DNA from: Limibacillus halophilus
GTDB lineage: Bacteria; Pseudomonadota; Alphaproteobacteria; Kiloniellales; CECT-8803
DNA: 64,000 nt
Assembly (NCBI RefSeq): GCF_014191775.1
Contig: NZ_JACHXA010000001.1
Location: 186,001 to 250,000 of the forward strand
Direction: 5' to 3'
Part shown: positions 1-64,000 of the stretch, piece by piece
Position numbering within the stretch: the first letter of the stretch is position 1
Layout: each line of letters begins with the position of its first letter
Program-made: the position numbers and the translations under genes
The notes under the pieces: generated by a model
Database searches by the model: none
Told to the model about the DNA's origin: nothing
Seen by the model: the letters and a program-made list of their open reading frames with translations, nothing else

Positions 1-40
1 CGCTATTCTGCGAAACCAAAAGGGGAGACGAGCCGTAAAC

Positions 41-562
41 ATGCCGATTTTTCGCTATCCGCGAAGCAGCCTCATTGGTGATTTTTTGCGCTCAGGCGGG
101 GGGCTGGCCGCCGGTTTGGCTGGACTCGTCCTGGCGCCGTCTTCCAGCGTCGTTGTTGTGATCAGCCTGTTTTTCATCGTTCTGTTCGGCTGGTTCCTCT
201 GGCGCACCATTCGACGCAGCCGTACGGAAATCGCGTTGATATCGGATGGCATCGCCTGCAGGGACATTACCGAAAAGCGAATCTCCTGGGACGATTTGGC
301 ATCGCTCAAGCTGCGCTTTTATGGAACGCGCCGCGAGCACCGCAACAAACAAGGCGGTTTCATGGTCCTCACTCTGGCCGGCCCTGGAAGTAAGATCGCC
401 CTTGAATCCAGCCTCGAGGGGTTCAGCGATATTGTCGAACGTGCCGCTGCGGCCGCCCAGGCGAAGCACCTTGAAATCGATGCCGCCTCGCAAGAGTACC
501 TGCTTGATCTGGGTATAGAGGCCGCCCAGCCAATCGCAGCCGTTCAAGCAGAGGAACATTAG
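41..562 (+). CDS. Small membrane protein of unknown function
   Basis: 173 residues. Two closely spaced hydrophobic stretches (about residues 20-35 and 36-55) form a probable membrane hairpin. They are followed by a basic segment (RRSRTE) and a roughly 110-residue soluble domain that looks mainly beta and resembles PH-like bacterial membrane-associated domains; that resemblance is only an impression. A purine-rich AGGGGAG lies about 11 bases before the ATG. The gene ends 5 bases before the ABC transporter ATPase gene, so the two are probably co-transcribed, but nothing in the sequence links it to peptide transport. Function unknown. Confidence 0.7.
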   Translation: MPIFRYPRSSLIGDFLRSGGGLAAGLAGLVLAPSSSVVVVISLFFIVLFGWFLWRTIRRSRTEIALISDGIACRDITEKRISWDDLASLKLRFYGTRREHRNKQGGFMVLTLAGPGSKIALESSLEGFSDIVERAAAAAQAKHLEIDAASQEYLLDLGIEAAQPIAAVQAEEH

Positions 563-567
563 GAATC

Positions 568-2514
568 ATGACAGTAGCGCAGCAACAGAGCACGCTCGTC
601 AACCCACTTCTGGAGATTAAGGATCTCCGGGTTTCCTTCCAACTTCCGGAGGGCGTGCTTGAAGCGGTCCGAGGCGCTTCCTTTTCGATTGCGCGGGGCG
701 GCACGGTGGCGCTGGTCGGTGAGAGCGGCTCCGGCAAATCGGTCATCAGTCAGGCGATCATGGGAATTCTCCCCCGTGTCGCTCGGATCAGTGGCGGAGA
801 GATTCTGTTCCGCGACCCCAAGAATTCCGATCAGGCAATCAATCTGGCCCAACTGAATCCCGAGAGCAGCCGTTATCGGGATCTGCGCGGCGGCCGTATG
901 TCGATCATTTTTCAGGAACCCATGACCTCGTTATCGCCCGTACATACCGTCGGAGATCAAGTCGGCGAGGCGCTTGCGCTACACAGCCCGGTAAGCAAGG
1001 CTGAAGGGCTTCGTTTGGTCGAGGAAATGCTTCGGCTGACGGGTTTTCCAGACCCTGCCCGAGCGCTAAAGACCTATCCCTTCGAACTTTCGGGCGGACT
1101 GCGTCAACGCGCCATGATCGCCATGGCGCTGGTTTGCCGACCAGCCCTCTTGATTGCCGATGAACCAACGACGGCCTTGGATGTCACAATTCAGGCCCAA
1201 ATCTTAAAGCTTATCAAGGACCTACAGGCCGAGTTGGGCATGGCCGTCCTGATGATCACACACGATCTCGGTGTCGTCGCCAATGTGGCCGAGGACGTCG
1301 TCGTCATGTACCACGGCCAAATCATGGAAAGCGGGAACCTGGAGGAAATCTTCCATAACCCCCAGCACCCATACCTGAAAGCACTCCTGCACGCCGTCCC
1401 CCGGTTCAACATGGATGCCGGAGAGCGCCTGGAACCCTTGCGCGAGATCGGCGCCAAGGAAAAGGCCGAAGCCCTGAGCCAGAAAATGGGCCACAAGGGC
1501 GATGCCGCCTCGGGCGAGCATCTACTGTCCATGATGGATGTTTCAAAAAGCTTCCGCATTCGCAAGTCGGGTTGGATCGGTTCCAAAAGCGACAAGGTTC
1601 GTGCGCTAGACGGTATCACCCTGTCAATCAGGCACGGCGAATGCCTGGGGCTGGTCGGTGAAAGCGGCTGTGGCAAATCTACCCTGTCTAAAGTCATCAT
1701 GCGGGCGGTGACGCCGGATAGCGGCCAAATCAATTACCATGCCAAAGGCGGCAACATCGACATTCTTGGGCTCAAAGGGGTCGAACTCAACGCCTTCCGG
1801 CGACGTGTACAGTATGTGTTCCAAGATCCCTTTTCGTCCTTGAATCCGCGTATGCGCGTTGGCGAGATTCTTTGCGAGCCCCTGGACATTCACCGTATCG
1901 GCAAGCCGGAAGAGCGGAACGCCAGGGTCGAAGAACTGCTGGAGCTCGTAGGGTTGGGGCGGCGACACCTACAGCGTTATCCCCATAGTTTTTCCGGCGG
2001 CCAACGGCAGCGTATAGGCATAGCGCGTGCGTTAGCGCTGGACCCGGAATTGTTGATCCTGGACGAGCCGGTGTCCGCGCTCGATGTCTCAATTCAGGCG
2101 CAGGTGCTCAACCTATTGCGCGATCTGCGCGCCGCATTGGGTCTCACCTACTTGTTCATCAGTCATAATCTGGCGGTGGTCAACTATGTGGCCGATCGCA
2201 TTGCGGTCATGTATCGCGGTCGCATCGTCGAGCTTGCCCCGAATCGCCGGTTGTTTGAGGGGCCGGTGCACCCATACACGCAAACGCTCCTAAAAGCCGT
2301 ACCGGAGCCCGACCTCTCCAGGCTCCTCGACTTCGAACATCTGCACGCCAACAAATCGAGCGGACCCGAGGACTGGCCGGACGCATTTCAGCTTGCCGAG
2401 GGGGAAACATCCAGTCTGATCGACCTCGGGGACGGCCATATGGTACGCGCAAACCCAAACCGGACCAGCGCGTCCCAACTGCTGTCGACGACGCGTATGA
2501 TGGCGGAGGTTTGA
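568..2514 (+). CDS. yejF: Peptide ABC importer, fused double ATP-binding protein (YejF type)
   Basis: 648 residues with two complete ABC ATPase domains in one chain, as in YejF of the YejABEF oligopeptide/microcin C importer. Domain 1 shows Walker A GESGSGKS (51-58), signature LSGG (174-177) and Walker B ending in DEP (198-200). Domain 2 shows GESGCGKS (364-371), FSGGQRQR (475-482) and LDEPVSALD (498-506). The protein would sit on the inner face of the membrane and power the two permeases encoded directly downstream (4-base gap, then a 4-base overlap). The substrate-binding protein (YejA type) is not in the window and may lie upstream. Family assignment is firm; substrate is inferred. Confidence 0.9.
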   Translation: MTVAQQQSTLVNPLLEIKDLRVSFQLPEGVLEAVRGASFSIARGGTVALVGESGSGKSVISQAIMGILPRVARISGGEILFRDPKNSDQAINLAQLNPESSRYRDLRGGRMSIIFQEPMTSLSPVHTVGDQVGEALALHSPVSKAEGLRLVEEMLRLTGFPDPARALKTYPFELSGGLRQRAMIAMALVCRPALLIADEPTTALDVTIQAQILKLIKDLQAELGMAVLMITHDLGVVANVAEDVVVMYHGQIMESGNLEEIFHNPQHPYLKALLHAVPRFNMDAGERLEPLREIGAKEKAEALSQKMGHKGDAASGEHLLSMMDVSKSFRIRKSGWIGSKSDKVRALDGITLSIRHGECLGLVGESGCGKSTLSKVIMRAVTPDSGQINYHAKGGNIDILGLKGVELNAFRRRVQYVFQDPFSSLNPRMRVGEILCEPLDIHRIGKPEERNARVEELLELVGLGRRHLQRYPHSFSGGQRQRIGIARALALDPELLILDEPVSALDVSIQAQVLNLLRDLRAALGLTYLFISHNLAVVNYVADRIAVMYRGRIVELAPNRRLFEGPVHPYTQTLLKAVPEPDLSRLLDFEHLHANKSSGPEDWPDAFQLAEGETSSLIDLGDGHMVRANPNRTSASQLLSTTRMMAEV

Positions 2515-2518
2515 AACG

Positions 2519-3517
2519 ATGCTGATCTATATTGCCCGCCGCATCATGATCATGGTTCCCACGCTCGCGGTCATATCCTTCATAATCTTCGTGATCATCC
2601 AGCTGCCACCGGGTGATTACCTGGAGACCTACATCGCGGAACTACAAGCCCAGGGCGAAGCCATCGATCCGCAGAAAATAGAATTTCTGCGACAGCAGTA
2701 CGGCCTGGACAGGCCCTTCATGGAACAGTACGTGGTCTGGGCGGCGGGCTTGCTACAGGGCGACTACGGTTACTCGTTCGAGTATCAGCTCCCCGTGCGC
2801 GACGTGGTGGGCGATCGGCTCTACCTGACAATGCTGGTCTCGTTTTCGACTATTATCTTCACCTGGATCGTATCTTTTCCGATCGGCGTGTATTCCGCGG
2901 TCCGGCAGTATAGTGCGGGAGACTACATCGCCAGTTTCATCGGCTTTCTGGGCCTTGCGACCCCGAACTTTCTCCTGGCCTTGATTCTGCTCTATCTGGC
3001 GAACAATTACTTCGGCACCCAGATCGGCGGTTTGATGGACGACGACTACATCGATGCGCCCTGGACATTGGGTAAGTTCGTCAATGTCTTGGAACATCTC
3101 TGGGTCCCCGTCGTCGTGATTGGCACGTCGGGCACCGCCGGGATGATTCGCCGTCTTCGGGCCAACCTGCTCGACGAGCTGCAAAAGCAGTATCTGGTCA
3201 CCGCCCGCGCGAAGGGATTGTCCTCGGGACGCGCGCTGGTCAAGTACCCCTTGCGCATAGCCCTCAATCCCTTCATCGCCGATATTGGGAGTACTTTGCC
3301 CCAGATCGTGTCGGGCGCGGCGATCGTTTCTATAGTATTGGGATTGCCAACCACCGGACCGATGTTAATTCGTGCTCTACAGGCCCAGGACATGTATCTC
3401 GCCGGGTCGTTTCTCATGTTCCTATCCATGTTGACTGTCGTCGGCATGTTCCTGTCCGATCTGGCGTTGGCTGCGCTTGATCCACGGATACGGCTCGGTG
3501 GAGGGGTCACGAAATGA
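2519..3517 (+). CDS. yejB: Peptide ABC importer permease (YejB type)
   Basis: 332 residues. The N-terminus carries the typical DppB/OppB-family start (IARRIMIMVPTLAVISFIIF, a transmembrane helix), a long periplasmic loop, then five further hydrophobic segments. The cytoplasmic coupling loop (VTARAKGLSSGRALVKYPLR) is the EAA-type motif that contacts the ATPase. A GGAGG lies 9 bases before the ATG, inside the end of yejF. The stop codon overlaps the next permease by ATGA, which supports translational coupling. It should pair with the second permease to form the channel of a peptide importer. Confidence 0.9.
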   Translation: MLIYIARRIMIMVPTLAVISFIIFVIIQLPPGDYLETYIAELQAQGEAIDPQKIEFLRQQYGLDRPFMEQYVVWAAGLLQGDYGYSFEYQLPVRDVVGDRLYLTMLVSFSTIIFTWIVSFPIGVYSAVRQYSAGDYIASFIGFLGLATPNFLLALILLYLANNYFGTQIGGLMDDDYIDAPWTLGKFVNVLEHLWVPVVVIGTSGTAGMIRRLRANLLDELQKQYLVTARAKGLSSGRALVKYPLRIALNPFIADIGSTLPQIVSGAAIVSIVLGLPTTGPMLIRALQAQDMYLAGSFLMFLSMLTVVGMFLSDLALAALDPRIRLGGGVTK

Positions 3518-4659
3518 CCCAGCATTACGTCGATCAAGAACCCTTCGATCCTTATTCGATCGAGCAACTCACGCCGGAGCAAGAAGCCTACTATCGCGCG
3601 CCGCAGTGGAAGCTCATCTGGATGAAATTCAGGCGCCACCGGGTTGCCGTCATATCGGGCCTGTTCCTGCTGCTGCTCTACCTTTCGATCCTCGTCAGCG
3701 AGCTTATCGCGCCCTACGATCTGCATGCCCGGCATACCGATTACATCTATGCGCCGCCGCAAAGCGTGCACTTCTTTGACCAGGGCAGCTATGTCGGGCC
3801 CTTCGTCTATGGGTACGACTACAAGCTAAACATGGAAAACCTCAAGCGAGAGTACACGCCCAACCCGGCCAAGATCGAGAAACTGCGGTTCTTTTGCCAA
3901 GGTGATAAATACAGGTTTTGGGGTGCTTTTGAAGCGCGTGCGCATCTGGTTTGTCCAGCGGAATCCGGAACCTTTTTTCTGCTTGGAACCGACCGCCTGG
4001 GGCGCGACATATTCAGCCGCGTGATCTACGGCGCTCGTATTTCCCTAACCATCGGTTTGATCGGTATTGCGATATCGTTTCTTCTCGGCGTCTCGATCGG
4101 CGGCGTTGCGGGATACTACGGCGGATGGGTCGATGCCGCCGTACAGCGTCTGATCGAGATCTTCCGCTCCTTCCCCGAACTGCCCCTGTGGATGGCACTG
4201 GCCGCGATCCTGCCGGTTACCTGGAGCCCCTTGTGGGTCTATTTCGGAATAACGATCATCTTGGGGCTGCTAGACTGGCCCGGCCTCGCCCGTGCAGTTC
4301 GTTCGAAACTCTTGAGCCTACGTGAGGAAGATTTCACGGTGGCGGCGCAGTTGATGGGCGCATCTCCGCCGCGCATCATTTTCCGCCACCTCTTGCCGAG
4401 CTTCGCAAGCCACTTGATCGCCTCCATCACACTGGCCGTCCCAACGATGATCCTCGGCGAAACGGCATTATCCTTCCTGGGACTCGGTCTCAGGCCCCCG
4501 ATCACCTCGTGGGGCGTACTTCTATCGGAAGCGCAGAACATCAACGCGGTGGAGCTTTATCCCTGGCTCATGGTCCCAGTCATTCCTGTGATTCTGGTGG
4601 TGCTGGCCTTCAACTTCCTGGGCGATGGGCTCCGCGACGCCGCCGACCCTTACAAGTAG
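3514..4659 (+). CDS. yejE: Peptide ABC importer permease (YejE type)
   Basis: 381 residues, longer than the usual roughly 300 of DppC/OppC permeases. The extra length is the periplasmic insert (about residues 75-145) between the first helix and the core, as in YejE proteins. The core begins near LLGTDRLGRDIFSRVIYGARI, the family hallmark, and contains the coupling loop VAAQLMGASPPRIIFRHLLP (about 271-290). It overlaps the upstream permease gene by 4 bases and is the last gene of the operon. The convergent cyclase gene ends 9 bases beyond. Confidence 0.9.
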   Translation: MTQHYVDQEPFDPYSIEQLTPEQEAYYRAPQWKLIWMKFRRHRVAVISGLFLLLLYLSILVSELIAPYDLHARHTDYIYAPPQSVHFFDQGSYVGPFVYGYDYKLNMENLKREYTPNPAKIEKLRFFCQGDKYRFWGAFEARAHLVCPAESGTFFLLGTDRLGRDIFSRVIYGARISLTIGLIGIAISFLLGVSIGGVAGYYGGWVDAAVQRLIEIFRSFPELPLWMALAAILPVTWSPLWVYFGITIILGLLDWPGLARAVRSKLLSLREEDFTVAAQLMGASPPRIIFRHLLPSFASHLIASITLAVPTMILGETALSFLGLGLRPPITSWGVLLSEAQNINAVELYPWLMVPVIPVILVVLAFNFLGDGLRDAADPYK

Positions 4660-4668
4660 GACTACTCT

Positions 4669-6030
4669 TCAGGCGAGTTTTACAAGGTCGGTCGTTCCGG
4701 CGACGCCTGCCACCTGTCGGTTTTGCAACTTGACGATCTCGGCCTCGGGTGCAAAGCCCTGTTGGCAGGCTATCTCGTAGGTAGAAGCCAGCGCCAAGCC
4801 TCTGGCGCCTTCATTCTTGTTGTGTTTCTCCAACTTCGCCGAGAGATTGACGGCATCGCCGATCACGGTGATCTCCAGGCGGTTTTCATCGCCGACAGCA
4901 CCGAAGACAATGCGCCCATGGGTAACCGCGCCATTCACCTGCGGTGTATCCAGACCGCGCTCTTGCCGTTCCCGGCTCCAGACGTCCGCTTCGCCTAACG
5001 CTTCGCACAAGGCCGCCAGAGCATCGGCAGCATAGCTTTGCGAAGGTTGCGCCGCGCCGAACGTGGCCATAATTCCATCACCCATGAATTTGTCGATCGA
5101 ACCGCCGTGGCGCTGCAGCACCGGAACCATCCGCTGCTGGTATTCCGCAAGCAGTTCCATCACTTCGTCGGGGTCGCGCTGTTCGGCCAACCGCGTGAAG
5201 CCCCGCATGTCGAGATTGAGTATCGCGGCTTCGCGCGATTGGCCCTGACCGGCGACGAGGTGCTCCTCACCGCCCGCGATCTGCCTCGCGACCCCTTTAT
5301 CAAAAAATCGGGACAACCGCTGGGCGGCCTGTTGCTCGATAACCGAGCGCACCAAAAGTGCGCGCCCGCGCCGCAATGCCAAGGCCATGATTCCCGTTAC
5401 CAACAGGATCGATATGATCTTGTCGAACTCCGCGCCGAGGAGAATGGCGTTGGAGGTCATGTAGGTCACGTAATCCCGGGTGATCATGGTGTTCAACGGA
5501 TCGGCGGTGATCACGTAGAGGATCATTGTTCCCCAACCCGCGGCAGCAATCCCTCCTGCCGCCATGACCAACCAGGACTCAAACCGCAAGGCCCGCATGG
5601 CGATGAAAATGAACACATAAAGTAGCGTGGGCGCCTTGAGGTAGAAGGAAGGCGGTTGCCCATACTGAATATGGAAAGACCAGATCAGCACCATCAGCAA
5701 GCCCATATCGAAACAAATCGATATGACCAGCGACCAGTCCGGCAACCGTCGCAGATGCCCCCAGATCAAGCGGATCACCGTAAGCACGAAGTAGATCGAC
5801 AATGCCCAGGGAACCGGCTCGAAGCTGGCATCCTCGTTGAAGGTCTTGGGGGATATTAGATAAAGCGTGCCAAATATCAGCACCACGGAAAGCTGGATCC
5901 AACCGACCATCATTTCCGCCTGATCCTGCTGCTTGCTTATGGCGCTTCTGACGCGCTGAGGCAACTCCGCCTCCGAAGGGCCTTTGGCAATCCATTGCTT
6001 TAAATCAGGTAGGAACGGCTTCTTTTCCAT
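4669..6030 (-). CDS. Membrane-anchored class III adenylate/guanylate cyclase
   Basis: 453 residues. The N-terminal half holds about six hydrophobic segments (roughly residues 40-225). The C-terminal half is a class III nucleotide cyclase catalytic domain, with LNLDMRGFT carrying the first metal-binding Asp, DKFMGDGIMATFG carrying the second, and a later GDAVNLSAKLE segment that normally contributes transition-state residues. The product is probably cAMP; ATP versus GTP specificity cannot be decided by eye. No sensor domain I recognise accompanies the membrane part. The gene stands alone, convergent with the Yej operon. Confidence 0.85.
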   Translation of the reverse strand: MEKKPFLPDLKQWIAKGPSEAELPQRVRSAISKQQDQAEMMVGWIQLSVVLIFGTLYLISPKTFNEDASFEPVPWALSIYFVLTVIRLIWGHLRRLPDWSLVISICFDMGLLMVLIWSFHIQYGQPPSFYLKAPTLLYVFIFIAMRALRFESWLVMAAGGIAAAGWGTMILYVITADPLNTMITRDYVTYMTSNAILLGAEFDKIISILLVTGIMALALRRGRALLVRSVIEQQAAQRLSRFFDKGVARQIAGGEEHLVAGQGQSREAAILNLDMRGFTRLAEQRDPDEVMELLAEYQQRMVPVLQRHGGSIDKFMGDGIMATFGAAQPSQSYAADALAALCEALGEADVWSRERQERGLDTPQVNGAVTHGRIVFGAVGDENRLEITVIGDAVNLSAKLEKHNKNEGARGLALASTYEIACQQGFAPEAEIVKLQNRQVAGVAGTTDLVKLA

Positions 6031-6101
6031 CGCGTCGCTTCCTTAAAGCGCAGCCCGGAGTGGCCCGCAAAAGTCCCCGCACATATTAGGCGAAGAACCA
6101 A

Positions 6102-6977
6102 TCACCCCACGTCATATTCCCGTGAAACGCGTTGTATCCAGAGCACGGTTTCGTGAGCCTCGCCAGGACACATAAGTGAATCCACCGCGCTCTTGGAAAC
6201 CTTATCCGCTAACCTGGTTCTGGCAAAATGGCTGGAAAACAGAATACGCCAGCCGCCGCCCTGCAACAGACCCATGAGACCCTGCTGCTCGTTGTAACCG
6301 CGCCATGACCACGACGCCGGGTAGTCGTCAGGTAGAAAGATATCATGGAATGCGACCCTGGTTCCTATCGGCAGGTCTGGCAAGACACGCCCAAGGAGAA
6401 AATCGACGTCGCTTCCGGGCATCAAAATGTGGCTGGAGTCGATTAGCATGATATCGCCGCCTCGAAGTGCAGCGAAGGGTGCCGTGCCTGCTTCTTGCAG
6501 TGTCATTCGGAGCAATTCCACGGGAAGATTGCCCAAATCCGCGCGCGGCGCCGGATCAATGGCTGTCACCTGACAATCCAACCCGCTGTCGGCAACCGCG
6601 CGCGCCAGGAAACGCGTAGAATGGCCGGACCCTACTTCCAGAATACGAGCCGGTTTGGTCTCGCAAACCAGAGTATAAGCGGCGGCGGCATCAAGGCCTG
6701 GGTACCAACTTTGATTCCAGCGCGGTTGCGGTGGCAAGGCGTCCACGTCAATCGCCTGCAAAGCGGGCAGCCGTGCCGCAATGCGCGCGAGGACATCCAA
6801 CATCTCCGGGCGCGCCTGATCGAAAAGCTTCTCCAGTGCGCCATAAGTCGGCAAGTCACCAGACTGCGGCACCGTTTCGGCATACCGATAGGGAATGAAG
6901 TAACCACGCCGACCTAAGCCCAGGAGTGTCCGCAAACCGAAGGCCAGGCGGCGCAACCGCGCCCTCGTGGCACTCAC
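6102..6977 (-). CDS. Class I SAM-dependent methyltransferase-like protein
   Basis: 291 residues. The segment ARILEVGSGHSTRFLARAV (about 130-150) is a Rossmann-fold SAM-binding motif I. It is followed by VTAIDPAP (motif II region) and DIMLIDSSHIL (post-motif), the pattern of the Methyltransf_24/CmcI-like group. The N-terminus is basic without a clear signal. Its start overlaps the stop of the upstream MBL-hydrolase gene by 4 bases, so the two form an operon. The methyl acceptor is unknown; small molecule or glycan modification is possible. Confidence 0.7.
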   Translation of the reverse strand: MSATRARLRRLAFGLRTLLGLGRRGYFIPYRYAETVPQSGDLPTYGALEKLFDQARPEMLDVLARIAARLPALQAIDVDALPPQPRWNQSWYPGLDAAAAYTLVCETKPARILEVGSGHSTRFLARAVADSGLDCQVTAIDPAPRADLGNLPVELLRMTLQEAGTAPFAALRGGDIMLIDSSHILMPGSDVDFLLGRVLPDLPIGTRVAFHDIFLPDDYPASWSWRGYNEQQGLMGLLQGGGWRILFSSHFARTRLADKVSKSAVDSLMCPGEAHETVLWIQRVSREYDVG

Positions 6978-7813
6978 GGCGTCAGCACCATGCCTTCTCG
7001 AGCGACGATCGTCCCCGGGCGCAGGGCCTCCGCCTCCTTGGCGATCCTGTCCATGAAGGCATCATCGTGGCTGGGGTCATGGTGGAAGATCGCGAGTTGC
7101 CCCACATCAGCGGCCTCACAAAGACGCACGCCTTCCTGCCAAGTCGAATGCCCCCATGAACTGAACCGCGGATACTCGTCGTCGGTATAACTGCAATCGT
7201 AGATCATGATGTCGGCACCCCGAACCAAATCGATGATCGTTTGATCGCGCCTGCCCGGGGTGTGCTCCGTGTCGGTAACGTAGCAGATGGATTTTCCGGC
7301 ATACTCGATCCTGTAACCGGTCGCCCCATTGGGATGGTTCAATGGCGCGGTCTTCAGCGTAAGCCCATCTTTTGTCCTCAGTGTTTCCCCGGCCTTGAAA
7401 TCGACGAAGGCGAGATCGGCGTTGAAAATGGCAGGCGGTATGGGAAACAACGGGGCCTTCATGAAATGGCAGATGACTGCTTCCAGGGTTTGGTCCGGCA
7501 AGAGGTGCCCGGCATGCAGGCGAAAGGTACTGCCCTTACGAAAGAAAGGCTGGAAGAAAGGGATGCCGGCTATGTGGTCCATATGTGTGTGGGTCAAAAA
7601 GATATCGGCATCTTGTAAACCCTGCTCACACAACCGCGCACCAAGCTCGCGAAGCCCGGTGCCCGCGTCCAGAATCGCCAAACCGCCCTGGCCGTACTCA
7701 ATCTCCAGACAGGAGGTGTTACCGCCATACTTGACGTACTGTGGGCCCGAGCAGGCGATAGAGCCTCGCACGCCCCAGAACTTCACCGTCAGCTTACCTT
7801 GCGCCACGCGCAC
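6974..7813 (-). CDS. MBL-fold metallo-hydrolase
   Basis: 279 residues. The segment FLTHTHMDHIAG gives the HxHxDH zinc-binding motif of the metallo-beta-lactamase fold. Later ligands are in CYVTDTEH and the C-terminal FHHDPSHDD. The N-terminus (LTVKFWGVRGS ... YGGNTSCLEI) is typical of the PqsE/RNase Z-like group often labelled phosphoribosyl 1,2-cyclic phosphodiesterase-related hydrolases; the substrate is not predictable. Two GTG starts are possible (7813 or 7807). The second has better spacing from a GGGGAG sequence. The gene is translationally coupled to the downstream methyltransferase gene by a 4-base overlap. Confidence 0.8.
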   Translation of the reverse strand: MRVAQGKLTVKFWGVRGSIACSGPQYVKYGGNTSCLEIEYGQGGLAILDAGTGLRELGARLCEQGLQDADIFLTHTHMDHIAGIPFFQPFFRKGSTFRLHAGHLLPDQTLEAVICHFMKAPLFPIPPAIFNADLAFVDFKAGETLRTKDGLTLKTAPLNHPNGATGYRIEYAGKSICYVTDTEHTPGRRDQTIIDLVRGADIMIYDCSYTDDEYPRFSSWGHSTWQEGVRLCEAADVGQLAIFHHDPSHDDAFMDRIAKEAEALRPGTIVAREGMVLTP

Positions 7814-7999
7814 TTCTCCCCGGCAAGGAATTGCTCTTGCCCTATGTTGGACGCCAGCGGTCGCGGGAGCAAAAGAAATCTAGCACTTGTTTCAGGTTGC
7901 CGCAGACGCACTTGCCCGTCATGCTGCGCCGCTGTTTCTCGAACGGTGGTGATAACCACCTCACGGCAGAACATAGACAATGAGAAAGAGACTGGCCAC

Positions 8000-9217
8000 A
8001 TGACGGCGCGGGAAAAAACCATCTGGGCTGCGGTTCTATTCGGCCTCAGTCTTTCTTCCTACGCGGCCTATCAACAGTTTAAACTGCCACCGGTCATGCC
8101 GCGGCTGCTCGATTTGTACGCGTACGAGAAGCTGTTGGCTGGCGGTTTCATGTCGGTTTATGCCTTCGTCGGCTTGCTTCTCTCGTTCGCAATCGGCCGG
8201 TTGGTGGATGGACAGGGCGTGCGCCGTGCCCTGACTTTGGCGCTTCTCGTCTCTCTGGCGGGCAATCTATTGATTCTCGCTTGGCCCTCTGACGGTCTGG
8301 TCGTGCTGATCGGTCGCGGCCTGGAGGGAATTGCCTTCGCCGCTTGCGCCCTTGTCGGTCAGATGCTCGCTACCCGTTACGCAAGCGCGCGCCACATGCC
8401 CCTGATCGCGGGCGCCATGGCCTCTTGGGTGCCCATCGGGCAGTTGGTCGCCATCGTCACGGCGCAACCGGCGCTTCGTTATGGCGACTGGCATTGGCTC
8501 TGGTACATGGCGCTCGCACTGACCGTCGTGCTGTATATCTGGATGCTCACACTTGAGCGCAGACGGCCGGGATTGTTGCCGGGCCCAAGACATTCCAGCC
8601 ATGTGGACGAAGGCGCGCCTTTGGCCCAAATGGAGATAGCATCGCTCGTGCTGGTGAGCGCCATTTTTCTGCTTTGGTCGGGCCAGTACTTCGCCTACAT
8701 GACCTGGCTGCCGCAGTTTCTGGTAGAGGCAATGGGGCTATCTTTTGACAATGCCATGCTCGGTTATGCCCTCCCGGTCGTCACGCTCATCGTTTTCAAT
8801 GCCGTAACGGGAAGCCTGCTCAAGGCAGGCGTGCCCTTGCCGCCGCTGTTTCTGGGGGGCTTGCTGCTGCAGGCATTGTGCTGGTGGACTCTGCCGTGGA
8901 TCGGGGCCGACTGGACAGGAGTCCTTTCCCTGATCATCTACGGTGCCACCGCCGGCGTCGTGCCCACCGTTCTGTGGGCGCTGCCGGCCTTGCTGGTCGG
9001 GCAGATGCGCGCTTCGGGCAATGCTTTCGGAATCATCATGACGGGCCGTAATGTCGGCGTTCTCGTCGGACCGATGCTCCTGCCCTGGCTGCTGGCGCGC
9101 TCCGGGGACTGGCAAGGGGCGGCGCCGACCTTTGGCACAATCGTTATCGTTGCCTTCGGGCTCGGCCTCCTTGTCGTAATGCTGATGCGGCGCAACCGCG
9201 AGCGTGCGGCTCGCTGA
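8000..9217 (+). CDS. MFS transporter
   Basis: About 405 residues with roughly 12 hydrophobic segments, consistent with a major facilitator superfamily permease resembling the cyanate/nitrate-type group. I place the start at the ATG at 8000 (MTAREKTIWAA). It is preceded by a GAAAGAGA purine tract and leads straight into the first helix. An earlier in-frame ATG at 7799 would overlap the divergent hydrolase gene and add 67 poorly structured, Cys/Arg-rich residues. The gene ends 2 bases before the convergent response regulator gene. Substrate unknown. Confidence 0.8.
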   Translation: MTAREKTIWAAVLFGLSLSSYAAYQQFKLPPVMPRLLDLYAYEKLLAGGFMSVYAFVGLLLSFAIGRLVDGQGVRRALTLALLVSLAGNLLILAWPSDGLVVLIGRGLEGIAFAACALVGQMLATRYASARHMPLIAGAMASWVPIGQLVAIVTAQPALRYGDWHWLWYMALALTVVLYIWMLTLERRRPGLLPGPRHSSHVDEGAPLAQMEIASLVLVSAIFLLWSGQYFAYMTWLPQFLVEAMGLSFDNAMLGYALPVVTLIVFNAVTGSLLKAGVPLPPLFLGGLLLQALCWWTLPWIGADWTGVLSLIIYGATAGVVPTVLWALPALLVGQMRASGNAFGIIMTGRNVGVLVGPMLLPWLLARSGDWQGAAPTFGTIVIVAFGLGLLVVMLMRRNRERAAR

Positions 9218-9219
9218 TC

Positions 9220-9918
9220 CTACGGGACCAGTTTGTAACCGCCCGGCTCCGTGACAAGAATTTGCACGTTGGCAGGGTCGGGTTCGATCTTCTGCCGCAG
9301 ACGGTAAACGTGCGTTTCCAGCGTGTGGGTCGTGACCCCCGCGTTATAGCCCCATACCTCGCCCAACAGCGTTTCCCGGCCAATGGTCTTTTCGCCGCTG
9401 CGGTAGAGGTACTTCAGGATCGCAGTCTCCTTCTCGGTGAGTCGGACCTTTTGCTGGCTGTCGTTGTGAATCAGCATCTTCGCACTGGGACGGAAGGTGT
9501 AGGGCCCAATGGTAAAAACTGCATCTTCACTCTGTTCGTGGGTACGCAGCTGCGCCCGCAGGCGCGCCAGCAGCACGCCAAGCTTGAAGGGTTTGGCCAC
9601 ATAGTCATTTGCCCCTGCATCCAGGCCCAGAATCTGATCTGCGTCGGATTCATGCGCCGTCAGCATGATGATCGGTGCCTTAACGCCATTGCGTCGCATG
9701 ACCCTGCAGAGGTCACGCCCATCGCCGTCGGGAAGCCCGACATCTAGCAGTATGGCGTCATAATACTCGCCTTTGGCGAGCTCCAGCGCTTCCTTCGCGC
9801 TCCCGGCTTCGACTGTGAGAAACTCCTCATGCAGTTGAAGCTGTTCGCTCAAGGATGTGCGCAGAGCCTCGTCGTCGTCGACGAGCAATACTTTCTTACC
9901 CGTGGCGTTTTTATTCAT
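9220..9918 (-). CDS. OmpR-family response regulator
   Basis: 232 residues from the ATG at 9918, which has a GGGAGAGG upstream. The N-terminal receiver domain shows the acidic pocket DDD (14-16), the phospho-accepting Asp59 in LLDVG and the Lys in VAKPFKLG. The C-terminal winged-helix DNA-binding domain (about 130-230) ends in TVCGRRxxx-like OmpR signatures (HVYRLRQKIEPDPANVQI). No histidine kinase gene lies beside it, so it is an orphan within this window. Target genes are unknown. Confidence 0.88.
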   Translation of the reverse strand: MNKNATGKKVLLVDDDEALRTSLSEQLQLHEEFLTVEAGSAKEALELAKGEYYDAILLDVGLPDGDGRDLCRVMRRNGVKAPIIMLTAHESDADQILGLDAGANDYVAKPFKLGVLLARLRAQLRTHEQSEDAVFTIGPYTFRPSAKMLIHNDSQQKVRLTEKETAILKYLYRSGEKTIGRETLLGEVWGYNAGVTTHTLETHVYRLRQKIEPDPANVQILVTEPGGYKLVP

Positions 9919-10064
9919 GATCTGAAAGCGACCTCTCCCGAAATACTTCACCCTGATCGCGCTCTCTTACCCAAAAGCCGTGGGTCTTATCCCTAGAGCC
10001 TATACGATCGTCACTGCCTAGATATATAACTAATCCGCTCAACAGTAGCCCCTCGCGCTCCTGT

Positions 10065-10937
10065 TCACGCAGCCTTGATGAGATCAAGCGTCGCCCGCAA
10101 AAGAGGATGACCCGGCTTGCCAAGGCAATCTACAGCCGAGAAATGGTTGCAACCCGGCAAATCAATCGTCTTAAGGTTTGCTCCTTGCGGTATCCAGGCC
10201 GCCAGAAAATCCTCCTGCTGATCAAGGAATTCCTGACTTTCATCCGCACCGACCGCGCATATGAGCGGTTGCTGGCTCAATGGCCGTAGTGCCAAAGGGC
10301 TGTAACTTTGGATTGCCTGCTCGGTCAAGCGCAAGACCGGTTGCTGATAGCTGTGTATCAGCGGTGACAAGTCATAGACGCCGGAAACAGAAACACCACC
10401 CGCGATGGGATTCTGCTCAACTCCATAGGCTGACCAGTCGGTCCCAAAACACATTGCGGCAAGATGCCCGCCTGCCGAATGCCCGGCAACGTAGATCTGG
10501 CGTTCGTCAATTCCGTAGCGTTGTGCGTTGTCATGCAACCAGGCGATGGCCCGGCGCACCTGATCCGTGATCTGCGGGATCGTGGCTTTGGGCGCGAGAT
10601 CATAGTTGATTGAGGCAAAAGCCACGCCTGCCTCCAGATACGGTGGGGCTAGGTAGTTGAAGTCAGACTTGTCGAGTGACTGCCACCAACCGCCATGTAT
10701 GAACGCGAGAAGCGGTGCGCGCTCTGCGGCGCCGTGAGAAATGGGAAACAGGTCCAACCGCTCGCCCTGGGACGACCCATAGGCCAAATTCTGGCGACAT
10801 GCGTACGTCTTCACTGCGGCCTGGCTGTCTTCCGACCAGCGTCGGAAGTATTCCGGATGGTCGGGAACCAACAGCCGGTTGTTTAGCTGGGCATCCAGTT
10901 GCTCGCGTGTATAGCTACGGTGAACGATGGCGCTCAT
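10065..10937 (-). CDS. Alpha/beta hydrolase, arylformamidase (KynB)-like
   Basis: 290 residues with an alpha/beta-hydrolase fold. HGGWW (81-85) forms the oxyanion hole of the esterase/lipase (HSL-like) group. GHSAGG (152-157) carries nucleophile Ser154. The C-terminal GADES and CNHFS segments probably supply Asp and His of the triad. The HGGWW form is common in N-formylkynurenine formamidases and related carboxylesterases. No kynurenine-pathway gene is nearby, so esterase is an equal alternative. AGGAGAA stands 3-9 bases before the ATG. The gene is divergent from ribA. Confidence 0.75.
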   Translation of the reverse strand: MSAIVHRSYTREQLDAQLNNRLLVPDHPEYFRRWSEDSQAAVKTYACRQNLAYGSSQGERLDLFPISHGAAERAPLLAFIHGGWWQSLDKSDFNYLAPPYLEAGVAFASINYDLAPKATIPQITDQVRRAIAWLHDNAQRYGIDERQIYVAGHSAGGHLAAMCFGTDWSAYGVEQNPIAGGVSVSGVYDLSPLIHSYQQPVLRLTEQAIQSYSPLALRPLSQQPLICAVGADESQEFLDQQEDFLAAWIPQGANLKTIDLPGCNHFSAVDCLGKPGHPLLRATLDLIKAA

Positions 10938-11120
10938 GAATTCTCCTCTACTTTCAACGCTGCAAGATTAGCCGCAGACCTGCAGACTGGAAAGAGACCG
11001 CAGCCCGTGCTTTATTGCCGCTGGCAGGGCATGCGTCGGGACCTTGAAGATGAAAACGACGACACCCCAACCTACATAAGAACGGTCGCTCAAGAAGAAA
11101 GGCCCGGCCTGGGAACTGGA

Positions 11121-12254
11121 ATGCACGAGAAACTCGCCTCTGTTGAAATGAAAGCGGAACCCGCTCTGCGCCACGTTGACCGTGTACTCGGTGAGTTGCG
11201 GCGCGGTACGCCCGTGCTCCTGCGGGCGCCGGACGGACGTGTCGCGTTGGTGCTCAGTGCCGAGACGGTGGATGATCCCTGCTTGGCAATTCTGCGCAAG
11301 AAGGCCAAAGCAGAACCCCTTCTGATCATCACCGCCAGGCGGGCCTTGGCGCTTGGTTTGGAAGAAGGCAAGAGCGCCCGCAAGGGTGCCGATCCCGTGG
11401 CGCTCCGGCTGCTTGACCGCTCCGCGACGCGGGTGCTTGAACTGACCGACCCAAGCCTGCCACGTGCGCGCAGTGTGGAGCGCCCGCTTGTCGCCGATGC
11501 GCCGGCCGATCTGGCCCCGGCGTCCGTCGACTTGATGAAGCTGGCGCGGTTGCTGCCAGCGGCATTGTTGGCGATGGTCGATGGAGAAAGCGCCGAGCTC
11601 CTTGAAAATGATGATTTGCTGCTTCTGGAAACCGAGGAGGTGACGGCCTACAGGCTTGCGGCATCGCGTACCTTGTCGCGGGTCGGCGAAGCGAAGGTGC
11701 CTTTGGAGGGCGCGGAAAACGCGCGCGTCATCGCTTACCGCCCTCCCGATGGTGGCGTTGAGCACCTAGCCATTGTGATTGGCGAGCCAAAGGCCGACAG
11801 CCCGCTCCTTGCCCGCTTACATTCAGAGTGCTTCACCGGCGACCTGCTAGGGTCTTTGCGGTGCGATTGCGGCGATCAGCTTCGGGGCGCCATCCAAGCG
11901 ATCGGCGCGCTCGGCGCCGGTGTCCTGCTGTATCTGGCGCAAGAAGGCCGTGGCATTGGCTTGGTCAACAAACTGCGTGCTTACAGCCTGCAGGACCGCG
12001 GCGCCGACACTCTTGAAGCCAACGAACAGCTCGGGTTTGACGCCGACGAGCGCGTTTATTTGCCGGCGGCGGCGATGTTACGCGATCTCGGTTTTCATCA
12101 GGTCAACCTGCTGACAAACAATCCGGAAAAAGTCGAAGCCTTGGAGCGTTGCGGGATCGAAGTCATCTCCCGTGTGCCGCATGCCTTTCCCTCGAACCGC
12201 CACAACGAAGCCTATCTTGATACCAAGGTCCGCAAGTTCGGACACCTCTTCTAA
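11121..12254 (+). CDS. ribA: GTP cyclohydrolase II
   Basis: About 377 residues from the ATG at 11121. The C-terminal half (about 175-377) is a GTP cyclohydrolase II domain, which opens the imidazole ring of GTP in the first committed riboflavin step. The zinc ligands are visible in SECFTGDLLGSLRCDCG, followed by the catalytic QEGRGIGL segment and the NPEKVEAL region. The N-terminal half is a weakly conserved domain typical of alphaproteobacterial RibA proteins, loosely like a degenerate DHBP synthase. An upstream in-frame start at 10899 would overlap the divergent hydrolase gene, so I reject it. No FMN riboswitch is apparent upstream. Confidence 0.85.
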   Translation: MHEKLASVEMKAEPALRHVDRVLGELRRGTPVLLRAPDGRVALVLSAETVDDPCLAILRKKAKAEPLLIITARRALALGLEEGKSARKGADPVALRLLDRSATRVLELTDPSLPRARSVERPLVADAPADLAPASVDLMKLARLLPAALLAMVDGESAELLENDDLLLLETEEVTAYRLAASRTLSRVGEAKVPLEGAENARVIAYRPPDGGVEHLAIVIGEPKADSPLLARLHSECFTGDLLGSLRCDCGDQLRGAIQAIGALGAGVLLYLAQEGRGIGLVNKLRAYSLQDRGADTLEANEQLGFDADERVYLPAAAMLRDLGFHQVNLLTNNPEKVEALERCGIEVISRVPHAFPSNRHNEAYLDTKVRKFGHLF

Positions 12255-12283
12255 GTCGGACCGAGTGAATTCGACTTGTCGGT

Positions 12284-12634
12284 TCAAAGGATACCGAGGA
12301 CTTGCTCCGGCGGACGGCCAAGGGCGGCTTTTCGGCCATCTACTACGAGAATCGGACGCTCGATGAGAATTGGGTTCTCGACCATTGCTTGTATCAAGGC
12401 GTCTCGACCGAGTTCCGGATTATCCAACCCCAACTCGCCATACACAGCCTCTTTGCGGCGCATGAGATCGCGCGGCGCCATGCTCAACTTATCCAGAATG
12501 TCCGACAGAGTGGCTGCATCCGGCGGCATCTTCAAATACTCGATGACCTGGGGCTCAACGCCCCTATCCTGCAAAATCGCCAGCGTCTGGCGGGATTTAC
12601 TACAACGCGGGTTGTGATACAGAATGACGGCCAT
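12284..12634 (-). CDS. arsC: Arsenate reductase (ArsC/Spx-like, glutaredoxin-type)
   Basis: 116 residues from the ATG at 12634. The N-terminal HNPRCSKSR holds the single redox Cys11 of the glutaredoxin-coupled ArsC family, and ERPILV lies near the C-terminus as in that family. It would reduce arsenate to arsenite with glutathione and glutaredoxin. Family members that do not act on arsenate (YffB, Spx-like) share the fold, and no ars operon partner is present. The gene is convergent with ribA with a 29-base gap. Confidence 0.8.
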   Translation of the reverse strand: MAVILYHNPRCSKSRQTLAILQDRGVEPQVIEYLKMPPDAATLSDILDKLSMAPRDLMRRKEAVYGELGLDNPELGRDALIQAMVENPILIERPILVVDGRKAALGRPPEQVLGIL

Positions 12635-12734
12635 CGACTTACCTTTCCTTCGCGACTCACTGCATAATACCTTGCAGACTCGGCTATAGCCCGACGAGGC
12701 CGGAAGGGCAAGCAACTGACCGGAAAGGAATGCC

Positions 12735-13265
12735 ATGACCGGCAAACGCTTCCTGGTGGAACAGGACGGACCGCAGTTCTGGTTGCGGTTGGGCGGTCGC
12801 CGTTGGCGCTGCGCCGTCGGCAGAGGCGGTCTAAAGCACGACAAACTGGAAGGTGACGGCGCCACACCCATCGGGCTTTGGCCCCTTCGAGAACTGCTCT
12901 ATCGACCGGATCGTCTGAATTTGCCGGCCTGCGGTCTTCCCGCCAGAGCCTTGCGGCCGAATGACGGATGGTGCGACGATCCAACCGATTCAGCCTATAA
13001 CAAGCCGGTGCTTCTGCCCTACGCCGCCGGGCATGAAACGCTTTGGCGTGACGACGGCGTTTATGACCTCATCATCCCCATGGGCTACAATGACGCACCT
13101 CCGGTTGCCGGGAAAGGAAGCGCCATCTTCTTTCATGTCGCGCGCGAAAACTATGCCCCCACCGAGGGCTGTGTCGCGTTGAGTAAGACCGATCTGCTGG
13201 CGCTCCTGCCACTGATCGGGCAGGGCGACGTTATCGAGGTGCTGGCACCCGGGCCCGCAGCTTAA
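12735..13265 (+). CDS. L,D-transpeptidase (YkuD domain) protein
   Basis: 176 residues. The YkuD catalytic signature is present as FFHVARENYAPTEGCVAL, with His134 and nucleophile Cys146. Such enzymes form 3-3 peptidoglycan crosslinks or attach lipoproteins, acting in the periplasm. No clear signal peptide is seen at the N-terminus (MTGKRFLVEQDG), which is odd for a periplasmic enzyme and matches the short, cytosol-looking YkuD subgroup common in alphaproteobacteria. A GGAAAGGA sequence lies before the ATG. The gene overlaps the convergent yggS-type gene by 4 bases. Confidence 0.8.
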   Translation: MTGKRFLVEQDGPQFWLRLGGRRWRCAVGRGGLKHDKLEGDGATPIGLWPLRELLYRPDRLNLPACGLPARALRPNDGWCDDPTDSAYNKPVLLPYAAGHETLWRDDGVYDLIIPMGYNDAPPVAGKGSAIFFHVARENYAPTEGCVALSKTDLLALLPLIGQGDVIEVLAPGPAA

Positions 13266-13960
13266 CCCTGTTGGCTGTAGTCGCGTGCCCCAAAGAGTGC
13301 GGTGCCGACGCGAACGAAGGTCGCTCCGAACGTGACGGCCACGTCGAAGTCCCCGCTCATTCCCATAGAGAGCTCCGACAAACCGTGACGGCGCGCCAAC
13401 TCCCGTAGAAAGGCGAAGTGAATCGCCGGATCTTCCTCGACCGGCGGTATGCACATCAATCCCTCGAGCGGCAGGTCGAGGTCGCGGGCAAGCGTCACCA
13501 GCGCCTCGAGATCCGCCGGCAACACGCCTCCCTTTTGCGCCTCCTCACCGGTATTGACCTGGATGAAGCAGCGGGGTCGTCGACCCTGCTTATCCATCTC
13601 CTTAGCAAGGCTGCGCGCCAGCTTGGGGCGATCCACAGTCTGGATGACATCGAACAGCGCGACCGCGTCACCCGCCTTGTTGGTCTGCAGCGGCCCGATG
13701 AGATGCAGTTCGAGGTCGGCGTAAGAAACCTTCAGATCGGGAAACTTTCCCTGAGCCTCCTGGACCCGATTCTCTCCAAACACGCGATGACCACAGCCCA
13801 AAAGTTCGACCACTGCAGCGGCGTCATGGGTCTTGCTGACCGCCACGAGCGTTACCGCATCCGGCGACCGCCCGGCCTCCCGCGCCGCGACACCAATAGC
13901 GTCTCGAACCATCTGCAAACGCTCGGATGCCGTTTTGGCAACACTGTCTTCTCTGCTCAT
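13262..13960 (-). CDS. yggS: YggS-family PLP homeostasis protein
   Basis: 232 residues of the alanine-racemase-like single-domain family (YggS/PROSC/PLPBP). VAVSKTH carries the PLP-binding Lys43. The phosphate-binding end is visible as SMGMSGDFDVAV. These proteins control intracellular pyridoxal phosphate and have no known catalytic activity. It is the last gene of the sulfotransferase operon and its start overlaps the preceding gene by 4 bases, so it is co-transcribed, though a functional link is not obvious. Confidence 0.88.
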   Translation of the reverse strand: MSREDSVAKTASERLQMVRDAIGVAAREAGRSPDAVTLVAVSKTHDAAAVVELLGCGHRVFGENRVQEAQGKFPDLKVSYADLELHLIGPLQTNKAGDAVALFDVIQTVDRPKLARSLAKEMDKQGRRPRCFIQVNTGEEAQKGGVLPADLEALVTLARDLDLPLEGLMCIPPVEEDPAIHFAFLRELARRHGLSELSMGMSGDFDVAVTFGATFVRVGTALFGARDYSQQG

Positions 13961-14823
13961 GCCGTCACCTGTTTGGTCAACTTTCCTGCGTCGTCGAGAT
14001 ACCCCAATCGCCGCATCATTGGTCCCTGTACTTTTATCACCCGGTCACGTTGGGCCGCGCTCAAGAGATCGGCTCCAGCGCCAACCTTGCCGGATCGGAA
14101 AAAGCGATCCGCATGGGGCGGCCGTTCGCTGAAGTCCGATTCCCGTTCCTGGCGCGACAGCTCCTTGAAAGAAGAAAAATCGATCGCGCGCTGCAAACGC
14201 TCTGGATCGCCTGCAATGCCGAGTGTCTTGGCCAGATGCCCGAAAACCTGCAAAGGCCTTGTCGCCAGATCTTCATAACGCAAGACAATGCAGGGAATCT
14301 GCTTGTTCGACATCCAGCTTTCCACGTGGTCACACCAGCGCCCCATGACGTAGCCGATGGAAGCTCCCGCTGTCGGGCTGCAGTTTTCACGGCTTTCAAG
14401 CGCCAGGATCGCCTGGTCCAAGCTCAGATTGAAATGTGCCGCATAGGAAGGGATGACATCCAGCGGATTGCGAGCGACGTAAACCACGCCAGCGGAAAGC
14501 GTCGGTGCAAAAAGCGGATGGCCGCCGACCTTTCCATAAATGCTATGGGTCTTGACGAAATGATCGTGCGGACGTTCGGCGGCGATCATCTCCTGAACCT
14601 TCGGTCGCAACGCAACGACCTCGGCATCGTTGAGGTCCAAGGCCTCAAGGGCCTGCCCCGAGGCCGCTGCATAAAAGCGCGGCCGCGTATCTGAAAGGGT
14701 GAAGGCTTTTAGATCGTTGATCGGCAAGGGCTCCTTTCGATCAAGCACCAGATTGGCCAGAAAAGCCCGGAGCCAAGTGTTCCCCGACTTCGGATAAGAG
14801 GCCAGCCATATGATGCGTCCCAT
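13957..14823 (-). CDS. Sulfotransferase, cluster copy 1
   Basis: 288 residues of the PAPS-dependent sulfotransferase family. The 5'-phosphosulfate-binding loop is ASYPKSGNTWLR (residues 8-19). FVKTHS carries the probable catalytic His. VARNPLDV is the 3'-phosphate-binding strand, and FFRSGKVGAG lies near the C-terminus as in cytosolic-type sulfotransferases. GGAGG lies 6 bases before the ATG. It is the most downstream of four related genes on this strand, separated by 3 bases from the next copy. The acceptor (glycan, lipid, peptide or small alcohol) is unknown. Confidence 0.85.
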   Translation of the reverse strand: MGRIIWLASYPKSGNTWLRAFLANLVLDRKEPLPINDLKAFTLSDTRPRFYAAASGQALEALDLNDAEVVALRPKVQEMIAAERPHDHFVKTHSIYGKVGGHPLFAPTLSAGVVYVARNPLDVIPSYAAHFNLSLDQAILALESRENCSPTAGASIGYVMGRWCDHVESWMSNKQIPCIVLRYEDLATRPLQVFGHLAKTLGIAGDPERLQRAIDFSSFKELSRQERESDFSERPPHADRFFRSGKVGAGADLLSAAQRDRVIKVQGPMMRRLGYLDDAGKLTKQVTA

Positions 14824-14826
14824 GCT

Positions 14827-15660
14827 TCAGTCCTCCAGATAACCAAAGCGGCGCATGACATCTCCATGGTCGGCCGTAATTCGTTGCTGAATAAGCGGCG
14901 ATAGCTCTGCGCGACCCGCGCCGACCTTGCCGGAGCGAAAGAAGGATTTCGAGTTGCGCGAGCGCTCGACAAAGGTGTGCTCGTCTTCCTGTCGGCGGGC
15001 TTCCTTGAAGCTGGAGAACTCTATGGCCTTCTTCAGCCGCCCGTCCTCCGGCTCCAGGCCGATGTGCCGCAACAGTTTGACAAAAGCCGTCCGCGGGTCG
15101 GCCTGCAGGTCTTCATAGCGCAGAACCAGCACACCGAGCTTGCGGTCATCGGCCCACGAGAGCACGTGGTCGCTCCAGCTTCCGATGTACTGGGCGACAT
15201 TGGTTTGATTGGCGAGAATCTGGTTGGTCTTTTGACCGATGGCAATTGAAGCGGCTTCCGGCGTAATTCCGTAGTGATCCGCATAGGAAGGAACCATGTC
15301 CAAAGGGTTGCGCACAATATAGAGCGCGCCGCGGGTTACTTCGGGCGAAATCAGCCTCTCGCCGTCACGTCGGATGTTGGCGTTATGGGTTTTAACAAAC
15401 AGAACATCGGAGGGATTGCGCGCCAGAGCGCGTTGCAACGCCGGTCGCAAACGATTCACAGCGGCTTCGGTCAGGGTCGTGTGCGGTCTTCCTGCGATCT
15501 TGCCATAAGCCTCGCCGATCACGTCGCCGTATCCCATCTTTCCCAGCTGATTGATCGGAAAGGGTTGCTCTGTCCGGGCCAGATAGTTGGCAAGGAAAAG
15601 CCGCACCCAGGTGTTTCCGGACTTAGGATAAGAGGCCAGCCAGAACAGATTCTTACCCAC
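14827..15660 (-). CDS. Sulfotransferase, cluster copy 2
   Basis: 277 residues, clearly paralogous to its neighbours. LASYPKSGNTWVRLFL (about 8-23) is the PAPS loop, FVKTHN replaces the FVKTHS of the other copies, IVRNPLDM is the 3'-phosphate site and FFRSGKVGAG the C-terminal nucleotide contact. The start overlaps the end of copy 3 by 8 bases, showing tight co-transcription. The His is retained, so activity is expected. Its divergence from copy 1 suggests a different acceptor rather than redundancy; that is inference. Confidence 0.85.
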   Translation of the reverse strand: MGKNLFWLASYPKSGNTWVRLFLANYLARTEQPFPINQLGKMGYGDVIGEAYGKIAGRPHTTLTEAAVNRLRPALQRALARNPSDVLFVKTHNANIRRDGERLISPEVTRGALYIVRNPLDMVPSYADHYGITPEAASIAIGQKTNQILANQTNVAQYIGSWSDHVLSWADDRKLGVLVLRYEDLQADPRTAFVKLLRHIGLEPEDGRLKKAIEFSSFKEARRQEDEHTFVERSRNSKSFFRSGKVGAGRAELSPLIQQRITADHGDVMRRFGYLED

Positions 15661-16552
15661 GTTGCACTCCCGACGCTTCGGGGTCGCTTCTCACGCCCGC
15701 TTTCAGGGCCCGCTCAAAATCTGGTTTGTAACCAAAGTGGGTGATCATCGCTTCATGTTTATCCCACAGGCGGGCTATCAGGTCCGGCCCCAGCTTGCGC
15801 GCGCCTTCGCCACATTTGCCTGCTCGAAAGAAACGGCCGCCGTCACGCGCGGCCTCGGAGAACCCTGTCTCAGCCTCCTGTCGGGAGAGCCGCTCAAAAC
15901 TGGAGAATCCTACAGCAGCCGCGATACGGCTCGCATCTGGTTCGAGACCGATATGAACCAAGGCCTTGTCCAGTGCGGCTGTCGTGTCGGCCTGCATATC
16001 CTCATATCGCAAAGTCAGCACCTTTAGCGCCTTGCTGTTGATCCAGCTTGCATTGTTCGCGCTCCAGCTTCCCACCACGCTGAGCAGGTTTCGCTTGGGA
16101 TTGCCGCGCAGCACAAGCGTATCGCGGCAGAGTGACTCGACGGCCTTGTCCAATGAACAGCCGTAATGATTGGCGAAGGACACCGCGACATCCATCGGAT
16201 TGCGCACGACATGCAAGGTGTTTCTGGTAACCGCAGAATCAATGGTGGGCGTGCCCTCGACGTCGGCCACCATGCTATGGGTCTTGACGAAGACGACGTC
16301 GGCCGGATTTTGCGCGTAAAAGCGCTGAACCGATGGCCTCAAAGCCATGATCTCGGCATCGCTTAGAGTGCCGGCAGGCCGTCCCGCGACCTTGGTGAAA
16401 GCGCGCACGCCAGTATCGGAAAAGCTGTAGCGGCCGATTTCGTCCAGCCCTACCGGCTTGTCACGGTTCAGCAGGTAGTTAACCAAAAGAAATCGCAGCC
16501 AGGTGTTTCCCGATTTTAGGAAGGACGCGAGCCAGACGAGATTCCTGCGCAC
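15653..16552 (-). CDS. Sulfotransferase, cluster copy 3
   Basis: About 299 residues from the GTG at 16552, chosen because AGGAGGGACC stands directly before it and because the upstream JmjC gene ends 14 bases earlier. A longer reading from 16693 would overlap that gene. WLASFLKSGNTWLR is the PAPS loop (the Pro of the other copies is replaced by Leu), FVKTHS the catalytic His segment, VVRNPMDV the 3'-phosphate site, and FFRAGKCGEG the C-terminal motif. The C-terminal tail is about 15 residues longer than in the other copies. Confidence 0.82.
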   Translation of the reverse strand: MRRNLVWLASFLKSGNTWLRFLLVNYLLNRDKPVGLDEIGRYSFSDTGVRAFTKVAGRPAGTLSDAEIMALRPSVQRFYAQNPADVVFVKTHSMVADVEGTPTIDSAVTRNTLHVVRNPMDVAVSFANHYGCSLDKAVESLCRDTLVLRGNPKRNLLSVVGSWSANNASWINSKALKVLTLRYEDMQADTTAALDKALVHIGLEPDASRIAAAVGFSSFERLSRQEAETGFSEAARDGGRFFRAGKCGEGARKLGPDLIARLWDKHEAMITHFGYKPDFERALKAGVRSDPEASGVQRG

Positions 16553-16566
16553 CGGTCCCTCCTCGC

Positions 16567-17763
16567 CTAGAGTGCTTCCAGGACGCCAGCGGCCAACAAT
16601 CCTTGCAATACGCCGTGCATTCTCGGCTTCTCGATATCCTGGAACGCTCCTTCGATCTCGTGGCGTGCGGCGAAGTCCCGATCCAGGAGCCATTCGGCAA
16701 CGCGGCTCTGCGTCTCATCCAAATCAAGCTTCTGGTCACCCCGCTTGACCTGAAAGCCGCTACCGCGCCGCACCAGCTTCACGCCTAGATTGCGAACCCG
16801 GAACAGGTCCATGGACTCGCGGAGCGGCAGATTGTAGGAAGCATAAATCTCGAACGTCTTCTGCCGCACGTAGTCCGCCATCGCCTGCGCCTGGTTCGGA
16901 CGCTTCATGATCTCCGTGAGCTTTGCCGCCGCCTCTTGAAGCAGTGTCTCGTAGCTCTTCTTGTCCTCAAAGTGCGGCAGATACTGCCGGAACAGCACTT
17001 CCTGCGGCAACTCGCGCATCAGCAGGTTCATGTAATCCTGCAGGACAAAGTGACAGGCGCCGAACGATACGTGCAGGCAATCCTCGCTAGAGGCTGTCGC
17101 GGCATGGACGAAACCATGCGGAATGTAGAGCAAGTCGCCCGGTTTGGCCGTCACTTCCAACAGGACCTTGCCCATCCGTTCCTTCACCTGGTCGGGCGTC
17201 AGGCTTTCGCTATCAAATCCCGGTATTGCAGCAACCGAGGGTATCCTGTTCTCGTAGACGCGCCAGGTTTTCTCGCCGGAAATCTGGAGCGCAAAGACAT
17301 TCTGCGTATCGAAGTGCTCGTTGTAACCCTGAATGCCTTTGTGGGAGGCGAAAATCGAGGTGTTCACCGGCGCCGAAACGTTGGCCCCAACTGCCAAAGA
17401 GGTCGCCCTGACTCCTGGAGAGAGCGTGTCCGCAAAAGCCAGCGCCAGGGTGGCACCCTGCTTCAAAGCCTGCTGCACGCTGCGCGGGTCAGGTCGCTGG
17501 CAGGGTCGGCCTTCCCGGTCTACCGAGGCATAGCAAAACTTCTGCGGCGGTATCAGCTTGCCGTTCAGTGCAAGGTCCATCGAGGCCTCGCTCCAAAGGT
17601 TGGCAACCTGAAGCATCTCGTTGAGCTGTCCCCAGGAGAATACGGCTTCGGCCTTTGCCGCATCACCCTTAATGAAGAGCGGCTTGCGTGTGTAGGTTTT
17701 GGCGAGGAACTCCTCGGGGGTCTCCGACGCAAGAAGTGCGCGAAAGCTCAATCCGGTCGTCAT
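16567..17763 (-). CDS. JmjC/cupin-fold 2-oxoglutarate oxygenase (RoxA/Cupin_4-like)
   Basis: 398 residues. NEHFDTQNVFALQISGEKTW gives the iron-binding H150-x-D152, and YIPHGFVHAA supplies the distal His (216 or 220). This is the layout of JmjC-type Fe(II)/2-oxoglutarate hydroxylases such as bacterial RoxA/YcfD, which hydroxylate ribosomal protein L16. The C-terminal about 130 residues form the dimerisation and winged-helix part seen in that group. AGAGGAA precedes the ATG. Lying between sulfotransferases, it may hydroxylate the same acceptor they sulfate; that is inference, since RoxA relatives normally act on ribosomal proteins. Confidence 0.8.
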   Translation of the reverse strand: MTTGLSFRALLASETPEEFLAKTYTRKPLFIKGDAAKAEAVFSWGQLNEMLQVANLWSEASMDLALNGKLIPPQKFCYASVDREGRPCQRPDPRSVQQALKQGATLALAFADTLSPGVRATSLAVGANVSAPVNTSIFASHKGIQGYNEHFDTQNVFALQISGEKTWRVYENRIPSVAAIPGFDSESLTPDQVKERMGKVLLEVTAKPGDLLYIPHGFVHAATASSEDCLHVSFGACHFVLQDYMNLLMRELPQEVLFRQYLPHFEDKKSYETLLQEAAAKLTEIMKRPNQAQAMADYVRQKTFEIYASYNLPLRESMDLFRVRNLGVKLVRRGSGFQVKRGDQKLDLDETQSRVAEWLLDRDFAARHEIEGAFQDIEKPRMHGVLQGLLAAGVLEAL

Positions 17764-17804
17764 TTCATTCCTCTTCTGCTTTACCGCCTTTTGGGCCGGT
17801 CCTA

Positions 17805-18671
17805 CTAACGCAGGCCAAGGTCATGAAAGCTCTTAGCATAGCCCAACCGCTCTATGACAGCCTTGTGGTCCCGATATAGACGCGCGAGGGACTCTTGCGT
17901 CAAGCGCGTCCCGCCTTCGCCGCTGCTGCCGCGTCGGAAAAACGCTGCGCTCTTGGGCGAGGCCTCTTGAAATCCACTTTCCTTTTCCTGCCGAGATAAC
18001 TCATCAAAACTGCTGAAGGCCACGGCCTTGCGCACACGCCCGGAATCCACAGGCATGCCCATATGCTGCAGCGCGCGCGTGAGCTCGCGTTCCGCGTCCT
18101 CCAACAAGTCCTCGTACCGCACCATCAATGTTTTCAAGGGTTTGGAGTCGATCCAACTCAGCACGTGCTGGCTCCAGGTGCCCGCCGGTTGAAACACGGT
18201 TGCCTTGTTGTCGCCCATGAACATGTTGGAGGGATCGCCCATGGCCGCGACGGATTCCTCGGTATCCTGACCCAGATGGTGAATCCGCGACACGGCGACG
18301 TCGAGAGGATTGCGGACGATGTAGAGGGAACAGCGCGTAAGCGCCGGTTGCACCGTCGCCGTTCCATAGATCGTTCCCGCCAACGAATGGGTTTTCACCA
18401 GCACGATATCATCGCGGGCTTCAGCATAAAGTCGCTGCACCGCGGGGCGGAGGTCATGGATCTCCCGCAAGCTGAGGTCAGTCAAGGGACGCCCGGCAAC
18501 CCGCTGAAACGCGCGCGCGGCCATATCGCCATAGGTATAACGGCCGATCTCGCTGATCGGCAACGGCTCTTCCCTATCCAGCAGATAGTTCACCAGCAGG
18601 AAGCGCATCCAGGTATTCCCGGATTTTATGTAGGAGGCCAGCCAAACGAGGTTCTTCTTCATGGCAGGCAT
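17805..18671 (-). CDS. Sulfotransferase, cluster copy 4 (first gene of operon)
   Basis: 288 residues. LASYIKSGNTWMRFLL is the PAPS loop, LVKTHS the catalytic His segment, IVRNPLDVAVSR the 3'-phosphate site, and FFRRGSSGEGG the C-terminal nucleotide contact. It resembles copy 3 most, sharing the NYLLDRxxP and EIGRY segments. Two starts are close together (18671 and 18662) and neither has a strong ribosome-binding site. It is the first gene of the operon, and a terminator for the upstream porin gene lies about 50 bases before it, so the promoter should lie in that short gap. Confidence 0.85.
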   Translation of the reverse strand: MPAMKKNLVWLASYIKSGNTWMRFLLVNYLLDREEPLPISEIGRYTYGDMAARAFQRVAGRPLTDLSLREIHDLRPAVQRLYAEARDDIVLVKTHSLAGTIYGTATVQPALTRCSLYIVRNPLDVAVSRIHHLGQDTEESVAAMGDPSNMFMGDNKATVFQPAGTWSQHVLSWIDSKPLKTLMVRYEDLLEDAERELTRALQHMGMPVDSGRVRKAVAFSSFDELSRQEKESGFQEASPKSAAFFRRGSSGEGGTRLTQESLARLYRDHKAVIERLGYAKSFHDLGLR

Positions 18672-18720
18672 GAATAGCCTGTTTGCCGAGCCGATTGAAG
18701 GGGTAGCCGACCTCGCGACA

Positions 18721-18746
18721 AAAAGGGGGCGGTAAACCGCCCCCTT
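18721..18746 (-). terminator. Rho-independent terminator of porin 1
   Basis: An 8-9 bp GC stem (GGGGGCGG with CCGCCCCC) with a TAAA-type loop and four A residues on the left, giving a T run on the minus strand. It lies 33 bases after the porin 1 stop and is almost identical to the terminators of the other two porins. Confidence 0.85.
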
Positions 18747-18778
18747 CTCATATTGGCAAACGCCGTGATGCCTTGAGC

Positions 18779-19873
18779 TTAGAAGCTCAGCTTCACACCG
18801 AGAATGCCGTAAGTCGCGTGGTCATCGAAGCCGGCGCCACCGTCATCGTCGTCGAACTCGACGTGGGTGATGTTGCCTTCGAGCGTCACGCCCGGGCCCA
18901 TCGCATAGGAGACGGCGAACTGGAACGCATCCTGCTCTTCGTCACCGGCAAGACCGACAGTCCCTTCTGCTTCGCCGTGGAAGTAGGTGAAGGACGCACC
19001 CCAAGGACCGGTCGTGTAGGACACGCCGGCATCGTAGGACTCACCCGTGTTCACGCCCTGGTCGTTGGCTTCGGCGTAAGAACCACCGATGGTGAAACCA
19101 CCATAACCGAGGTTCAGACCAACGCTCCACAATTCCGGACTGCTGTCGGTTGCCCCGGAATCATCGTCGGCGAAGCCGTAGCGGCCGGACACAGCAACAT
19201 CAAATCCGTCGAAGGAGTTGACGTAGTTGGCCGCAATGTCGAAGCCGTTCTTGAAGGCGCGGGTTTCGGAGAACTGGGTCAGGCTGTCCTGCGCGCCGTC
19301 CGGCGTGAAGGAAGCACCAAGCTGCAGACCATTCCAACGCGGTGTGAAGTAGGTGACGCGGTTGGAATCGTTGACACCGTCCAGTTCAAGATAGGTCGTG
19401 CCGAGCACGCGGCGGAAATAACCAGCCGCAGTGGTGGCGAGACCGAAGGAGGGCAGCCAGTTAGTCTGGTCGCCCGAGTTGACGTTGGCGAAGCTGACGT
19501 CCGGCGCGGCATAGGTCATCTTGTAGCCGGCCGAGTTCTCGGAACCGAGCAGGATCTGACCGAAGGAACCCTGGATGAAGAGGTAGGATTCGTCGATCTG
19601 GTCAAAGGTGTTGGTTTCCGCCTCGAGCTGAACATCGACGCCGAAAGTCAGGCCGTTTTCCAGAGTCTGCTTGGCCTTAAAGTGAATTTCCGAGTCCGGT
19701 TTGACATCAAAGCCGTCGAAATCAGCCGTCGTGCCGTCGATGTCAACGCTCGAGTAACCGAACTTCTGCTCCATATAACCGCCAACCGTCACCTCGAACT
19801 GCGCCTTGGCCTGCTGGGCCCCGACGAAGCTGGCAACGGCAAGCGCCGTCGTGCCAAGAAGCACTTTCTTCAT
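18779..19873 (-). CDS. Gram-negative porin, copy 1
   Basis: 364 residues. The signal peptide MKKVLLGTTALAVASFVGAQ ends at AKA, followed by the beta-barrel start FEVTVGGYMEQKFGYSSV. The C-terminus ends in GVKLSF with the terminal Phe required for outer-membrane assembly. Alternating aromatic strands and acidic loops (DDDDGGAGFDD) mark a general diffusion or cation-binding porin of the alphaproteobacterial Porin_4 type. AAAGGGTG stands 6 bases before the ATG at 19873, the same arrangement as the other two porins. It shares an almost identical signal peptide and long identical stretches with copy 3, so it is a tandem duplicate. Confidence 0.9.
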   Translation of the reverse strand: MKKVLLGTTALAVASFVGAQQAKAQFEVTVGGYMEQKFGYSSVDIDGTTADFDGFDVKPDSEIHFKAKQTLENGLTFGVDVQLEAETNTFDQIDESYLFIQGSFGQILLGSENSAGYKMTYAAPDVSFANVNSGDQTNWLPSFGLATTAAGYFRRVLGTTYLELDGVNDSNRVTYFTPRWNGLQLGASFTPDGAQDSLTQFSETRAFKNGFDIAANYVNSFDGFDVAVSGRYGFADDDSGATDSSPELWSVGLNLGYGGFTIGGSYAEANDQGVNTGESYDAGVSYTTGPWGASFTYFHGEAEGTVGLAGDEEQDAFQFAVSYAMGPGVTLEGNITHVEFDDDDGGAGFDDHATYGILGVKLSF

Positions 19874-20085
19874 GGTAATCACCCTTTCATTCGCGAACCG
19901 CTTTTGGTCCTTTGCGGGAAACCTTGCGGCGGTTCCTTGTTTTTATGAGCCGGGACAGGTTGTCCCGGGGCCCCCTAGGTGGTCGATTCGCGTTTGTTTT
20001 ATCTGAATCGATCCGATGCGCAGCCTATGGCAAGCCACCTTTCAATCAAGACGTGTTTCTGTTTTGGACTATACGTTTGTGACAC

Positions 20086-20105
20086 CTGTTGCAAAACCGC
20101 AACAG
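20086..20105. promoter_or_regulatory. Inverted repeat in porin 1 leader
   Basis: CTGTTGC and GCAACAG are perfect 7-bp arms separated by 6 bases. The left arm matches an 8-base word (CTGTTGCA) found 213 bases upstream of porin 1 and porin 2 and 189 bases upstream of porin 3. Candidate regulator site or a -35 region; function inferred. Confidence 0.4.
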
Positions 20106-20138
20106 TGAGTAGCCCCTGCGACAGGCGCCCAGATATAC

Positions 20139-20164
20139 AAAAAGGGGGCGGAAACCGCCCCCTT
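20139..20164 (-). terminator. Rho-independent terminator of porin 2
   Basis: The stem GGGGGCGG/CCGCCCCC with an AAA loop is flanked by a five-A run that reads as a T run on the minus strand. It lies about 30 bases after the porin 2 stop and is a sister of the porin 1 and porin 3 terminators. Confidence 0.85.
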
Positions 20165-20193
20165 CCCGTCTTCGCCGTGAGGTTGGCAGAGCC

Positions 20194-21306
20194 TTAGAAG
20201 CTCAGCTTAACGCCCACTAGACCGTAGGTGACATCCTCGTCGATGCCGCCATCGTCGTCGAACTCACTACGAGTCACGTTACCTTCGATCAGGACGCCCG
20301 GGCCCATCGCGTAGGTGACGGAGAACTGGTAGGAGTCCTGCTCGTCATCACCCGGATTGACCAAGCTGCCCCTCGCTTCACCGTGGAAATAGGTGAAGGA
20401 GGCACCCCAAGGGCCGGTTTCGTAAGAGATACCCGCGTCATAGGAGCGACCTGTGTTGACGCCCTGGGCATCAGCCTCGGCGTAGGAGCCACCGATGGTG
20501 ACGCCAGCGTAGCCAAGGTTCAGACCCACCGACCACAACTCTGGGGAATCGGTGTCCACGTCGCCGGGCGAGCCGGGCACGGTCGCCGCACCACTAGAGC
20601 TGTCGTCATCGGCAATGCCATAACGGCCAGAGATTGCTACATCGACACCACTGAAGGTGTTGACGTAGTTGGCGCCGATGTCGAAGCCGTTCTTGAAATC
20701 GCGGGTTTCAGCGAACTGGCTTTGGTTGTCCTGCGCACTGTCCGGCGTGTAGGAAGCGCCGATCTGCAGACCGTTCCAACGCGGCGTGAAGTAGGTCAAC
20801 CGCTGGGCATCGTTGTTGCCGTCCAATTCGATGAAGGTCGTGCCGAATACGCGACGGAAGAAGCCGGCATTCAGACCAATGAAGGGCTGCCAGTTGGTCT
20901 GGTCGCCGGAGTTGACGTTAACGAAGCCTACGTCGGGCGCGGCGTAGGTCATCTTGTAACCGGCGGTGTTTTCCGAGCCGACGAGAAGCTGACCGAAGGA
21001 CCCCTGAACGAAGAGGAAGGATTCATCGATCTGGTCGCCGGTGTTGCTTTCCGCTTCAAGCTGGACTTCGAAACCGAAGGTCAGGCCATTCTCAAGCGTC
21101 TGTGCGGCCTTGAAATGAATTTCAGAGTCGGACTTCACATCGAAGCCGTCGAAGTCACCATTGTTGCCGTCAACGTCAACGCTGGCGTAACCAAACTTCT
21201 GCTCTGTGTAACCGCCAACCGTCACCTCGAACTGCGCCTTGGCCTGCTGGGCCCCGACGAAGCTGGCAACGGCAAGGGCGGTCGTGCCGAGAAGCACCTT
21301 CTTCAT
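20194..21306 (-). CDS. Gram-negative porin, copy 2
   Basis: 370 residues from the ATG at 21306, giving the same signal peptide as copies 1 and 3 (MKKVLLGTTALAVASFVGAQ, cleavage after AKA). It is the most divergent of the three. Extra residues sit in a loop near residue 235 (SSSGAATVPGSPGDVDTD) and elsewhere, and the C-terminus is GLVGVKLSF. Loop changes in otherwise conserved barrels usually alter pore selectivity or phage and antibody recognition. AAAGGGTA precedes the start. It has its own terminator, so it is expressed separately from its neighbours. Confidence 0.9.
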   Translation of the reverse strand: MKKVLLGTTALAVASFVGAQQAKAQFEVTVGGYTEQKFGYASVDVDGNNGDFDGFDVKSDSEIHFKAAQTLENGLTFGFEVQLEAESNTGDQIDESFLFVQGSFGQLLVGSENTAGYKMTYAAPDVGFVNVNSGDQTNWQPFIGLNAGFFRRVFGTTFIELDGNNDAQRLTYFTPRWNGLQIGASYTPDSAQDNQSQFAETRDFKNGFDIGANYVNTFSGVDVAISGRYGIADDDSSSGAATVPGSPGDVDTDSPELWSVGLNLGYAGVTIGGSYAEADAQGVNTGRSYDAGISYETGPWGASFTYFHGEARGSLVNPGDDEQDSYQFSVTYAMGPGVLIEGNVTRSEFDDDGGIDEDVTYGLVGVKLSF

Positions 21307-21439
21307 GATACTACCCTTTCTGTCGCGAACCATGGGGCCTCCCGCTATCGAGATATTGCCCCACGGTTCCTGGTTCAAATGTAGGCTGGGAGAGGAATTG
21401 CCCTATGCCCCAGGAACGAACGGTCCACGCACTTGTGGA

Positions 21440-21455
21440 TTCGTTCTGTAACGAA
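21440..21455. promoter_or_regulatory. Palindrome upstream of porin 2
   Basis: TTCGTT and AACGAA separated by CTGT form a perfect 16-base dyad about 135 bases before the porin 2 start. It is absent from the other two porin leaders as far as I can see. Candidate operator. Confidence 0.35.
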
Positions 21456-21518
21456 CAGTACTTTATTACTCTTTGGGCACAAGATGAGGTCCGCCAGATC
21501 GCTACAATAATGTAACGA

Positions 21519-21526
21519 CTGTTGCA
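21519..21526. promoter_or_regulatory. Shared porin upstream word (CTGTTGCA), porin 2 copy
   Basis: The same 8-base word occurs 213 bases before the ATG of porin 1 and porin 2 and 189 bases before porin 3. On the coding strand it reads TGCAACAG. It may be part of a -35 element or a regulator site. Confidence 0.35.
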
Positions 21527-21660
21527 TATTGATCACAGGCGGCAGGCTGCGGCATTGGGGTCGCGAGGAAAGCGGTTGTGAGGCCGGGAGAGATGAGCGC
21601 CCTGTTCTCTAGCCAAACATCGGGCGGTGCAGACAACGAAAGGCCATGAAGAGACAAAAG

Positions 21661-21686
21661 AAAAGGGGGCGGTAAACCGCCCCCTT
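21661..21686 (-). terminator. Rho-independent terminator of porin 3
   Basis: Identical in core to the porin 1 terminator: four A residues, GGGGGCGG, TAAA, CCGCCCCC, TT. It lies 32 bases after the porin 3 stop. Confidence 0.85.
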
Positions 21687-21717
21687 CCCAATTCGGCAGA
21701 TGCCGTGATGCTTGAGC

Positions 21718-22806
21718 TTAGAAGCTCAGCTTCACGCCGAGAATGCCGTAAGTCGCCTTGTCGTCGAAGTTGGCGCCACCGTCGTCGTCTTCGAACTTGA
21801 CGTGGGTGATGTTGCCTTCGAGCGTCACGCCCGGGCCCATCGCGTAGGAGACGGCGAACTGGAATGCATCCTGCTCTTCGTCACCGGCGAGGACTGAACC
21901 TTCTGCTTCACCGTGGAAGTAGGTGAAGGAAGCGCCCCAAGGACCGGTCGTGTAGGACACGCCAGCATCGTAGGCCTCACCCGTGTTGGCACCCTGGTCG
22001 TTGGCATCGGCATAAGAACCACCGATGGTGAAACCACCATAACCGAGGTTCAGACCGACGCTCCAGACTTCCGGATCGCTGTTGGCGTTCACTTCGTCTT
22101 CAGCGAAGCCATAACGACCGGACAGAGCAACGTCAAAGCCATCGAAGGAGTTGACGTAGTTGGCCGCGATGTCGAAGGCGTTCTTGAAGGCGCGGGTTTC
22201 GGTCAGCTGCGAGTTGTTGTCCTGCGCGCCATCGGGCGTGTAGGAAACACCAAGCTGGAAACCGCTCCAACGCGGCGTGAAGTAGGTCACGCGCTGGGAG
22301 TCGTTGACGCCGTCCAACTCAAGGTAGGTCGTGCCGAGCACGCGGCGGAAGTAGCCAGCCTGCGTGGAACCGAGACCGAAGGAAGGCAGCCAGTTGGTCT
22401 GGTCGCCCGAGTTGACGTTCGCGAAGCTGACGTCCGGAGCGGCATAGGTCATCTTGTAACCAGCCGAGTTCTCGGAGCCGAGCAGCAACTGACCGAAGGA
22501 GCCCTGGATGAAGACATAGGACTCGTCGATCTGGTCGCCCGTGTTGGTCTCACCTTCGAGTTCGATCTGAACGCCGAAGGTCAGGCCGTTCTCGAGAGTC
22601 TGCTTCGCCTTGAAGTGGATTTCCGAGTCGGACTTCAGGTCGAAGCCGTCGAAGTCGGCCGTCGTGCCGTCGATGTCAACGCTCGAATAGCCGAACTTCT
22701 GCTCCGTGTAACCGCCAACCGTAACCTCGAACTGCGCCTTGGCCTGCTGGGCCCCGACGAAGCTGGCAACGGCAAGGGCGGTCGTGCCGAGAAGCACTTT
22801 TTTCAT
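21718..22806 (-). CDS. Gram-negative porin, copy 3 (first in tandem)
   Basis: 362 residues. The signal peptide is the same as in the other two copies, and the mature protein begins FEVTVGGYTEQKFGYSSV and ends YGILGVKLSF. It is very close to copy 1 across barrel strands and most loops (for example the shared FQFAVSYAMGPGVTLEGN), differing mainly in loop segments around residues 225-240 and 315. AAAGGGTG lies 6 bases before the ATG at 22806. The trio most likely arose by two tandem duplications that carried leader, gene and terminator together. Confidence 0.9.
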   Translation of the reverse strand: MKKVLLGTTALAVASFVGAQQAKAQFEVTVGGYTEQKFGYSSVDIDGTTADFDGFDLKSDSEIHFKAKQTLENGLTFGVQIELEGETNTGDQIDESYVFIQGSFGQLLLGSENSAGYKMTYAAPDVSFANVNSGDQTNWLPSFGLGSTQAGYFRRVLGTTYLELDGVNDSQRVTYFTPRWSGFQLGVSYTPDGAQDNNSQLTETRAFKNAFDIAANYVNSFDGFDVALSGRYGFAEDEVNANSDPEVWSVGLNLGYGGFTIGGSYADANDQGANTGEAYDAGVSYTTGPWGASFTYFHGEAEGSVLAGDEEQDAFQFAVSYAMGPGVTLEGNITHVKFEDDDGGANFDDKATYGILGVKLSF

Positions 22807-23308
22807 GGTTTTCACCCTTTCTATTGCGAACCGGTAATTTAAGAAACCGGTTCATCATTCCTCGCAAATGGAGCGCTGGGCGCCCCCCGTACTTTTATTG
22901 CCCGGATTCCTCGCCCCCGAGCAGCATCAACACTTTATGCAGAGCGCCGCGCCGGTCAACGTAATTGAATGTTTTTTGTGACCTTCGCACCATACTGTTG
23001 CATCAAGGACACAGTTCGTTAACGTCGTTGGATTCTCAAAGGCTTACAAACAGTAATGCGGAAATGAACTGAAGAAACCCCCTGTTTCCGACTGAACCCA
23101 TGCGTTTTCAAAGAATAATTACAATTAACTGTTCGGTTAATAAGGCGCGCGGAAGGTCAAACGACATTACAAGAGTGACATAGCTGACAAGTGGAACGCT
23201 TGCTTTCTTGACCTCCGGTGCGCCACCGTGGTCTAAAGAGCGCGAAATACGCCGCGCGGCGTCCGGGGTCGTGACGCCTGATAGGTGGGACTTCTTGAGA
23301 CGGGAAGC
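22807..23308. other. Porin 3 leader and divergent intergenic region
   Basis: 502 bases between the divergent porin 3 and DUF3576 genes. The CTGTTGCA word shared by the porin leaders is at 22995-23002. AT-rich stretches around 22970-23010 and 23110-23140 could hold promoters for both directions. A long open frame on the minus strand across 23108-23746 is antisense to the lipoprotein gene and shows no protein-like features. Confidence 0.55.
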
Positions 23309-23860
23309 ATGAAGATTATGGGTCAAAACAGAGACAGCTTCTTCGCAAGCCGTTTGGTGATTTCTACGCTGTTGCTGGCCTTCTTGGCGGCTTGCGGCGG
23401 GCAGAACACCGAGGCCGTATACCCGGGCAAACGGCAGGGTTCGAAGCCGGGTTACGAAGAGCAGGAAAGCATATTCGGTCAAGACGGCCTCGTGCTCTTT
23501 GGCGGTTCGGACAAGGAGACTCAACTCGAGAGTGGCTCTGGCATAGCGGTCAACACCTTCCTGTGGCGGGCCTCTCTGGATACTGTCTCCTTCATGCCGC
23601 TTGCTTCGGCCGACCCCTTTGGCGGCGTTATCATCACTGACTGGTATCAGCCGAGCGATTCGCCCGGTGAGCGTTTCAAGGTGAACGTCTTCATCCTTAC
23701 CCGGCAGCTTCGTGCGGATGGCTTGCGGGCTTCCGTCTTCAAGCAAAATCTGCAGAACGGCGTGTGGACGGATGCTGCGGTGGAGAAGCAGACGGCGGTC
23801 GACCTTGAGAATGCAATTCTCACGCGCGCGCGCCAGTTACGGATCGCATCCATTCAGTAA
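23309..23860 (+). CDS. DUF3576 outer-membrane lipoprotein
   Basis: About 183 residues from the ATG at 23309, which has CGGGAAG just before it. The N-terminus is a lipoprotein signal: basic residues, a hydrophobic stretch (LVISTLLLAFL) and the lipobox LAAC. The rest (GIAVNTFLWRASLDTVSFMP ... DPFGGVIITDWY) matches the DUF3576 family, found mostly in alphaproteobacteria and commonly beside leuS as here. Function is not established. Envelope maintenance is suggested only by the lipid anchor and by linkage to lptE. Confidence 0.85.
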   Translation: MKIMGQNRDSFFASRLVISTLLLAFLAACGGQNTEAVYPGKRQGSKPGYEEQESIFGQDGLVLFGGSDKETQLESGSGIAVNTFLWRASLDTVSFMPLASADPFGGVIITDWYQPSDSPGERFKVNVFILTRQLRADGLRASVFKQNLQNGVWTDAAVEKQTAVDLENAILTRARQLRIASIQ

Positions 23861-23987
23861 AGCCAGCGCGCATCGAGCGCAGCGGTCTGCGGTTTGCTGA
23901 TTGGGCTGCGGCTTAGGGGCATGCGCTAACAGGATCTGACCGGCAATCGGGGGGTTGCCGCGGCACAGCTAAGAGTTCAGGACGTCC

Positions 23988-26651
23988 ATGAGCCGTTACA
24001 ATTCCAAATCGACCGAAATCAAATGGCAGAAAGCCTGGACGGAATCCCAGTGTTTTGCGGTTCGGGACGATAAAACCAAACCCAAATACTATGTGCTCGA
24101 AATGTTTCCCTACCCTTCGGGGCGGATTCATATGGGCCACGTCCGTAACTACACGATTGGGGACGTGATCGCACGCTACAAGCGCGCCCGCGGTTTCAAT
24201 GTCCTGCATCCGATGGGTTGGGATGCTTTTGGCCTGCCGGCCGAGAACGCCGCGATGCAGAAGGGTGTGCACCCGTCGCGCTGGACCTTCGAGAACATCG
24301 CGACAATGCGCGAGCAATTGCAATCGATGGGCCTTTCCATCGATTGGAGCCGGGAGGTGGCGACCTGTCACCCGGGTTACTACCGGCATCAACAGCGGCT
24401 GTTCCTGGATTTCTTCAAGAACGCTCTGGTCTACCGTAAGGAGTCCTGGGTGAACTGGGACCCCGTGGATCACACGGTGCTCGCCAACGAACAGGTTATC
24501 GACGGCTGCGGTTGGCGTTCCGGCGCTCCTGTGGAGCGACGTAAGCTGCCGCAGTGGTTCTTTAAGATCACCAGTTATGCCGACGATTTGCTCGAAGGCC
24601 TGGAGAGCCTGGATCGCTGGCCCGATAAGGTTCGGTTGATGCAGGAAAATTGGATTGGCCGGTCTCGTGGTGCCCGGGTCCGCTTTTCCGTTCAAGGTCG
24701 CAGCGAACCTCTTGAAGTCTTTACGACCCGTCCCGACACCATCGAGGGCGCTTCCTTCCTGGCGGTTTCACCACACCACCCCCTGACCCAGGAGCTGGCG
24801 GAGAAGGATGCTGGCCTGCGCGCCTTTATCGCCAAGTGCGACCACTTGGGTACTAGCGAAGCGGCAATTGAAGCGGCGGAGAAGCTGGGCTACGACACCG
24901 GGCTGAAAGGAACGCTTGGCCATCTTGGTGATCGTGAACTTCCGATCTACGTCGCCAATTTCGTGCTCATGGACTACGGAACCGGGGCGATATTCGGTTG
25001 CCCGGCCCACGATCAACGCGACATTGATTTTGCAAACAAGTACGGCCTTCCGGTCATCGAGACCTATCGACCGCTCGACGCTCGCGACCCGACCGGGGCT
25101 GAGTTCGAGGCGTTTGCATCGAAGTTGGCAGAGAACCCGCTCCTGGCAGTCTCCGGGCCGAGCGGCAAGGCGCTGATTTTCCATATCAGCAAGACGGCCT
25201 TTGCGGATAAATCCGCCGATGAGAGGGTGTTCTACACGCGCGCTTCGTTCCTCACCGACCCGAAGGTTACACCAGTAGAGGCGGTCGAAAAAGCGATCGA
25301 CCACTTGGAATCGCTTGGCTGTGCGGAGGGCGTGATTCAATACCGCCTGCGCGATTGGGGCGTTTCCCGACAGCGCTATTGGGGCTGCCCGATCCCAATT
25401 ATCCACTGCGATTCTTGCGGCCCTGTCGCGGTGCCCGAGGACCAGCTGCCGGTGCAACTGCCCGAGGACATCGAGTTTGGTCAACCCGGCAATCCTTTGG
25501 AGCGGCACCCAACCTGGAAGGCTGTGCCCTGCCCGTCCTGCGGAGCAGCCGCCAGGCGCGATACCGACACGATGGATACCTTTGTCGATTCCTCCTGGTA
25601 TTTTGCGCGTTTTTGCAGCCCGCGCGCCGACCTGCCGATGACCCGAGAGGACGTCGATTACTGGTTGCCCGTCGACCAGTATATCGGTGGAATCGAGCAT
25701 GCCGTTCTTCACTTGCTCTACGCGCGTTTTTTCACCCGTGCGCTCAAGGATTGCGGCTACCTGGACATTAAGGAGCCCTTTGCCGGTCTTTTTACCCAAG
25801 GCATGATCGGGCACGAGACCTACCGCAACGCCGACGGTGACTGGCTTTCCCCGGACGAGGTGTCTCGCGACGGTGATCGGCCCGTCGGGCCCGACGGTAA
25901 GCCCGTCACGATCGGCCGTGTCGAGAAGATGAGCAAGTCCAAGCGCAACACTGTCGATCCGGAGATCATCATCCGCGACTACGGCGCCGATACGGCGCGC
26001 TGGTTCATGTTGTCCGACAGCCCGCCCGACCGTGATATGGAATGGACCGATGCCGGTATCGCCGGAGCCTGGCGCTTCACTCAACGCCTTTGGCGGCAGG
26101 CGAACGAGGCGATAGAGACCTTACCGCCCGTCGAGACCGCAAAGCCTGCCAGCTTCAGCGATCAAGGGATTGCGCTCAGGCGCCGGGCGCACCGTGCCGT
26201 GCGGGATGTGTCCGAAGATGTCGAACAGTTCCGCTTCAACAAGGCGGTCGCGCGGGTCTATGAATTGTCAAACGACTTGCAGAGCTTTAAACCCGGCGCC
26301 GATTCGGACGCCTGGGTGCTGCGCGAGACGCTTGAGATCCTGACCCGTTTGATCGGCCCCATGATGCCGCATTTGGCAGAAGAATTGTGGCAGCGCCTCG
26401 GGCGAGAGGGTTTGCTGGCAAACCAGGCCTGGCCGGAACCGGAGTCCGACCTGTTGCATGAAAACGAAGTTACCGTTGCAATTCAGGTTAATGGTAAGCT
26501 CAAGGCCACGATCCTTTTGCCTAAGGACTGCGACAAGGGTCTGGCGGAAAAAACCGCACTGAGTGCCGATGGTGTTGTGCGGGCATTGGAGGGCAAGGCG
26601 CCGAGGAAAGTCATCGTGGTGCCCAACAGGGTGGTGAATGTTGTTGTCTGA
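23988..26651 (+). CDS. leuS: Leucyl-tRNA synthetase
   Basis: 887 residues, normal length for LeuRS. The class I HIGH-type motif is HMGH (48-51) and the KMSKS loop is at 647-651. The CP1 editing domain begins near residue 220 with [12 protein letters not shown], the Thr-rich site that hydrolyses mischarged tRNA. An anticodon-binding alpha-helical domain and a C-terminal PNRVVNVVV tail complete it. It overlaps lptE by 14 bases, and holA follows, the conserved leuS-lptE-holA order of many proteobacteria. Confidence 0.97.
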
Positions 26652-27204
26652 GAAAACTGGGCCGAGGAGTTTGGTTAAGCGATCCAGGCGTGGTGCGATC
26701 CTGACGATAGGGGCGCTCGCCGCGCTCCCGCTTTTGTCGGCTTGCGGTTTCACGCCGCTCCACGCCAAGCGTGGCTCAGACGGATCCAGCGTCAACGACC
26801 GTCTGGCATCAGTGGGCATAGATCCGCTGAGCGACCGCAACGGCCAAATGCTGCACAATTTCCTGCGCGATCGCATTAATCCTCAGGGACAACCCGGCGA
26901 CCCCGAGTACATCCTGCGCGTCGATCTGCGTGAATCGACTCAAGAGCTAGCCCTGCGGAAAGACGAAACGGCCCGTCGCGCCAACCTGATCGTCCGCGCT
27001 CGCTTTGCCCTCTATGACAAATCCGGACGCAATGTCATTTACCGCGGGAACAGCCAAGCAACCAGCGGCTACAGCATTCTGGCCCTAGAGGAAGAGTATG
27101 GCACCCTCGTGGCCGAGCGTGATGCTCGACGGCGGGCGCTCACGGTTGTCGCCGACGAAATTTCCCAACGCTTGGCAGTGTTCCTGTCACGCGACGAGGG
27201 GTGA
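26638..27204 (+). CDS. lptE: LPS-assembly lipoprotein LptE
   Basis: 188 residues. It has an N-terminal basic region, a hydrophobic stretch and the lipobox [11 protein letters not shown], whose CGFxPL is the classic LptE/RlpB start. LptE plugs the LptD barrel in the outer membrane during lipopolysaccharide export. Its ATG lies inside the end of leuS (14-base overlap), so translation is probably coupled. The sequence beyond the lipobox is poorly conserved, as usual in alphaproteobacterial LptE. Confidence 0.88.
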
Positions 27205-27240
27205 TAGTAACCCCGGACGGAAAGTAATCGGAAGGCAATC

Positions 27241-28293
27241 ATGAAGATCGATGCCCGCTCTGCCGACCGATTTGCCGCAAAACCTTACCCGGATATCCGC
27301 GCGGTCCTTGTCTACGGCCCCGATGATGGCTTGGTCAAAGAACGAGCGGACACGCTGACGGCGAGTGTCGTTGAAGACCCTCGTGACCCGTTCCGAGTCG
27401 CCGAGTTGAGTGTTGGAGCTCTCAAGGACGATCCCGCGCGTCTGATCGACGAAGTCGCCGCCATGGCCTTTGGCGGCGGCCGCCGGGTTGTCCGGCTGCG
27501 CAGTTCGGAGGACTCCCTGGCGCCGCTTTTTGCGTCCTTCCTGGCCGACCCCCCCGGTGGCGATACTCTAGTGGTCTTGGAAGCCGGTGACCTGCCGCCA
27601 AGATCCAAGCTGCGCGGGCTCTTCGAAAAGGAGAAATCAAGCGCTGCCTTGCCGTGCTACCGGGACGAGGAAGGCACGCTGGAATCCTTGATCCGCGAGA
27701 CCTTCGCGCAGGCGGGTTATCGCGCGACCCCGGAGGCCATTGCTTTCCTCCGCGATCATTTGGGAACCAATCGCCTTATGACCCGTCAGGAACTTGAAAA
27801 GCTGATGCTTTACAAGGGTCCCGTTGAAGATGGGCATTCCAGCATTGATATGGATGATGTCCTCGCCTGCGTCGGAGACAGCGCCCACCTGACACTTGAT
27901 GATCTGAGCTTCGCTGTTGGCGACGGTGACTTGGCTCAGGTCGAAAGGTCGCTTACCAAAGCCTTTGCCGAAGGTCTGCATGCAGTGCCTTTGTTGCGCG
28001 CCGTGTCCGGGCATTTCATTCGCCTCCAGACCGCGCGGGGCCATCTTGATCAGGGACAGTCATCCGATCAGGCCGTTGCGAAACTTCGGCCGCCGGTTTT
28101 TTTCAAAACGAAAGACCGGTTCAAACGGCAGCTCGGCCGCTGGGGCGCCGTGGCCCTGGGAACCGCGATCAACCGGCTGTTAGATGCGGAGATGGACTGT
28201 AAGAGGACCGGCGCTCCCTCCGAGATGATCACTTCGCGCGCGTTGTTTGAACTGACGGCGCGCGCACCGAAATCGAGAGGCGGTCGCGGCTGA
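27241..28293 (+). CDS. holA: DNA polymerase III delta subunit
   Basis: 350 residues. The N-terminal VLVYGPDDGLVKERAD is the HolA signature, a degenerate nucleotide-binding fold. Central DLPPRSKLRGLFEK and FLRDHLGTNRLMTRQELEKL are also typical. The delta subunit opens the beta sliding clamp in the clamp-loader complex. A GGAAGG lies a few bases before the ATG. It is third in the leuS-lptE-holA operon. Confidence 0.92.
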   Translation: MKIDARSADRFAAKPYPDIRAVLVYGPDDGLVKERADTLTASVVEDPRDPFRVAELSVGALKDDPARLIDEVAAMAFGGGRRVVRLRSSEDSLAPLFASFLADPPGGDTLVVLEAGDLPPRSKLRGLFEKEKSSAALPCYRDEEGTLESLIRETFAQAGYRATPEAIAFLRDHLGTNRLMTRQELEKLMLYKGPVEDGHSSIDMDDVLACVGDSAHLTLDDLSFAVGDGDLAQVERSLTKAFAEGLHAVPLLRAVSGHFIRLQTARGHLDQGQSSDQAVAKLRPPVFFKTKDRFKRQLGRWGAVALGTAINRLLDAEMDCKRTGAPSEMITSRALFELTARAPKSRGGRG

Positions 28294-28403
28294 GGCTCAC
28301 CACACACCGATCGCAGAACGGTGCCGTGGCCCGCAGAACCGGCGACCGGCCTTCACCCGTAAGTGATTGGCCGGTGATGAGACGCTGGCCTTACATTGAC
28401 GGC

Positions 28404-29174
28404 ATGAGAACAGTACGCACCACCGCCGACCCCACCATGACCACCAGACTTCTCGCCGTTTGGGTTTTCACTCTTGTTCTAGGCGCGTATCTGCTTGGCG
28501 GAGGGCATCCGGTAAACGCAGCGGATCCGGCCGCGAAAACACCCGTTGTCGTCGAGTTGTACACATCTCAAGGGTGCAGTTCTTGCCCGCCTGCCGATCA
28601 ATTGCTGGCTGAACTGGCAACCGACGAAACGATCGTGGCACTCTCCCTGCACGTGGATTATTGGGATTACATCGGATGGCAGGACCCCTTCTCCGATCCG
28701 CTCTACACCGATCGACAGCGCGCGTACCTGGCAAGCTTATCAAACCGTTTCATCTACACGCCGCAGATTATCGTCGACGGACGTTGGGATGTGGTCGGAT
28801 CGCGCCGGAATCAGGTGCTGGAAGCTATTGAGAAGGCCCGAGGAACGCCAAAGATTCCGATCATACTGGAACAGCAGCGCCTTACCATTCCAGCAGGGCA
28901 TGCACCAGATGGCGGTGCGACGATCTGGATGGCCTTTTTCGATCAGAAGCATGAGACCGAGGTTCGCGCGGGAGAGAACAACGGCCGCAAGATAACCAAC
29001 GCGCATGTAGTCCGAAAACTGGTGAAAATCGGCGAATGGAATGGGGCCGCGGTAACGATGGACCTCAACATGGAAGCGGCGATCGCCGACGGGCGCGACG
29101 GCTGCGCGGTGCTCCTGCAAAGCAACGAAACCGGACCGATCATCGGCGCGGCGCTTTTACCGTTCCGCAGTTAA
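28404..29174 (+). CDS. DUF1223 thioredoxin-fold secreted protein
   Basis: About 256 residues from the ATG at 28404. Other in-frame starts are GTG 28326, ATG 28377 and ATG 28437, none with a clear ribosome-binding site; 28437 would start right at the signal peptide (TTRLLAVWVFTLVLGAYLLG). After cleavage near VNA the protein begins with VVELYTSQGCSSCPPAD, the CxxC-bearing opening of the DUF1223 family, a thioredoxin-like fold of unknown role. Periplasmic redox chemistry is plausible. It stands alone, in the same direction as holA. Confidence 0.75.
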   Translation: MRTVRTTADPTMTTRLLAVWVFTLVLGAYLLGGGHPVNAADPAAKTPVVVELYTSQGCSSCPPADQLLAELATDETIVALSLHVDYWDYIGWQDPFSDPLYTDRQRAYLASLSNRFIYTPQIIVDGRWDVVGSRRNQVLEAIEKARGTPKIPIILEQQRLTIPAGHAPDGGATIWMAFFDQKHETEVRAGENNGRKITNAHVVRKLVKIGEWNGAAVTMDLNMEAAIADGRDGCAVLLQSNETGPIIGAALLPFRS

Positions 29175-29284
29175 TCGGCCCGCCGCTTTCCATGAACGGG
29201 TCGCTACGAACGGAAGCCCAAGCCGTTCATGTGACTCAGGCGCTCCGTTCGCATCTCTCGGATCAAACGGGCTAACGGCGCAGC

Positions 29285-30781
29285 CTATTTCATCGTCGGC
29301 ATGACAAACTCGGCCCCTGCCCGGATACCTGTCGGCCAACGCGAGGTGATCGTCTTCATTTTGGTGTAAAAGCGCACACCCTCGGGGCCATGCATATGAT
29401 GGTCGCCGAACAGGGAACGCTTCCAGCCGCCAAAGGAATGAAAGGCCATGGGGACGGGAATCGGTACGTTGATCCCTACCATGCCCACCTGAATACGGCT
29501 TGCGAAGTTGCGCGCCGCGTCTCCGTCACGGGTGAAGATAGCGGTTCCGTTTCCATACTCATGGGCGTCGATCATCTCAACAGCCTTCGCATAGTCGGGT
29601 ACGCGGACGACGGAAAGAACCGGACCAAAGATCTCCTCTTTGCAAATACGCATGTCTGGCTGAACTTCGTCGAACAGACAGCCGCCCAGGAAGTAACCGT
29701 TTTCGTATCCCTGCAGGCTGGTATCGCGGCCATCGACGACCAACTTCGCCCCCTCCTGAACGCCCAGATCCACATAGCTGCGGACCTTGTCCAGGTGTTG
29801 CTTGCTGACCAGCGGGCCCATTTCCGCTTCCGGATCGTTCCAGGGGCCGATCTTCATACCGCGGACACGCGGCTCCAGACGCTCAAGCAGAGCATCGCCT
29901 GCGTCCCCGACGGCGACTGCCACAGAAATCGCCATGCATCGTTCGCCGGCCGAACCATACCCCGCGCCCATCAAGGCGTCGGTTGCTAGATCCATATCCG
30001 CATCCGGCATGATCACCATGTGATTCTTGGCACCGCCCAGCGCTTGAACACGCTTATTGTGGGCCGTGCCGGTGTGATAGACGTACTCGGCAATCGGTGT
30101 CGAACCTACAAAACTGACAGCGGCGATATCGGGATGCGACAGAATGCGGTCTACCGCCTCCTTGTCGCCGTTCACGACGTTCAAAACGCCTGCAGGCGCG
30201 CCTGCCTCCATCATCAATTCGGCAAGCAGTAATGGCGCGGAAGGGTCTTTCTCAGAAGGCTTGAGGACAAAAGTGTTTCCACAGGCGAGCGCGACCGGGA
30301 ACATCCACATCGGCACCATGGCCGGGAAGTTGAAGGGCGTGATTCCGGCAACCACACCAAGCGGCTGACGCATTGAATGGCTATCGACGTTGGTTCCGAC
30401 GTTCTCGCTGAACTCGCCTTTGAGAAGATGCGGAATGCCCGTGGCGAACTCCACCACCTCAATGCCGCGCGTAACTTCTCCCATGGCGTCACTCAGAACC
30501 TTGCCATGCTCCTTGGAGATCAGGGTTGCAAGCGCTTCACGGTTGTTCTCCAGAAGCTCCTTGTACTTGAAAAGCACTCGAGCGCGGTTCAACGGCGTGG
30601 TCGCGGACCAGGTTGCTAGCGCCTGTCGGGAGGACTCGATAGCGGCATCCACCTCACCAATCGTCGCCAGCGCAACCTCGGCGGCCTGCTCTCCGGTAGA
30701 AGGGTCAAATACCGGGGAAAACCGCGTGCTATTGCTCTCAACTCTCACGCCACCGATGAAATGGTGGATCTTCGTCGCCAT
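29285..30781 (-). CDS. mmsA: Methylmalonate-semialdehyde dehydrogenase (CoA-acylating)
   Basis: 498 residues from the ATG at 30781, preceded by AAGGAG. It is an aldehyde dehydrogenase family protein with [13 protein letters not shown] (cofactor-binding region typical of MmsA/IolA), [17 protein letters not shown], and [14 protein letters not shown] carrying the catalytic Cys. These signatures separate MmsA/IolA from ordinary aldehyde dehydrogenases that use EL-GGK. It converts methylmalonate or malonate semialdehyde to propionyl- or acetyl-CoA in valine or inositol breakdown. No iol or mms neighbour is present, so valine versus inositol cannot be decided. Confidence 0.9.
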
Positions 30782-30915
30782 CGAACTTTTCTCCTTACAA
30801 ATATCCCTGGAAATTTCAACTTGGTCATAACGCAATTGCACCTGTCCGTCGAGGCCGCCCTTGCAATCTTGGCAAAGCACACCTTTTTATGGTTCGGAGA
30901 CCAATAGGTGACAAA

Positions 30916-31281
30916 ATGCCACGTGACGGGTTGAACACTTCACTACGCGAAACTTTGATGGGGCTGGCCCGCTGCCGTCGCACGATCACGTACCGCGACC
31001 TGGCTATTGTCGCGAATGTTCCGTCGCCCTGCGCTATCCACAGCATCACCGTCGCCTTGGAGCAGATGATCCGGGAGGACGCCGCCGCCGGACGGCCTTT
31101 GTTGGCGGCGCTCGTCGTTAGCCGATCCCAGCCAGGGCTTCCCGGCAAGGGGTTTTTTCAGCTCATCTCCGAGTTGGGCCTCTACGATGGCCCGGACCAC
31201 GGAACCGCTGCGATCGAGTATCATCAGGAAGAGGTGGAAATGGCCTGCGCCTATTGGGGCGAAGGTGATTGTCTGCTTTAG
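30916..31281 (+). CDS. Conserved-looking small protein of unknown function
   Basis: 121 residues from the ATG at 30916, which has AGGTG upstream; an earlier GTG/ATG start at 30889 is possible. The N-terminal part (RETLMGLARCRRTITYRDLA) looks like a small helical, perhaps HTH, segment. The middle (LLAALVVSRSQPGLPGKGFFQLI) has the look of a beta-strand plus glycine-turn motif. Codon use matches neighbouring real genes. I recognise similar alphaproteobacterial hypothetical proteins but no named function. Confidence 0.6.
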   Translation: MPRDGLNTSLRETLMGLARCRRTITYRDLAIVANVPSPCAIHSITVALEQMIREDAAAGRPLLAALVVSRSQPGLPGKGFFQLISELGLYDGPDHGTAAIEYHQEEVEMACAYWGEGDCLL

Positions 31282-31416
31282 ATATCTCAACCTCGTACAA
31301 CGACCCTGACTCGCCGACCCTGACTTGCCTACTGGGGTAAATTGCCAAAGGGCTTGCCAGTGGCACGGCATGCCGTCACCTTGGATTGATCATTCGGGCT
31401 GACGAGGGAACGCACG

Positions 31417-32571
31417 ATGGCGTCTTGGGAAGGCACCCCGGCGAGCGTAAAGCTGGAGCATCAACAAGGCGCGGCGCCCGAGGCCGCCATCTTGCATTGC
31501 GGCGGAGATTGGGTCACCGCCAATCTTGAGCAGCTTGCCCAGCAACTCACTGCGCTGAAGCCGGAGAGCCCCCTCTCCCTGGAAGTAAGTCTGGAAACCG
31601 TCGGGCGCCTGGATAGCGCCGCCGCTTGGCAACTTTGCCGCCATGTAGCCCGGTGGCAGTCCGAAGGCGTGACCGTTCAGTTTACCGGTATCAGTGACGA
31701 TAAGCAGGCGCTGCTCGACAATGTTGGCGCTTTAGGCGATCTGGAGCCGCCCCGGGAAGCGCGCCCAACGCTGCTGATTGCCTTGATAGAACGTTGTGGC
31801 CGCGCGTCGATATGGTTTCTGCTTCAGGCCCGCGATCTGATCAATTTCATGGGGATGACGGTCATCGCGATGACTCGGGCGATACTGCGGCCCCGCCGGC
31901 TGCGTTTCGCGGCCATCTTCACTCACATGGAACGCACCGGTTTTGACGCTTTGCCGATCGTCGGCCTGCTATCCTTCCTAATCGGTGTCGTACTGGCCTA
32001 CCAGGGCGCAGACCAACTGCGCCGTTTCGGGGCTGAGATTTTCACCGTCAATCTGGTTGGCATCGGCGTCCTTCGCGAGATGGGCATATTGATCACCGCC
32101 ATCATCGTCGCGGGGCGGTCCGGATCCGCCTTTACGGCTCAGATCGGCACCATGCAAGTGAACGAGGAGATCGATGCCCTTGAAACAATCGGCCTGGACC
32201 CGGTGGACGTGCTGGTCCTGCCCCGCGTAATTGCCCTTATCCTGGTCTTGCCGTTGCTGACTTTCTACGCCGATATCATGGGTGTGCTGGGTGGCGCGGT
32301 GATGTCCATGATCGCCTTGGATATTACGCCTTCGCAGTTTATCACGCAGTTCCACGGCGCCGTGCCCATCGACAATTTTTTCGTCGGTATCGGCAAAGCG
32401 CCGATCTTTGCTTTTGTGATTGCCCTGGTCGGCTGTTTCCAGGGAATGCGGGTTTCCCGCAGCGCCGAATCGGTGGGCCAACAAACCACACGAGCGGTTG
32501 TGCAATCGATTTTCATCGTGATCGTTCTGGACGCCATCTTCTCCATCTTCTTTTCCATCGTCGGGATCTAG
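31417..32571 (+). CDS. mlaE: Mla-type lipid ABC transporter permease with N-terminal STAS domain
   Basis: 384 residues. Residues 1-120 look like a STAS/MlaB-like domain (LSLEVSLETVGRLDSAAAWQL). The remaining 260 are the MlaE permease, with the hallmark helix and loop segments GLLSFLIGVVLAYQGADQL, ERMG-like REMGILITAII and VLPRVIALILVLPLLTFYAD. Fusion of the STAS subunit to the permease explains the absence of a separate mlaB gene. The protein pairs with the ATPase encoded 4 bases downstream to move phospholipids between membranes. Confidence 0.9.
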   Translation: MASWEGTPASVKLEHQQGAAPEAAILHCGGDWVTANLEQLAQQLTALKPESPLSLEVSLETVGRLDSAAAWQLCRHVARWQSEGVTVQFTGISDDKQALLDNVGALGDLEPPREARPTLLIALIERCGRASIWFLLQARDLINFMGMTVIAMTRAILRPRRLRFAAIFTHMERTGFDALPIVGLLSFLIGVVLAYQGADQLRRFGAEIFTVNLVGIGVLREMGILITAIIVAGRSGSAFTAQIGTMQVNEEIDALETIGLDPVDVLVLPRVIALILVLPLLTFYADIMGVLGGAVMSMIALDITPSQFITQFHGAVPIDNFFVGIGKAPIFAFVIALVGCFQGMRVSRSAESVGQQTTRAVVQSIFIVIVLDAIFSIFFSIVGI

Positions 32572-32575
32572 TGCC

Positions 32576-33346
32576 ATGCCGGAAACCGCAAAAAGCGCTA
32601 TCGAGGTCAAAGGCTTGGTTACCCGCTTCGGTAGGAATGTCATCCATGATGGTGTCGACCTAACTGTGCGGCGCGGCGAGATTCTGGCGCTGGTCGGCGG
32701 CTCAGGTACTGGAAAATCGGTGTTGCTGCGCAACATTATCGGCCTGATGACCCCCGCCGCGGGAGAGGTCGAGGTTCTGGGGCGGGACATGACGGGCATG
32801 ACGCCGGTCGAACGCCACAGCTTCAAGCGCCACTGGGGGATGCTGTTTCAAGACGGCGCGCTGTTTTCGTCGCTGACGGTCGCGCAGAACATCGAAGTAC
32901 CGCTGCGCGAGCACCTGCGTCTGAAACCGGCGTTGCGCCGGGAGATAGCCTTGTTGAAGATCGCCATGACGGGGCTGCCGCCGGGCGCTGCCGACAAGTA
33001 CCCCTCCGAACTATCCGGCGGCATGCGAAAACGCGCCGGTCTTGCGCGGGCCTTGGCCTTGGACCCGGACATCTTGCTTCTGGATGAGCCGACAGCAGGC
33101 CTGGATCCTATCGGTGCGAGCAATTTCGATACGCTGCTGCGCACGTTGCAAGGCGCGCTCGGCCTGACGGTCATCATGGTTACCCATGATCTGGATTCCC
33201 TGGTCGCCGTTGCCGATCGCATTGCCGTGCTTGTCGACAAGCGTGTTAAGGTGGACACGTTGGATCGATTGCGGCGCGACCCGCATCCCTGGATTCAGGA
33301 ATACTTCAACGGGCCGCGCGCACGCGCCGCCATGGGAGAGGGCTAG
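32576..33346 (+). CDS. mlaF: Mla-type lipid ABC transporter ATPase
   Basis: 256 residues. Walker A GGSGTGKS (41-48), signature LSGGMRKRAGLARAL and Walker B LLLDEPTAGLDPIG are all intact. LSGGMRKR and the C-terminal WIQEYFNGPR are typical of MlaF/Mkl-type ATPases that energise lipid transport rather than nutrient uptake. It is encoded between the permease and the MCE-domain protein. Confidence 0.92.
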   Translation: MPETAKSAIEVKGLVTRFGRNVIHDGVDLTVRRGEILALVGGSGTGKSVLLRNIIGLMTPAAGEVEVLGRDMTGMTPVERHSFKRHWGMLFQDGALFSSLTVAQNIEVPLREHLRLKPALRREIALLKIAMTGLPPGAADKYPSELSGGMRKRAGLARALALDPDILLLDEPTAGLDPIGASNFDTLLRTLQGALGLTVIMVTHDLDSLVAVADRIAVLVDKRVKVDTLDRLRRDPHPWIQEYFNGPRARAAMGEG

Positions 33347-33356
33347 GCCAGGAATT

Positions 33357-34415
33357 ATGGAAACCCGTGCGAACTATCTTCTGGTCGGGTTGTTCGTGAT
33401 CTCGCTGTTCGTCGGCGGGATCGGCTTTGTCGTCTGGCTCGCCAAGGTCAATGTCGATGCCAGCATCACCTCCTATGAGATTCACTTCGAGGATAGCGTA
33501 TCGGGCTTGCGTGAAGGCGCCAGTGTCAGCTATCGCGGCATCAACGTCGGCGAAGTTAAGGCCATTCGCATAGATCCCGAAAACCTTGAACGGATTGTTG
33601 TCACGATCGAGGTGCGCGCTGACACACCGATCCGCAGCGATACCGTTGCGACATTGGCGATTCAGGGTTTGGCGGGCGGTAGTTATGTGTTGCTTTCCGG
33701 CGGCAGTCAGTCGGCGGCGCCCCTGGTCCCGCAGCCGGGACAGAGGGCGGCCGTAATCGCCTCAAAAGCTTCCGGCCTGCAGGAGCTGTTGGATAGCGCG
33801 CCGTCGGTTCTTTCCGAGGCCAATCTAGTCCTCAAACGCGCCAATGACCTCCTGCGGCCCGAAAACCGTAAGGAGTTTGAACAGGCGCTCATCAACTTGT
33901 CGCAGCTGCTCGCAACACTTAAGGAGGGAGCAACCGGTTTGCCGGAGTTGATGGATACATCGCGCGTGACCATCGAGGAGATCGGTCGAACCGCAAAGAC
34001 TGTCGGCACGACCACACAATCCTTTCAGGAACTGATAGCTGGTTTCGAGAGCGAGTCGAAACAGCTGGCGAGTCAAGCCGGCGCAACGCTCAAGGCCTTC
34101 GAGGACACCGCCCGCTCGGTCGAGGGAAGCGCGGACAACCTCGGGGGCGATCTGCGCGGTAGCCTGCAGGCGATCCGTGCTTCGGCGGAGCGCTTCGAGG
34201 TGCTGGGTGGTACAATGAACAAGATTCTGGAGGAGAACCGGGGGCAACTCGCGGAATTCACCTCCAGCGGTCTTTTCGAGGTTGTCGCCTTTTTCAGTGA
34301 GGCTCGAGACCTCGTGACTAACGTGAACAGGTTGCTGGGGCAAATCGAACGCGATCCCGGCAACTTCATTTTTGGCAACCGCTCGGAGGGTTATGACGCT
34401 GGCACCCCGGATTGA
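33357..34415 (+). CDS. mlaD: MCE-domain (MlaD-like) lipid-binding protein
   Basis: 352 residues from the ATG at 33357 (METRANYLLVGLFV), with CCAGGA upstream. An in-frame start at 33186 would lie inside mlaF and is rejected. One N-terminal membrane anchor (about residues 8-28) is followed by an MCE domain (about 40-120) with FEDSVSGLREGASVSYRGI and AIQGLAGGSYVLLSGG. A long helical tail (130-340) probably extends towards the outer membrane. The tail is longer than in E. coli MlaD (183 residues), resembling the longer MCE proteins that form periplasmic tubes. Confidence 0.9.
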   Translation: METRANYLLVGLFVISLFVGGIGFVVWLAKVNVDASITSYEIHFEDSVSGLREGASVSYRGINVGEVKAIRIDPENLERIVVTIEVRADTPIRSDTVATLAIQGLAGGSYVLLSGGSQSAAPLVPQPGQRAAVIASKASGLQELLDSAPSVLSEANLVLKRANDLLRPENRKEFEQALINLSQLLATLKEGATGLPELMDTSRVTIEEIGRTAKTVGTTTQSFQELIAGFESESKQLASQAGATLKAFEDTARSVEGSADNLGGDLRGSLQAIRASAERFEVLGGTMNKILEENRGQLAEFTSSGLFEVVAFFSEARDLVTNVNRLLGQIERDPGNFIFGNRSEGYDAGTPD

Positions 34416-35061
34416 TCGAACGCGCCGCACCCTGGTCCAGGGGACAGGAGGCCTGGCGCTCACTTTAGCCCTGCCCATTCTCAGCGGTTGCGCGGGACTG
34501 GTAGGCCCGCGCGGCGAGCCGCCGCAACTCTATCGCCTGACGCCGAAATCAACCTTTCGCAAAGACTTGCCACAAGTGTCCTGGGCGCTGCTGATCGACA
34601 GGCCGACATCAGGGGCCGGTATCGACGTGCCACGCATCGCATTGATGCGCTCACCGGTCACGTTGGAGTACTACGCCAAGGCGGCCTGGACAGACCGCGC
34701 GACACGCATGGTGCAAGGGCTGATTTCGGAATCTTTCGAGAATACAAACGCCATCGGCGCGGTGGGGCCGGAGGCGCTGGGGCTGCGTGCGGACTTCCTT
34801 CTAAAGACCGAGCTGCGCGAGTTCCAAGTCGAGTATTTCGATGGTGGAGTGCCGATCGCGCATGTGCGCATCAACGCCAAGCTGGTGCGTGCCCTGGATC
34901 GACGAATTCTGCAGGGTCGCCTCTTCGGCGCCAAGGTAGCGGCGGCTGAAGATAAGATTGGAGCCATCATCGAGGCCTACGATGAAGCGCTCAATCAGGT
35001 CTTGAAGGAATTGGTGATCTGGACGTTGGAGACCGGCAACGCCGAGCAGCAACAAGGCTAG
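34393..35061 (+). CDS. ABC-type transport auxiliary lipoprotein (PqiC/ABC_trans_aux-like)
   Basis: 222 residues from the ATG at 34393, which has GGAGGG upstream; the gene overlaps mlaD by 23 bases. The signal LVQGTGGLALTLALPILSGC contains a twin-Arg-like start and the lipobox LSGC. YRLTPKSTF and the repeated beta strands match the ABC_trans_aux family, which replaces the MlaC/VacJ partners in several alphaproteobacterial MCE operons and may complete the path to the outer membrane. It is the last gene of the four-gene Mla-type operon. Confidence 0.82.
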   Translation: MTLAPRIDRTRRTLVQGTGGLALTLALPILSGCAGLVGPRGEPPQLYRLTPKSTFRKDLPQVSWALLIDRPTSGAGIDVPRIALMRSPVTLEYYAKAAWTDRATRMVQGLISESFENTNAIGAVGPEALGLRADFLLKTELREFQVEYFDGGVPIAHVRINAKLVRALDRRILQGRLFGAKVAAAEDKIGAIIEAYDEALNQVLKELVIWTLETGNAEQQQG

Positions 35062-35064
35062 CGG

Positions 35065-36516
35065 CTACCAGCGCCAGAACCCACTATCCAGCAACACCAG
35101 TAAGGTGAATAGCTCCAGGCGGCCAAGTATCATTGCCCCGCTGAGGACCATTTTTTCAGCATCCCCAAGACCGGAGAAATTACCCGACGGGCCAATGATA
35201 TCACCCAATCCCGGACCGACGTTCGATATCGCCTGAGCCGCCCCGCTGATCGCCGTCACGAGGTCGAGCCCCAAAGCTGTCAAAGCAAGCGTGACGCAAG
35301 CAAACGCGAGGCCGAAAAAAGCCAGGAAAGCGAGAACGGACTGCGGCACATCCTCAGGCACCGGGCGGCCGTTGTAGGTCATGCGCACCACCGCGTGTGG
35401 AGCATAAAGGCTCCGCAATTGGCGGCGCGCGACAAGCAAAAGGATTTGGAACCGAAAGATCTTGATCGCGCCGCTTGTCGAGCCGGTGCAACCACCGACA
35501 AAAGTCAGGAAAAAGAATATTCCCACGGCAAACGTCCCCCACAGGCTGTAGTCATCGCTAGCAAAACCGGTCGTCGTTACTATTGAGGCCACGTTGAAGA
35601 AGGCGTGCCGCATAGCCTCCGCCACAGGCATGGCGCGCGCCATTGAAAGCCAGACGCCAAGCGACAGGGCAACAAGCGCCACCAGCGACAAAAGCGTGAT
35701 GATCTGGCTATCCTTCCAAAGCGCCGACCGGTCTCCCCGCAGGGCTTTCACGTAAGCCACGAAAGGTAATGCGCCTGCCAGCATGAAGACTGTGGCAATC
35801 CAGTGGATCGCAGGCTGTTGAAAGTGCGCCATAGACGCATCGTGCGTCGAGTATCCGCCCGTCGAGAGGGTTGTCATGGCATGGTTCAAGGCGTCGAACG
35901 CGTTCATACCGGCAACTCTGTAAGCAAGAAAACAGGCCAGGGTCAAAACGCCATAGATAGACACGATGAAACCGACCAACTCCGCCGGCCGTGCCACTAT
36001 TTTCTCGGATCTGTCGGAGCTTTCCGCATGAAACAACTGCATCCCACCGACCCGCAGGAACGGCAGGATAATAATTGCCATGACGACGATCCCGACACCC
36101 CCCATCCACTGCAAAGCCGAGCGCCATAGAAGGATCCCCGGAGGCATTGCGTCCAAACCTACGAGAACCGTCGAGCCCGTGGTGGTGAGCCCGGAAGCCG
36201 CTTCAAAAAAAGCATCGGCAAGGTCGAGCCGGTCTGAAAAGAAAAGAAAGGGGAATGCCGCAAACAACGGCAGGACCAACCAGGAAAGAGTTGTCAGGAG
36301 GAAGGCTTCGCGCAGGCCAAGTGAGAAGCGCTCGCCTGGTCGGTTCGACAGCGCCAAAAGGCCGCCGACGAAGGTCGTGAAGGCACCGGCCAGCGCAAAG
36401 GAACTCCAGTCTGGATTATTGACCGTCAGGTCGGCTACAAGCGGCAACAGCATGGCCATTGCCAATGCCAGGAGCAGTATACCCAGCACGAAGAAGGTCG
36501 GTCTTAAGGATGGCAT
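35065..36516 (-). CDS. trkH: TrkH-type potassium uptake protein
   Basis: 483 residues with about ten hydrophobic segments and four P-loop-like repeats. Visible selectivity segments include GLTTTGSTVL, TLSTGGYSTHD, FVGGCTGSTSGAIK and SNVGPGLGD. This is the TrkH/TrkG/KtrB channel fold, which takes up K+ with the NAD-binding regulator TrkA (not in this window). The gene is convergent with the Mla operon with a 3-base gap. Confidence 0.9.
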   Translation of the reverse strand: MPSLRPTFFVLGILLLALAMAMLLPLVADLTVNNPDWSSFALAGAFTTFVGGLLALSNRPGERFSLGLREAFLLTTLSWLVLPLFAAFPFLFFSDRLDLADAFFEAASGLTTTGSTVLVGLDAMPPGILLWRSALQWMGGVGIVVMAIIILPFLRVGGMQLFHAESSDRSEKIVARPAELVGFIVSIYGVLTLACFLAYRVAGMNAFDALNHAMTTLSTGGYSTHDASMAHFQQPAIHWIATVFMLAGALPFVAYVKALRGDRSALWKDSQIITLLSLVALVALSLGVWLSMARAMPVAEAMRHAFFNVASIVTTTGFASDDYSLWGTFAVGIFFFLTFVGGCTGSTSGAIKIFRFQILLLVARRQLRSLYAPHAVVRMTYNGRPVPEDVPQSVLAFLAFFGLAFACVTLALTALGLDLVTAISGAAQAISNVGPGLGDIIGPSGNFSGLGDAEKMVLSGAMILGRLELFTLLVLLDSGFWRW

Positions 36517-36591
36517 GGGTACCTAACCTTTGAACCCGTAAGCGCTTGCGCGCTCCGCTTTCAAACGGAACGCTGCGGAGAATGACGCCGC

Positions 36592-37323
36592 TCAGGGCTT
36601 TCTGGCAAGGCAAAAGGCCGTCAGACCAGCCATGCGATTTATTGGAAACAGGAGGATTCGCTCCAGGGCATGAGCTGCCACAAGGAGGCTATTCAAGGGT
36701 TCCGGAGCTTTTCTGAGGGAACTTGCCGGTTGCAGGTCCCCGCGCTTTACCCGTCTACTCTCAAGTAGCCGAAGAACCGCGACCAAAGGGAAGATAAGGC
36801 CGAAGAAGTACCGGCCTCGCTCGATCTCCAAGCCTGCGCGCCGGACGAGATCTTCCAACTCGGCCAGGCTGTACCGCCGCCTATGCTCCAGGAAGACATC
36901 GTGGCCAGACCAAAGAAATGTGAAGGCTGGCACTGTAATAGCAACGCGGGCACCGGGTGCTAAATCATTGCTGTACTGGGTCAAAAGCGCCAGATCATCG
37001 TCCACGTGCTCCAGTACATCCATCATCAAGACCAAGTCGGCGCGGCCGGAGGGCTCCAGCACGCGCCGAAAGCTCAGTGGCCGCCCAGCGTGCGTTTCAT
37101 CCCGTTCCTCGCTGTAGTAAGGGTCGATGCAGTAAGCTTCGGCTGCCAAGCCATGTTCCAAGAGCTGTTTGGAAAAAATCCCGGACCCGGCGCCTACATC
37201 CACGAGACGTCGTGCAGGCAATCCCTTCAGCAAAGAACGGAGCGCGGCTCCCTTGGACCGGTAGTACCAATGGTCAACAATGGCTGCGCCCAGTATTTCT
37301 TCTTCTTTCAGATCCATACCCAT
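36592..37323 (-). CDS. Class I SAM-dependent methyltransferase
   Basis: 243 residues. RRLVDVGAGSGIFSKQLLE is the SAM-binding motif I, AYCIDPYY motif II, and DLVLMMDVLEHVDDD the motif II-III region of the UbiE/Methyltransf_11/12 group. A C-terminal hydrophobic region (about 165-190 and 215-240) suggests membrane association, as in polyprenyl-glycan or lipid methyltransferases. Starts at 37323 and 37317 are equally possible, both behind a G-rich ribosome-binding site. Acceptor unknown. Confidence 0.8.
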   Translation of the reverse strand: MGMDLKEEEILGAAIVDHWYYRSKGAALRSLLKGLPARRLVDVGAGSGIFSKQLLEHGLAAEAYCIDPYYSEERDETHAGRPLSFRRVLEPSGRADLVLMMDVLEHVDDDLALLTQYSNDLAPGARVAITVPAFTFLWSGHDVFLEHRRRYSLAELEDLVRRAGLEIERGRYFFGLIFPLVAVLRLLESRRVKRGDLQPASSLRKAPEPLNSLLVAAHALERILLFPINRMAGLTAFCLARKP

Positions 37324-37428
37324 CGCCCCCCAACTTCAAACAGGTTAGACAGGCGGAGACGCCCAATCAATGCGCATTGATAGACTCAATTTTACTCTTA
37401 TTAGCTGTTTGTAATAGATTGTTTGCAC

Positions 37429-37450
37429 CCTTAATAAGGCTCTATTAAGG
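37429..37450. promoter_or_regulatory. AT-rich inverted repeat in divergent intergenic region
   Basis: CCTTAATA and TATTAAGG are perfect 8-base arms separated by AGGCTC. It lies 85 bases before the small gene at 37535 and about 105 bases before the divergent methyltransferase start. Local base composition is much more AT-rich than the surroundings. Operator or promoter-proximal site is likely; the regulator is unknown. Confidence 0.45.
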
Positions 37451-37534
37451 AATTTGCTGTTGAATGATGTATTATTGAAGGGGAAGGCTGCTAGCGGAGG
37501 GACTCCGCCGGTCTGCGGGGTCCAAGGAGGTGTC

Positions 37535-37837
37535 ATGGACCGCGACTTCGCCTTGTATCGTGACAGTGATGGACGGACCGGGATCCTGCGCCTGCAACCC
37601 GAGGGAGAAGGCTGGCGGGTGATTGGTATCGAGGAGGGCCTTGTTCGTTCCCCCCTCGCAAAACACATTTCCCATGCCGATCTTTCGACGCGGCTGCTGA
37701 CGCGAGAGGAGGCCTCGCTTGCTTTTCGAGAATGGCAGGCCGCCCTACGACTCTCCCAATCCTATGTCGTTCGCCCCTTCAGCCCCATCAAAGCCTGGCA
37801 GGCCCGTTGGGGCTGGCGTAGCGAAGCTCATGGCTGA
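37535..37837 (+). CDS. Small protein of unknown function
   Basis: 100 residues from the ATG at 37535, chosen because of the strong AAGGAGG seven bases upstream. An in-frame start at 37454 has none. The first half looks like a small beta domain (DFALYRDSDGRTGILRLQPEG), the second a helix pair (LLTREEASLAFREWQAALRL). It is soluble, with no signal or metal motif. I recognise no family. It sits alone between a divergent methyltransferase and the end of the flavoprotein gene. Confidence 0.6.
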   Translation: MDRDFALYRDSDGRTGILRLQPEGEGWRVIGIEEGLVRSPLAKHISHADLSTRLLTREEASLAFREWQAALRLSQSYVVRPFSPIKAWQARWGWRSEAHG

Positions 37838-37885
37838 TACCGCAAAGACGTGCCTATGCCTTGCTTAAGAGGAGGAACTCGGCGA

Positions 37886-39166
37886 TTACTCGCTCGATCC
37901 TGTGATCAAGCGAGCGCCGCGATCGTAGGTAGCATAGGCCCAAGCCCAGTCTAAGATCACCCCCAGCCGGTTCCTGTGGCCAATCAAAAAGTAAATGTGG
38001 ATCAAGCTCCACAGCAGCCACGCGGGAAATCCGCTCAATCGCAGAGGCCCAAACTCGGCAACCGCGGCTTTGCGGCCGAGCGTCGCTAGGTTGCCGTAGT
38101 TGCGGTAGCGAAACGGCGGCAGTGGAGACTGGGTATGAATATGGCGTGCGATCGATCGTGCTGCGTAGCGGCCCATCTGCTTCGCCGCAGGCGCCACTCC
38201 CGGCACGGCCACGGACCGCGCATCGACAAGCGACGCCGTATCTCCAACGACATAAATGCGCGGATCGTCAGGCAAGGTCAGGGTTCCGGAAACCAGCACT
38301 CTTCCTGCGGCATCCCGGTTGCTGTTAAGCCAGCGCGCGGCAGGAGACGCCATGACGCCGGCGCTCCAAACAGCACAGTTGCTTTCGATCGTACTTCCGT
38401 CGGCAAGCTTGACGACCCCGGCATCAAAAGCGGCCACTGCAACGCCGGCGATAACCTCGACCCCCAGTGCTTCAAGCTGCTTGCGTGCAGCAAGCGACGA
38501 CGGCTCGGAGAAGGTTGGCAGCAAACGCGGACCGGCCTCCACAAGGATCACGCGGGCGGTGCCCGGATCGATTCGGCGGAAGTCCTCGGCCAATGCCTTG
38601 CGGGCCAACTCGGCGATGGCGCCCGCCATCTCGACGCCCGTCGGGCCGCCGCCCACTACGACGAAAGTCAGCAACCGCTGCACCTCCGCGTCACTGGTGG
38701 CGTTCTCCGCTTGCTCAAACGCGAGCAACACGCGACGGCGGATCAAGGTTGCGTCGTCAATCTTCTTGAGGCCGGGCGCCGTTTCCTCCCACTGGTCGTT
38801 GCCGTAATAGTTGTGCCGCGCTCCCGTGGCCACAATGAGGTAGTCGAACGCGAAGGTCTGCGTTTCCGTCGTCACCACGCGGCGGTCGCGGTCGATGCCG
38901 ACAACACGGTCCATGACGGAGCGTGTGTTCTTCTGCCCGCGCAGAATTCGCCGGATTGGCGCTGCTATTTGCGCCGGTGACAGGCCCGCTGTCGCAACCT
39001 GATAGAGCAGCGGTTGAAACAGGTGATAGTTGCGCCGGTCGATCACCGTGACTCGCAGCGGAAGCCCTGCAAGAGCCCTTGCGGCCGAAAGACCCCCGAA
39101 GCCAGCACCAATAATCACCACTTCCGGCAATCGACCGCCGTTTTCCTTGCTGCCAGACACAGCCAC
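37886..39166 (-). CDS. NAD(P)/FAD-dependent oxidoreductase (type II NADH dehydrogenase-like)
   Basis: 426 residues. The N-terminal GAGFGG (20-25) is the FAD-binding dinucleotide fold and VVVGGGPTGVE (about 167-177) the NAD-binding one. VYVVGDTAS precedes the second flavin contact. A C-terminal hydrophobic, aromatic stretch (about residues 375-400) suits membrane attachment as in NDH-2 enzymes. It is the last gene of the bufferin operon (4-base gap after the DoxX gene), where a respiratory flavoprotein is not part of the basic set. It may recycle electrons for the DoxX partner; that is inference. Confidence 0.85.
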   Translation of the reverse strand: MAVSGSKENGGRLPEVVIIGAGFGGLSAARALAGLPLRVTVIDRRNYHLFQPLLYQVATAGLSPAQIAAPIRRILRGQKNTRSVMDRVVGIDRDRRVVTTETQTFAFDYLIVATGARHNYYGNDQWEETAPGLKKIDDATLIRRRVLLAFEQAENATSDAEVQRLLTFVVVGGGPTGVEMAGAIAELARKALAEDFRRIDPGTARVILVEAGPRLLPTFSEPSSLAARKQLEALGVEVIAGVAVAAFDAGVVKLADGSTIESNCAVWSAGVMASPAARWLNSNRDAAGRVLVSGTLTLPDDPRIYVVGDTASLVDARSVAVPGVAPAAKQMGRYAARSIARHIHTQSPLPPFRYRNYGNLATLGRKAAVAEFGPLRLSGFPAWLLWSLIHIYFLIGHRNRLGVILDWAWAYATYDRGARLITGSSE

Positions 39167-39170
39167 GATC

Positions 39171-39647
39171 CTACCTCCCTGCGGTCAGTAAACGAGTCAG
39201 CAGATAATCACAGGAGAGAACCCCGCCGCCTCGCGCGATCAAGAGAATGAGAAGCGACGCCCAGAGCAGATGCTCGCCCCAGTTACCTGGGAAGACGAAA
39301 AGCTGGATCGTCGCCGTTACCCCAAGCAGGGCCAGGGCCCCAAACCGGGTCATCAAGCCAAAGAACAACAGGACCGCGCCGCCCAGCTCGGCAGCCGTGC
39401 CAAGCACGGCGGCAAGCTCCGGCGACAGCAGGGGAACCTGATATTCATAGGCAAAAAGCTGCTGGGTGATCTCCCAACTCGCGAGCTTCGACTGCGCCGA
39501 TTTCCAGAACAGACTGGCCAGCGCCACCCGACCCATGACTTGGACGAGCGACAACGGTACGCGTTCAACCGCCTCGACGACCCGTCGTAGCGCACGAGGG
39601 GCCGCCATATCGGCGATGGACCGAAGGGATAGAGTTTGTGAGTTCAT
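39171..39647 (-). CDS. bufD: DoxX-family membrane protein (BufD-like)
   Basis: 158 residues with four hydrophobic segments. VMGRVALASLFWKSAQSKL and AAELGGAVLLFFGLMTRFGALAL are characteristic of the DoxX family, membrane quinone-linked redox proteins. In bufferin operons such as the Caulobacter one, a DoxX protein is the fourth gene, after precursor, MNIO enzyme and partner, exactly the order seen here on the minus strand. Its precise task is not established. Gaps of 15 and 4 bases to its neighbours support co-transcription. Confidence 0.8.
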   Translation of the reverse strand: MNSQTLSLRSIADMAAPRALRRVVEAVERVPLSLVQVMGRVALASLFWKSAQSKLASWEITQQLFAYEYQVPLLSPELAAVLGTAAELGGAVLLFFGLMTRFGALALLGVTATIQLFVFPGNWGEHLLWASLLILLIARGGGVLSCDYLLTRLLTAGR

Positions 39648-39662
39648 AACACACTTCCTTTC

Positions 39663-40460
39663 CTATTGATGGTTGGCATTGAGGGATATGCCGGTGACGA
39701 GCCCCTCTCCGAAAAGATCCAAAAGCTCGACCGCCAGATCGAAGAACCGATCACGGTTCAGCGCGACCCGGGCGGACTGCTCGATGCTGTACCCATGGGC
39801 CAGAGCGTGGCGAAAGGCGAAGGTTGCACGGCCCTGTTTCTGGAGGCGGACATTCCGCGCATCCCGCTTGAGAATGTTGTAGGTCGTTTCGCGGAGCGGC
39901 ACCGGCGGCGCGCTGGGATCGGCAGGCTCTCGAAGCTCTTCCCACAATGGCAAGACCGACCAGCGCAAAACGAGGAATTGAAGCGACGGCTGCAAAAGCA
40001 GACGGACATCCGCGCCCTCCTTCAGAAGCTTGAACAGCACCTGCGGTTCCAGCGCGCCGCACGCGCGTTCCAGCGCCGCTTGCGCAAAAGCCCACTCCAG
40101 GCGCGCGACATCCGCTAAATAGCGATACTCCCGGCACGCCGGGAAACGAGCGATGTAGTCCGGAAGCGCCGCGCCGTAGTGGGTAAGCCGAGGCTCGCTC
40201 GGCGGATTTGAACGAATGAAACCATCGGCGAGATAGGCAAAGAAGCGGTCGTCCACCAACCTGACCGTGACAGGGAAGGTCGCCTTCAAAGCAGCTGTCA
40301 GCGTCAACAACGTGGTGTCCCGATAAACGGCAATCCGATCCTGGATCGCCTTATTGCCGATCACCGCATCATCCTGAATGGTTTCGGTTAATCCCGCAGG
40401 TTCTTTGCGGCCGAGGACGACATCGCTCAAGCGCCCTTGAATGCAATCAAGCGAAGACAT
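39663..40460 (-). CDS. bufC: BufC/HvfC-family MNIO partner protein (DUF2063)
   Basis: 265 residues. The N-terminus (DRIAVYRDTTLLTLTAALKATFPV ... FIRSNPPSEPRLTHYGAALPDYIA) is the DUF2063 domain, once annotated as putative DNA-binding but now known as the partner that helps DUF692 enzymes bind their precursor peptide (MbnC/BufC type). The C-terminal half carries FAFRHALAHGYSIEQSA. It overlaps the MNIO gene by 14 bases. It therefore probably forms a BufBC complex acting on the BufA peptide. Confidence 0.88.
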   Translation of the reverse strand: MSSLDCIQGRLSDVVLGRKEPAGLTETIQDDAVIGNKAIQDRIAVYRDTTLLTLTAALKATFPVTVRLVDDRFFAYLADGFIRSNPPSEPRLTHYGAALPDYIARFPACREYRYLADVARLEWAFAQAALERACGALEPQVLFKLLKEGADVRLLLQPSLQFLVLRWSVLPLWEELREPADPSAPPVPLRETTYNILKRDARNVRLQKQGRATFAFRHALAHGYSIEQSARVALNRDRFFDLAVELLDLFGEGLVTGISLNANHQ

Positions 40461-41451
40461 CGCGAACCTCCTTCAGATTGAGCGCTTGTACGTGCGGTTG
40501 TGTTGTTTGGGTCCTAGGGGATGAACGTACACTTCTGTCACATTCGGTGGTGCAGTTCGCCGGTGTCCGTGCCGGGGTCGTTTCATCCCGATCGGCTGCG
40601 TTGCTTGACGCCACGCTGTCCGCAAGCAGATCGGCCCGCGCTGCCTCTTCCAGCAGAACCGTCAAGGGCGGAAGAGCGGAATCCCATTCAATCAAGGTCG
40701 GCTGCGGCCCGGCCATGTGCAGGGCCGCACGGTAGAGCGCCCAAACCGGGCGGTCCACGCGAGATCCGTGATCGTCAATGAGCAGGGGGCCACCTTCGCC
40801 GTCGATCCGGCGATGACCGGCCAAGTGTATTTCGCCAACAGCGGTGGCGGGCAATGCCCGGAGGTATGCCAGAGCGTCCAAACCGAGATTGTGGGCCGTA
40901 ACATAAACGTTGTTGACGTCGAGAAGCAGACCGCAACCGGTGCGCCGAACCAAGGCGGACAGGAACTCAGGCTCACTCATTGTCGCGTGTTTGAAATCCA
41001 GATAGGCGGAGGGATTCTCGATCAGAACTCGACGCTGAAGCCGTTCCTGCAAGCGCTCGACATTCCGTGCGACAACCGAGAGCGCTTCTTCGGTAAGCGG
41101 CAAGGGTAGCAGGTTGTTGAGGTATGCGCCGTCATGGACCGACCAGGAAAGGTGCTCGGATACCTGGGCAGGCTGATAGCGTTCGACCACGGCCTGCAAG
41201 CGCGATAGATGCGTCTCGCAAATACCCTCGGCAGAACCAAGTGAAAGCCCGACACCATGAAGGGAAATCGGGTAGGCGCTCCGAAGCGTCTCCAGATCAT
41301 CGGCGGCGGCGCTGTCATTCATGAAGTTCTCTGCATGAACCTCCAGCCAGCCGACCGATGGCCGCCGCTCAAGCATCTCCGCGATGTGGGGGTGACGCAG
41401 GCCTATGCCCGCGTTGGCGGGGAGGCAAGATACTTGAGCGAATGCGGTCAT
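40447..41451 (-). CDS. bufB: MNIO oxidative RiPP-modifying enzyme (DUF692, BufB-like)
   Basis: 334 residues from the ATG at 41451, which has TGGAG seven bases upstream. Longer readings run out of frame through the precursor gene and are rejected. The DUF692 TIM barrel is clear: GIGLRHPHI (His20), LEVHAENFM (His39, Glu41), SLHGVGLSLG (His65), SEHLSW (His100), LENPSAYL-like IENPSAYL, LLLDVNNVYV and GEIHLAGH, which supply the His/Asp/Asn/Glu ligands of a multinuclear iron centre. Such enzymes (MbnB, BufB) oxidise Cys residues of a peptide into heterocycles using O2. It lies 53 bases after the precursor gene. Confidence 0.9.
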   Translation of the reverse strand: MTAFAQVSCLPANAGIGLRHPHIAEMLERRPSVGWLEVHAENFMNDSAAADDLETLRSAYPISLHGVGLSLGSAEGICETHLSRLQAVVERYQPAQVSEHLSWSVHDGAYLNNLLPLPLTEEALSVVARNVERLQERLQRRVLIENPSAYLDFKHATMSEPEFLSALVRRTGCGLLLDVNNVYVTAHNLGLDALAYLRALPATAVGEIHLAGHRRIDGEGGPLLIDDHGSRVDRPVWALYRAALHMAGPQPTLIEWDSALPPLTVLLEEAARADLLADSVASSNAADRDETTPARTPANCTTECDRSVRSSPRTQTTQPHVQALNLKEVRDVFA

Positions 41452-41504
41452 TATAGTCTCCATCGGTCGGCGTGGCGGATCTTCGGCATTACTTGCTTGC
41501 AGGC

Positions 41505-41783
41505 TCAGCTGTTCTTGGGTTCGGTTGAGCCGCCCGCAATTTTGCCGCACGCTCCGGCTGGCAGATAAATCCAGGCATCGGCCTGCTGGTCGGTCTTGGA
41601 CGTGCCGGCACAGGAGCTGTTTGCCGTCTGGCAGTCGTTCTTGCCTGCGCTGACGACGCCGTAGCACTTCTCGAACTTGAAATCCGGCTTCGGCGCCGGA
41701 CCGGTCTGAGCGCTGGCGGTAGCTGCCGCCAAAGTGGCGGCGGCGGCGACGGCGGAAAGAACCAGGTGCTTCGTGTTGATCAT
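41505..41783 (-). CDS. bufA: Bufferin-type RiPP precursor (DUF2282, BufA-like)
   Basis: 92 residues from the ATG at 41783, preceded by GAGGAGAC. It has a signal peptide (MINTKHLVLSAVAAAATLAA, cleavage near ASA/Q26), then a short mature peptide with four Cys (40, 51, 58, 79) in the DUF2282 pattern KCYGVV, KNDCQT, SSCAGTS and DAWIYLPAGAC. In characterised bufferins the central Cys residues are converted to thiooxazoles and the peptide binds copper in the periplasm. It is the first gene of the operon bufA-bufB-bufC-doxX-flavoprotein. The 41-bp element A lies about 100 bases upstream. Confidence 0.88.
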   Translation of the reverse strand: MINTKHLVLSAVAAAATLAAATASAQTGPAPKPDFKFEKCYGVVSAGKNDCQTANSSCAGTSKTDQQADAWIYLPAGACGKIAGGSTEPKNS

Positions 41784-41881
41784 TGGAAGTCTCCTCATTA
41801 AAGGTTGCGCATTGCGTAGGTTCATCGGAGGCAAGGCGGTTGCCTGCCCTGCAACCAATGTCGTCCGCTGCCGTTTGAATC

Positions 41882-41922
41882 TGAAATGCCAATCAGTGAT
41901 GGTTTCGATAGAGCTGACGTAT
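41882..41922. promoter_or_regulatory. 41-bp regulatory element, copy A (bufA)
   Basis: TGAAATGCC, 10 bases, GGTTTCGATAG, then GTAT 16 bases after TTTC. The spacing is identical to copies B, C and D. GAAAT and GTTTC form a near-perfect inverted repeat with 14-base separation. It lies 99 bases upstream of the bufA start, between bufA and the terminator of the patatin gene. Probable binding site of a LysR-type regulator (inference). Confidence 0.65.
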
Positions 41923-41939
41923 CGGGCATCGAAGGCGAT

Positions 41940-41972
41940 GAAAAAAAACCTCCCGATTTCTCGGGAGGCTCC
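41940..41972 (-). terminator. Rho-independent terminator of the patatin gene
   Basis: CCTCCCGA and TCGGGAGG form a perfect 8-bp stem with a TTTC loop. An eight-to-nine-base A run on its left reads as a T run on the minus strand. It lies about 50 bases after the patatin gene and insulates the bufferin operon from it. Confidence 0.88.
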
Positions 41973-42019
41973 GGCAAACAGTCCGAAAGGTGCAGGGAGG
42001 GACGTGAATAGCTTGTGGG

Positions 42020-43108
42020 CTAGAGGAACCGCGCCTGGATATCGATCGTGGTTTCCTTGCCGATGTTCTCAAAGTTTTCCTGGAGCCAGAGCCCGGCCCG
42101 CTCGCGGCCCGTATCACGCAGCATGGTGAGAAAAGCCCAGTCGGCGTTGAGTTTGCTGCGGGCGCCCAGTTCCAGCATCACATCGTCGGCAGCGATCCCG
42201 TGTATCAGCATGCGCTTCAAATCAAGCTTGTTATCAACATCCTTATCGATCAGGTCGCTGACGAAGGCGATCGCCCTCATTTCGCGCATGAGCGACGAGT
42301 TGAAGCTGATTTCGTTGATGCGACTCATTATCTCGCTCGAAGTGCGGGGCACTTCTTTTCTTTCCAGCGGGTTGATATGCACGATCAGAACATCCCTGGT
42401 CGCACAGCTATAGATCAGGGGGAAGATCACCGGATTCCCCATATAGCCACCATCCCAGTAGGACTCGCCGTCGATCTCGACCGCCTGGAACAAGAACGGA
42501 AGACAGGCGGAGGCCAGCACGGCATCGCTTGTTAGCTGGGCATTGTCGAACACCTTGATCTTACCTGTACGTACGTTCGTGGCCCCCAGGAACACCTGTA
42601 CTGGACAGGCGGCATTCCGAAGCACGTCGAAATCGACCGACTGCTCCAGCACCCGGCGCAACGGGTTCACGTTGTAGGGGTTGAACTGGTAGGGCGAAAA
42701 CAATCGCGAGACCACGTCGAACCAGAGAAACATGGGGGAATGGTCCAGCGACCAATCCTTCATCGCGCGGTCAAACTCCGATGGCTGTAGTATACCGAAG
42801 GCCGCCGCGTGGCTGATCCGACGCCAGAAGTTCGCAAGCGCCTTCTTCGCGCCTTCCCGCCCGCCCGCGGCCAAACCATAGGCCAGAACAACGGCGTTCA
42901 TGGCGCCGGCGCTGGTGGCGGCAATGCCTTCGAATGAGAGGCGGTCATCTTCCAGCAAACGGTCGAGTACGCCCCACGTGAACGCTCCATGGGCTCCGCC
43001 GCCCTGAAGAGCCAGGTTCAAGGTCTTGGTTCCAGGAACGCAGCCGCAAACACCGTGGTCCGGCATTTTGGTCCCGGATTGCGGCGATCTGGATGTCTGA
43101 ACGTTCAT
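42020..43108 (-). CDS. Patatin-like phospholipase
   Basis: 362 residues from the ATG at 43108, preceded by AAGGAG. LALQGGGAHGAF (about 33-43) is the oxyanion-hole motif and ATSAGAMNAV holds nucleophile Ser66. The catalytic Asp is in WDGGYMGNP. Patatin proteins cleave acyl chains from lipids. Orthologues are frequently paired with 3-hydroxybutyrate dehydrogenase in PHB-making alphaproteobacteria, as here (36-base gap), which suggests a role in storage-polymer or lipid turnover. Confidence 0.88.
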   Translation of the reverse strand: MNVQTSRSPQSGTKMPDHGVCGCVPGTKTLNLALQGGGAHGAFTWGVLDRLLEDDRLSFEGIAATSAGAMNAVVLAYGLAAGGREGAKKALANFWRRISHAAAFGILQPSEFDRAMKDWSLDHSPMFLWFDVVSRLFSPYQFNPYNVNPLRRVLEQSVDFDVLRNAACPVQVFLGATNVRTGKIKVFDNAQLTSDAVLASACLPFLFQAVEIDGESYWDGGYMGNPVIFPLIYSCATRDVLIVHINPLERKEVPRTSSEIMSRINEISFNSSLMREMRAIAFVSDLIDKDVDNKLDLKRMLIHGIAADDVMLELGARSKLNADWAFLTMLRDTGRERAGLWLQENFENIGKETTIDIQARFL

Positions 43109-43144
43109 CGCTTTTCTCCTTCTCCGGCCTCTCGGCATCGGGGG

Positions 43145-43975
43145 TTAATGCGCCGTCCAGCCGCCGTCGACCGGCAGGGCCGCGCCGGTGATCGACGCGC
43201 CGCCATCGGCGCAAAGGAATGCGGCAAGCGCGCCGATTTCCTCGACGGTCGCAAAACGCTTGTTGGGCTGCTGAGCCAGGAGGATCTGACGAATAACCTC
43301 CTCGCGCGGAATGCCGTGATTCTTGGCTTGGTCCTCGATCTGCTTTTCCACCAGAGGAGTCCAGACGTAACCGGGACAAATGGCATTGCAGGTGACGCCC
43401 GCCTCCGCGCCTTCAAGAGCGACGCATTTGGTCAAGCCGATAATGCCGTGCTTGGCCGCCACGTAGGCTGCTTTGAACGGTGAGGCGATCAACCCGTGAG
43501 CGGAGGAAACATTCACGATCCGCCCCCAGCCACGTTGTTTCATGCCGGCGAAGACCAACCGGGTCATATGGAAAGCCGAGGACAGGTTGATGGCGATGAC
43601 CGCATCCCACTTGTGCGGCGGGAAGCTCTCGACGGGCGATACGTGCTGAATACCTGCGTTGTTGACCAGAATATCGACCGGCCCGAGGGCATCGTTGGCG
43701 TGCGCGACCATGCGCGCGATCTGTTCAGGACTGGACATGTCGGCGCCGTCGTATGCCACGTCGACATCATTCTGCAGGGAGAGCTCGCCGCGAATCCGCT
43801 CAATCTCCTCGGCGTCGCCGAAGCCGTTCAGCAACACTGCGGCACCGTTCTCTGCAAGCGTTCGCGCTATGCCTAGCCCAATGCCGCTGGTGGAACCGGT
43901 CACGATCGCAACCCGGCCTTCCAGAGCGCGCCGGCGGCGTGCGGAGGGGCGAGTGGCGAAACTGGTGTCGTACAT
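43145..43975 (-). CDS. bdhA: 3-hydroxybutyrate dehydrogenase
   Basis: 276 residues of the classical short-chain dehydrogenase family. The cofactor loop is TGSTSGIG (27-34), NNAGIQHV follows, the catalytic Ser is in NVSSAHG and YVAAKHG gives Tyr-x3-Lys. VNNAGIQHVSPVE and NKRFATVEEIG are signatures of D-3-hydroxybutyrate dehydrogenase, which oxidises 3-hydroxybutyrate to acetoacetate with NAD. The N-terminus is about 15 residues longer than usual (basic ARRRRALEG). AAAGGAGG stands before the ATG. It is divergent from lysR with element B between. Confidence 0.9.
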   Translation of the reverse strand: MYDTSFATRPSARRRRALEGRVAIVTGSTSGIGLGIARTLAENGAAVLLNGFGDAEEIERIRGELSLQNDVDVAYDGADMSSPEQIARMVAHANDALGPVDILVNNAGIQHVSPVESFPPHKWDAVIAINLSSAFHMTRLVFAGMKQRGWGRIVNVSSAHGLIASPFKAAYVAAKHGIIGLTKCVALEGAEAGVTCNAICPGYVWTPLVEKQIEDQAKNHGIPREEVIRQILLAQQPNKRFATVEEIGALAAFLCADGGASITGAALPVDGGWTAH

Positions 43976-44055
43976 TTTTTACCTCCTTTGAAAACTGTAT
44001 GCCTGTCTGAAGGGGCAGGCCGATAGGAGGACGATGCGCTTATCCGGCTCGCTGG

Positions 44056-44096
44056 TGAAATGCCGCCGTGATATGATTTCGATAGCCAGGGAGTAT
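44056..44096. promoter_or_regulatory. 41-bp regulatory element, copy B (bdhA/lysR)
   Basis: TGAAATGCC, 10 bases, GATTTCGATAGCC, then GTAT in the conserved place. GAAAT-N14-ATTTC is a perfect inverted repeat. It sits in the divergent region between bdhA (81 bases) and the LysR gene (75 bases), the usual place for LysR autoregulation. Confidence 0.7.
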
Positions 44097-44170
44097 TGGA
44101 TAAAGATTGGCTCGTTGGTCCAAGATTGGAAAGTTGCGGTGAAAATGGCACCTCGAAAGGACTTAGCGCC

Positions 44171-45079
44171 ATGGAGATGCATCACATCCGATACTTCCTC
44201 GCGGTCTGCGAAACATTGAATTTCACGCGGGCTGCGGAGAAGTGCAACGTTACTCAACCGGCGCTCAGCCGCGCCATTCAACAGCTCGAAGACGAGATCG
44301 GCGGCCTGCTTCTGCGCCGCGAAAGGGGTCTCACTCACATTACCGACCTCGGCGCGCTGCTCCGGCCGCGATTGGCACAGATCCTGGAAAGCGCCGAAGG
44401 CGCGAAACACGATGCTAAGCGTTTCCTGACCTTGGAGCAGGCAAGTGTGACTTTGGGTATCATGTGTACCGTCGGCCCTACCCGTTTCACCGGCCTGCTG
44501 GCCGACTTTCAGGCCCGGCATCCCGGTATAGAGTTGAAGTTGATCGAGGGAATGCCTGGGGCGCTCTGCGAGCAGCTTGGCGCAGGCGAGCTGGACGTCG
44601 CGATCATGAGCGACCCAGACGGCTTTCCCGAGCGTTTCAACAGCCATACCCTTTACAGGGAACGCTTCGTTCTGGCCTTTCCCTTCGGACACCGTTTTGC
44701 AGCCATGAGCGAGATCCCGGTCGCCGCAATCCACGGCGAGAATTACCTTCGGCGATTGAATTGCGAGTACCGCGACAACCTGCTTTCGCTCTGCCAGGTG
44801 CAGCATGTGGGCTTGCATCTGGCTTACGCCAGCGAGCGTGAGGACTGGATTCAGAACATGGTCGCCGGCGGTCTGGGAATCTGTTTCATCCCCGAGTACA
44901 GCGCCGTCCTCCCTGGCATCAAGACGCGCCCCGTCGTCGAGCCGGATGTCTGGCGGGAAATTTCGCTGGTGACCGTTTCCGGGCGCCGTTTCTCGCCTGC
45001 GGTCGCCGCCTTCGTGCAGGCGGTCAAATCCTATAAGTGGGCGCCGCCCGCGAGTGGCGCGCGGCTAAGCGCCGCTTGA
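44171..45079 (+). CDS. LysR-family transcriptional regulator
   Basis: 302 residues from the ATG at 44171, with AAAGGA nine bases upstream. The N-terminal winged HTH reads HHIRYFLAVCETLNFTRAAE followed by CNVTQPALSRAIQQLEDEIG, a textbook LysR DNA-binding domain. The C-terminal co-inducer domain (about 90-295) begins VTLGIMCTVGP and holds Cys residues at several positions. It is divergent from bdhA-patatin. Because copies of the same 41-bp element lie next to its own promoter and near bufA, the cupin/methyltransferase pair and the Cys/His peptide, it is the leading candidate regulator of all of them. Confidence 0.9.
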   Translation: MEMHHIRYFLAVCETLNFTRAAEKCNVTQPALSRAIQQLEDEIGGLLLRRERGLTHITDLGALLRPRLAQILESAEGAKHDAKRFLTLEQASVTLGIMCTVGPTRFTGLLADFQARHPGIELKLIEGMPGALCEQLGAGELDVAIMSDPDGFPERFNSHTLYRERFVLAFPFGHRFAAMSEIPVAAIHGENYLRRLNCEYRDNLLSLCQVQHVGLHLAYASEREDWIQNMVAGGLGICFIPEYSAVLPGIKTRPVVEPDVWREISLVTVSGRRFSPAVAAFVQAVKSYKWAPPASGARLSAA

Positions 45080-45096
45080 ATCCGAATCGATAACCC

Positions 45097-46317
45097 TCAA
45101 CGGTGACCGCGGGGCGTTGCCAGCCGCGTCGCGCATACCAGCGCCAGCAGCAACGCGACAACCAATCCCGCAACGGTTGCCGGCCAGCCGAACAAACTGA
45201 AGAGCTGACCCAGGACAGCGCTACCGAAAAGACCTCCGCAGTAATAGGACGCCAGATAGAGCCCGCTAGCCGCCCCGCGGTCACCGGTTGCGGCGCTGCT
45301 GACGTATCCGGTTGCAGCCGCCTGGGCGAAGAAGGTGCCGACGGCGACCAGCACAAGCCCCAACAGGACCGCAGATAAGCTTGGCAAGAGCAAAAGCGGC
45401 AAGCTGAAAAGCGCCAGCGCCAGCGCACCCAGGAAGGTCGGCCGCGACCCGAAACGCTGTACGGCGCGACCGGCCAGGGGGGTGGTTATGATAGAGGGTA
45501 GAAAGACGAAGTAGACAAACCCAAGCTGCATGGCATCGAGCGCCAGCGGTTCGGCGACCAGCAGGAAATTTACATAGGTGAAGGCGCCGATGAAAACGAA
45601 CAGGATCAAGAATCCCAGCAGAAAGGCCGGGCGCAACAGAGGGTTGCGCAGATGCTCGGCCCAGGCCGCGAAAATCGGCGGGCGCGGTCCGGCATCCGCC
45701 ATCATAGGGGTGACTCCACGCAGGCTATAGAAGACCAGCAGAGCACCCGCCAGATTAAGTCCCGCAAGGATCGCGAAGTTGGCTGAAAGCCCAAGATGAT
45801 CGGCAATGGCCGCCGACATCAATCGACCCAGGAAGTTACTGGCGACGTTGCCGGTCACATAGGCGGCCAGGGCGCCCGCTTTCTCCTCGGCGCTGCATTG
45901 CTCCGCCAGATAGGCGACCGTCAGCGTGAAGGAGGCCGACATGAAGACGCCCTGCAGGACACGAAGAACCGTGAAGGTCGCCAGATCGGGCATGGTGGCC
46001 AGCAGCAGCGTCGGGACCGCCAGGAGCGAAAGGCTCACCCAGATACCCTTGCGGCGATTGATGCGGCGGCTAAAGAGCGCCACCAGCAACCCGGAGACCG
46101 CCATACCGAACGTGCTGGCGTTGACGGCGACCCCCATCTCCGCCGGCGTCGCATCGTAGGCCGCCGCCAGGCTCGGCAGGATTGCCTGGGCGGCGAAAAG
46201 ATCGATCAAGGTCAAGAAACTGATTACGCCGATCACAAGCGCCCGGATGCGGCGTGCAGTCGCTTGGCTGCCTCTGACGGTCGGGGGAAGCGTGGAAACG
46301 GGGGTTATGCTGGACAT
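45097..46317 (-). CDS. MFS efflux transporter (AraJ/YgaY-like)
   Basis: 406 residues from the ATG at 46317, preceded by AAGGAA. About 12 hydrophobic segments are present. NASTFGMAVSGLLVALFSRRINRRKG contains the motif A loop between helices 2 and 3, and GVFMSASFTLTVAYLAE the helix 4-5 antiporter region, typical of drug:H+ antiporters of the DHA1 type. It is convergent with lysR. Its upstream region (46318-46477) does not contain the 41-bp element. Substrate unknown. Confidence 0.85.
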   Translation of the reverse strand: MSSITPVSTLPPTVRGSQATARRIRALVIGVISFLTLIDLFAAQAILPSLAAAYDATPAEMGVAVNASTFGMAVSGLLVALFSRRINRRKGIWVSLSLLAVPTLLLATMPDLATFTVLRVLQGVFMSASFTLTVAYLAEQCSAEEKAGALAAYVTGNVASNFLGRLMSAAIADHLGLSANFAILAGLNLAGALLVFYSLRGVTPMMADAGPRPPIFAAWAEHLRNPLLRPAFLLGFLILFVFIGAFTYVNFLLVAEPLALDAMQLGFVYFVFLPSIITTPLAGRAVQRFGSRPTFLGALALALFSLPLLLLPSLSAVLLGLVLVAVGTFFAQAAATGYVSSAATGDRGAASGLYLASYYCGGLFGSAVLGQLFSLFGWPATVAGLVVALLLALVCATRLATPRGHR

Positions 46318-46477
46318 GGCGCAATTCCTTGCAACAAGAAGCGGCGTGGCGCCCAGTCGCAAGAACCGAAGTTGCTAGGACCAAGAGCGCCACGGACGCT
46401 AAACAACGGACGATTAGATGGGGATGACGCAGGAACCCGAGGCGACGGCTGAGTCGCGGTCCTGATGTCACCACCGA

Positions 46478-46969
46478 TTACATGACCTTCGCGTCGTCCT
46501 TCTTGACGTGAAGGATGTCACTGGAGATCAGCACCACAGGTTCGTTGCTGTTGTTCTTCCACCAGTGCGCCAGCCCGACGGACTCCTTGGCCGCGTCGCC
46601 GGCCTTGTGCTCGATCGGCACCGCACAGTTGCTGGAGTATTCAGTGATGGCGCCGGACACGATGTAGATCAGCGCCGGACGCTCGCCGTGCGAATGCCAA
46701 GGCACGACACCGCCGGGCTCGACAACCAGACGGCGCATACGGAACTGCGTGTCTTCCAGTTTTACCGCCTGGGTCGCCAGGTCGATATGGCTCAGCACCG
46801 TGTCGGAAACGCCCTTGGGTTCGGTCTCGCCGGACTGGCGAACGCCCTGTTTAACCTGGTCGGCCGGACATTCTCCGGCGGAAGCGCCGGGCGAAAGCAG
46901 GGCCGTCGCGCCGAGCAGCAGCCCGGCGACAAGAAACCGCGAACCGCGGCCGATAGCGAAGTGGGTCAT
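46478..46969 (-). CDS. Periplasmic cupin-domain protein
   Basis: 163 residues. The signal peptide runs to about residue 30 (LVAGLLLGATALLSPGASA). A small cupin follows, with RRLVVEPGGVVPWHSHGERPALIYIVSG (His-x-His metal ligands and Glu) and a distal His in VGLAHWWKN. The mature N-terminus ECPADQVKQG and a second Cys (SSNCAV) could form a disulfide. Related proteins are of unknown function or annotated as quercetinase-like. It is divergent from the methyltransferase with element C between, 84 bases from its start. Confidence 0.8.
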   Translation of the reverse strand: MTHFAIGRGSRFLVAGLLLGATALLSPGASAGECPADQVKQGVRQSGETEPKGVSDTVLSHIDLATQAVKLEDTQFRMRRLVVEPGGVVPWHSHGERPALIYIVSGAITEYSSNCAVPIEHKAGDAAKESVGLAHWWKNNSNEPVVLISSDILHVKKDDAKVM

Positions 46970-47005
46970 GGCAGTAAACTCCTTTGCTCAAAGCCGGTTG
47001 CGCCG

Positions 47006-47100
47006 GACGCGGGCAACCTGATGAGCAAAGGTAGGGAAGGCTCCGCCTCGCGTGAAATGCCGTTCCCCTGTCATTTCGATAACCGGAATGTATGGTGGGA
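47006..47100. repeat. 95-bp imperfect direct repeat, left copy
   Basis: Matches 47976-48070 at an offset of exactly 970 bases. The first 33 bases are identical and the rest roughly three-quarters identical. It contains element C. The methyltransferase gene lies between the two copies. Confidence 0.85.
47053..47093. promoter_or_regulatory. 41-bp regulatory element, copy C (cupin/methyltransferase)
   Basis: TGAAATGCC, 10 bases, CATTTCGATAACC, GTAT in register. GAAAT-N14-ATTTC is perfect. Divergent position between the cupin gene and the methyltransferase gene (59 bases to its ATG). Confidence 0.7.
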
Positions 47101-47151
47101 AGAAAAAAGACAGGGCCCTCTCGCCAGGGCGGCATGTTTGGGAGGATGTGA

Positions 47152-47970
47152 ATGATGGCCAAAGAGGAAAACTTCCAGCTGGAGGGCGATGCGCCGCGCC
47201 TCTACGAGGCTGAAAAGGTTCCCGCAATCTTCACGGCGCTTGCCGAAGCGACGCTCGAACGCGCTGGTGTCACTGCTGGTGCGCGCGTGCTCGACGTCGC
47301 TTGTGGAACGGGGATTGTGGCCCGTCTTGCCGCTGCGGCAATGCCGCCGGGCAGTATCGTCGCCGGTATCGACCAGAACGCGGGGATGCTCCGCGTTGCT
47401 GCGGCGGTGGCCGAACAAACGGGATTGGTCATAGACTGGCGGCAATGCGATGTCTGCGCCATGCCCTTCGCGTCCGCAAGCTTCGATCTGGTCTTTTGCC
47501 AACAGGGATTACAGTTTTTTCCGGACAGGGCCGGGGCATTGCGCGAGATGGCGCGTGTGCTGACTCCTCGTGGCCGCCTGGCGCTAACCGTCTGGAAGTC
47601 AGTCAGTCCCTATGGCGCGGCGCTTTCGAGGGCTCTCACCAGATTTGTCAGCCGCCGCGCAGGAGAGCGCGCTCTGGCGCCCTTTTCATTCGATGAGACG
47701 GACGAAATTGCCGTCCTGGCGGGTCAGGCGGGATTCATGGACGTGAAGTCGGAATGCTTTACGATTCTGAGGCGGATGGGACCGGCCGAGGAGTCAATTC
47801 TAGCCGACATCGCAGGCATGCCCTACGCAGGCGAAGTGGCGGCAATTGCCGCCGACAAGAAAGCCGCTCTCGTCAATCAGGTCGCCGGAGACCTCAAAGA
47901 TTTCAAAGTGCCGGGCGGGTACGCTATCCCCTGCGAAACCTTCCTCGTCACCGCCACGCGCGCGGCCTGA
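47152..47970 (+). CDS. Class I SAM-dependent methyltransferase (UbiE-like)
   Basis: 272 residues. ARVLDVACGTGIVARLAAAAM is motif I, IVAGIDQNAGML motif II and SFDLVFCQQGLQFF the motif II-III segment, followed by FPDRAGALREMARVL. This is the Methyltransf_11/25 pattern that methylates small molecules or quinones. GGGAGG stands 7 bases before the ATG. The gene is bracketed by the 95-bp direct repeats, as if promoter region and gene formed a duplicated or inserted unit. Substrate unknown. Confidence 0.85.
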   Translation: MMAKEENFQLEGDAPRLYEAEKVPAIFTALAEATLERAGVTAGARVLDVACGTGIVARLAAAAMPPGSIVAGIDQNAGMLRVAAAVAEQTGLVIDWRQCDVCAMPFASASFDLVFCQQGLQFFPDRAGALREMARVLTPRGRLALTVWKSVSPYGAALSRALTRFVSRRAGERALAPFSFDETDEIAVLAGQAGFMDVKSECFTILRRMGPAEESILADIAGMPYAGEVAAIAADKKAALVNQVAGDLKDFKVPGGYAIPCETFLVTATRAA

Positions 47971-47975
47971 AAAAC

Positions 47976-48070
47976 GACGCGGGCAACCTGATGAGCAAAG
48001 GTAGGGAAAGCCCCGCCTTGGATGAAATGCCGCTCCTCTGTCAATTCGCTAGCCGGAATGTATTGCGGGG
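47976..48070. repeat. 95-bp imperfect direct repeat, right copy
   Basis: Second copy of the 47006-47100 sequence, beginning 6 bases after the methyltransferase stop. It carries element D and faces the small Cys/His-rich peptide gene. Confidence 0.85.
48023..48063. promoter_or_regulatory. 41-bp regulatory element, copy D (Cys/His peptide)
   Basis: TGAAATGCC, 10 bases, CAATTCGCTAGCC, GTAT in register. Slightly degenerate on the right arm (AATTC instead of ATTTC). It lies 137 bases before the ATG at 48201, with no minus-strand gene next to it, so the peptide gene is its likely target. Confidence 0.55.
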
Positions 48071-48200
48071 GGTGAGGGATGAGAAGTGGTCAAGGTGTTT
48101 TCAGTTGCCCTTTTATCTCTTTCTCATAACGATATTTTCTTCCTAAATTGCACAACTTATAGTACCAGCATTGTTCTGATTTCAAGGCAAGGAGGGTTGT

Positions 48201-48392
48201 ATGAGAGGGATTCTGTTTGCGGCCTTAGTTGCGGTCTTCAGCCTTGGGCCGAACCACGTCAACGCAGGCAAGATGTCAACGCCCGTGCTTCAGAGCAAAG
48301 TTCTAGAACATGGCGGGGGATGTCGGAAAAGCTCGCCGCCCGGAAAATGCTGCCACATGGACCGGAAAGTCGGCATCGTACACTGCCACTAA
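48201..48392 (+). CDS. Small secreted Cys/His-rich peptide, unrecognised
   Basis: 63 residues. A signal peptide (MRGILFAALVAVFSLGPNHV, cleavage near VNA/G23) leads to a mature peptide of about 41 residues with four Cys (41, 50, 51, 62) and four His (37, 52, 61, 63), packed in GGGCRKSSPPGKCCHMD and VGIVHCH. AAGGAGGG stands 5 bases before the ATG, a near-ideal ribosome-binding site. Metal binding is likely from composition. It could be a RiPP precursor or metallophore, or a simple periplasmic metal-binding peptide. No modifying enzyme other than the upstream methyltransferase is adjacent. I cannot assign a named family. Confidence 0.72.
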   Translation: MRGILFAALVAVFSLGPNHVNAGKMSTPVLQSKVLEHGGGCRKSSPPGKCCHMDRKVGIVHCH

Positions 48393-48584
48393 CGCAAAAA
48401 GCGGATCATCGTTCTGCAGAAAAGGCGGCGAAGGTTACCAGGGCTCTAACAACGAATTTTCGATGCTCTGCAATTAACCATCGGGGCTCGCTATGTGAGT
48501 TTAGCGAACCATCCTTGGATTCAAGAAATTTGTCCTGACCCTCAATCAACTGCCGGGAAGTCGGGGACATCATTACCCGGCCGC

Positions 48585-49538
48585 CTAGATCAGGATCCAG
48601 AGATAGATCCCATAGCCAGCCAAGAAGGTGGCGCCTTCGAGGCGGCTAATACGCCAGCCCGTGACGGCAAAGCACACCAGCAGCAGGGCGGTCGCCAGCA
48701 TGACCCAGATGTCGAAGGCCTTGATCTCCGGCGGCACGGGAACCGATGCGACGGTTGCCGTCACGCCTGCGATTCCAAGGATGTTGAAGATATTGCTGCC
48801 GACGATGTTACCGAGCGCCACATCGCCCTGGCGGCGGATGGCCGCTAGCACCGAAACCGCCAATTCCGGCAAGGAGGTGCCCACGGCGACGAGAGTCAGG
48901 CCGATTACGCTCTCCGACACGCCGAATTCCCGTGACAAAACAACAGCGGAACCGACCAGTAGGTTGGCACCCACCACTACGGCCGCAATTCCCCCAAAGG
49001 CGACCAGTAGGGCAAAAGGCAGAGCCATGCCTCCCGGTTTTCGTGGCGCCAAAACCTCTCCCTCGGCCAAATGCATGCGGGCGGAGGCGTCCTCTCGCCT
49101 GCGTTCCGCCAAGAAGGTCCAAACCGTGTAAGCCGCTAGCAGGCCGAGGAAGACAATCCCAATTAGGCTGGACAGCGTGCCCAGAATGCTGACCGCCACG
49201 AGCAGTAGGCTCGCCCCGACCAGCACCGTGCCGTCACGATGGAACGCCGCCGGTGTTATCGAGAGCGGCAGGATTACGGCGGAGACTCCCAGGATCAGCA
49301 GAATGTTGGCGATGTTGCTGCCGACGATGTTGCCGACCGCGATTCCCGGGGCACCGATGAAAGCGGCCTCCAGGCTGGCTACGAGTTCCGGGGTTGAAGT
49401 TCCGAAACCGACGAGTGTCAGCCCGATCAGAAGGGGCGAGACGTTGAGCCGTTGCGCCGCCTCAACGGCTCCCTTCACCAAGGCTTCGCCGCCGCCCAGG
49501 AGCAGCAATAGGCCCGCCGTCAGTTCCAGCCAAACCAA
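48585..49538 (-). CDS. Calcium/sodium antiporter (CaCA family, YrbG-like)
   Basis: About 317 residues from the TTG at 49538, chosen because AAGGGAGG lies directly upstream and the resulting start (VWLELTAGLLLLLGGGEALV) is the usual first helix. A longer reading to 49904 would overlap the next gene. The two alpha-repeats of the CaCA family are visible as GLTLVGFGTSTPELVASLEAA and GLTLVAVGTSLPELAVSVLAA, each followed by GNIVGSNI. It exchanges Ca2+ for Na+ or H+ across the inner membrane. Confidence 0.9.
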   Translation of the reverse strand: MVWLELTAGLLLLLGGGEALVKGAVEAAQRLNVSPLLIGLTLVGFGTSTPELVASLEAAFIGAPGIAVGNIVGSNIANILLILGVSAVILPLSITPAAFHRDGTVLVGASLLLVAVSILGTLSSLIGIVFLGLLAAYTVWTFLAERRREDASARMHLAEGEVLAPRKPGGMALPFALLVAFGGIAAVVVGANLLVGSAVVLSREFGVSESVIGLTLVAVGTSLPELAVSVLAAIRRQGDVALGNIVGSNIFNILGIAGVTATVASVPVPPEIKAFDIWVMLATALLLVCFAVTGWRISRLEGATFLAGYGIYLWILI

Positions 49539-49603
49539 AGAATCCTCCCTTGGAAATCTTCCGCTCTGTAGCGCACGCTCGATGAGACGGCTTACACCCT
49601 GTA

Positions 49604-50353
49604 TCAGGGCCAAGAAGATGTCGTGACGACCTGACGGAAACTCAAGAGAACGATGACGCCGCCGACCAGGGTCATGATCAAGCGCTCTGGCAGATACCGG
49701 GCGGCATAGGCAGCGACCGGAGCGGCCAGGACACCGCCCACAATGAGACCTCCGATGATCGGCCAGGGCTGTAGACCTATGGTACCAAGGAACGTGACCG
49801 AAACAACGGATGCGACGAAAAACTCGGCCGCGTTGGAGGAACCTATGGCAAGGCGCGGTGTTAGTCCCCGCCCGACCAGTGTTGAAGTGACGATCGGCCC
49901 CCATCCGCCGCCACCAGCCGCATCCAGGAACCCGCCGATAGCACCCAAAAAAACCATGTGACGCATCGGCTGCCCACTGTCGCTCCGACGTGGCCGCAGC
50001 GCTTTGATCAGGATAATGCAGCCCATCACCAGAAGGTAGGCACTAACCGTCAGCATGATCACGTCACCGGGAGATATCACAAGGACGTAGGCCCCGGTCG
50101 CGCCGCCAAGCATGCCAGAGAAGGCGAGTGCAGCAACAAGGCGCGGACGGATGTTGCCGAGCCGCCAGTGTGAGAGAGCGGAAGCGCTAGTGGTGAATAC
50201 CTCTGCCACATGGACGCTGGCGCTGGCCGTGGCTGGTCCCACCCCCAGACCCAGCAGCACGCTCATACTGGTCAGGCCATAGGCCATGCCGATGGCGCCG
50301 TCCACGAGCTGGGCCAAGAAACCGACCGCGACGAAGAGCAGAAAGTCCTGCAT
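49604..50353 (-). CDS. TSUP (TauE/SafE) family anion exporter
   Basis: 249 residues from the ATG at 50353, preceded by GCGGAGGGTG. About eight hydrophobic segments in two halves; FLAQLVDGAIGMAYGLTSMS and GAIGGFLDAAGGGGWGPIVTS are the two hallmark repeats of the TSUP family, often sulfite or sulfoacetate exporters. It is encoded 65 bases upstream of the calcium antiporter on the same strand. Substrate cannot be read from the sequence. Confidence 0.88.
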   Translation of the reverse strand: MQDFLLFVAVGFLAQLVDGAIGMAYGLTSMSVLLGLGVGPATASASVHVAEVFTTSASALSHWRLGNIRPRLVAALAFSGMLGGATGAYVLVISPGDVIMLTVSAYLLVMGCIILIKALRPRRSDSGQPMRHMVFLGAIGGFLDAAGGGGWGPIVTSTLVGRGLTPRLAIGSSNAAEFFVASVVSVTFLGTIGLQPWPIIGGLIVGGVLAAPVAAYAARYLPERLIMTLVGGVIVLLSFRQVVTTSSWP

Positions 50354-50439
50354 CGCACCCTCCGCCAGTAGTGAGAGCATTCTACTCTGGAGGAAGTCTG
50401 TGCGATATGGCGCTTAAAGGCAGGCCAGCAGGAATGAAG

Positions 50440-50487
50440 ATTGGCGTCCCCGGCAGGATTCGAACCTGCGACCCTCAGATTAGGAAT
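50440..50487. repeat. Left attachment site (partial tRNA-Arg 3' end)
   Basis: 48 bases identical to 60288-60335, covering the tRNA from the anticodon loop to the CCA end on the minus strand. It lacks the 5' half of the tRNA, so it is not a functional tRNA gene but the displaced chromosomal 3' end. Confidence 0.93.
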
Positions 50488-50617
50488 TTTATTCTGAGGT
50501 TATGAACAAAGCCGCATAGTTTACGCTGATACCCTGTATTAGATTGTTTTCATTGATAGAACATATTTTTCTCTTACGCCAATCCAACCCGTAAGACTCT
50601 TGCATTTCGCTGTCAGT

Positions 50618-50636
50618 TGCTTCCATATTGCTTCCA
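50618..50636. repeat. 19-base repeat near left island end
   Basis: TGCTTCCATATTGCTTCCA occurs here and at 60223-60241, close to both island ends in the same orientation. It is itself a tandem of TGCTTCCA with an 11-base period. Likely integrase arm-type binding sites (inference). Confidence 0.6.
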
Positions 50637-50657
50637 GATTCGATTTAAGGACGCAAT

Positions 50658-51818
50658 ATGCCGAAGCTCACTAAGCGTACCGTTGATGCCCTGCAGGCAA
50701 CTGAGAAGGACTTCTTTCTATGGGATAGTGAACTCCCTGGCTTCGGGGTTCGGGTCATGCCTTCGGGTCGCAAGAGCTATCTCATTCAGTATCGCGACGC
50801 TGGGCGGCGTACCCGCCGCAAGGGGCTCGGCAAGCATGGTGTGGTTACAGCTGATGAGGCGCGAACGGAAGCCCGCGCCCAACTGGCTGCCATAACACAG
50901 GGAAGTAACCCGGCGGAAGAGAAGCGCAAGAAGGCGATCGCGCCTGATATCGCTGCGTTATGTGAGCGCTTCATGTCCGAGCATGTCGCCCATCGCTGCA
51001 AACCGAGCACCCAAAATGAGTATCGACGCAACATCGATCGCTTCATCAAACCCGCTCTTGGCAAATATAAGATTGAAGAAGTGACGCGGGCCCAAGTCTC
51101 AGAACTACATCAACGGTTCCACGATAGGCCGTATCAGGCAAATCGGAACCTGGCTGTACTATCGGTCATGTTCAATCGGGCAGAACTTTGGGGGCTACGC
51201 CCCGATGGCTCCAACCCTTGTCGTCATATCCGAAAGTATCCGGAGAAACAGCGGGAACGCTATTTGACCGATGCTGAGTTGAGTAGGCTGGGCGCGACAC
51301 TGCAAGAACTGGAAGCGTCGGGAGAGGAGTCGTTAGCTTCCATCAATGCCATTCGGCTCTTGATCCTGACTGGCTGTCGCCTGGGAGAAGTCTTGACCCT
51401 GCAATGGGACTATATTCGGGAAGACGCCATCTGGCTTCCAGACTCAAAGACGGGCGCAAAGAAGGTCTACCTTGGCCCAGCAACGTTAGAAGTCTTGGAA
51501 CAAATCGAACGGCTACCTGACAACCCTTATGTAATTACAGGGATTAAACCGGGCTCCCACCTCATCAACCTACAGAAGCCCTGGCGACGTATCCGAGCCA
51601 AAGCAGGTTTGGTAGATGTTCGCATCCATGACCTGCGCCACTCCTTTGCGTCTAGCGCAGTTGGTATAGGCGAGAGCTTACCCATGCTAGGGAAGCTTTT
51701 AGGACACACCCAGCCGCAAACCACAGCGCGCTACGCGCACCTGGCAGACGACCGAATGAAGGCCGCAGCCAGTCGCGTCTCTTCCGAGATCGCAGCGAAA
51801 CTCTTAGTTGCGCAGTGA
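50658..51818 (+). CDS. int: Tyrosine-type site-specific integrase
   Basis: 386 residues. An N-terminal DUF4102 arm-binding domain (MPKLTKRTVDALQATEKDFF ... SGRKSYLIQYRDAGRRTR) is followed by a SAM-like core-binding domain and the catalytic domain: Arg241 in TGCRLGEV, HDLRHS (His324, Arg327), LLGHTQPQTT and Tyr359 in ARYAHL. This is the P4-type integrase architecture, which normally targets tRNA genes, in agreement with the flanking tRNA-Arg repeats. It probably both inserts and, with the HTH protein encoded at 53929, excises the island. Confidence 0.96.
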   Translation: MPKLTKRTVDALQATEKDFFLWDSELPGFGVRVMPSGRKSYLIQYRDAGRRTRRKGLGKHGVVTADEARTEARAQLAAITQGSNPAEEKRKKAIAPDIAALCERFMSEHVAHRCKPSTQNEYRRNIDRFIKPALGKYKIEEVTRAQVSELHQRFHDRPYQANRNLAVLSVMFNRAELWGLRPDGSNPCRHIRKYPEKQRERYLTDAELSRLGATLQELEASGEESLASINAIRLLILTGCRLGEVLTLQWDYIREDAIWLPDSKTGAKKVYLGPATLEVLEQIERLPDNPYVITGIKPGSHLINLQKPWRRIRAKAGLVDVRIHDLRHSFASSAVGIGESLPMLGKLLGHTQPQTTARYAHLADDRMKAAASRVSSEIAAKLLVAQ

Positions 51819-51996
51819 GACCCAACACATGCCGAGAAACTTTTTGGGCCGTTAGGTATCACCAAGTTCAAGGTCATTTATATTTTGTACATGCTAAAAC
51901 GGAACATCGTGCAATGGATTGGTTTTGAAAAAGCGATAGTTTGAGTTCAGATGTATTGAACTCGAAAGGTCGCTTGGATTTCAAAGAAGTGGGCAT

Positions 51997-52311
51997 ATGG
52001 ACATCGAAAGAATCAACTCCTCCTCGGCAGGACTCGCAATAATCGGATGGTTTGCCGGACTTTCCTATTACAACTGGCTTGCTTCTGACCCAACAAGCAT
52101 GCCGATTTGGGCGCATGCCGTGCTCGTGATTGGTGGCATGTTTTTCGCCTCCATCGTGATTGGCGGTGGGTTAGCTTTGTTGGCGGCCGGCCTAACAAGG
52201 GCATTGACTGGCAAGATGGACGGGAGCTCAGATGTGTTTTCGTCGATGGCCTTTGTTAGTCCAGTGGTTGCGTTTTTTGCTGCTAAATACGGTCTCGGTC
52301 TTTTTCAATAG
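51997..52311 (+). CDS. Small integral membrane protein, unknown
   Basis: 104 residues with three hydrophobic segments (about 12-28, 38-72 and 82-100) and glycine-rich packing (VIGGMFFASIVIGGGLALLAAG). There is a weak GAAGTGGG upstream of the ATG. Composition is unlike chromosomal neighbours (more AT-rich). No family recognised; holin-like size, but there are no lysis genes around it. Island cargo of unknown role. Confidence 0.5.
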   Translation: MDIERINSSSAGLAIIGWFAGLSYYNWLASDPTSMPIWAHAVLVIGGMFFASIVIGGGLALLAAGLTRALTGKMDGSSDVFSSMAFVSPVVAFFAAKYGLGLFQ

Positions 52312-52365
52312 AGCTTGCTAATCGGGGCATGGTTTGTCGTTAAGGCCATCGTTTTACGACATAAC

Positions 52366-52788
52366 CTAAGCAGCGAATGTGACGTGTCCATTTTCGTCAA
52401 TCGGCCATGTGGGGTTATAGGCTATTTCCCATGCGTGATCGTCTGGGTCTGCAACGTAGCCTCTAAACCCGCCCTGTGGCGGCTCATCGGCGGGGCGAAG
52501 CAATTTGCCACCAGCATCAACAAGTCTCTGCATCGTAAGCTCTACGTCTTCACGAGAGCTAACATTATGGGCGAGCGAGAATGCAGCAGGGCTATTGAGC
52601 GAATCGCGTTGAGTATCTTTCGCCAACTCACTGCCAAGCCATGTTCCGAAAACAAACCCGTTCATTTGGTAAAATGCAATTTCTTCATTCTCGAAAATTG
52701 GCTTCCAGCCAAAGCCATCGCTATAAAACTGCTTTGACCTCTCAAGGTCTGCGATGCCGAGTGTGATTACAGAGATTTGTTGTTGCAT
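52366..52788 (-). CDS. VOC (glyoxalase/bleomycin-resistance fold) protein
   Basis: 140 residues from the ATG at 52788, which has AAAGGA seven bases upstream. ISVITLGIADLERSKQFYSDGFGW is the opening of a VOC domain, and GFRGYVADPDDHAWEIAYNP the closing metal-site strand with the family's DPDGH-like motif and Glu. Single-domain VOC proteins dimerise and act as lyases, dioxygenases or resistance proteins; the role here is unknown. It is the only minus-strand gene on the island and may be a passenger. Confidence 0.82.
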   Translation of the reverse strand: MQQQISVITLGIADLERSKQFYSDGFGWKPIFENEEIAFYQMNGFVFGTWLGSELAKDTQRDSLNSPAAFSLAHNVSSREDVELTMQRLVDAGGKLLRPADEPPQGGFRGYVADPDDHAWEIAYNPTWPIDENGHVTFAA

Positions 52789-53098
52789 AGCAGAATCCTT
52801 TCGTTCTTTCCTCACACCATGCGAGCGGTGGAGCGGCGGCAATAGGGCAATGATGCGCTGCTGTACTGTTTGCTATTAAACCGCCTTTCCCTCAGTAGCT
52901 ATTATAGGTGAACCCTGCCATTCGACTCCCAGGGGGTCACAAGTGACTCTCAGCCTATTACTCTCCGTCTGCGCTGACCGCCATACTCGACGCACAACCC
53001 TGTATTATAGAGCGCCGGTATATAAACGCTGGATTGAGGTGCCGTTCGCTATTGGCTATAGGCGTTGGTGTAATACCGAATGAAGCAGGAATGATCTG
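52789..53098. other. Intergenic region, island
   Basis: 310 bases between the VOC gene and the unknown protein at 53099. A small perfect palindrome (GTCAC-AA-GTGAC) is at 52936-52947. Otherwise AT-rich with no gene or RNA recognised. Confidence 0.5.
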
Positions 53099-53827
53099 GT
53101 GGTTAGAGCAAAACCCAAGAAGAAATGGCGCCCAGAGCTGACCGGAAAACAGGACGGGCTGGCTGCTGACGAGCTCAGACACCTTGCCCGCATGTTTCGC
53201 GGGAAGTCCGGCGCATCACTCGATGAGATTGAAGACGAGCTCGAACACTGTGTGATGGAAGCACAGTTTGACGCGGGAATGAGCCCACCGCCTTCAATGG
53301 CTGAAATCCGATCGGCACTCACTCGGCTATCGAAGCGGCTACAATCTGTTGAACAAGCCTTTGCAGACCTCGACACAGAATCCATCATGCATTTGGAGCG
53401 GGCTCTCTATGAGACCCCTTATGCAAGCGACAGAGACCCTCTGCCAAAGCCCGATCCGATGAAGAAAAACGTCCCCACTTTGCAGCACACGATAATGTCT
53501 CTCGTAATGGGTCGCCTCCTTACCTCCTCGAGTACCCTTCAAACCGCGATCCAGGGGCTATTGTCCGGTGATCAGTTGAAGGCCGGTCGCGCCGGTCGAA
53601 AAAGCGACGATGGGCTTGATACTCTCATCGAAGGGTTAGCCAACGCCTATGAGCGGTTTGTTGGAGAGCCTGCCCGCAGCGGGATTTCCTATGACCGTCA
53701 TGCACGGCTTTATGACGGGTCGTTTTTCCGCATAGTCGAAGAAGCTCTTCGCTTAGGCTTGCCCGAGAAATCTGCAACAAACGCGGCTCTCGGGAAACGA
53801 ATTGTTCGCGCTCTGAAACCAAAATAG
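53099..53827 (+). CDS. Island protein of unknown function
   Basis: 242 residues from a GTG start, with AGCAGGA upstream. The N-terminus is basic (VRAKPKKKWRPELTGK) and the body is strongly helical and charged, without signal or membrane segments. A middle stretch (IMSLVMGRLLTSSSTLQTAI) could be a buried helix. No catalytic motif is visible. It lies upstream of the HTH gene, in the place where regulatory or replication-accessory proteins often sit in such elements. I recognise no family. Confidence 0.6.
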   Translation: MVRAKPKKKWRPELTGKQDGLAADELRHLARMFRGKSGASLDEIEDELEHCVMEAQFDAGMSPPPSMAEIRSALTRLSKRLQSVEQAFADLDTESIMHLERALYETPYASDRDPLPKPDPMKKNVPTLQHTIMSLVMGRLLTSSSTLQTAIQGLLSGDQLKAGRAGRKSDDGLDTLIEGLANAYERFVGEPARSGISYDRHARLYDGSFFRIVEEALRLGLPEKSATNAALGKRIVRALKPK

Positions 53828-53928
53828 CCCCACCGAATGGGGTAATTCTGACCTTCCAATCGCTGGTCATTCATCAAGCTCTCTCTCAGATTTGGTTGCG
53901 TGGTCGTAAACAATTCGAGGTATGAGAA

Positions 53929-54165
53929 ATGACACCTACAGAACTAAACCAGGTTGCTTCGCAGGCTTACTACGATCAGCTCTTGAAAGAGCGAGAAGCG
54001 GCAGAATTTTTGGGCTTCACAGTGCGCGCATTGCAGAATTGGCGTGTTCGCGGTGGCGGACCTGAATTCATCCGCAGCTCCAGTCGCGCAATCCGTTATC
54101 AACGGCGAGACCTGATCGCCTGGGCCGATGCGCGCCGGTGCCGCACAACCACCGACGCGGCGTAA
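53929..54165 (+). CDS. AlpA/excisionase-like HTH protein
   Basis: 78 residues. YDQLLKEREAAEFLGFTVRA followed by LQNWRVRGGGPEFIR is the small MerR-like/AlpA helix-turn-helix used by excisionases and prophage activators. A GAGG lies upstream of the ATG. With the integrase on the same element, it is a likely recombination directionality factor or activator of the downstream rep region. Confidence 0.8.
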   Translation: MTPTELNQVASQAYYDQLLKEREAAEFLGFTVRALQNWRVRGGGPEFIRSSSRAIRYQRRDLIAWADARRCRTTTDAA

Positions 54166-54283
54166 CGCCCTTACCTGTTTTGCCCTGGCAGGGTTGGTCG
54201 CTCTGCTAGGGATTTTGGGGGTGGGAGCGGACCGGCAAAGAGAGGCGTACAGCTTGCTCCAACCGATCCAAACTCACTCAAAA

Positions 54284-54311
54284 GCGAGGGCGGGAACCTA
54301 CCCGCCCTCGC
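54284..54311. terminator. Strong hairpin, probable terminator after the HTH gene
   Basis: GCGAGGGCGGG pairs perfectly with CCCGCCCTCGC across a 6-base loop, with an A run on the left and a pyrimidine-rich right side. It could terminate transcription in either direction. Confidence 0.6.
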
Positions 54312-54367
54312 CCTTTCCTACCCACCCCTAAAACTTAATGCGACCTCGACCCGATAGGGTCGAAATA

Positions 54368-54387
54368 AAGCGCCCGCAAGGGCGCTT
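54368..54387. terminator. GC hairpin upstream of the rep-like gene
   Basis: AAGCGCCC, GCAA loop, GGGCGCTT, followed by TCTCTT. A GNRA-like tetraloop with symmetrical A/T flanks fits a terminator or attenuator. Confidence 0.5.
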
Positions 54388-54490
54388 CTCTTACCAAAAA
54401 AGCTAGATCAGCACGACAGGCGACGCCTGTAAGGAGGGGTCCTTGTAACACCCCTCCCTTCAATTACTCCAACGTAGTGGAGCGTACGAA

Positions 54491-55636
54491 ATGTATCATC
54501 TTCTCTATGCCGGGTTTGACACCCTCGATGTGGCCTTTGCCGGAGCCCTGCCGATAGAAGCCCTGGAAGAACTGGAGCAGGCCCACCTGAAAGCCCAGGA
54601 GAGCCAAGAAGACAGCTTGCTAACGCTTGGCCCCGGTAAGCTCGACATGCATGTCAAAGGCTATGGCTCCAAGGGTGGCTATGCCTATGTGATGGACACT
54701 GGCCCCACTGGTATCATCTGGAAGGTGAAGAAGAACAACGATACCCACCAGTGGAACCTTTTTGCCTCTCCCCGCGCAACTTTGCTCCTCAGTCACGGCT
54801 ATCAAGGCACCCGCTATAAGCTCTATGCCGAGCTAGAAGCCATGGGCGCCAAGGTCACCAATCACAGCATCAACCGGGTCGATTTCGCCATGGACTTCCG
54901 CACCAAGGGCTTTGAACTGCATCAAGATCAGTTTGTCGCCCATTCGCACACCAAGGTCTCGCCCCATTGGGGAGAGAAGCAAGACTACAAGGATCGCTCG
55001 CAGCCGAGCGCTGTCCTACGCGGCCGCCGTTTGGAATCGGTCACCATAGGCAAACAGCCAGGTCGCCAAATCATCGTCTATGACAAGCGGCGCGAAGCGA
55101 CCGAGAAGCAAAAGTACTTCTGGTTTAAAGCTTGGGGCGAAGATCGCCATAACCCGGACTTGGAAGTATGGCGGGTCGAGGTGCGCGCCGGTAAGAAAGA
55201 GCTCAAAGACAAGTACCTGATACGAACCTTCCATGACTTCGAGACGGCCATAGGCGATGTAATCGTCAACTCATTGGATGAGGTGCGCTATCTGGATGAT
55301 TGGCAGTCAGACAGCAACGTGACGCGGCAAGCCCTACACCCGCTCTGGACCGCAGCCCAGGAGGTAGCCAATCGCAATCTACTGGCCTTGCGCGCCGGTC
55401 TCACACCGGGACAGGTCAAAGCCTATGAGCTAGACCTTGCCAGGGAGCGCTACGCAGCAATGGCCTACAGCGGTGCACTCGGCCTAGCTGTTAGCTTGAG
55501 TATGGATGATGCGGAAATAGAGGCCAACCTACCCTCACTCGCTGCCGAGTGGGCGGAGATACGGTTGCATGAGGACAAACACCGCCATGAAAGGGCAATA
55601 GGTAGGATGAGGGCGCGGTTGCGCTTTAGTGCGTGA
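54491..55636 (+). CDS. Rep-like replication initiation protein
   Basis: 381 residues. INRVDFAMDF and IGKQPGRQIIVYDKRREATE followed by WRVEVRAGKKELKD are the pattern of rolling-circle replication initiators of the Rep_trans/phage replication-initiation-factor group, in which acidic metal ligands and a Tyr (YDK) do the nicking. The match is by eye and the nicking Tyr is not proven. The four-hairpin region immediately upstream would suit an origin and its control. Such a gene suggests the island can replicate after excision. Confidence 0.65.
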   Translation: MYHLLYAGFDTLDVAFAGALPIEALEELEQAHLKAQESQEDSLLTLGPGKLDMHVKGYGSKGGYAYVMDTGPTGIIWKVKKNNDTHQWNLFASPRATLLLSHGYQGTRYKLYAELEAMGAKVTNHSINRVDFAMDFRTKGFELHQDQFVAHSHTKVSPHWGEKQDYKDRSQPSAVLRGRRLESVTIGKQPGRQIIVYDKRREATEKQKYFWFKAWGEDRHNPDLEVWRVEVRAGKKELKDKYLIRTFHDFETAIGDVIVNSLDEVRYLDDWQSDSNVTRQALHPLWTAAQEVANRNLLALRAGLTPGQVKAYELDLARERYAAMAYSGALGLAVSLSMDDAEIEANLPSLAAEWAEIRLHEDKHRHERAIGRMRARLRFSA

Positions 55637-55765
55637 AACCAGCAAACCATCAGTTTAATGATGCAAAGGGTTACAATCGAATTACGGTTTGCGGCTGGAC
55701 ATTAGGCATTGCAAGCTGGCAATGATCTTACGAAACATTGCTTTTCATTTTTTAGAGGATTCGAC

Positions 55766-57577
55766 GTGACCGAGCTGAACTTTAAAGGCAAGGAGTTCGT
55801 CTACAATCATCACCTAGCTGTCCCATTTCGACCGTTAATGCCAGATGAGAGCAAAGGCATAGGTCCCGTCGCACTGGACGGTAACTTGATCATCCAAGGT
55901 GATAATCTACATGCCCTGAAGGCACTCTTGCCCCTCTATGCGGGGAAGGTGGATTGCATCTTTATCGATCCACCCTACAACACCGGCAATGAAGGCTGGG
56001 CCTATAACGACAACGTCAATGCCCCGATGATCAAAGAATGGCTTGAATCTAATCCGATAGGGATAGAGGACGGCCTGCGCCATGATAAGTGGTGCGCCAT
56101 GATGTGGCCCAGGCTGCGGCTCTTGCACGAGCTTCTTTCCGATACAGGAAGCCTCTGGATAACGCTTGACGACAATGAAATGCATCGCGCGAAGCAACTG
56201 CTGGATGAGGTTTTTGGTCTCGATGGTTTCGTTGCAACATGCATTTGGCAGAAACGCTTCTCCCCATCCAACGACGAGAAGTTTATATCGACAACTCATG
56301 ATTACTTACTTGTATACGCCAAAGAAAAGGAGGTTTGGGCACGAGGGCTAATTCCCCGAACTCGAGAGCAGCTGGAATTGTATTCAAACCCTGATGGGGA
56401 CGCACGTGGAGACTGGGCTTCCGACAACTATGTCTCCAATAAATCGAAGAATGAGCGTCCGAATAGCTGGTTCCCGATCACGCGACCTTATGATGGAAAA
56501 GAGATTTGGCCTTCGCCCACTGCTGTCTGGCGATACTCTCGCACTCAACACAAGAAGAATGTCGCGGAAGGTCGTGTATGGTGGGGTGAGGCGGGATTGA
56601 ATGACGTTCCGCGGTTCAAACGATTTCTTTCTGAAGTACAAGACGGCGTAGTCCCGCAGACCTTATGGCGGCATCATGAGGTTGGTCATAATCAAGGGGC
56701 AAAGCAGTTCCTAAAGAAATTGTTTCCCGAACTTGATGATGTATTTCAGACTCCAAAGCCACTTGAACTATTGTTGCGGGTTCTACAAATCGCGAGCAGC
56801 AAAGACGCGCTTATACTTGACTCCTTTGCTGGCTCCGGCACCACGGCTCACGCTGTGCTTGAAGCCAACCGGCGCGACGGGGGCAACCGCCGTTTTATAC
56901 TAGTAGAAATGGAAGACTATGCTGACCGGTTGACGGCGGAGCGCATGCGCCGGGTGATTAATGGTTATGACTTCAAGGGCACGCTACGAACCGAGCTACT
57001 TCGGGAGCGGCTGATTTGGCGCACAATCAGCAATGCCGGGGAGTTGGCCCACAAGGTCGAAGCCATTGAAAACCTTCACGGCCACGAGTACGACCGTATC
57101 AAGAAAGAAGTGAAGGACAGCGAACTGATCGTGACGGGAGAAAAAACCGTGGCCGAGCGCGCCGAGGGTCTTGGGGGAACATTCACCTATTGTACACTTG
57201 GTGAGCCGGTCGAGCTGGACAGAATACTGAGCGGTGAAACTTTGCCGTCATTCGACGGTATCGGTTCCATTCTCTTCCACATGGCCACTGCACGGGCCTT
57301 TGACCCAAGCGCTATGCGCCCGGATGATTTCTATCTCGGGAATACCGAAGGGCAGCATGTTTGGTTGATCTATAAACCCGATATTGACTGGCTGAAGACA
57401 CCCGAATCCGCGCTGACGCTTTCGCGGGCAAAGGCGTTTGCTGCGACCGATCCGGACAGCCGCCATCTTGTTTTCGCTCCCGCTCGCTATGTCAGCCAAA
57501 AAATGCTGGCAGAGCAGAATGTGCCGGTGGAATTCGTCCCGCTACCCTTCGCACTTTATCGCATTGACCGGAGCTGA
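55766..57577 (+). CDS. mod: Type III DNA methyltransferase (Mod)
   Basis: 603 residues from the GTG at 55766, which has AGAGGA seven bases upstream. DPPYNTG (Asp68 to Tyr71) is catalytic motif IV of an N6-adenine methyltransferase and DSFAGSGTT (Phe354 onward) is the SAM-binding motif I. This beta-class order (IV before I) plus the large target-recognition region between them is standard for type III Mod subunits. No simple-sequence repeat that could give phase variation is seen in the gene. The gene is 5 bases upstream of the restriction gene. Confidence 0.93.
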   Translation: MTELNFKGKEFVYNHHLAVPFRPLMPDESKGIGPVALDGNLIIQGDNLHALKALLPLYAGKVDCIFIDPPYNTGNEGWAYNDNVNAPMIKEWLESNPIGIEDGLRHDKWCAMMWPRLRLLHELLSDTGSLWITLDDNEMHRAKQLLDEVFGLDGFVATCIWQKRFSPSNDEKFISTTHDYLLVYAKEKEVWARGLIPRTREQLELYSNPDGDARGDWASDNYVSNKSKNERPNSWFPITRPYDGKEIWPSPTAVWRYSRTQHKKNVAEGRVWWGEAGLNDVPRFKRFLSEVQDGVVPQTLWRHHEVGHNQGAKQFLKKLFPELDDVFQTPKPLELLLRVLQIASSKDALILDSFAGSGTTAHAVLEANRRDGGNRRFILVEMEDYADRLTAERMRRVINGYDFKGTLRTELLRERLIWRTISNAGELAHKVEAIENLHGHEYDRIKKEVKDSELIVTGEKTVAERAEGLGGTFTYCTLGEPVELDRILSGETLPSFDGIGSILFHMATARAFDPSAMRPDDFYLGNTEGQHVWLIYKPDIDWLKTPESALTLSRAKAFAATDPDSRHLVFAPARYVSQKMLAEQNVPVEFVPLPFALYRIDRS

Positions 57578-57582
57578 GCGCC

Positions 57583-60183
57583 ATGTTTCGCCAGCTCGAC
57601 TATCAAGATCGCGTGCTGACTACGCTCGACGACTATCTTGATTTTCTAAAGGGAAAGAAGACTCAAGCGGACAAGATCGCCGCTCTTGCGATTCAAAACC
57701 CCGATCTTGGCTTGACCATACCCGATTTTGCGAAGGAAGCTTGGGAAGCACTGAAGGTAGATGGCAAGCTCCCCGCATCCCGCGCCGCTATTCCATTTTC
57801 ACCCCGAATGGACGGATGTAACCGCCCCGTGCCTAATACGGTGCTGAAGGTACCAACAGGTGGTGGTAAGACTTGGCTGGCAGTCTCCGCTGTCTCAAAA
57901 ATCATGAGCCGCTATCTTGATCGCAACGCTGGCTTCATTCTCTGGATCGTGCCTAACGAGGCGATTTACACCCAGACCCTGAAACACTTGAAAGACCGGG
58001 AACACCCTTATCGGCAAGCGCTAGACCGCGCTGCCGCCGGGCGGGTGCGGATTATGGAAAAATCCGACCGCCTCGATGCCCGAGATGTTGAAACCCATCT
58101 GTGCATCATGATCCTCATGCTGCAATCGTCGAATCGCGAGAACCAAGATACGCTGAAGATGTTTCAAGATCGTGGCGACGTACACGGCTTCTTTCCGCCC
58201 GAAGGAGAGCAGCAAGCCCATAAAGCTGCACTGGACCATATTCCAAACCTTTCTGCATATTTCGCTGATACCCCCTGGCCAATGATCAAAGAGTCCTTGG
58301 GCAATGCCTTGCGTACTATCAGGCCCGTCGTCGTCATGGATGAAGGTCACCGCGCTGTGTCGGATTTGGCCTTTGCTACTCTCTATGGCTTCAATCCCTG
58401 TTTCGTTCTGGAACTTACCGCCACCCCGCAGGACGTTCAGCCGCGCGGCGGAAGAAATCCTCGCGAGGGGCGCTACGCCAACGTCCTGGTCGAAGTGACA
58501 GGACGGGAGCTGGACCGGGAAGGCATGATCAAGATGCCGCTCAATCTCGATCCCCGGCAAGGGAACGACTGGAAGGCTACCTTGAACGCCGCCGTTGCTA
58601 AAATTACTGATCTGGATAAAGAAGCCAAAAAGCTTCAAGCCGATACAGGGCGCTATATCCGGCCAATCATGCTGATTCAGGTTGAGCGCACAGGTGCCGA
58701 TCAACGCGAAAGCGGTCATATTCACGCAGATGACGTCAAAGAATGGCTTTTGACTGCGGGCTTTGATGAAGCGGCAATTGCCATCAAGACAGCAGAGCAA
58801 AACGACCTAAACCAGCCCGAGAATCTCGACCTTCTCGCTCCGACAAACCGCGTCCGAGCGATTATCACCAAGCAGGCGCTTCAAGAAGGTTGGGACTGCC
58901 CGTTTGCTTATGTCCTATGCGCTCTTGCGGCTAACTCCAATTTGAATGCGATGACGCAGCTAGTCGGGCGCATATTGCGCCAGCCCGGGGCGATCAAGAC
59001 GGATATCGCGGCGCTGGATGAATGCCACGTCATTACACATCGCGCCGATACCGCAACCGTAGTTGAGGCGATCAAGGACGGCCTGGAAAAGGACGGTCTT
59101 GGCGACTTTGTCTTGCAGGTTTCACAGGGCGATTCGCCGATGGGGGGCAAGGTAGCCCGAAATATTGACCGCCGCCCAGCCTTCGCTTCAACGGAAATCT
59201 ATTTGCCCAAGGTTATGATCGCGGACAGCGGCGACGCGCGCGAATTGGACTATGAGACGGATATTTTGTCCTGCATAGATTGGCGTGGCTTTGATCCGAC
59301 GACTATTGCCGCCAGAATACCCGAGAATGCGCAGGCCGCCGAGAGTCAGCTTCAACGTATCAAATTAGGCGATGACGGAGACGAACTGCTCGTCGGCGAA
59401 ACGGTCTCAGAAAATTCCGAAACACTGACTTTCCAACCGGCCCATGCCGTCAGGATGATATCAGATATAGTTCCCAATCCTTTTGTCGGGCGGGAAATAG
59501 TTGGTAGCCTCTTGGCCGCCTTGACGTCGCGCGGGTTCGATGACGCCAAACTTGGTAGGCTTGCAAGCCTGATCGTCGAAGAGCTGCGCAAAGGGCTCGA
59601 TTCCGAACGCGCGGTGCGGGCTGAAGCCCTATTCAAGGAAGAAGTGACGGCGGGGCGGATTCAATTTCGCTTGCGCCTGGACGGACGCAATTGGCGCATG
59701 CCATTTGCTATGGAAACGACTGAACCCGAGAATGCCCGCCAACTTCTGAGTAGATCAGGCGGAGCGCTTGAGAAGAGCCTTTTTACCCCGGTCTATGAGA
59801 ACGAGTTGAATGGCGACGAGCGCGATGTCGCGGTCTATCTGGACGGGGAACAAGCTCTCTCATGGTGGCACCGGAATGTGGCGCGGTCGCAATACGGTAT
59901 TCAGGGGTGGAAAAAAGCCAAAATTTATCCCGATTTCATCTTTGCAGTTCAGGGGGAGGGAGAGGCCAAGCGCATCCGGGTCCTGGAAACCAAGGGCGAT
60001 CAGCTCGACAATCTAGATACTGCCTACAAACGAAATGTTCTGGCATTTCTTTCTGAAAACTTTGCTTGGGATGAATCAACACCGGCAGGTGAATTGGAGC
60101 TCATTCAAAATGATGGTGTGGCCGTTGAATGTACGCTCATCCTTATGAGCGAATGGAAGTCTAAACTTCCCTCTTATCTATGA
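57583..60183 (+). CDS. res: Type III restriction endonuclease (Res)
   Basis: 866 residues. Helicase motif I is PTGGGKT (91-97), motif II MDEGH (252-256), and motif VI MTQLVGRILRQPG. A C-terminal PD-(D/E)xK nuclease is visible as YPDF (Asp784) and LETKG (Glu802, Lys804). With Mod it forms the Mod2Res complex that cuts DNA after ATP-driven contact between two inversely oriented sites, so it should protect the host from phage. All key residues look intact. Confidence 0.93.
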   Translation: MFRQLDYQDRVLTTLDDYLDFLKGKKTQADKIAALAIQNPDLGLTIPDFAKEAWEALKVDGKLPASRAAIPFSPRMDGCNRPVPNTVLKVPTGGGKTWLAVSAVSKIMSRYLDRNAGFILWIVPNEAIYTQTLKHLKDREHPYRQALDRAAAGRVRIMEKSDRLDARDVETHLCIMILMLQSSNRENQDTLKMFQDRGDVHGFFPPEGEQQAHKAALDHIPNLSAYFADTPWPMIKESLGNALRTIRPVVVMDEGHRAVSDLAFATLYGFNPCFVLELTATPQDVQPRGGRNPREGRYANVLVEVTGRELDREGMIKMPLNLDPRQGNDWKATLNAAVAKITDLDKEAKKLQADTGRYIRPIMLIQVERTGADQRESGHIHADDVKEWLLTAGFDEAAIAIKTAEQNDLNQPENLDLLAPTNRVRAIITKQALQEGWDCPFAYVLCALAANSNLNAMTQLVGRILRQPGAIKTDIAALDECHVITHRADTATVVEAIKDGLEKDGLGDFVLQVSQGDSPMGGKVARNIDRRPAFASTEIYLPKVMIADSGDARELDYETDILSCIDWRGFDPTTIAARIPENAQAAESQLQRIKLGDDGDELLVGETVSENSETLTFQPAHAVRMISDIVPNPFVGREIVGSLLAALTSRGFDDAKLGRLASLIVEELRKGLDSERAVRAEALFKEEVTAGRIQFRLRLDGRNWRMPFAMETTEPENARQLLSRSGGALEKSLFTPVYENELNGDERDVAVYLDGEQALSWWHRNVARSQYGIQGWKKAKIYPDFIFAVQGEGEAKRIRVLETKGDQLDNLDTAYKRNVLAFLSENFAWDESTPAGELELIQNDGVAVECTLILMSEWKSKLPSYL

Positions 60184-60222
60184 GCTTGAGAAGCCACTCC
60201 CAATTACCTAACGACCGTCAAG

Positions 60223-60241
60223 TGCTTCCATATTGCTTCCA
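60223..60241. repeat. 19-base repeat near right island end
   Basis: TGCTTCCATATTGCTTCCA, identical to 50618-50636, 47 bases before the right att repeat. Probable integrase arm-binding site. Confidence 0.6.
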
Positions 60242-60287
60242 TAAGCTAAAATCGGCTTTGGTCGTTTCTTTATAACTCATTGAAAAA

Positions 60288-60335
60288 ATTGGCGTCCCCG
60301 GCAGGATTCGAACCTGCGACCCTCAGATTAGGAAT
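60288..60335. repeat. Right attachment site inside the intact tRNA-Arg
   Basis: 48 bases identical to the left copy. Here they are joined to the 5' half, restoring a complete tRNA, so the island's own att sequence supplies the tRNA 3' end. Confidence 0.93.
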
Positions 60336-60366
60336 CTGATGCTCTATCCTGCTGAGCTACGGGGAC
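60290..60366 (-). tRNA. tRNA-Arg (CCT anticodon)
   Basis: A 77-nt cloverleaf on the minus strand. The acceptor arms GTCCCCG and CGGGGAC pair, the D arm contains AGCTCAGCAGGATAGAGC, the anticodon stem TCAGA/TCTGA encloses the loop TTCCTAA (anticodon CCT, reading AGG), the T arm contains GGTTCGAATCC, and CCA is encoded. It is the integration target of the island to its left. Confidence 0.96.
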
Positions 60367-60482
60367 AGCAGCCGGATGGCGGCGGTTATACAAGAAGGCG
60401 GCCCGCCGCGTCGAGCCTTCTGGTGCGGCATTCTTCCTCGGCGACCGCTCATGGATTGCCCAGGTCAGGCCGCCCCGCGCCG

Positions 60483-61013
60483 TCAGTTGCCGGTCAGGCT
60501 GTGCAGCGGCACCATGTAATAGAGGCTGAGGACCTCGGTGCCAGGATTGCGATCGCCGATACCGGCGTTCGAGAGGTGGCTGACGGCAACGCCCAACCGC
60601 GCCTTGTCGTCGAAGATATAGGAAAGCTCGGCCTGGGAGCGGAACTCAAGCTCGCTGCCGAGGTCCTTGCCGTCGCCTTCGCTGTAATAGCCGGGTCCCG
60701 AGCTCAAGGTAAGCGCCACATGGTTCCCAAGCTTGAAGTCAAGCGCCAGACCGGCGCCCGCCCACACCGAACCGTCACTGGTTACTTCCAGGCCCGCGAA
60801 GGGCTTCAAGATGTCAAAGAAGCCTTGCCCGTGACGATATTCGATCCGGAAATCGGCCGCCTCGTCGTCGCCCAGATTGAAGTCGTACCAACCCACGCCC
60901 AGCGCAAGGAGGGAGGGATCGGACTCCTGCGCCGTCGCCGGTCCCGCAAGGCCGGTTACACCCAGCAGGCCCGCCAGGGCCGTCGCAATGGTCAGATTCT
61001 TAAAGTGTCCCAT
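60483..61013 (-). CDS. pagL: Lipid A 3-O-deacylase (PagL-like)
   Basis: 176 residues from the ATG at 61013, preceded by AGGGGAAG. The signal peptide ends near ATA/Q. A small beta-barrel follows whose C-terminal part VSHLSNAGIG followed by DRNPGTE carries His146, Ser148 and Glu160, in the spacing of the PagL catalytic triad. It removes the 3-position acyl chain of lipid A in the outer membrane. The last residues (HSLTGN) do not end in the usual Phe. Confidence 0.85.
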   Translation of the reverse strand: MGHFKNLTIATALAGLLGVTGLAGPATAQESDPSLLALGVGWYDFNLGDDEAADFRIEYRHGQGFFDILKPFAGLEVTSDGSVWAGAGLALDFKLGNHVALTLSSGPGYYSEGDGKDLGSELEFRSQAELSYIFDDKARLGVAVSHLSNAGIGDRNPGTEVLSLYYMVPLHSLTGN

Positions 61014-61076
61014 CTTCCCCCTAGGCTCCTCGTTGTTATTGGTTGCGCTCAAAACCCTACTGAACCCGAGGTGCCT

Positions 61077-62042
61077 TCACAACCGGGTTTTGAAGGATTC
61101 GGTCGCGCCGACCAGCGCGCGGCGGATCCCCGGCTCCAAGGCGGAATGACCCGCATCGTGGATAATCTCCAGCCGCGCCTCGGGCCAGGCGGTCTTCAGG
61201 TCGTGGGCCGAGGTGGCCGGACAGACGATGTCGTAACGACCCTGGACGATCACAGCGGGAATATCGCGAATGGCGCCGATCCGGTCCAGCAACTGGTTAG
61301 GCTCCAGGAAAATGCCATTTATGAAATAGTGGGCCTCCAGACGGGCCAGGGCCAGCGCCTTGGACGCACTGGCAAAGGCGGTAACGGTATCGGCGGAGGG
61401 TAGCAAGGTGACGCAGCGCCCCTCGTACTGGGCCCAGGCCCGGGCGGCGGGAAGGTGGACAGCCGGGTCAGGGTCGTTCAGGCGGCGATAGTAACTGGCC
61501 AGGATATCGCTCCGCTCAGCCCCTTCCAGGGGGGCCGTGAAATCGGCCCAGGCCTCGGGGAAAATCTGCTGGATTCCAGTCAGGAACCAATCGATCTCGG
61601 GCGCGCGACCCAGGAAGATGCCGCGCAGCACCAGTTCGCTCACCCGCGCGGGCTGCGCCTGGGCGTAGGCCAGCGCCAGGGTCGAGCCCCAGGAACCGCC
61701 GAACACCATCCAGCGTTCAATCCCCAGCGTCTCGCGCAGCAGCTCGATGTCGGCGATCAGGTGCTGTGTCGTGTTGTCCTTGATCTCGGCATAAGGTCGT
61801 GACCGACCGGCGCCGCGCTGATCGAACAGCACGATCCGGTAGTGTGCCGGGTCGAAGAAACGCCGGTGTTCGGGCCCGCAACCGGCCCCCGGGCCCCCAT
61901 GCAGGAAGATGACCGGCTTACCCTTCGGGTTGCCGCAAACTTCCCAGTAGATAGAGTGGTGGGTGTCGACCGGCATATATCCCTGGTCATAGGGCTCAAT
62001 CGACGGAAAGAGGTCTTGTTGCACCTTGTTTGCATCCCTCAT
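61077..62042 (-). CDS. pip: Prolyl aminopeptidase
   Basis: About 321 residues from the ATG at 62042 (62057 is an alternative). The HGGPGAGC oxyanion segment, the DQRGAGRS motif and GGSWGSTLALAYA with the nucleophile Ser are signatures of the proline iminopeptidase (S33) family. HDAGHS carries the catalytic His. It frees N-terminal proline from peptides in the cytosol. It is divergent from the nuclease gene. Confidence 0.92.
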   Translation of the reverse strand: MRDANKVQQDLFPSIEPYDQGYMPVDTHHSIYWEVCGNPKGKPVIFLHGGPGAGCGPEHRRFFDPAHYRIVLFDQRGAGRSRPYAEIKDNTTQHLIADIELLRETLGIERWMVFGGSWGSTLALAYAQAQPARVSELVLRGIFLGRAPEIDWFLTGIQQIFPEAWADFTAPLEGAERSDILASYYRRLNDPDPAVHLPAARAWAQYEGRCVTLLPSADTVTAFASASKALALARLEAHYFINGIFLEPNQLLDRIGAIRDIPAVIVQGRYDIVCPATSAHDLKTAWPEARLEIIHDAGHSALEPGIRRALVGATESFKTRL

Positions 62043-62135
62043 CGAAGCTTGCCTCATAGCGTTGGCAAAGCATATCGGGGCCGTAGGGCTTTTGCACCCT
62101 TGCAGTGGAGAGGCTATTGGAAAAATCCTGCTTTG

Positions 62136-62960
62136 GTGACAAGACGGCTGCTGACCCTTTTGTTTGTCGTCGCCCTGGCACAGGCTTCCAGTATGAAAAG
62201 CGCCGCACAGAACCCTGAGGATGAACTCACACTTCCATCAGACCTGTCTGTCGCTGAATGGGGACGCGTGATCGAGGTGATCGACGGGGATACCCTGGTC
62301 CTGGCGACCGGGAAGCAGGTGCGGTTGGTCGGGATTCAGGCCCCCAAGCTGCCACTGGGGCGGGGCGGGTTCACCGCCTGGCCGCTGGCGCCCGAAGCAA
62401 AGGTCGCGCTGGAAGTCTTGACCTTGGGACGCGAGGTCGGGCTGGCTGAAGGCGACGGAGCCACACGTGACCGACACGACCGCAGGTTGGCCCATCTGGT
62501 AACGCGCGAAGGTCTCTGGATTCAGGGTCGCTTGCTGGAGATGGGATTGGCCCGGGTCTACAGCTTTTCGGACAACCGCGCCGGCGTGGCGCAGATGCTA
62601 AGCATCGAGCGGGCGGCGCGGGCCAGCGGCCGGGGTATCTGGAGCCACCCTTTTTACGGGTTGCGCAAGGCCAACGATCACGACGCCCTCTGGCCTCTGA
62701 TCGATTCCTTTCAAATCATCGCGGGCCGCGTGGCAGCGGTTCACGAAGCCAAGTCGGCGACCTATATCAATTTTGGTGAGGACTGGCGTAGCGACTTCAG
62801 TCTTCGCATCGCCTCGGCCGACCGGCGCGCCTTTCGCGACGCGGGCATCGACTTGACGGCACTGGCGGGCAAGCTGGTGCGTGTACGCGGGTGGTTGAGC
62901 GCCTATAATGGCCCGTCATTGAAGGTTGACCACCCTGAACAGCTGGAGATTCTAGATTGA
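62136..62960 (+). CDS. Secreted thermonuclease-like (SNase fold) protein
   Basis: About 274 residues from the GTG at 62136, chosen because it begins a signal peptide (TRRLLTLLFVVALAQASS). Longer readings overlap the divergent pip gene. VIEVIDGDTLVLATGKQVRLVGIQAP is the opening of the staphylococcal nuclease fold, and DRHDRRLAHLV carries the usual Arg/Asp region. GRGIWSHPFYG closes the domain, with an extra about 90-residue C-terminal OB-like extension. Several catalytic positions are altered relative to the classical enzyme, so nuclease activity is likely but not certain. It overlaps the protease gene by 1 base. Confidence 0.8.
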   Translation: MTRRLLTLLFVVALAQASSMKSAAQNPEDELTLPSDLSVAEWGRVIEVIDGDTLVLATGKQVRLVGIQAPKLPLGRGGFTAWPLAPEAKVALEVLTLGREVGLAEGDGATRDRHDRRLAHLVTREGLWIQGRLLEMGLARVYSFSDNRAGVAQMLSIERAARASGRGIWSHPFYGLRKANDHDALWPLIDSFQIIAGRVAAVHEAKSATYINFGEDWRSDFSLRIASADRRAFRDAGIDLTALAGKLVRVRGWLSAYNGPSLKVDHPEQLEILD

Positions 62961-64000
62961 TGATGTCCCGTATGAGCCCTTCTTTCTCCAAACTGCTCGC
63001 AACCGGGTTGCTGCTGATAACGCTGGCCGCTTGCAGTACCGCGCCCGGCACGGGTCGCAGCATCTTTACCGGCGGCATGTCCTCGGAAGATGAGCTTAAT
63101 CTGGGGGCGCAGGAACATCCGAAGATGGTCGGCGCATTCGGCGGGCGTTACGACGATCCCGCTCTGCAGGCCTACATCGACAGCATCGGGCAGCTTCTGG
63201 TCAAAACCTCCGAGACACCGAACGCCACCTTCACTTTCACTCTGCTTGATTCGCCGATCGTCAACGCCTTCGCGCTGCCGGGCGGTTATGTCTATGTGAC
63301 GCGAGGGCTCGTCGGGCTGGCGGAAAACGAGGCCCAGCTTGCCGGTGTGCTGGCGCATGAGATCGGTCATGTCACGGCCCGACACAGTGCCGAGCGTTAT
63401 GGCTCGACGGTGCTGGCCAGTGTGGGCGTTGCCGCAGTCGGCATCTTGACCGGCAGCGGCGCCGCCGCCAACGCCGGCGGCACGGCAGCCCAACTCGCGC
63501 TCTCCAGCTATTCGCGCGGGCAGGAATCCGAGGCCGACGAGCTCGGTATCCGCTACATGTCGCGCGCGGTCTACGACCCGGATGCGATGGCGGGATTCTT
63601 GGAGAATTTGCAGGCAAACGACCGATTGGAGGCCGCGCTGTCCGGCAAGCCGGAAGCCGCCGACAATTTCAACCTCTTGCAAACCCATCCGCGCACCGCC
63701 GACCGGATACGCGAGGCGGCAGCCAGGGCTGGCGGCATCAAAGTTCAAGACCCGATCCAAGCCCGCGACATTTATTACGCAAAGATCGACGGTATGGTTT
63801 ACGGCGACAGCCGGGCGCAGGGCCTGGTCAGAGGGCAGCGCTTTATCCACCCGGAGCTACGTTTCGCCTTCGAGGTCCCCGCAGGGTTCCGGCTGACCAA
63901 TACGCCGTCCTCAGTAATTGCAAGGCACCCGGACGGCGCAGCGATCGCCTTTGACAACGCATCAAAGAAGGAAGCGCAGAACACCGAGGTTGGAAATTAC
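62960..64000 (+). CDS. M48-family metalloprotease lipoprotein (partial, runs off the window)
   Basis: At least 347 residues; the C-terminus lies outside the window. The lipobox LAAC follows a hydrophobic signal (LLATGLLLITLAAC). HEIGH (133-137) is the zinc site, with further ligand candidates in the SEADELG segment. GQEsEADELGIRYMSRAVYDP is typical of the BepA/YggG group that clears misfolded outer-membrane proteins. The reading frame runs to the last base without a stop. The start (62960 or 62963) overlaps or abuts the nuclease stop, indicating an operon. Confidence 0.88.
   Translation, partial: MMSRMSPSFSKLLATGLLLITLAACSTAPGTGRSIFTGGMSSEDELNLGAQEHPKMVGAFGGRYDDPALQAYIDSIGQLLVKTSETPNATFTFTLLDSPIVNAFALPGGYVYVTRGLVGLAENEAQLAGVLAHEIGHVTARHSAERYGSTVLASVGVAAVGILTGSGAAANAGGTAAQLALSSYSRGQESEADELGIRYMSRAVYDPDAMAGFLENLQANDRLEAALSGKPEAADNFNLLQTHPRTADRIREAAARAGGIKVQDPIQARDIYYAKIDGMVYGDSRAQGLVRGQRFIHPELRFAFEVPAGFRLTNTPSSVIARHPDGAAIAFDNASKKEAQNTEVGNY

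Follow-up and report, generated by a model that had tools for sequence, protein, structure and literature searches.

Activators of the CatM/BenM/CbnR type have distal and proximal sites, a T-N11-A motif and a divergently placed regulator gene, and they respond to ligands of aromatic pathways and drive catabolic operons. The system described here resembles them in its general LysR anatomy, structure matches included. The OxyR operator (ATAG-N7-CTAT twice, with an interval of 7 to 10 bp) has four arms in 11-bp steps like the element studied here. In the available excerpt of PMC5002191, the centres of IR1 and IR2 at the oxyS promoter are placed at -66 and -44, resembling the -65 and -43 predicted below. 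Unlike OxyR sites, the outer arms here read ATGC...GTAT and not ATAG...CTAT, and the GGCATTTC end hardly varies; the target genes also differ, and the regulator stays under the cut-off of the OxyR model.

Regarding the bufferin genes, the SigF operons of Caulobacter crescentus, as given in the excerpted text of PMC3511200, hold the set DUF2282-DUF692-DUF2063-DoxX, matching the one found here. Those operons are controlled by an ECF sigma factor and a negative regulator, whereas here the predicted control element is a LysR operator shared with bdhA-patatin and cupin-MFS units. The survey of 2025 (PMC12452194) places, in the sections available, sigma/anti-sigma genes in Buf1 and not in Buf2 clusters, and the word LysR is absent from it. 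In the excerpted part of PMC8719888, one of the listed peptide clusters, from Pseudomonas, contains a LysR gene besides DUF692 and DUF2063; thus, a LysR gene beside such a peptide cluster has already been noted. No description of the regulon proposed here was found among the open-licence PMC papers listed by the literature searches.

We analyzed a window of 64,000 nucleotides from Limibacillus halophilus, and propose, with a probability of about 0.86, that an element repeated in it would be the operator of the neighbouring LysR-type protein (Table 1), activating three transcription units. As seen by sequence comparison, the element has four arms, is conserved at the putative lysR, bufA, bdhA and cupin promoters of other species, keeps a fixed distance to a predicted -10 and has a constant orientation; it is very probably a docking site for LysR, and the same predicted wiring recurs in other alphaproteobacteria.

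The Locus and Its Repeated Element

The set of a bufferin gene cluster is complete in the window, with DUF2282 precursor, MNIO enzyme and DUF2063 partner, the precursor scoring below the NCBIfam BufA2 cut-off (30 vs 60 bits) and the start codon of bufB being our choice. Because a hairpin terminator separates the patatin gene from the bufA operator, bufA probably has a promoter of its own; terminator-like patterns number 8 in the region, compared with 6.5 expected in shuffles.

Table 1. Features of the window; positions are counted from its first nucleotide
Feature	Position	Strand	Basis or remark
Ndh, NADH dehydrogenase-like flavoprotein	37886..39166	-	next after DoxX, same strand
DoxX protein	39171..39647	-	
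bufC, DUF2063 partner protein	39663..40460	-	domain match
bufB, MNIO maturase	40447..41451	-	NCBIfam MNIO_BufB over cut-off; Pfam
bufA, DUF2282 bufferin precursor	41505..41783	-	Pfam DUF2282
Predicted -10 of bufA, GACATT	41857..41862	-	conserved distance from operator 1
Operator 1 (bufferin operon)	41882..41925	-	+ strand arms ATGC/TGAT/ATAG/GTAT, 7 nt apart
Hairpin terminator, 12-bp stem, T tail	41945..41972	-	pattern match; between patatin and bufA operator
Patatin-like phospholipase, 3' of bdhA	42020..43108	-	domain match
bdhA, 3-hydroxybutyrate dehydrogenase family (SDR)	43145..43975	-	NCBIfam PHB_DH over cut-off
Predicted -10 of bdhA, CATCGT	44031..44036	-	conserved distance from operator
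Operator 2 (divergent bdhA/lysR intergenic)	44056..44099	-	arms ATGC/ATAT/ATAG/GTAT
lysR, proposed regulator, LysR-type with invariant C198	44171..45079	+	
MFS transporter, 3' of cupin	45097..46317	-	domain match
Cupin protein	46478..46969	-	domain match
94-bp direct repeat, copy A (promoter and leader of the cupin gene)	47006..47099		
Predicted -10 of cupin gene, TACCTT	47028..47033	-	conserved distance from operator
Operator 3 (cupin-MFS)	47053..47096	-	arms ATGC/CTGT/ATAA/GTAT
94-bp direct repeat, copy B, holding operator 4	47976..48069		87% identical to copy A
Operator 4 (duplicate of operator 3)	48023..48066	-	arms ATGC/CTGT/CTAG/GTAT

A sequence-only reading of this DNA had placed four copies of the element at 41882, 44056, 47053 and 48023, and all four are there, three as exact matches and copy 4 with two mismatches, AATTCGCTAG replacing TTTCGATAG. 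The gap of 10 bases given for it has to be corrected, as 12 bases lie between TGAAATGCC and TTTCGATAG: when gaps of 10-12 are allowed, three sites are found genome-wide, every one with the 12-base gap, while one 11-base-gap pattern has no match in the window even at 3 mismatches and the sole match of a second is an unrelated site at 29439, with 3 mismatches. The 19 bases described from GAAAT to the second arm hold if this arm is counted from the base preceding TTTC, and the 16 bases from TTTC to GTAT apply to copies 1-3. Only in copies 2 and 3 do GAAAT and ATTTC form a perfect inverted repeat; copy 1 reads GTTTC and copy 4 AATTC. Besides the three arms noticed at that time, there is another at offset 15-18, and the operator has four arms in 11-bp steps, an OxyR-like layout.

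In gene sense, the distal pair reads ATAC-N7-YTAT, and the proximal pair ends in GGCATTTC. The T-N11-A of the distal pair occurs in window copies 1-4, although the third arm of copy 4 reads CTAG, with T and A retained, and across a set of 84 sites, which includes the four window sites (copy 4 too) and is confined to sites of at least 18 bits that point towards the gene, its T is kept in 81/84 and its A in 84/84. The T-N11-A of the proximal pair is present in copies 1 and 2, copies 3 and 4 being without its A; across the 84 sites, the A (column -5) is found in 84 and the T (column -17) in 58.

The four window copies score 33-42 bits in the operator model. In the pattern scan of the 3.48-Mb genome, matches with no more than 2 mismatches number 4, and every one lies within this 6-kb cluster, contrary to the random scatter that the sequence-only reading had named as speaking against it. 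At 3 mismatches, 9 scattered matches appear, compared with a single match at up to 3 mismatches for the reversed control pattern, and the nine 3-kb loci around these 3-mismatch matches contain no site above 7.4 bits in the operator model. With the four-arm pattern, the same four sites come up, plus two that have 3 mismatches (1 for the control).

Copy 4 is not independent, because it lies inside the 94-bp duplication of the cupin promoter. Followed in its proper direction, operator 4 leads to nothing but the 3' end of the methyltransferase gene, and this copy is probably a relic. That it might serve the Cys/His peptide as a functional operator was considered and rejected: the peptide occurs in 3/58 genomes, this one included, and the other two loci have no operator site. 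Given the orientation of copy 4 and these relatives without operator, the regulon idea is supported for three copies, not four.

Predicted Promoter Geometry

A -10 hexamer in gene sense lies at a fixed distance past the operator, with A in 78/84 and T in 76/84 sites (51/57 and 49/57 without seven Mesorhizobium loci). As computed from this conserved -10, the operator halves are centred at about -65 (distal) and -43 (proximal), figures that presuppose a start 7 nt past the -10, and the predicted starts are approximately 41850 for bufA, 44024 for bdhA and 47021 for the cupin gene. Judged from the -10 hexamer alone, there is a distal site near -65 and a proximal one at the -35 region, so that the predicted halves have the classical geometry of a LysR activator. 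The orientation relative to the gene is also constant, as seen in 20/22 bufA, 21/22 cupin and 22/23 bdhA sites.

The Proposed LysR-Type Regulator

The regulator possesses an N-terminal HTH_1 domain (PF00126) and a LysR_substrate domain (PF03466), both over the Pfam cut-off, and its AlphaFold2 model (pLDDT 91.8) matches structures of LysR-type regulators. OxyR of P. aeruginosa ranks first among the PDB matches, whether these are ordered by sequence or by Foldseek E-value; by TM-score, CcmR is slightly closer (0.77 vs 0.73 for OxyR). Against the OxyR model NF008361 it reaches 104.7 bits, below the cut-off of 329, and none of the 26 OxyR-model matches of the genome reaches this cut-off; the model is narrow, since the control exceeds it in just 1/14 named genomes. 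The NCBIfam models GltC, HcaR, CidR, AlsR and PRK09986 outscore OxyR, none of them over its own cut-off.

Cys198 is conserved in 80/80 proteins, and also in 9/9 of set A1; it aligns with the cysteine of wild-type C. glutamicum OxyR, while with P. aeruginosa OxyR C199D the alignment is shifted by one residue. No equivalent of the resolving cysteine of OxyR was recognized, the nearest cysteine past C198 (column 208) being present in 32/80. The regulator is LysR-type, resembling OxyR but under the curated OxyR cut-off.

Conservation in Other Genomes

Upstream of lysR orthologs, the motif was found in 50/81 regions, with a model fitted on those same regions, the loci coming from the 80 top-ranking of 587 confirmed stretches. 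These stretches correspond to 79 loci, and the 81 regions are those loci minus one without upstream sequence, plus the window, L020 and L025. Of the 26 positions common to the bufA and cupin sites of the window, at least 17 matched in 29/77 regions upstream of lysR, drawn from the same best 80 of 587 stretches (the 79 loci minus one without upstream sequence and one with N), compared with 9 of 1540 dinucleotide shuffles.

An independent model was trained on 20 lysR sites from loci in which neither buf nor bdhA nor cupin gave a strong match, and in other genomes it exceeded 10 bits at 22/24 bufA and 21/22 cupin genes (15/17 and 14/15 without the seven closely similar Mesorhizobium loci). At the operon-internal genes, this score was exceeded in 0/22 bufB, 1/23 bufC and 2/23 MFS cases, and never on shuffles. 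In the bdhA family, the model places a site at 12/29, and 12/35 family matches are without the motif at 15 bits. One training site, L064, doubles as the Ndh test site of its own locus, and the training locus L076 has beside it a small gene with a cupin domain, of a different kind. A strict pattern gave 7 sites in 6/385 genomes of the class (reversed control, 0); of the five outside this genome, two lie in the interval from bdhA or patatin to lysR, a further two are at bufA, one of these beside a LysR relative of 35% identity, and the last is at a Spondin_N gene.

Where a genome gave no LysR match at 1e-50, bufA has the site in 0/26 cases within 500 bp upstream, with a top score of 0.5 bits (30 bufA loci, one per genome, from 54 matching genomes among 144); one of these 26 loci has a site of 16.6 bits in another part of its 3 kb. 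Four of the sampled genomes combine bufA with a LysR match. In all four, the top bufA copy is without the site; an additional bufA copy carries it in G077 and in G123, and no additional copy does so in G112 or G203. For the lysR of G123, the stretch examined contains nothing above 14 bits, and in G112 a LysR gene of 38% identity is flanked by two bufA genes, both without it. Among other LysR genes used as negative control, 1/26 is above 15 bits, and a LysR gene of 33% identity scores 19.4.

Six of seven close lysR orthologs have a site of at least 23 bits, the seventh, L018, the second of a tandem pair, having none; among the seven, L020 and L025 were in the model, and L022 is apparently the same record as L095. 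The motif is absent at 9 bits from 31 of the 81 upstream regions (best 80 of 587 stretches), and 26 of these orthologs have at most 50% identity. The LysR ortholog itself is patchy, occurring in 9/38 relatives at a minimum of 46% identity, this genome counted, and missing from the single further genome of this family. In the relative L089, the operator lies upstream of an ECF sigma gene, and the Mesorhizobium loci hold a second LysR (42-43%). The idea of one regulon under the neighbouring LysR is supported by the operator at lysR orthologs and by lysR-trained models that find it at bufA and cupin genes of other species, with copy 4 left out.

Proposed Mode of Action and Alternative Explanations

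A LysR tetramer would occupy the four half-sites, 11 bp apart on one helix face, the distal pair being centred near -65 and the proximal one near -43, where it would overlap the -35 of a weak sigma-70 promoter. The inducer-bound protein would then activate the predicted targets, namely the bufferin operon (bufA-bufB-bufC-doxX-ndh), bdhA-patatin and cupin-MFS, and probably control its own divergent gene as well, the signal possibly being copper or a thiol/oxidative stress. Repression is an unlikely variant, in which LysR placed on the -35 region would block the promoters until the inducer comes. The proximal arm does overlap this region, and OxyR-type proteins are able to repress in one state, according to the excerpted text of PMC8787470; the distal pair at -65 nevertheless suits activation better, as does the lack of consensus sigma-70 promoters (0 vs 1.7 expected in shuffles). 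A little less probable still is that a different transcription factor binds the element, LysR being merely a member of the regulon, in agreement with the site in the lysR promoter itself and the second LysR of Mesorhizobium. Against it, the element has features of LysR-type sites (distal T-N11-A, -65/-43 positions, divergent gene), and 20 loci or genomes have it at relatives of lysR with no strong match to the buf, bdhA or cupin proteins of the window nearby.

A two-box ECF sigma promoter, with GAAAT as -35 and CGATA as -10 as in the Caulobacter bufferin operons, is very improbable, even though the excerpt of PMC3511200 reports the DUF2282-DUF692-DUF2063 genes of C. crescentus as down in a sigF mutant under chromium and L089 has its operator before an ECF sigma gene. 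Such a promoter would point away from bufA, bdhA and the cupin gene, while the conserved part consists of four arms over 44 bp and a separate downstream -10; the element also travels with the LysR gene, being absent at 26/26 bufA of genomes without that LysR. It was rejected on the orientation of the two boxes and the four-arm conservation. Hardly credible is a dispersed repeat that is intergenic by chance: copy 4 did arise via the 94-bp duplication, but copies 1-3 have just the operator sequence in common, the genome holds no further copies, and orthologous promoters in other families carry the element. This conservation led to its rejection for copies 1-3; for copy 4 it may stand.

Biological Meaning

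An operator bound by the LysR-type protein remains our preferred reading, and the regulon so predicted is new, of a known type and patchily distributed. Bufferins are a large and recently recognised family of copper-binding peptides, for which a candidate regulator, an operator, predicted starts and a target list are gained, making the inducer and the link between a copper peptide and 3-hydroxybutyrate/lipid metabolism testable; the operator sequence can likewise be used to find further co-regulated genes. Judging from the target genes, a role of copper is plausible. More tentatively, and as a possibility that we rate below even, an undescribed LysR clade of alphaproteobacteria may sense copper or copper-driven thiol oxidation via the invariant C198, and would use a single four-arm operator to couple one bufferin group to 3-hydroxybutyrate/lipid metabolism, a cupin and an efflux transporter and, elsewhere, to DUF302, YHS, DM13 and ECF sigma genes.

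Architecture and genomic frequency of the probable operator

The four copies of the element lie where the sequence-only reading had placed them, copy 4 differing at two positions, and the gap from TGAAATGCC to TTTCGATAG is 12 bases and not 10. The element described is present, but it is really longer and more regular, having four arms at 11-bp steps. On the + strand, copies 1-3 read ATGC-N7-NNNT-N7-ATAR-N7-GTAT, and the third arm of copy 4 is CTAG. The orientation is identical in all four copies. The genes bufA, bdhA and cupin share the minus strand, and their start codons lie 81-99 bp from the respective copies; thus, the proper reading is ATAC-N7-YTAT ... GGCATTTC, followed by the gene. This layout is that of OxyR sites, described in PMC8787470 as ATAG-N7-CTAT occurring twice, 7-10 bp apart. 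Regarding the T-N11-A motif in 84 aligned sites, the distal pair has the T in 81 and the A in all 84, and the proximal pair has the A in 84/84 and the T in only 58/84.

Scanning the full genome (3.48 Mb) with up to two mismatches, as the earlier reading had proposed, returned these four sites only. Nine three-mismatch matches are scattered over the genome and are background: scored with the operator model, the 3-kb loci surrounding them contain nothing above 7.4 bits, compared to 33-42 bits for the four copies.

Operator copies and related features in the window
Feature	Position	Strand	Remark
Copy 1	41882	-	bufA
Copy 2	44056	-	bdhA/lysR intergenic
Copy 3	47053	-	cupin
Copy 4	48023	-	
lysR	44171-45079	+	proposed regulator
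94-bp direct repeat	47006-47099 and 47976-48069		87% identical; flanks the methyltransferase gene
ORF	50658-51818	+	~2.6 kb past copy 4; resembles a tyrosine integrase by eye

Gene neighbourhood and the fourth copy

Domain searches identified bufA (DUF2282), bufB (MNIO; BufB model over its cut-off), bufC (DUF2063) and DoxX, in addition to a NADH dehydrogenase-like protein, patatin, 3-hydroxybutyrate dehydrogenase, LysR, MFS, cupin and methyltransferase. A terminator-like hairpin is located between patatin and the bufA operator.

Copy 4 sits in a 94-bp duplication covering the cupin promoter and its leader, five bases past the methyltransferase stop codon, and retains a -10 from which predicted transcription runs backwards into that gene. 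Beyond copy 4 is the Cys/His peptide, found in 3/58 genomes, this one included; the operator is absent from the two other loci carrying the peptide. We infer that copy 4 is a relic or, at most, a titrating site. Because of the flanking repeat and a sole distant match (39%, L086) among the 79 loci of the LysR-family scan (best 80 of 587 stretches), the methyltransferase gene may have been inserted late or be what is left of a tandem duplication.

Comparative conservation

With a 44-bp model, the operator was detected at 50/81 lysR upstream regions, with several operators per locus in many loci; as the model was fitted on these same regions, further tests independent of it were run. Of the 26 positions common to the bufA and cupin sites of the window, at least 17 matched in 29/77 lysR upstream regions, against 9/1540 dinucleotide shuffles. 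An independent model, built from 20 lysR sites of loci lacking strong (1e-15) matches to buf, bdhA or cupin, exceeded 10 bits at most bufA (22/24) and cupin (21/22) genes, but at few or no bufB (0/22), bufC (1/23) and MFS (2/23) genes, and in none of the shuffles. Leaving out seven closely similar Mesorhizobium loci, the counts were 15/17 for bufA, 14/15 for cupin, 12/29 for bdhA, 2/23 for patatin, 3/18 for Ndh, 1/21 for DoxX, 1/16 for bufC, 0/15 for bufB and 2/16 for MFS. The few sites at usually internal genes would fit loci where such a gene heads its unit.

Operators were also observed upstream of DUF302 (three loci), DM13, YHS and Spondin_N genes (L050:10917, L055:11896, L107:12701, L107:1282, L114:7888, L181:2758). 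An ECF sigma factor gene has a 42-bit operator upstream (L089:10828), a hint that LysR may feed into an ECF cascade in this species.

As controls, only 1/26 other LysR genes exceeded 15 bits (19.4). Among 30 bufA loci from class genomes, 26 came from genomes lacking a LysR match at 1e-50; in the 500 bp upstream of these 26, nothing scored above 0.5 bits, and one of the loci carries a 16.6-bit site in another part of its 3 kb. The top bufA locus in the four genomes with a LysR match (35-53% identity) has no site either; further bufA copies carry one in two of these genomes, G077 and G123. The bufA site and LysR of G123 are on different contigs, and no site surrounds that LysR. In G112, LysR (38%) lies between two bufA genes without a site there, and a third bufA has a 13.5-bit site; in G203, the only site is at lysR. 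A strict pattern, applied to 385 class genomes not selected for LysR, yielded seven sites spread over six genomes, and the reversed control pattern gave no match in them. Two of these sites are in this genome, and the others are at a bdhA/lysR gap, a patatin/lysR gap, bufA (twice) and a Spondin_N gene.

Promoter anatomy

When the 84 sites were aligned in gene sense, two isolated conserved columns appeared outside the operator, A at +21 (78/84) and T at +25 (76/84), or 51/57 and 49/57 without the seven closely similar Mesorhizobium loci. They are characteristic of a sigma-70 -10 hexamer spanning +20 to +25, represented in the window by the putative hexamers GACATT, CATCGT and TACCTT. If transcription begins 7 nt downstream of the predicted -10, the operator halves are centred at -65 and -43, compared to -66 and -44 for OxyR at oxyS (PMC5002191). 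The proximal arm GGCATTTC, whose ATT is identical in 84/84 sites, overlaps the -35 region, and a promoter pattern search found no consensus -35/-10 promoter. This combination is, as predicted from sequence, the geometry of a LysR activator.

The LysR protein

The nearest solved structure is OxyR, by both sequence and Foldseek E-value, and the TM-score ranks CcmR slightly ahead of it. The OxyR model is outscored by five further NCBIfam LysR models, all far under their own cut-offs, and identity as OxyR was rejected by the curated cut-off (104.7 vs 329 bits). C198 is invariant in 80/80 family members and in the nine LysR sequences of set A1; E199 is present in the same 80 and missing from L021 of that set. 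Depending on the alignment, C198 falls on the OxyR peroxidatic cysteine or one residue before, which, together with its invariance, makes a thiol- or metal-based signal plausible. The predicted model places it in the loop that joins strand 191-195 to helix 201-210; no resolving cysteine is conserved in the family.

Distribution of the locus

The LysR-family scan, with one genome per species, covered 79 loci (best 80 of 587 confirmed stretches). The complete set, Ndh-DoxX-bufCBA / patatin-bdhA / lysR / cupin-MFS, is present in L050, L053, L054, L055 and L061, from Mesorhizobium alhagi, an Ensifer, Taklimakanibacter, a Rhizobiales isolate and Rhodospirillaceae bacterium R-7. Other Mesorhizobium keep the gene set with bdhA relocated, Microvirga and Methylobacterium carry it with bufA and bufB not detected, and many of the more distant LysR loci among the 79 have no member of it. 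LysR at ≥46% identity occurs in 9/38 relatives of this genome, itself counted, and was not found in the single other member of its family.

In seven Mesorhizobium loci (L047-L049, L051, L052, L056, L057), the relocated bdhA lies ~4.6 kb after lysR, next to another LysR gene (42-43% identity), and keeps its operator, and the operator adjoining the main lysR is turned towards lysR. Tandem lysR copies were seen in L055, L060 and L121. Frateuria defendens (L094), a gammaproteobacterium, has a LysR relative at 47% and no site above threshold.

No description of such a regulon was found among the matches examined in the full text of open-licence PMC papers. Taken as the predicted LysR operator, the element defines, as shown comparatively, a conserved and patchily distributed local regulon.
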